The notes under the pieces are model-generated. The model searched no databases. It worked only from the letters and a program-made list of their open reading frames with translations, and was not told where the DNA came from. The position numbers and the translations under genes were made by a program. From the NCBI GenBank assembly GCA_016209865.1, contig JACQVL010000025.1, forward strand, positions 1 through 9,791: a stretch of 9,791 nucleotides of DNA. The letters run 5' to 3'. This document shows, in pieces, positions 1 through 9,791 of the stretch. The first letter of the stretch is position 1. Every line of letters begins with the position of its first letter. This DNA comes from Candidatus Latescibacterota bacterium. Lineage in GTDB: Bacteria > JAAXHH01 > JACQVL01.

Positions 1-20
1 ACGCAACGATGAACGATGAC

Positions 21-46
21 TGGATTCCCGCTTGCGCGGGAATGAC
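21..46. repeat. dRS3-like palindromic repeat, copy 1
   Basis: This is a perfect 8-bp inverted repeat, ATTCCCGC (24-31) and GCGGGAAT (36-43), around a TTGC loop. It is flanked by CTGG/TGAC-type ends shared with the copy at 1627-1653, which differs only in the loop. The arm layout ATTCCC-N8-GGGAAT is that of the dRS3 element known from Neisseria, and similar elements are scattered through many bacterial genomes. A T-rich run follows (51-60), so it could end transcription arriving from the left. No coding region at the left edge survives: all three forward frames are closed within the first 62 bases. Confidence 0.8.
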
Positions 47-114
47 ACCGTCTTTCTTTTAGGGGGTTGGCTCATCCGGGATTTTGGCGGGACTCATGGG
101 CAAGACTGTAGAGA

Positions 115-156
115 CGAGGCGGTGCCGCGCCCTGGGCGACTCACCGGGTCGCCCCT
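115..156. repeat. GC-rich palindromic repeat family B, copy 1
   Basis: The 15-base block CGAGGCGGTGCCGCG (115-129) is followed by a hairpin, GGGCGAC (134-140) and GTCGCCC (148-154). Both parts recur at 4666-4712 beside the DUF4097 gene: the first block is identical, the hairpin slightly diverged. This is dispersed intergenic repeat DNA of unknown function. Confidence 0.7.
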
Positions 157-191
157 CATGAGATTTGACGACCCAAAGCGGTAAAAACCTG

Positions 192-246
192 TCGGGGCGA
201 ATCTGGTATTCGCCCCGATGCGGGCGATCACAAGGATCGCCCCTAC
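192..246. repeat. Tandem pair of palindromes (family C)
   Basis: Two perfect hairpins stand side by side. The first has an 11-bp stem, TCGGGGCGAAT (192-202) with ATTCGCCCCGA (208-218). The second has an 8-bp stem, GGGCGATC (222-229) with GATCGCCC (235-242). The layout is REP/BIME-like. With the elements at 21-46 and 115-156 it fills most of the space upstream of the first gene. No tRNA, rRNA or ORF is visible between 1 and 294. Confidence 0.75.
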
Positions 247-318
247 GGATGCCCTGTTTTGATCATCAAACTCTCATCAGCGTGATCCGTAAAAATGTCG
301 GATGAACCAGGGGGATTC

Positions 319-1611
319 ATGGGATTGCAAATCGGAGTGGCCAGATCAGACATCACCCCGCCTGTCGGGGTCGAACTCTGCGGGTTCGGGATTTTCCGCG
401 AACGGCGCTCCACCGCCGTCCTGGAGCCGCTGTACGCGCGCGCGATGATCATCGACGACGGCCGGACGCGGGCCGCCATCATCAACTGTGACTTGGTCGG
501 AGTTGATATCGTGCTGACCCGGGCGATCCGGACGCGAGCGGAGCGGGAACTGGACATCTCTGCCGACCATCTGATGATCGCCTGCACGCATACCCATTCC
601 GGGCCGGCCACCATCCCCCTCGTCGGGTGGGGGGAACGCGACCCGGCGTACGAGTCACGGCTGCCGGATCTGTTGATGGCGGCCCTCTCTGAGGCTACGG
701 CTCGCCTGGCGCCCGCTGAACTCGCGTACGGCCAGGCGCCCGTCGAGGGGATCGCCTACAACCGCGAGCGAAAAGACGGGTCCGTCCCCGACCGGCTCGA
801 CGCCCTGCTCGTCACCAGCCACGGCAAGCCGGTCGCGTTCCTGTCCCACTACAGTTGCCATCCGGTCGTCATGTGCGCCGAGACCACCCTCATCTCCGGG
901 GATTTCGTCGGTCTGGCGACGAACGCAGTCGAACGCGATTACGACGGCGTGGTGGGGTTCTACCTGCAGGGCTCATCCGGGGACATCAACTCCATGTCCT
1001 GCCATAAACCGCCCGACATCGCCCTTAAAGACCTCCACGACCTGAGCGCCGCGTTCGCGGACGACCTCCGGGCCGCCCTCCGGTCTGCCGCCCCCATCGC
1101 CGTCAACGACCTCCGGGCCGCACGGCGGGACATCGTCCTCCCGCAAGTGATCCCCGACCGGGCAGAGGTGCTCCGGCACATCGTCAACGCGGATCGCTTG
1201 CTCGGCGACACCGGACTGCCCGCTGGCCCTTCACGCAACTACGCCCGGTTCCTCAAAGAAACGTACGAGCACATCTGGACGAAGTTCGACCGGGGGGAAC
1301 TGGACGGCATGCCCACCGAAATCCAGGCCATCCGCATGGGCAACCTTGTCCTGGCGGCCCATCCATCCGAACTGTTCTACAGCTTCGGCCGGGCGATTCG
1401 GGAGGCCACAGTCCCGCTGACCACCTTCGTCGTCGGCTACACCAATCAATTCGTCGGGTACATTCCGGAGCCGTGGTGTTACGACGTGACGACGCGCCAC
1501 TACTCCTACCCGGCCCACTTCGTTCCCGTCATTTTAGGGGGGTTCCGGTTTCGAGAGGATGTGGGAGAAGTGCTGTCCGAGTCTCTACTTGAGATGATTC
1601 GAACGGTGTGA
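319..1611 (+). CDS. Neutral/alkaline ceramidase-family protein (N-terminal domain type)
   Basis: The 430-residue product opens with the family hallmark RSDITPP. With the 319 start it carries THTHSGP at 90-96, SHYSCHP at 176-182, HPSEL at 348-352 and GYTNQFVGY at 373-381. These match in order the zinc-ligand segments (His, His, Glu, Tyr) of Pseudomonas ceramidase. Known family members hydrolyse the amide bond of ceramide at a zinc site. Here the segment holding the nucleophilic Ser (GDVSPN in the enzyme) reads GDINSM at 221-226, so Asn replaces that Ser and the true substrate is uncertain. There is no signal peptide and no C-terminal immunoglobulin-like domain, so it is shorter than secreted ceramidases and probably cytosolic. 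Start: ATG 319 has AGGGGG at 309-314. An in-frame ATG at 295 lacks a ribosome site and precedes the conserved domain. It is convergent with the next gene. Confidence 0.8.
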   Translation: MGLQIGVARSDITPPVGVELCGFGIFRERRSTAVLEPLYARAMIIDDGRTRAAIINCDLVGVDIVLTRAIRTRAERELDISADHLMIACTHTHSGPATIPLVGWGERDPAYESRLPDLLMAALSEATARLAPAELAYGQAPVEGIAYNRERKDGSVPDRLDALLVTSHGKPVAFLSHYSCHPVVMCAETTLISGDFVGLATNAVERDYDGVVGFYLQGSSGDINSMSCHKPPDIALKDLHDLSAAFADDLRAALRSAAPIAVNDLRAARRDIVLPQVIPDRAEVLRHIVNADRLLGDTGLPAGPSRNYARFLKETYEHIWTKFDRGELDGMPTEIQAIRMGNLVLAAHPSELFYSFGRAIREATVPLTTFVVGYTNQFVGYIPEPWCYDVTTRHYSYPAHFVPVILGGFRFREDVGEVLSESLLEMIRTV

Positions 1612-1626
1612 GGAAAGGTGACAGGA

Positions 1627-1653
1627 CTGGATTCCCGCTTTCGCGGGAATGAC
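1627..1653. repeat. dRS3-like palindromic repeat, copy 2
   Basis: A perfect 8-bp stem, ATTCCCGC (1631-1638) with GCGGGAAT (1643-1650), surrounds a TTTC loop. It is nearly identical to the copy at 21-46, flanks included. It lies between two convergent stop codons (1611 and 1676), where a symmetrical hairpin could serve as a two-way terminator, although no long T-run follows it on the plus strand. Confidence 0.8.
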
Positions 1654-1675
1654 GATAATTTGTGTGCTTTCTCTC

Positions 1676-3598
1676 TCACCACGTATGAATCACGTGTCCC
1701 TGTCCGGGGAACCAGATCGCATCGATCACTGATGACACGACCACGCTCAGGGCATAGCCCGCCAGCATCCCGATGAAGATCGGCTGGCCTTTCTTGTAGA
1801 GGCTCACCCCGCCCAACCGGAGCAGGATGAGCTTGACCAGCCAGGCGAGGAAGATCGAGAACGTCACGACCCGCACCACGTTCGACCCGGCGATGGCGAA
1901 CCCGATCGGATGGATCGGCCATGAGGGAAACAGGTAACGCAGCGCGATCAGCCCGCCCGCCAGGATAACCCCCGCGATGAAGAACAGTTGCTCCGGCCGG
2001 GAGATGGCGGTCGGGTTCTTCATCCAGGTGACGATGATCTGGATGTACCCTTCTCCCGCTCCAGTCGCCTCGCTCGCGCTGCCGAACGAGGTGACATGAT
2101 GAGGGTTGTAGCCCATGTAGATCGTCCACACGACCGCCGTGAGCATGCCCACGGTCGCGGCGGCGCACAGCGTCCCGTACAGCCGGAACCGCTCCCGGCC
2201 GAGCGTCCGCTCGATGTAGATCAGGTGAGATAGGCCGCTCATCGAGAAGAACCGCCAATTGCGGGCGTAGACGTTCGCCAGGCCGAGGGACACCAGCGTC
2301 GGAGGGTTGAGACTCCCGGAGCCCAATGCCCCGATCGTGAACTCGTTGGCGTTCACTGGCAGGTCGAGGTAGGCTAACCCAGTCTCCGCCACAATCCTGG
2401 CGATGCCCAGGTACAGGACGAACAACGCGAACAGGAACACGGCCGCCACCCAGAGGGCCATGCCCGACGCGTGCAGCCACGCGACGACGTACACGACCCC
2501 GATCATCAGACCGATGACTGCGCTCCGGTAGGGGATCAATTCCTCCCGGTCGTCCAGGCCACTGGGACGCCCAACCGTGTGCCGGAGCACCGCCTTCAGG
2601 TGCCGGCGAGCCGTCCAGAGCGTCCAGAGGACGAATACGACGAACCCGCCGAAGTAATGGGAGAGCATCGCGGAGTTGAGACCCAGTGTCGAGGCGGAAT
2701 ACGAGATGCCCAACTGGTTGAGTAGTCCGGTCAAGAGGGTCGCAACTCCCTGGAAGAGCCAGACACTGAACAGCACCTCGACGTTCGTGAAGAACGCACA
2801 CGCTAAGACGAGAAAATTGATCTTGATCGGAAGCGCCGGGATGGCCCGGCCGAGGCTGATGTTCGCCTGGTACGCCGTCCCGATCGGGATGACCCCGATG
2901 GGCATGAAATAGTCGATGATGTTCCACCCGATGATGAAGACGGGGATGCTGAACCCGACCCAGAACAGCCTCTGCCGCAGGTACGGCGGGATGGCGCTCC
3001 GGTCATCTTGCTGCATCATCGCCAGCGGGATGTGGGCGAGTGGAAACGTCAGCTTCTCGTGCTCGATCCATTGCTTGCGTAGGAGCACGATCGTGCAGGA
3101 GCCGGCCAGGAACAGCGCGCCGACGAACGTCATCCACCAGAAGACCGGGATCGTCCAGGCTCTCCACGGAATCCCCTGGCCTTCCGGCAGTCCTTCATAG
3201 AACCACGTCAACGCGTTCCCCTGATTCGTGACGACGAGCCACTGCGGGAGATGGGGGAAGAGCAGGGTCTCCCACTGGTTCTCCGAGGAGGCGAAGTAGT
3301 TGGGAACGGTGATCACCCGGAAGAAATAGTTGGAGAACCCGAACCCGGGCACTGTCGACGCGATCAGTCCCATGCCGAAGATCGTAAACAGTTCCGGCGT
3401 CGAGAGCCGCCAGCAGGATCGCAACCGGGCGAGCAGTGGGTTGATGGCCGCCGTCAGGAGGAACAGCGGCATCAGCACGATGATGGGAATATGGGCGATC
3501 GTCATCAACGAGGATCGTACCGCGAAATCCGCGTAGATCGTCCAGACGTTGATGAGTACTGTCAGCAGAAGGCCGATCAGGATTGCCCGGAGGGTCAT
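1676..3598 (-). CDS. Large polytopic membrane protein, DUF6785/DUF6784-like (OPT-like)
   Basis: The 640-residue product is dominated by long hydrophobic stretches, roughly a dozen or more membrane segments, beginning at the first residues (RAILIGLLLTVLINVWTIYA). Short charged loops lie between them, including WIEHEKLTFPLAHIPL after the first third and a Trp/Arg-rich loop near the middle (LWTARRHLKAVLRH). Overall pattern and length recall the uncharacterised DUF6785/DUF6784 membrane proteins, distantly like oligopeptide (OPT) transporters. That assignment is from memory of the family, and substrate is unknown. Start: the frame is open back to 3646, but codons 3599-3646 are intergenic repeat DNA, so ATG at 3596-3598 (MTLRAIL) is chosen. 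Its ribosome site is weak (GGAA about 8 bases upstream). It lies downstream of the DUF4097 gene on the same strand but 245 bp away, so co-transcription is uncertain. Confidence 0.75.
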   Translation of the reverse strand: MTLRAILIGLLLTVLINVWTIYADFAVRSSLMTIAHIPIIVLMPLFLLTAAINPLLARLRSCWRLSTPELFTIFGMGLIASTVPGFGFSNYFFRVITVPNYFASSENQWETLLFPHLPQWLVVTNQGNALTWFYEGLPEGQGIPWRAWTIPVFWWMTFVGALFLAGSCTIVLLRKQWIEHEKLTFPLAHIPLAMMQQDDRSAIPPYLRQRLFWVGFSIPVFIIGWNIIDYFMPIGVIPIGTAYQANISLGRAIPALPIKINFLVLACAFFTNVEVLFSVWLFQGVATLLTGLLNQLGISYSASTLGLNSAMLSHYFGGFVVFVLWTLWTARRHLKAVLRHTVGRPSGLDDREELIPYRSAVIGLMIGVVYVVAWLHASGMALWVAAVFLFALFVLYLGIARIVAETGLAYLDLPVNANEFTIGALGSGSLNPPTLVSLGLANVYARNWRFFSMSGLSHLIYIERTLGRERFRLYGTLCAAATVGMLTAVVWTIYMGYNPHHVTSFGSASEATGAGEGYIQIIVTWMKNPTAISRPEQLFFIAGVILAGGLIALRYLFPSWPIHPIGFAIAGSNVVRVVTFSIFLAWLVKLILLRLGGVSLYKKGQPIFIGMLAGYALSVVVSSVIDAIWFPGQGHVIHTW

Positions 3599-3606
3599 AG
3601 GTAGAG

Positions 3607-3692
3607 TTCCAAGTTTCAGGTTCCAGGTTTCAAGTCCATAGTCCATCCAGGCTGTCGTTTTGATTTTGAACCTGGAATCTGGAACTTGAAAC
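3607..3692. repeat. Imperfect inverted repeat of GGAAC/TTGAAAC units
   Basis: The left arm (3607-3634) is built from TTCCAAGTTTCAGG and TTCCAGGTTTCAAG units. The right arm (3666-3692) has the complementary GAACCTGGAATCTGGAAC and TTGAAAC units. About 30 bases separate the arms, so the RNA could form a long imperfect hairpin. The DNA is low-complexity, intergenic and unlike the neighbouring genes in composition. It gives spurious N-terminal extensions in minus-strand frames. The rest of the spacer (3693-3843) shows nothing recognisable. Confidence 0.6.
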
Positions 3693-3843
3693 TCTTCCCA
3701 ATGTGACGATTTTCGCAGCCTGATGCAAGAGGAAAAACGCCGCGGATTGTTCTTGCGTGGAGCGAACCGGGCTGGCCTACCAGTTCGCCGAGTAGAGGCG
3801 GTATTGGGGGTTTATCGAAGCGTGGCAACGATGAGTCGAGCGT

Positions 3844-4644
3844 CTACCGTTGCCGCAGACGGTAATTCCCTTTGTGCGTTCTGAGGCTGAGGGTCGGCCC
3901 TCCACCGTTCACGGCGCCGCGGTATTCGATGTCACGGTAAGACCGGGACCGGCCTCGGCTCAGCCGCTTGACGCTGAACTCGAAGTCCGCGTCCAGGTCG
4001 CCATGCCCGATGTCGGCATCCAGGTCGAACCCCTTGCCCTTCGGGAGGACGAGGTCGACCGTCCCTTTAAACGTCTCGATCCGGTTCCGCTGGAACAGAG
4101 TGACGAATTCGACCCGAACCTCACTTTTGAAGGTGTCCAGATCGAGTGACCCCTCAAACCCGGAAATCGTGATCGGGCCTTTGAAGCTGTTGATCTTGAG
4201 ATGGGATCGGAGGCCGGTCACTTTGAGAGTCGACTTGAAATCCTTGATCGTCAACTGCGCGGTACGCGGCATGGAGATGGTGTAGTGAACGTACGGAAAC
4301 CGGATATTATCGTCATCGAAGGCAGAGTGCCAATCCTGGAGTTTCTCGTAATCGGATTTGATCCAGACTGAACTCTCAGAGGCCTCGATATCCACCTCCG
4401 TGTTCTGCACCGTCTGGGCCTGATCGTCTGATTCCTCATCCGCTTCCACCCGTGCCTGGATGTCCACCTGCGGGCGATCCCAGGCGGTCACTGTGACGCT
4501 CCCTTTGAACGTGTCGATCGACACTCGCCCGTCCGGGTTCAGGGTGACGGTCTTCTTGACTTCTTTGACCTCCTGGGCCGCCGTCGCGCTCAGGCTCAGG
4601 ACGCTAAGCATCAGCAGGCAGAGCAGAATCGAGACGACTTTCAT
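3844..4644 (-). CDS. Secreted DUF4097-type beta-repeat protein
   Basis: The 266-residue product has a clear Sec signal peptide (MKVV, then a hydrophobic core to about residue 19, cleavage near SATAA, residues 19-23). The mature part looks like the DUF4097 'putative adhesin' fold: short beta-strands and F-K-[GS] turns at 46, 136, 154, 172 and 192. Between 136 and 180 the rungs repeat every nine residues (DFKSTLKVT, GLRSHLKIN, SFKGPITIS, GFEGSLDLD, TFKSEVRVE), as in a right-handed beta-solenoid. Residues 66-84 are acidic and probably a loop. Function is not established for the family; cell-envelope location is inferred from the signal peptide. The start is secure: AAGGAGG (4656-4650 on the minus strand) lies 5 bases before the ATG. 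It is transcribed divergently from the permease gene. Confidence 0.8.
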   Translation of the reverse strand: MKVVSILLCLLMLSVLSLSATAAQEVKEVKKTVTLNPDGRVSIDTFKGSVTVTAWDRPQVDIQARVEADEESDDQAQTVQNTEVDIEASESSVWIKSDYEKLQDWHSAFDDDNIRFPYVHYTISMPRTAQLTIKDFKSTLKVTGLRSHLKINSFKGPITISGFEGSLDLDTFKSEVRVEFVTLFQRNRIETFKGTVDLVLPKGKGFDLDADIGHGDLDADFEFSVKRLSRGRSRSYRDIEYRGAVNGGGPTLSLRTHKGNYRLRQR

Positions 4645-4665
4645 AGGGGCCTCCTTCTACCGGGG

Positions 4666-4712
4666 CGAGGCGGTGCCGCGTCCCAATTCGGGCGACCCAC
4701 CGGGGCGCCCCT
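4666..4712. repeat. GC-rich palindromic repeat family B, copy 2
   Basis: This repeats the 115-156 element: the CGAGGCGGTGCCGCG block (4666-4680) is identical, and the following GGGCGACCCACCGGGGCGCCCC hairpin is slightly diverged. It sits in the presumed 5' leader of the DUF4097 transcript, just upstream of its ribosome site. Confidence 0.7.
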
Positions 4713-4744
4713 ACAATCCTACCAGATGAGGTGAACGACAGACG

Positions 4745-4772
4745 AGTATAAGACTCCGGTCTTGAATCAAAA
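4745..4772 (-). promoter_or_regulatory. Candidate sigma-70 promoter for the DUF4097 gene
   Basis: Read on the minus strand, TTTTGA (4772-4767) is followed after 16 bases by TATACT (4750-4745), a five-of-six match to the -10 consensus. It would give a leader of about 90-100 bases running through the repeat at 4666-4712. The -35 match is poor, so this is tentative. Confidence 0.3.
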
Positions 4773-4796
4773 GATGGGGGCCGGTATGGATTTTTA

Positions 4797-4825
4797 TTGA
4801 CAGAATGATGAGAAGCCATCACACT
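4797..4825 (+). promoter_or_regulatory. Candidate -35 element upstream of the permease operon
   Basis: A perfect TTGACA lies at 4797-4802. The best hexamer 17 bases downstream is CACACT (4820-4825), only three of six matches to TATAAT. It is correctly placed to start a transcript about 60 bases before the permease GTG. The rest of this 246-bp divergent spacer shows only the repeat at 4666-4712. Confidence 0.3.
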
Positions 4826-4890
4826 GATAGACGCTCTGGCTCGATCACTCGTTAGCGCACGCTCGAATTTTTCTCGAACGGAGCCTCTCC

Positions 4891-6261
4891 GTGGACATGC
4901 CCGATGGACTCAAACGGCAGATCGGCCTCGGCCCGGCCACGGCCATCGTCGTGGGTGAGATGATCGCGGTCGGCATTTTCCTGACTCCGGCCGGGATGGC
5001 CAGATCGCTCGGGTCGCCCTTCTGGCTGCTCCTCGTCTGGCTGGTGATGGGCGGGATGGCGTTCAGCGGGGCGCTCTGTTACGGGGAGCTGGCCGCCCGG
5101 TTCCCCGACGCGGGCGGGGGGTATGTGTACCTGCGGCAGGCGTACGGCCCGCCGCTCGCGTTCCTGTACGGCTGGATGTCCTTCCTCGTCATGGACCCCG
5201 GCATCACCGCCGCCTTAGGCGTCGGGCTGGCCAGTTACGCCGGGTATATCGTCGCCCTGTCCCCGCTCGGCATCAAGGTCGTGGCCATCGGGACGATCGT
5301 AGGGCTGGCTGCGGCGAACATCCTGGGCGTCCGGCTCGGCGCCGGTTTGATGAGCGGGTTGACGGCGATCAAACTCGGTCTGCTCGCCCTGATCGCGCTC
5401 TGGGGGTTTGGCCTCGGCCTGGGCGACTGGTCCCACCTGACTCCGTTCGTCGCCCAGCGGCCGGGTTCTCCTCCGCTCCTGGGCGCGCTGGCGGGCGGGA
5501 TGGTGGCGGCGTTCTTCTCGTTCGGGGGATGGTGGGACCTGAGCAAAGTGGCGGGTGAAGTCCGTGAACCGACCCGGACGCTGCCCCGCGCCTTAGCGCT
5601 CGGCGTCCTGACCGTCACCCTCGCCTATATCCTGACGAGCGCGGTCTTCATGTACCTGGTGCCCGTGGAGCGCGTCACGTCCGACGAGACGTTCGCGGCT
5701 CAGGCGGGCGAGGCGCTCTTCGGTCGATCGGGCGGGCTGATCTTCTCGACGATCGTCATCATCTCCGTCCTGGGCAGCCTGGCCGGGATCGTCATGAGCG
5801 CGCCACGGGTGTACTATGCGATGGCGCGCGACAGGGTCTTCCTGGCCGCCGCCGCCTCGGTCCACCCACGGTTCGGCACCCCCGCCCGCGCGATCGCCCT
5901 CCAGGCCGGCCTGGCGTCGGGCCTGGTGGCGCTCGGCACGTTCGATGACATCGTCGCGTATTTCATCTTCATGGCGGTCGTGTTCATCGCTCTGACCGTG
6001 GCGGGGGTGTTCGTCCTCCGACGGAAACGACCGGATGTCCCCACCTACCAGATTCCAGCCTACCCGGTCGTTCCTGTCGTGTTTCTGATCCTGGTGGCCG
6101 TGCTGTTGGTGTTACTCGTCGGGCACAACCCCAGACAGGCGTTGTTGGGGACGGGCGTAGTCGCGCTCGGTGTCCCGGTGTATTATCTCTTATTCCGTCA
6201 CAAGAAAGGAACCCTTTCCCATGACCTGGATTCGGACGATTCCGCTGTCAGAAGCGGATGA
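4891..6261 (+). CDS. APC-superfamily amino-acid permease
   Basis: The 456-residue product has the size and layout of a 12-segment APC transporter, probably of the LAT/SteT-like branch. TM1 carries the unwound substrate-binding signature GEMIAVGIF (22-30). TM2-TM3 include GALCYGELAARFP and GGGYVYL. The cytoplasmic loop motif GEVREPTRTLPRA lies just before mid-protein, and YYAMARDRVF followed by VHPRFGTPARA marks the segment 8-9 loop. Such proteins move amino acids by proton symport or exchange; specificity cannot be read here. The GTG start at 4891 is preferred over ATG 4897 because GGAG (4880-4883) is 7 bases from the GTG. The last 41 bases overlap the start of the selenoprotein gene, so the two are probably translationally coupled and lead one operon. 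Confidence 0.88.
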   Translation: MDMPDGLKRQIGLGPATAIVVGEMIAVGIFLTPAGMARSLGSPFWLLLVWLVMGGMAFSGALCYGELAARFPDAGGGYVYLRQAYGPPLAFLYGWMSFLVMDPGITAALGVGLASYAGYIVALSPLGIKVVAIGTIVGLAAANILGVRLGAGLMSGLTAIKLGLLALIALWGFGLGLGDWSHLTPFVAQRPGSPPLLGALAGGMVAAFFSFGGWWDLSKVAGEVREPTRTLPRALALGVLTVTLAYILTSAVFMYLVPVERVTSDETFAAQAGEALFGRSGGLIFSTIVIISVLGSLAGIVMSAPRVYYAMARDRVFLAAAASVHPRFGTPARAIALQAGLASGLVALGTFDDIVAYFIFMAVVFIALTVAGVFVLRRKRPDVPTYQIPAYPVVPVVFLILVAVLLVLLVGHNPRQALLGTGVVALGVPVYYLLFRHKKGTLSHDLDSDDSAVRSG

Positions 6262-6787
6262 ACGGCTGCGCCGGGCGATGGAGGGACAGCGGGCGCTCTA
6301 TCCGTCTGAGTATGCAACCCCCGTCCATCCGACCGATGATGGCACGGCCGGCATCGTGGCCTCGCATACCCTCATCCCGGACGCGCTCTACCACGCGTTC
6401 GCCACGTTCGGGTCGCTGATGTCGCCCGACCTCCCCCTCGCCCGGCGGCAGCACGAGATGATCACGACGATGGTGTCCGTCACGAACCGGTGCGTCTACT
6501 GAGTGGAGTCGCACGCAGAGTTTCTGCGTCGGGTCACGTTAGATGCGGAGCTGGTTCAGGCGTTGCAGGAGGACTACACCACCGCGCCCATCAGCGAGCA
6601 GGAGCGGGTGATGCTCGACTACGTGGTGCAGGTGACGAAAGACGCCACGCAGATCACCCAGCGCCACCATGAGCGGCTTCGAGCCGTCGGGTTCGACGAT
6701 ACCGCCATCCTGCAGATCACCCTCATCGCTTCCTGGTTCAATTACATCAACCGGGTGGCGGACGCGCTGGGGGTCGGGCGGGAGTAG
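6221..6787 (+). CDS. AhpD-like peroxidase-related selenoprotein, Sec at TGA 6500-6502
   Basis: Reading through TGA 6500-6502 joins two ORFs in the same frame into one 188-residue protein. Its length and sequence fit the AhpD-like 'peroxidase-related enzyme' branch of the carboxymuconolactone decarboxylase family. The active site reads Glu79, Cys91, Sec94, His98 (RQHEM...RCVYUVESH). The spacings equal those of mycobacterial AhpD (Glu118, Cys130, Cys133, His137), so Sec falls on the peroxidatic cysteine. Such enzymes are reductases or peroxidases acting on peroxides through a dithiol; here the centre would be a selenenylsulfide. Helical segments conserved in the family continue after the TGA ([37 protein letters not shown]), so the second half is not decayed. 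Start ATG 6221 has AAAGGA at 6205-6210 and lies inside the permease 3' end. The regulator gene starts 17 bases after the stop. A cysteine-to-stop mutation is the alternative, but is less likely given the SECIS-like hairpin. Confidence 0.87.
6503..6537 (+). promoter_or_regulatory. Bacterial SECIS-like hairpin after the Sec codon
   Basis: A perfect 6-bp apical stem, ACGCAG (6513-6518) with CTGCGT (6524-6529), closes a five-base loop AGTTT whose second base is G. Sixteen bases separate the TGA from the loop, within the range known for bacterial SECIS elements and close to the 18 bases of E. coli fdhF. A lower stem, GTGG (6503-6506) with TCAC (6534-6537, one G-U pair), can extend it. The hairpin lies wholly in coding sequence, as bacterial SECIS elements must, and would recruit SelB with Sec-tRNA. 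Confidence 0.75.
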
Positions 6788-6803
6788 GCCAGAGGTTATA
6801 GCC

Positions 6804-8264
6804 ATGACAGCCCCGGTGGCATTCTTACGCTCGCTCGATTACTTGCAGAAGGTGCCCGACGATCTCATCCAGAAGATCGCGAAGGACATGCAGGCGATCG
6901 ATATCCCTGCCGGGACCACCCTCTTCCACGAGGGGGACGAGGGCGATGCGGTCTATATCGTCGTGGACGGGATCCTCAGCATTGAGCGTGACGACACCCC
7001 GGTAGTGACCCGTGGCCCCGGGGAACTCGTGGGCGAATTTGCGCTGCTCGACAACCACAGCCGCAGCGCGACGGTCATCGCCGCCAGCGACGCCCGGCTC
7101 TTCAAGTGGCTACGGACGGATTTCACCGATGTGCTCTCCCAGAACGTCATGCTGGTCTGGGGGATTCTCACCACGATCATCGAGAAGGCCCGCCAGAGCA
7201 CGACCGCGCAATACGAGACGATCTACCCTGGGAAGCCCACCACGCCAGCAACCGTCACGCTCCCCGGGAGCGACTGGGTGCCCGAAAAACGGCTCGTCTA
7301 CCAGAGCGCTCCGATGCGACAGATTTTCGACCTCATCCGGAAGATCGAACACAGCACCAGCAGCGTGTTGATTACGGGCGAATCCGGGACCGGCAAGGAG
7401 ATGGTGGCCCGGGCGATCCATCATGCCAGTCCGTATCGTGACGGCCCCTTCGTTGCCCTTAACTGCGGCGCGCTCCCAGAAACTCTCGCCGAATCCGAAC
7501 TGTTCGGGCAAGAGCGTGGTTCGTTTACCGGGTCAGCCCGTGAGCAGCAAGGGAAGATCGAACTCGCTCACCAGGGCACGCTCTTTCTGGATGAAATCAG
7601 TGAACTCCCACCGTCGCTCCAGGTGAAACTCCTCCGCGTCCTGGATGATCGGCGAGTTCTCCACCTAGGCGGCACCAGGCCCATCGTCACCGAGTTTCGG
7701 GTGATTGCCGCGACCAACCGCGATCTCGCACAGGAAATCAGGGAGGGCCATTTTCGGGAAGACCTCTTCTATCGCCTTGCCGTCATCACGATTCACATCC
7801 CGCCGTTACGACAGCGTCTGGATGACATCCTGCCGCTGGCGGAGCATTTTCTGAGTGAGATCTCGAATCAGTTCGGGCAGCCAAAGGTATTCGGCCCTCG
7901 CGTGCTCGAGTATCTGCAGCGCCAGCCCTGGAAGGGTAACGTGCGGGAACTCCGCAACGCCATCGAACGGGCGGTGATGGTCTCCGAGGGGAACCAGATT
8001 GAGCTTGGTGATATTCGTCTACCGGGACAGCCCTCTCCCGATCGTGGGAGGTATCCACTCGAAGCCGCGTCTACGGGCGGATTGGAGAATCTGCTCCAGC
8101 ACCTGAACCTTCGGGACGCGCAAACGAACGTGCTGGAACTCGTCGAAAAGATCCTGATGGAATTGGCCCTGGCTCAAACGAACGGGAATATGAGTCAGGC
8201 CGCGAAGCTGCTCGGTCTCAACTACAAGCAGGTCACGCGCCGGCTGAAGAAGTATGGTGGCTGA
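6804..8264 (+). CDS. Sigma-54 activator: cNMP-binding domain + AAA+ + Fis-type HTH
   Basis: The 486-residue product is a bacterial enhancer-binding protein. Residues 8-112 form a CRP-type cyclic-nucleotide domain with its phosphate-binding cassette at 73-91 (GELVGEF, Glu78; SRSATV, Arg87), so ligand binding looks intact. Residues 168-400 are the sigma-54 AAA+ domain: Walker A GESGTGKE (192-199), L1 loop GSFTGS (239-244), Walker B GTLFLDE (258-264), FREDLFYRL (317-325), sensor II GNVREL (378-383). The C-terminus (about 455-486, MSQAAKLLGLNYKQVTRRLKKYG) is a Fis-type DNA-binding helix-turn-helix. The L1 loop differs from consensus GAFTGA by two Ala-to-Ser changes but keeps the Phe and Thr that touch sigma-54. 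cNMP input is less common than GAF or receiver domains. Start ATG 6804 follows AGAGG (6791-6795); the frame is open upstream but that part is shadow of the selenoprotein. The likely target is the sigma-54 promoter at 8765. Confidence 0.92.
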   Translation: MTAPVAFLRSLDYLQKVPDDLIQKIAKDMQAIDIPAGTTLFHEGDEGDAVYIVVDGILSIERDDTPVVTRGPGELVGEFALLDNHSRSATVIAASDARLFKWLRTDFTDVLSQNVMLVWGILTTIIEKARQSTTAQYETIYPGKPTTPATVTLPGSDWVPEKRLVYQSAPMRQIFDLIRKIEHSTSSVLITGESGTGKEMVARAIHHASPYRDGPFVALNCGALPETLAESELFGQERGSFTGSAREQQGKIELAHQGTLFLDEISELPPSLQVKLLRVLDDRRVLHLGGTRPIVTEFRVIAATNRDLAQEIREGHFREDLFYRLAVITIHIPPLRQRLDDILPLAEHFLSEISNQFGQPKVFGPRVLEYLQRQPWKGNVRELRNAIERAVMVSEGNQIELGDIRLPGQPSPDRGRYPLEAASTGGLENLLQHLNLRDAQTNVLELVEKILMELALAQTNGNMSQAAKLLGLNYKQVTRRLKKYGG

Positions 8265-8304
8265 TCGATGGGCATGGGATCATCTGGCCGTCCGGGAGGT
8301 CGCC

Positions 8305-8610
8305 ATGCTCGTTGTCCACGACAAATGTACCTTTTTACGGAGCCTGGATCTGTTCGCGCACGTGTCGGACGCCACGCTGGAGCAGATTATGGCCGGGATG
8401 GACGAGGTGACGTCTGCCGCCATGAATGTCTGTTTCATGAAGGCGAGGCGGGCGATGCGCTGTATCTGATCGTCCAGGGGCAGATCCGGATTCTCAAGCA
8501 CGAGGTGGAAGTCCTGGTGTGAGGCCCTGGCGATTGCGTGGGCGAGATGGTCCTGTTAGTCGCGTATCCGTGAGGTTCGTCGGTCCGTCACGAAGAGCGA
8601 TACCGGTTTC
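8305..8610 (+). pseudogene. Decayed cNMP-binding-domain gene (frameshift, two stops)
   Basis: An ATG at 8305 with a strong ribosome site (GGGAGG 8294-8299, 5-base spacing) opens a frame whose product starts like a cNMP domain (CTFLRSLDLFAHVSDATLEQ), sharing FLRSLD with the preceding regulator. Near 8428-8430 the homology jumps to the +2 frame (LFHEGEAGDALYLIVQGQIRI). It is then cut by TGA at 8520-8522 just before GPGDCVGEMVLL, the phosphate-binding cassette, and by a second TGA at 8571-8573. Both stops fall where related cassettes have Arg (TRGPGE; the cassette Arg before SATV), so CGA-to-TGA changes explain them. No downstream AAA+ or HTH remains. It probably arose as a tandem paralog of the adjacent cNMP domain or as a stand-alone CRP-like gene. 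The right boundary is approximate. Confidence 0.72.
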
Positions 8611-8617
8611 CACCCTC

Positions 8618-8672
8618 AGTCAAAATCGACTACGGATCTGGTCGAAAACGACTAGTGTTCAGAGAACGACTT
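8618..8672 (+). promoter_or_regulatory. Candidate enhancer (UAS) sites for the sigma-54 activator
   Basis: Two palindromes have centres exactly 22 bases (two helical turns) apart: AGTC-aaaatc-GACT (8618-8631) and GTCG-aaaa-CGAC (8641-8652). In register they give the shared form RGTC-N6-GACTA. A third half-site, AACGACTT, ends at 8672, 18 bases on. They lie about 125-170 bases upstream of the expected start of transcription, where enhancer-binding proteins usually bind, and in AT-richer DNA than the surroundings. Binding by the adjacent Fis-type HTH is inference. Confidence 0.5.
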
Positions 8673-8764
8673 GCAGTCTCCTTCCTCTCCCTAACTCTAC
8701 GAAGTCACACTCCCTCAATACATTCCATTACTCCATAAGCGCTGAGATCCTCCCGCAGAGCGTG

Positions 8765-8781
8765 CTGGCATCCTTCTTGCT
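8765..8781 (+). promoter_or_regulatory. Sigma-54 (-24/-12) promoter for the RTX gene
   Basis: CTGGCA (8765-8770) and TTGCT (8777-8781) match the -24 and -12 elements (consensus TGGCACG-N4-TTGCW), with the required 10 bases between the invariant GG (8767-8768) and GC (8779-8780). Only the two positions after TGGCA differ from consensus. Transcription should start near 8792, about 85 bases before the RTX ATG. The remaining stretches 8673-8764 and 8782-8860 show nothing else. Confidence 0.8.
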
Positions 8782-8878
8782 TTGTTCCATCGGTAGAGAC
8801 AGCAAGAAGCCGGGATCACGATGGGTTGGGTGCGGGGAGGGGTGGCGGCGTCCGCCAGATCGGAAGGGGGAATCAGCG

Positions 8879-9791
8879 ATGAGAACAGTCTCTGCAAGGG
8901 GCACAGCGCTGGTGGTATTGATGCTGTGTGGGGGAGGGTGCGGTCGGCCGGGTCCACTCGCCCCCCACGAGTCCCAGCGCAGCGTCGCGAAGGTCAGTGG
9001 TCAGCACAGTGCAGGCACTCAGGTTGTCGGGGGAGTTGAGGATGGAGTTGGTGGGCCTGGAGCTCAGGTCGGCGGCCCCGGAGACGACCACCAAGACGGC
9101 GGCGACGGGAATGATGTCCAAATCGGGGGGTTCGGGAACGACGAGCAACACGGGGGGCGCGGGGATGATCTCCAATTCGGGATGGAAGGGAACGACCGCC
9201 AATTCGGGGATGAAGGGGACGACAAGCAACTCGGGGGGCCTGGGAGCGATGAGCAACACGGCGGCCCCGGGAATGACGTCCAACGGGGCGGCCCCGGAAG
9301 CCCTCCAGACTCGCTCAGGGTTAGCCTTGAGCAGGACGGAGAGGACTTCCAATTCGGGGATGCAGGGGACGATACCCAGATCGGCGACAATGGGGATGAC
9401 GAGCAAGACGGGGGGGAAGGCAACGATACGCAATACGGTGATGAAGGGAATGACGTTCAAGTCGGGGGGGCCGGGGATGACGAGCAACACGGCGGCATCG
9501 GCCGGGACACTCAATCCGGCGGGGAGGGCAATGACGTCCTTTTCGGTGACGGGGGGAATGACAAGCAATTCGGCGACGAGGGGGATGACCACCTCTCCGG
9601 CGGCGAGGGGAATGATACCCAGGACGGCGGGCCCGGGGACGATACTATCCGTCCGGGGGGCGGGGATGGCCAGGTGGATGGGGGAGACGGCAACGATACG
9701 GTCGAGCTCTCCGGGACGGGGTGGCGGAACAACCGCGATGGCAGTTATACCCACTCCAGTACCGGAGAGACGATCACGACCCGGAATGTGG
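8879..9791 (+). CDS. RTX (calcium-binding nonapeptide) repeat protein, 3'-truncated by window
   Basis: The frame from ATG 8879 (AAGGGGG at 8864-8870, 8-base spacing) is open for 304 codons to the window edge. After a hydrophobic start (TALVVLMLCGGGC, residues 9-21: a signal peptide, possibly with a poor lipobox at Cys21) and a Gly/Val-rich linker come nonapeptides GGxGxDxQx. Eight fill 65-136, a degenerate stretch covers 137-159, eleven fill 160-258, and one degenerate and one good unit end at 276. Residues 277-304 leave the repeat. In known RTX proteins, Gly and Asp of this motif bind calcium in a parallel beta-roll, and the proteins are exported, often by type I secretion. Here position 8, normally Leu/Ile/Phe, is Gln in 16 of 20 clear units. 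The N-terminal signal is odd for type I export. The sigma-54 promoter lies just upstream. Catalytic domain, true length and secretion genes are outside the window. Confidence 0.87.
   Translation, partial: MRTVSARGTALVVLMLCGGGCGRPGPLAPHESQRSVAKVSGQHSAGTQVVGGVEDGVGGPGAQVGGPGDDHQDGGDGNDVQIGGFGNDEQHGGRGDDLQFGMEGNDRQFGDEGDDKQLGGPGSDEQHGGPGNDVQRGGPGSPPDSLRVSLEQDGEDFQFGDAGDDTQIGDNGDDEQDGGEGNDTQYGDEGNDVQVGGAGDDEQHGGIGRDTQSGGEGNDVLFGDGGNDKQFGDEGDDHLSGGEGNDTQDGGPGDDTIRPGGGDGQVDGGDGNDTVELSGTGWRNNRDGSYTHSSTGETITTRNV

Follow-up and report, generated by a model that had tools for sequence, protein, structure and literature searches.

In AhpD, the second cysteine of the CxxC motif is the peroxidatic residue. 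The proton relay of Mycobacterium tuberculosis AhpD is made up of Glu118, Cys130, His132, Cys133, and His137 (PMC3141380). Deletion of an AhpD-like gene from Deinococcus radiodurans increased the sensitivity to H2O2, and the CxxC motif was needed for full complementation (PMC8945050). AhpD-like proteins of TIGR01926/COG2128 with a CxxU motif were described as a selenoprotein family in the Sargasso Sea selenoproteome in 2005 (PMC1088965), were named 'AhpD-like 1' in GOS 2008 (PMC2398784), and are found in Table 1 of a 2026 review (PMC13188914). The protein analyzed here resembles that family in its domain family by model, in the position of selenocysteine (Sec), in its downstream bSECIS, and in the widespread occurrence of Cys homologs. 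However, the described family comes mainly from marine sequence, whereas the members of the subgroup found here belong to Zixibacteria, Acidobacteriota, and Gemmatimonadota, and their genes often have an APC permease gene as a partner. The original prediction for this locus had treated CxxU proteins of the AhpD type as known, which agrees with their naming in 2005 and tabulation in 2026. Since the family has been described since 2005, the protein adds a member to an established selenoprotein type.

The window, which is the whole stretch of DNA that was analyzed (9,791 nt, Candidatus Latescibacterota bacterium), is an entire 9.8-kb contig from an assembly of 356 contigs, and the binned genome is 83% complete. 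When UGA was read as Sec, positions 6221-6787 of the forward strand formed a single frame of 188 aa, in which U94 was the sole internal stop (Table 1). The joined protein scored 114 bits against the TIGR01926 profile ('peroxidase-related enzyme'), above the curated cut-off of 81.8, and is a member of this family; it also matched Pfam CMD with 40.7 bits (cut-off 23). In contrast, the separate halves scored 22 and 70 bits against TIGR01926, both below the cut-off, and neither half had a Pfam match. Membership of three other families was rejected. The protein scored 23.5 bits against canonical AhpD (TIGR00777; cut-off 191.95), 59 bits against NF041238 (cut-off 175), and 43 bits against NF053654 (cut-off 310). 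NF041238 (AhpD_rel_CFYUT, alkylhydroperoxidase-related (seleno)protein) has a related AhpD domain with CxxU, but its model is 357 aa long, and NF053654 (GroundWater_YciW (seleno)protein) is a Sec/Cys family with a related domain.

Table 1. Positions of the selenoprotein gene, its recoding signals, and its neighbors in the window
Feature	Position	Strand	Remarks
APC-superfamily (LAT/BasC-like) amino-acid permease	4891..6261	+	Conserved neighbor; 3' end overlaps AhpD start by 41 nt
Shine-Dalgarno-like AAGAAAGGA	6202..6210	+	Putative, from sequence; within permease gene, ATG 10 nt further on
AhpD-like selenoprotein gene (predicted), 188 aa including Sec94	6221..6787	+	ATG start, TAG stop
Sec codon TGA, U94 in C91-V-Y-U94	6500..6502	+	TGA in 94/95 distinct orthologs, TGC in 1
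bSECIS apical stem-loop, ACGCAG / loop AGUUU / CUGCGU	6513..6529	+	Conserved core, compensatory exchange, z = -3.5
cNMP-binding + sigma-54 activator + Fis-HTH regulator	6804..8264	+	16 nt downstream of AhpD gene; neighbor only

Sec is at the second position of a CxxC-type motif (C91xxU94), within the array Glu79-x11-Cys91-x2-Sec94-x3-His98. This spacing had been claimed to equal that of the mycobacterial enzyme, and it does: Glu79, Cys91, Tyr93, U94, and His98 are placed as Glu118, Cys130, His132, Cys133, and His137 of M. tuberculosis AhpD, and P. aeruginosa PA0269 likewise has Tyr at the His132 position (PMC3141380). The predicted core matched the AhpD-type structures 3c1l, 7xw1, 2pfx, and 6k40 with Z of 15-19; 6k40, a D. 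radiodurans AhpD structure, was also the third-best sequence match. M. tuberculosis AhpD (1knc/1gu9) shared the fold (Z 11.7) but had only about 13% identity to the window protein and Cys in place of Sec. The N-terminus of the predicted structure was weak, with pLDDT below 50 at residues 1-7 and 43-71. Because Bmp8 debrominase and Sestrin2 were also among the fold matches, and members of the AhpD fold vary in function, the modeled fold would not by itself fix the substrate of the window protein.

In the mechanism that we propose, the UGA at 6500 would be recoded during translation by a bSECIS hairpin with its loop starting 16 nt downstream, and SelB would deliver to this codon the Sec-tRNA(Sec) that SelA and SelD help to make. 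The product would adopt a helical AhpD fold, in which Cys91-x-x-Sec94 would lie on a helix hairpin beside Glu79 and His98. Because the second Cys is peroxidatic in AhpD, the most likely attacking group on the substrate, a peroxide or a disulfide, would be Sec94. Cys91 would resolve the intermediate, and the resulting Se-S bond would be reduced by a cellular thiol or lipoyl system. We infer the peroxidase or disulfide-reductase chemistry from the fold, the motif, AhpD, and the Cys homologs.

The permease gene was examined in the relatives set, which comprised 191 genomes including that of the window, and elsewhere. A permease was adjacent to or overlapping the upstream end of the AhpD-like gene, on the same strand, at 15 of 16 testable loci in the relatives set and at 18 of 77 loci elsewhere. 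The pairing spanned Zixibacteria, Gemmatimonadota, and Acidobacteriota, with overlaps of 1-41 nt in many pairs, and was absent beside most Terriglobia orthologs. The permease is a genuine conserved partner of the Sec AhpD-like gene. In sequence it was nearest to LAT/xCT-type light chains and to an amino-acid transporter from bacteria whose structure has been solved (6f2g/9h76); 6f2g is presumably the Ala-Ser-Cys exchanger BasC. A literature search at title and abstract level found no report of an AhpD-permease pair.

The pairing across three phyla suggests a shared physiological role, possibly in thiol amino-acid uptake or redox. It also favors the view that the selenoprotein is not a peroxidase and is instead a thiol/selenol oxidoreductase of the AhpD fold, reducing for example cystine or another compound that the permease imports. 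The many short overlaps, the likeness of the permease to LAT/xCT light chains and the 6f2g/9h76 transporter, and the functional variety of AhpD-fold proteins are consistent with such an enzyme. However, the Glu/Cys/Sec/His catalytic set is that of AhpD peroxidases, and since most Terriglobia orthologs lie without the permease, the enzyme does not need it; we consider a non-peroxidase to be a serious possibility, though an unlikely one. A narrower proposal, that a LAT/BasC-type exchanger is translated with a Sec AhpD-like reductase as a widely shared two-gene module coupling thiol/selenium amino-acid uptake to selenium-based redox in Zixibacteria, Gemmatimonadota, and Acidobacteriota, is speculative and in our judgment doubtful.

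The original prediction had placed the AhpD-like gene in an operon with a transporter and a cNMP-sigma-54 regulator. The transporter part stood, with its 41-nt overlap and conservation, but the regulator was adjacent in the window genome only. It was not found downstream of the Sec ortholog in any relative with flanking DNA; one Latescibacterota locus (L147) had a partial sigma-54 activator match, which lay upstream. The regulator was rejected as a functional partner because its adjacency is not conserved in relatives, and its position beside the Sec gene thus argues weakly for an operon with a shared function. Directly after the regulator, positions 8323-8633 held a degenerate second copy of the cNMP-binding domain with a frameshift and two stops, likely a decayed duplicate. 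Positions 8879-9790 held an ORF that ran off the contig end; it had a lipoprotein-like start and, after this, Ca-binding repeats of the RTX type (PF00353, 42 bits). A neutral-ceramidase-like protein (PF04734, 295-1611) and a DUF6785/DUF6784 membrane protein (1676-3646) are unrelated to the Sec finding.

Orthologs were compared at the Sec codon. The relatives set contained 17 further orthologs (70-81% identity), all 17 with one internal TGA, at codon 94, so that with the window's own genome a TGA ortholog was present in 18 genomes. From a second genome collection, 80 close relatives were kept (Acidobacteriota, Gemmatimonadota, Zixibacteria, and one Latescibacterota), and 79 of these loci had TGA and one TGC. 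Such agreement at a single codon greatly exceeds what chance would produce. Three contigs were common to both sets, leaving 95 distinct loci: TGA was present in 94 and TGC in one, and neither TAA nor TAG was found. Cys occupied the Sec column in the close ortholog L147 and in the more distant homologs L040, L042, and L043. The data bear out the claim that the TGA at 6500-6502 stands at the second Cys position of the CxxC, and relatives at this codon carried TGA, once Cys, and never a random stop.

These data bear on the reading that the TGA is a true nonsense mutation in a pseudogene, or a boundary between two parts of the enzyme that are translated separately. In favor of this reading, the TGA is directly followed by a GTG (6503), so that two ORFs would come out of gene calling. 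However, 94 of 95 distinct orthologs, from at least three phyla, retained the TGA and none had TAA or TAG in its place, purifying selection acted both 5' and 3' of it (dN far below dS on both sides), the SECIS was conserved, and neither half contained the whole active-site hairpin. A pseudogene or split gene is very improbable and is refuted by this conservation.

The hairpin downstream of the TGA had 6 bp and the loop AGUUU, with the loop start 16 nt after the TGA and G at loop position 2 followed by U. By itself the apical hairpin had a folding energy of -8.8 kcal/mol (z = -3.5). It conformed to the bSECIS model given in PMC13188914 on each of its four constraints. Numbering the T of TGA as 1, the 17-nt core (nt 13-29) was identical across 85 aligned rows, which include two contigs twice, save one C-to-T change. 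Synonymous codon identity among 17 aligned orthologs was 1.0 at codons 98-102, compared with a gene mean of 0.67 (permutation p < 1e-5). Among 26 diverse Sec-AhpD sequences the pair nt 17/27 was C-G in 11 and G-C in 14, a compensatory exchange. In a few distant paralogs the stem was shifted and lay outside this register. Several other Sec-containing AhpD-like paralogs (L052-L070 and L041-L049; CxxU, about 30-40% identity) were present in related genomes, most of them with an equivalent hairpin. A second AhpD-Sec copy was sought in the window genome and none was found.

A sequencing or assembly error for TGC or TGT at 6500 would agree with the TGC of L147 and with the fragmented, binned assembly of the window, but TGA stood at the Sec codon in independent genomes from different studies; such an error is extremely unlikely and is refuted by the independent assemblies. 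The L147 locus (L147:7001-7564, Latescibacterota) had TGC (Cys) at the Sec codon, an intact 17-nt SECIS core, and a long branch, and its genome contained SelA, SelB, and tRNA-Sec. This TGC may be a recent Sec-to-Cys switch, a base error, or a case of retained hairpin use. Latescibacterota genomes searched for more Cys forms yielded one further ortholog only, which carried one TGA.

The original prediction had named selA, selB, selC, and selD as genes to look for in the rest of the genome, and all four were found in the bin. Lack of selA/selB/selC and random stops at the Sec codon in relatives had been named as refuting conditions, and the prediction withstood both. SelB scored 337 bits (cut-off 242), SelA 351 bits, and SelD 390 bits; the tRNA-Sec, 82 nt downstream of SelB, scored 68 bits and was called tRNA-SeC with anticodon tca by ARAGORN. 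The SelD (L166, G000:C19:21578-22510) is itself a selenoprotein, with an in-frame TGA in the active-site motif GAG-U-ACK. SelB exceeded the cut-off in 15 of the 18 relatives-set genomes that carry a TGA ortholog. Two of the remaining three were 85-87% complete, and the third, G076 (99% complete), had a strong SelA and a tRNA-Sec. Because the window makes up one complete contig, it is binning that links it to the sel genes, and GC was in agreement (58-66% in the window, 61-65% at other bin loci). Upstream of the permease, on the opposite strand, lay a DUF4097 gene (3844-4644) with 42% identity to L122:1-663 on a Zixibacteria contig, and this common gene supports the binning. That the whole genome reads UGA as a standard amino acid such as Trp or Gly has a negligible probability and is refuted, with no point in its favor. 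TGA is the normal stop of the adjoining permease (6259-6261) and regulator (8262-8264) genes, which shows that the code has not been changed throughout; SelA/B/C/D are present, and the Sec column of homologs holds Cys and neither Trp nor Gly.

The conserved TGA, the SECIS, the compensatory stem, and the sel genes in the bin together indicate, with high confidence, that the predicted product of 6221-6787 is a selenoprotein. The gene structure and its decoding, as read from comparative sequence data, are well supported. The explanation as a whole, namely a TIGR01926-family selenoprotein with a bSECIS-recoded UGA and redox chemistry at Sec94, is in our view very probably correct. In the tree, whose backbone is unresolved, the window row fell outside the supported clade of its order-mates, which suggests a possible horizontal origin from Acidobacteriota or Gemmatimonadota.

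The window protein is a new family member from a phylum whose use of selenium has received little discussion; in the literature searched, a single paper names both selenoproteins and Zixibacteria. Pipelines that read TGA as a stop would annotate each such gene as a pair of fragments, and this in phyla of soil and sediment whose selenium use is little described; the Sec codon is intact at 94 distinct loci. The AhpD-like CxxU selenoprotein type is known, and the conserved permease pairing is the part for which titles and abstracts gave no earlier report; this partner is a concrete lead on the role of an uncharacterized AhpD-like selenoprotein family.
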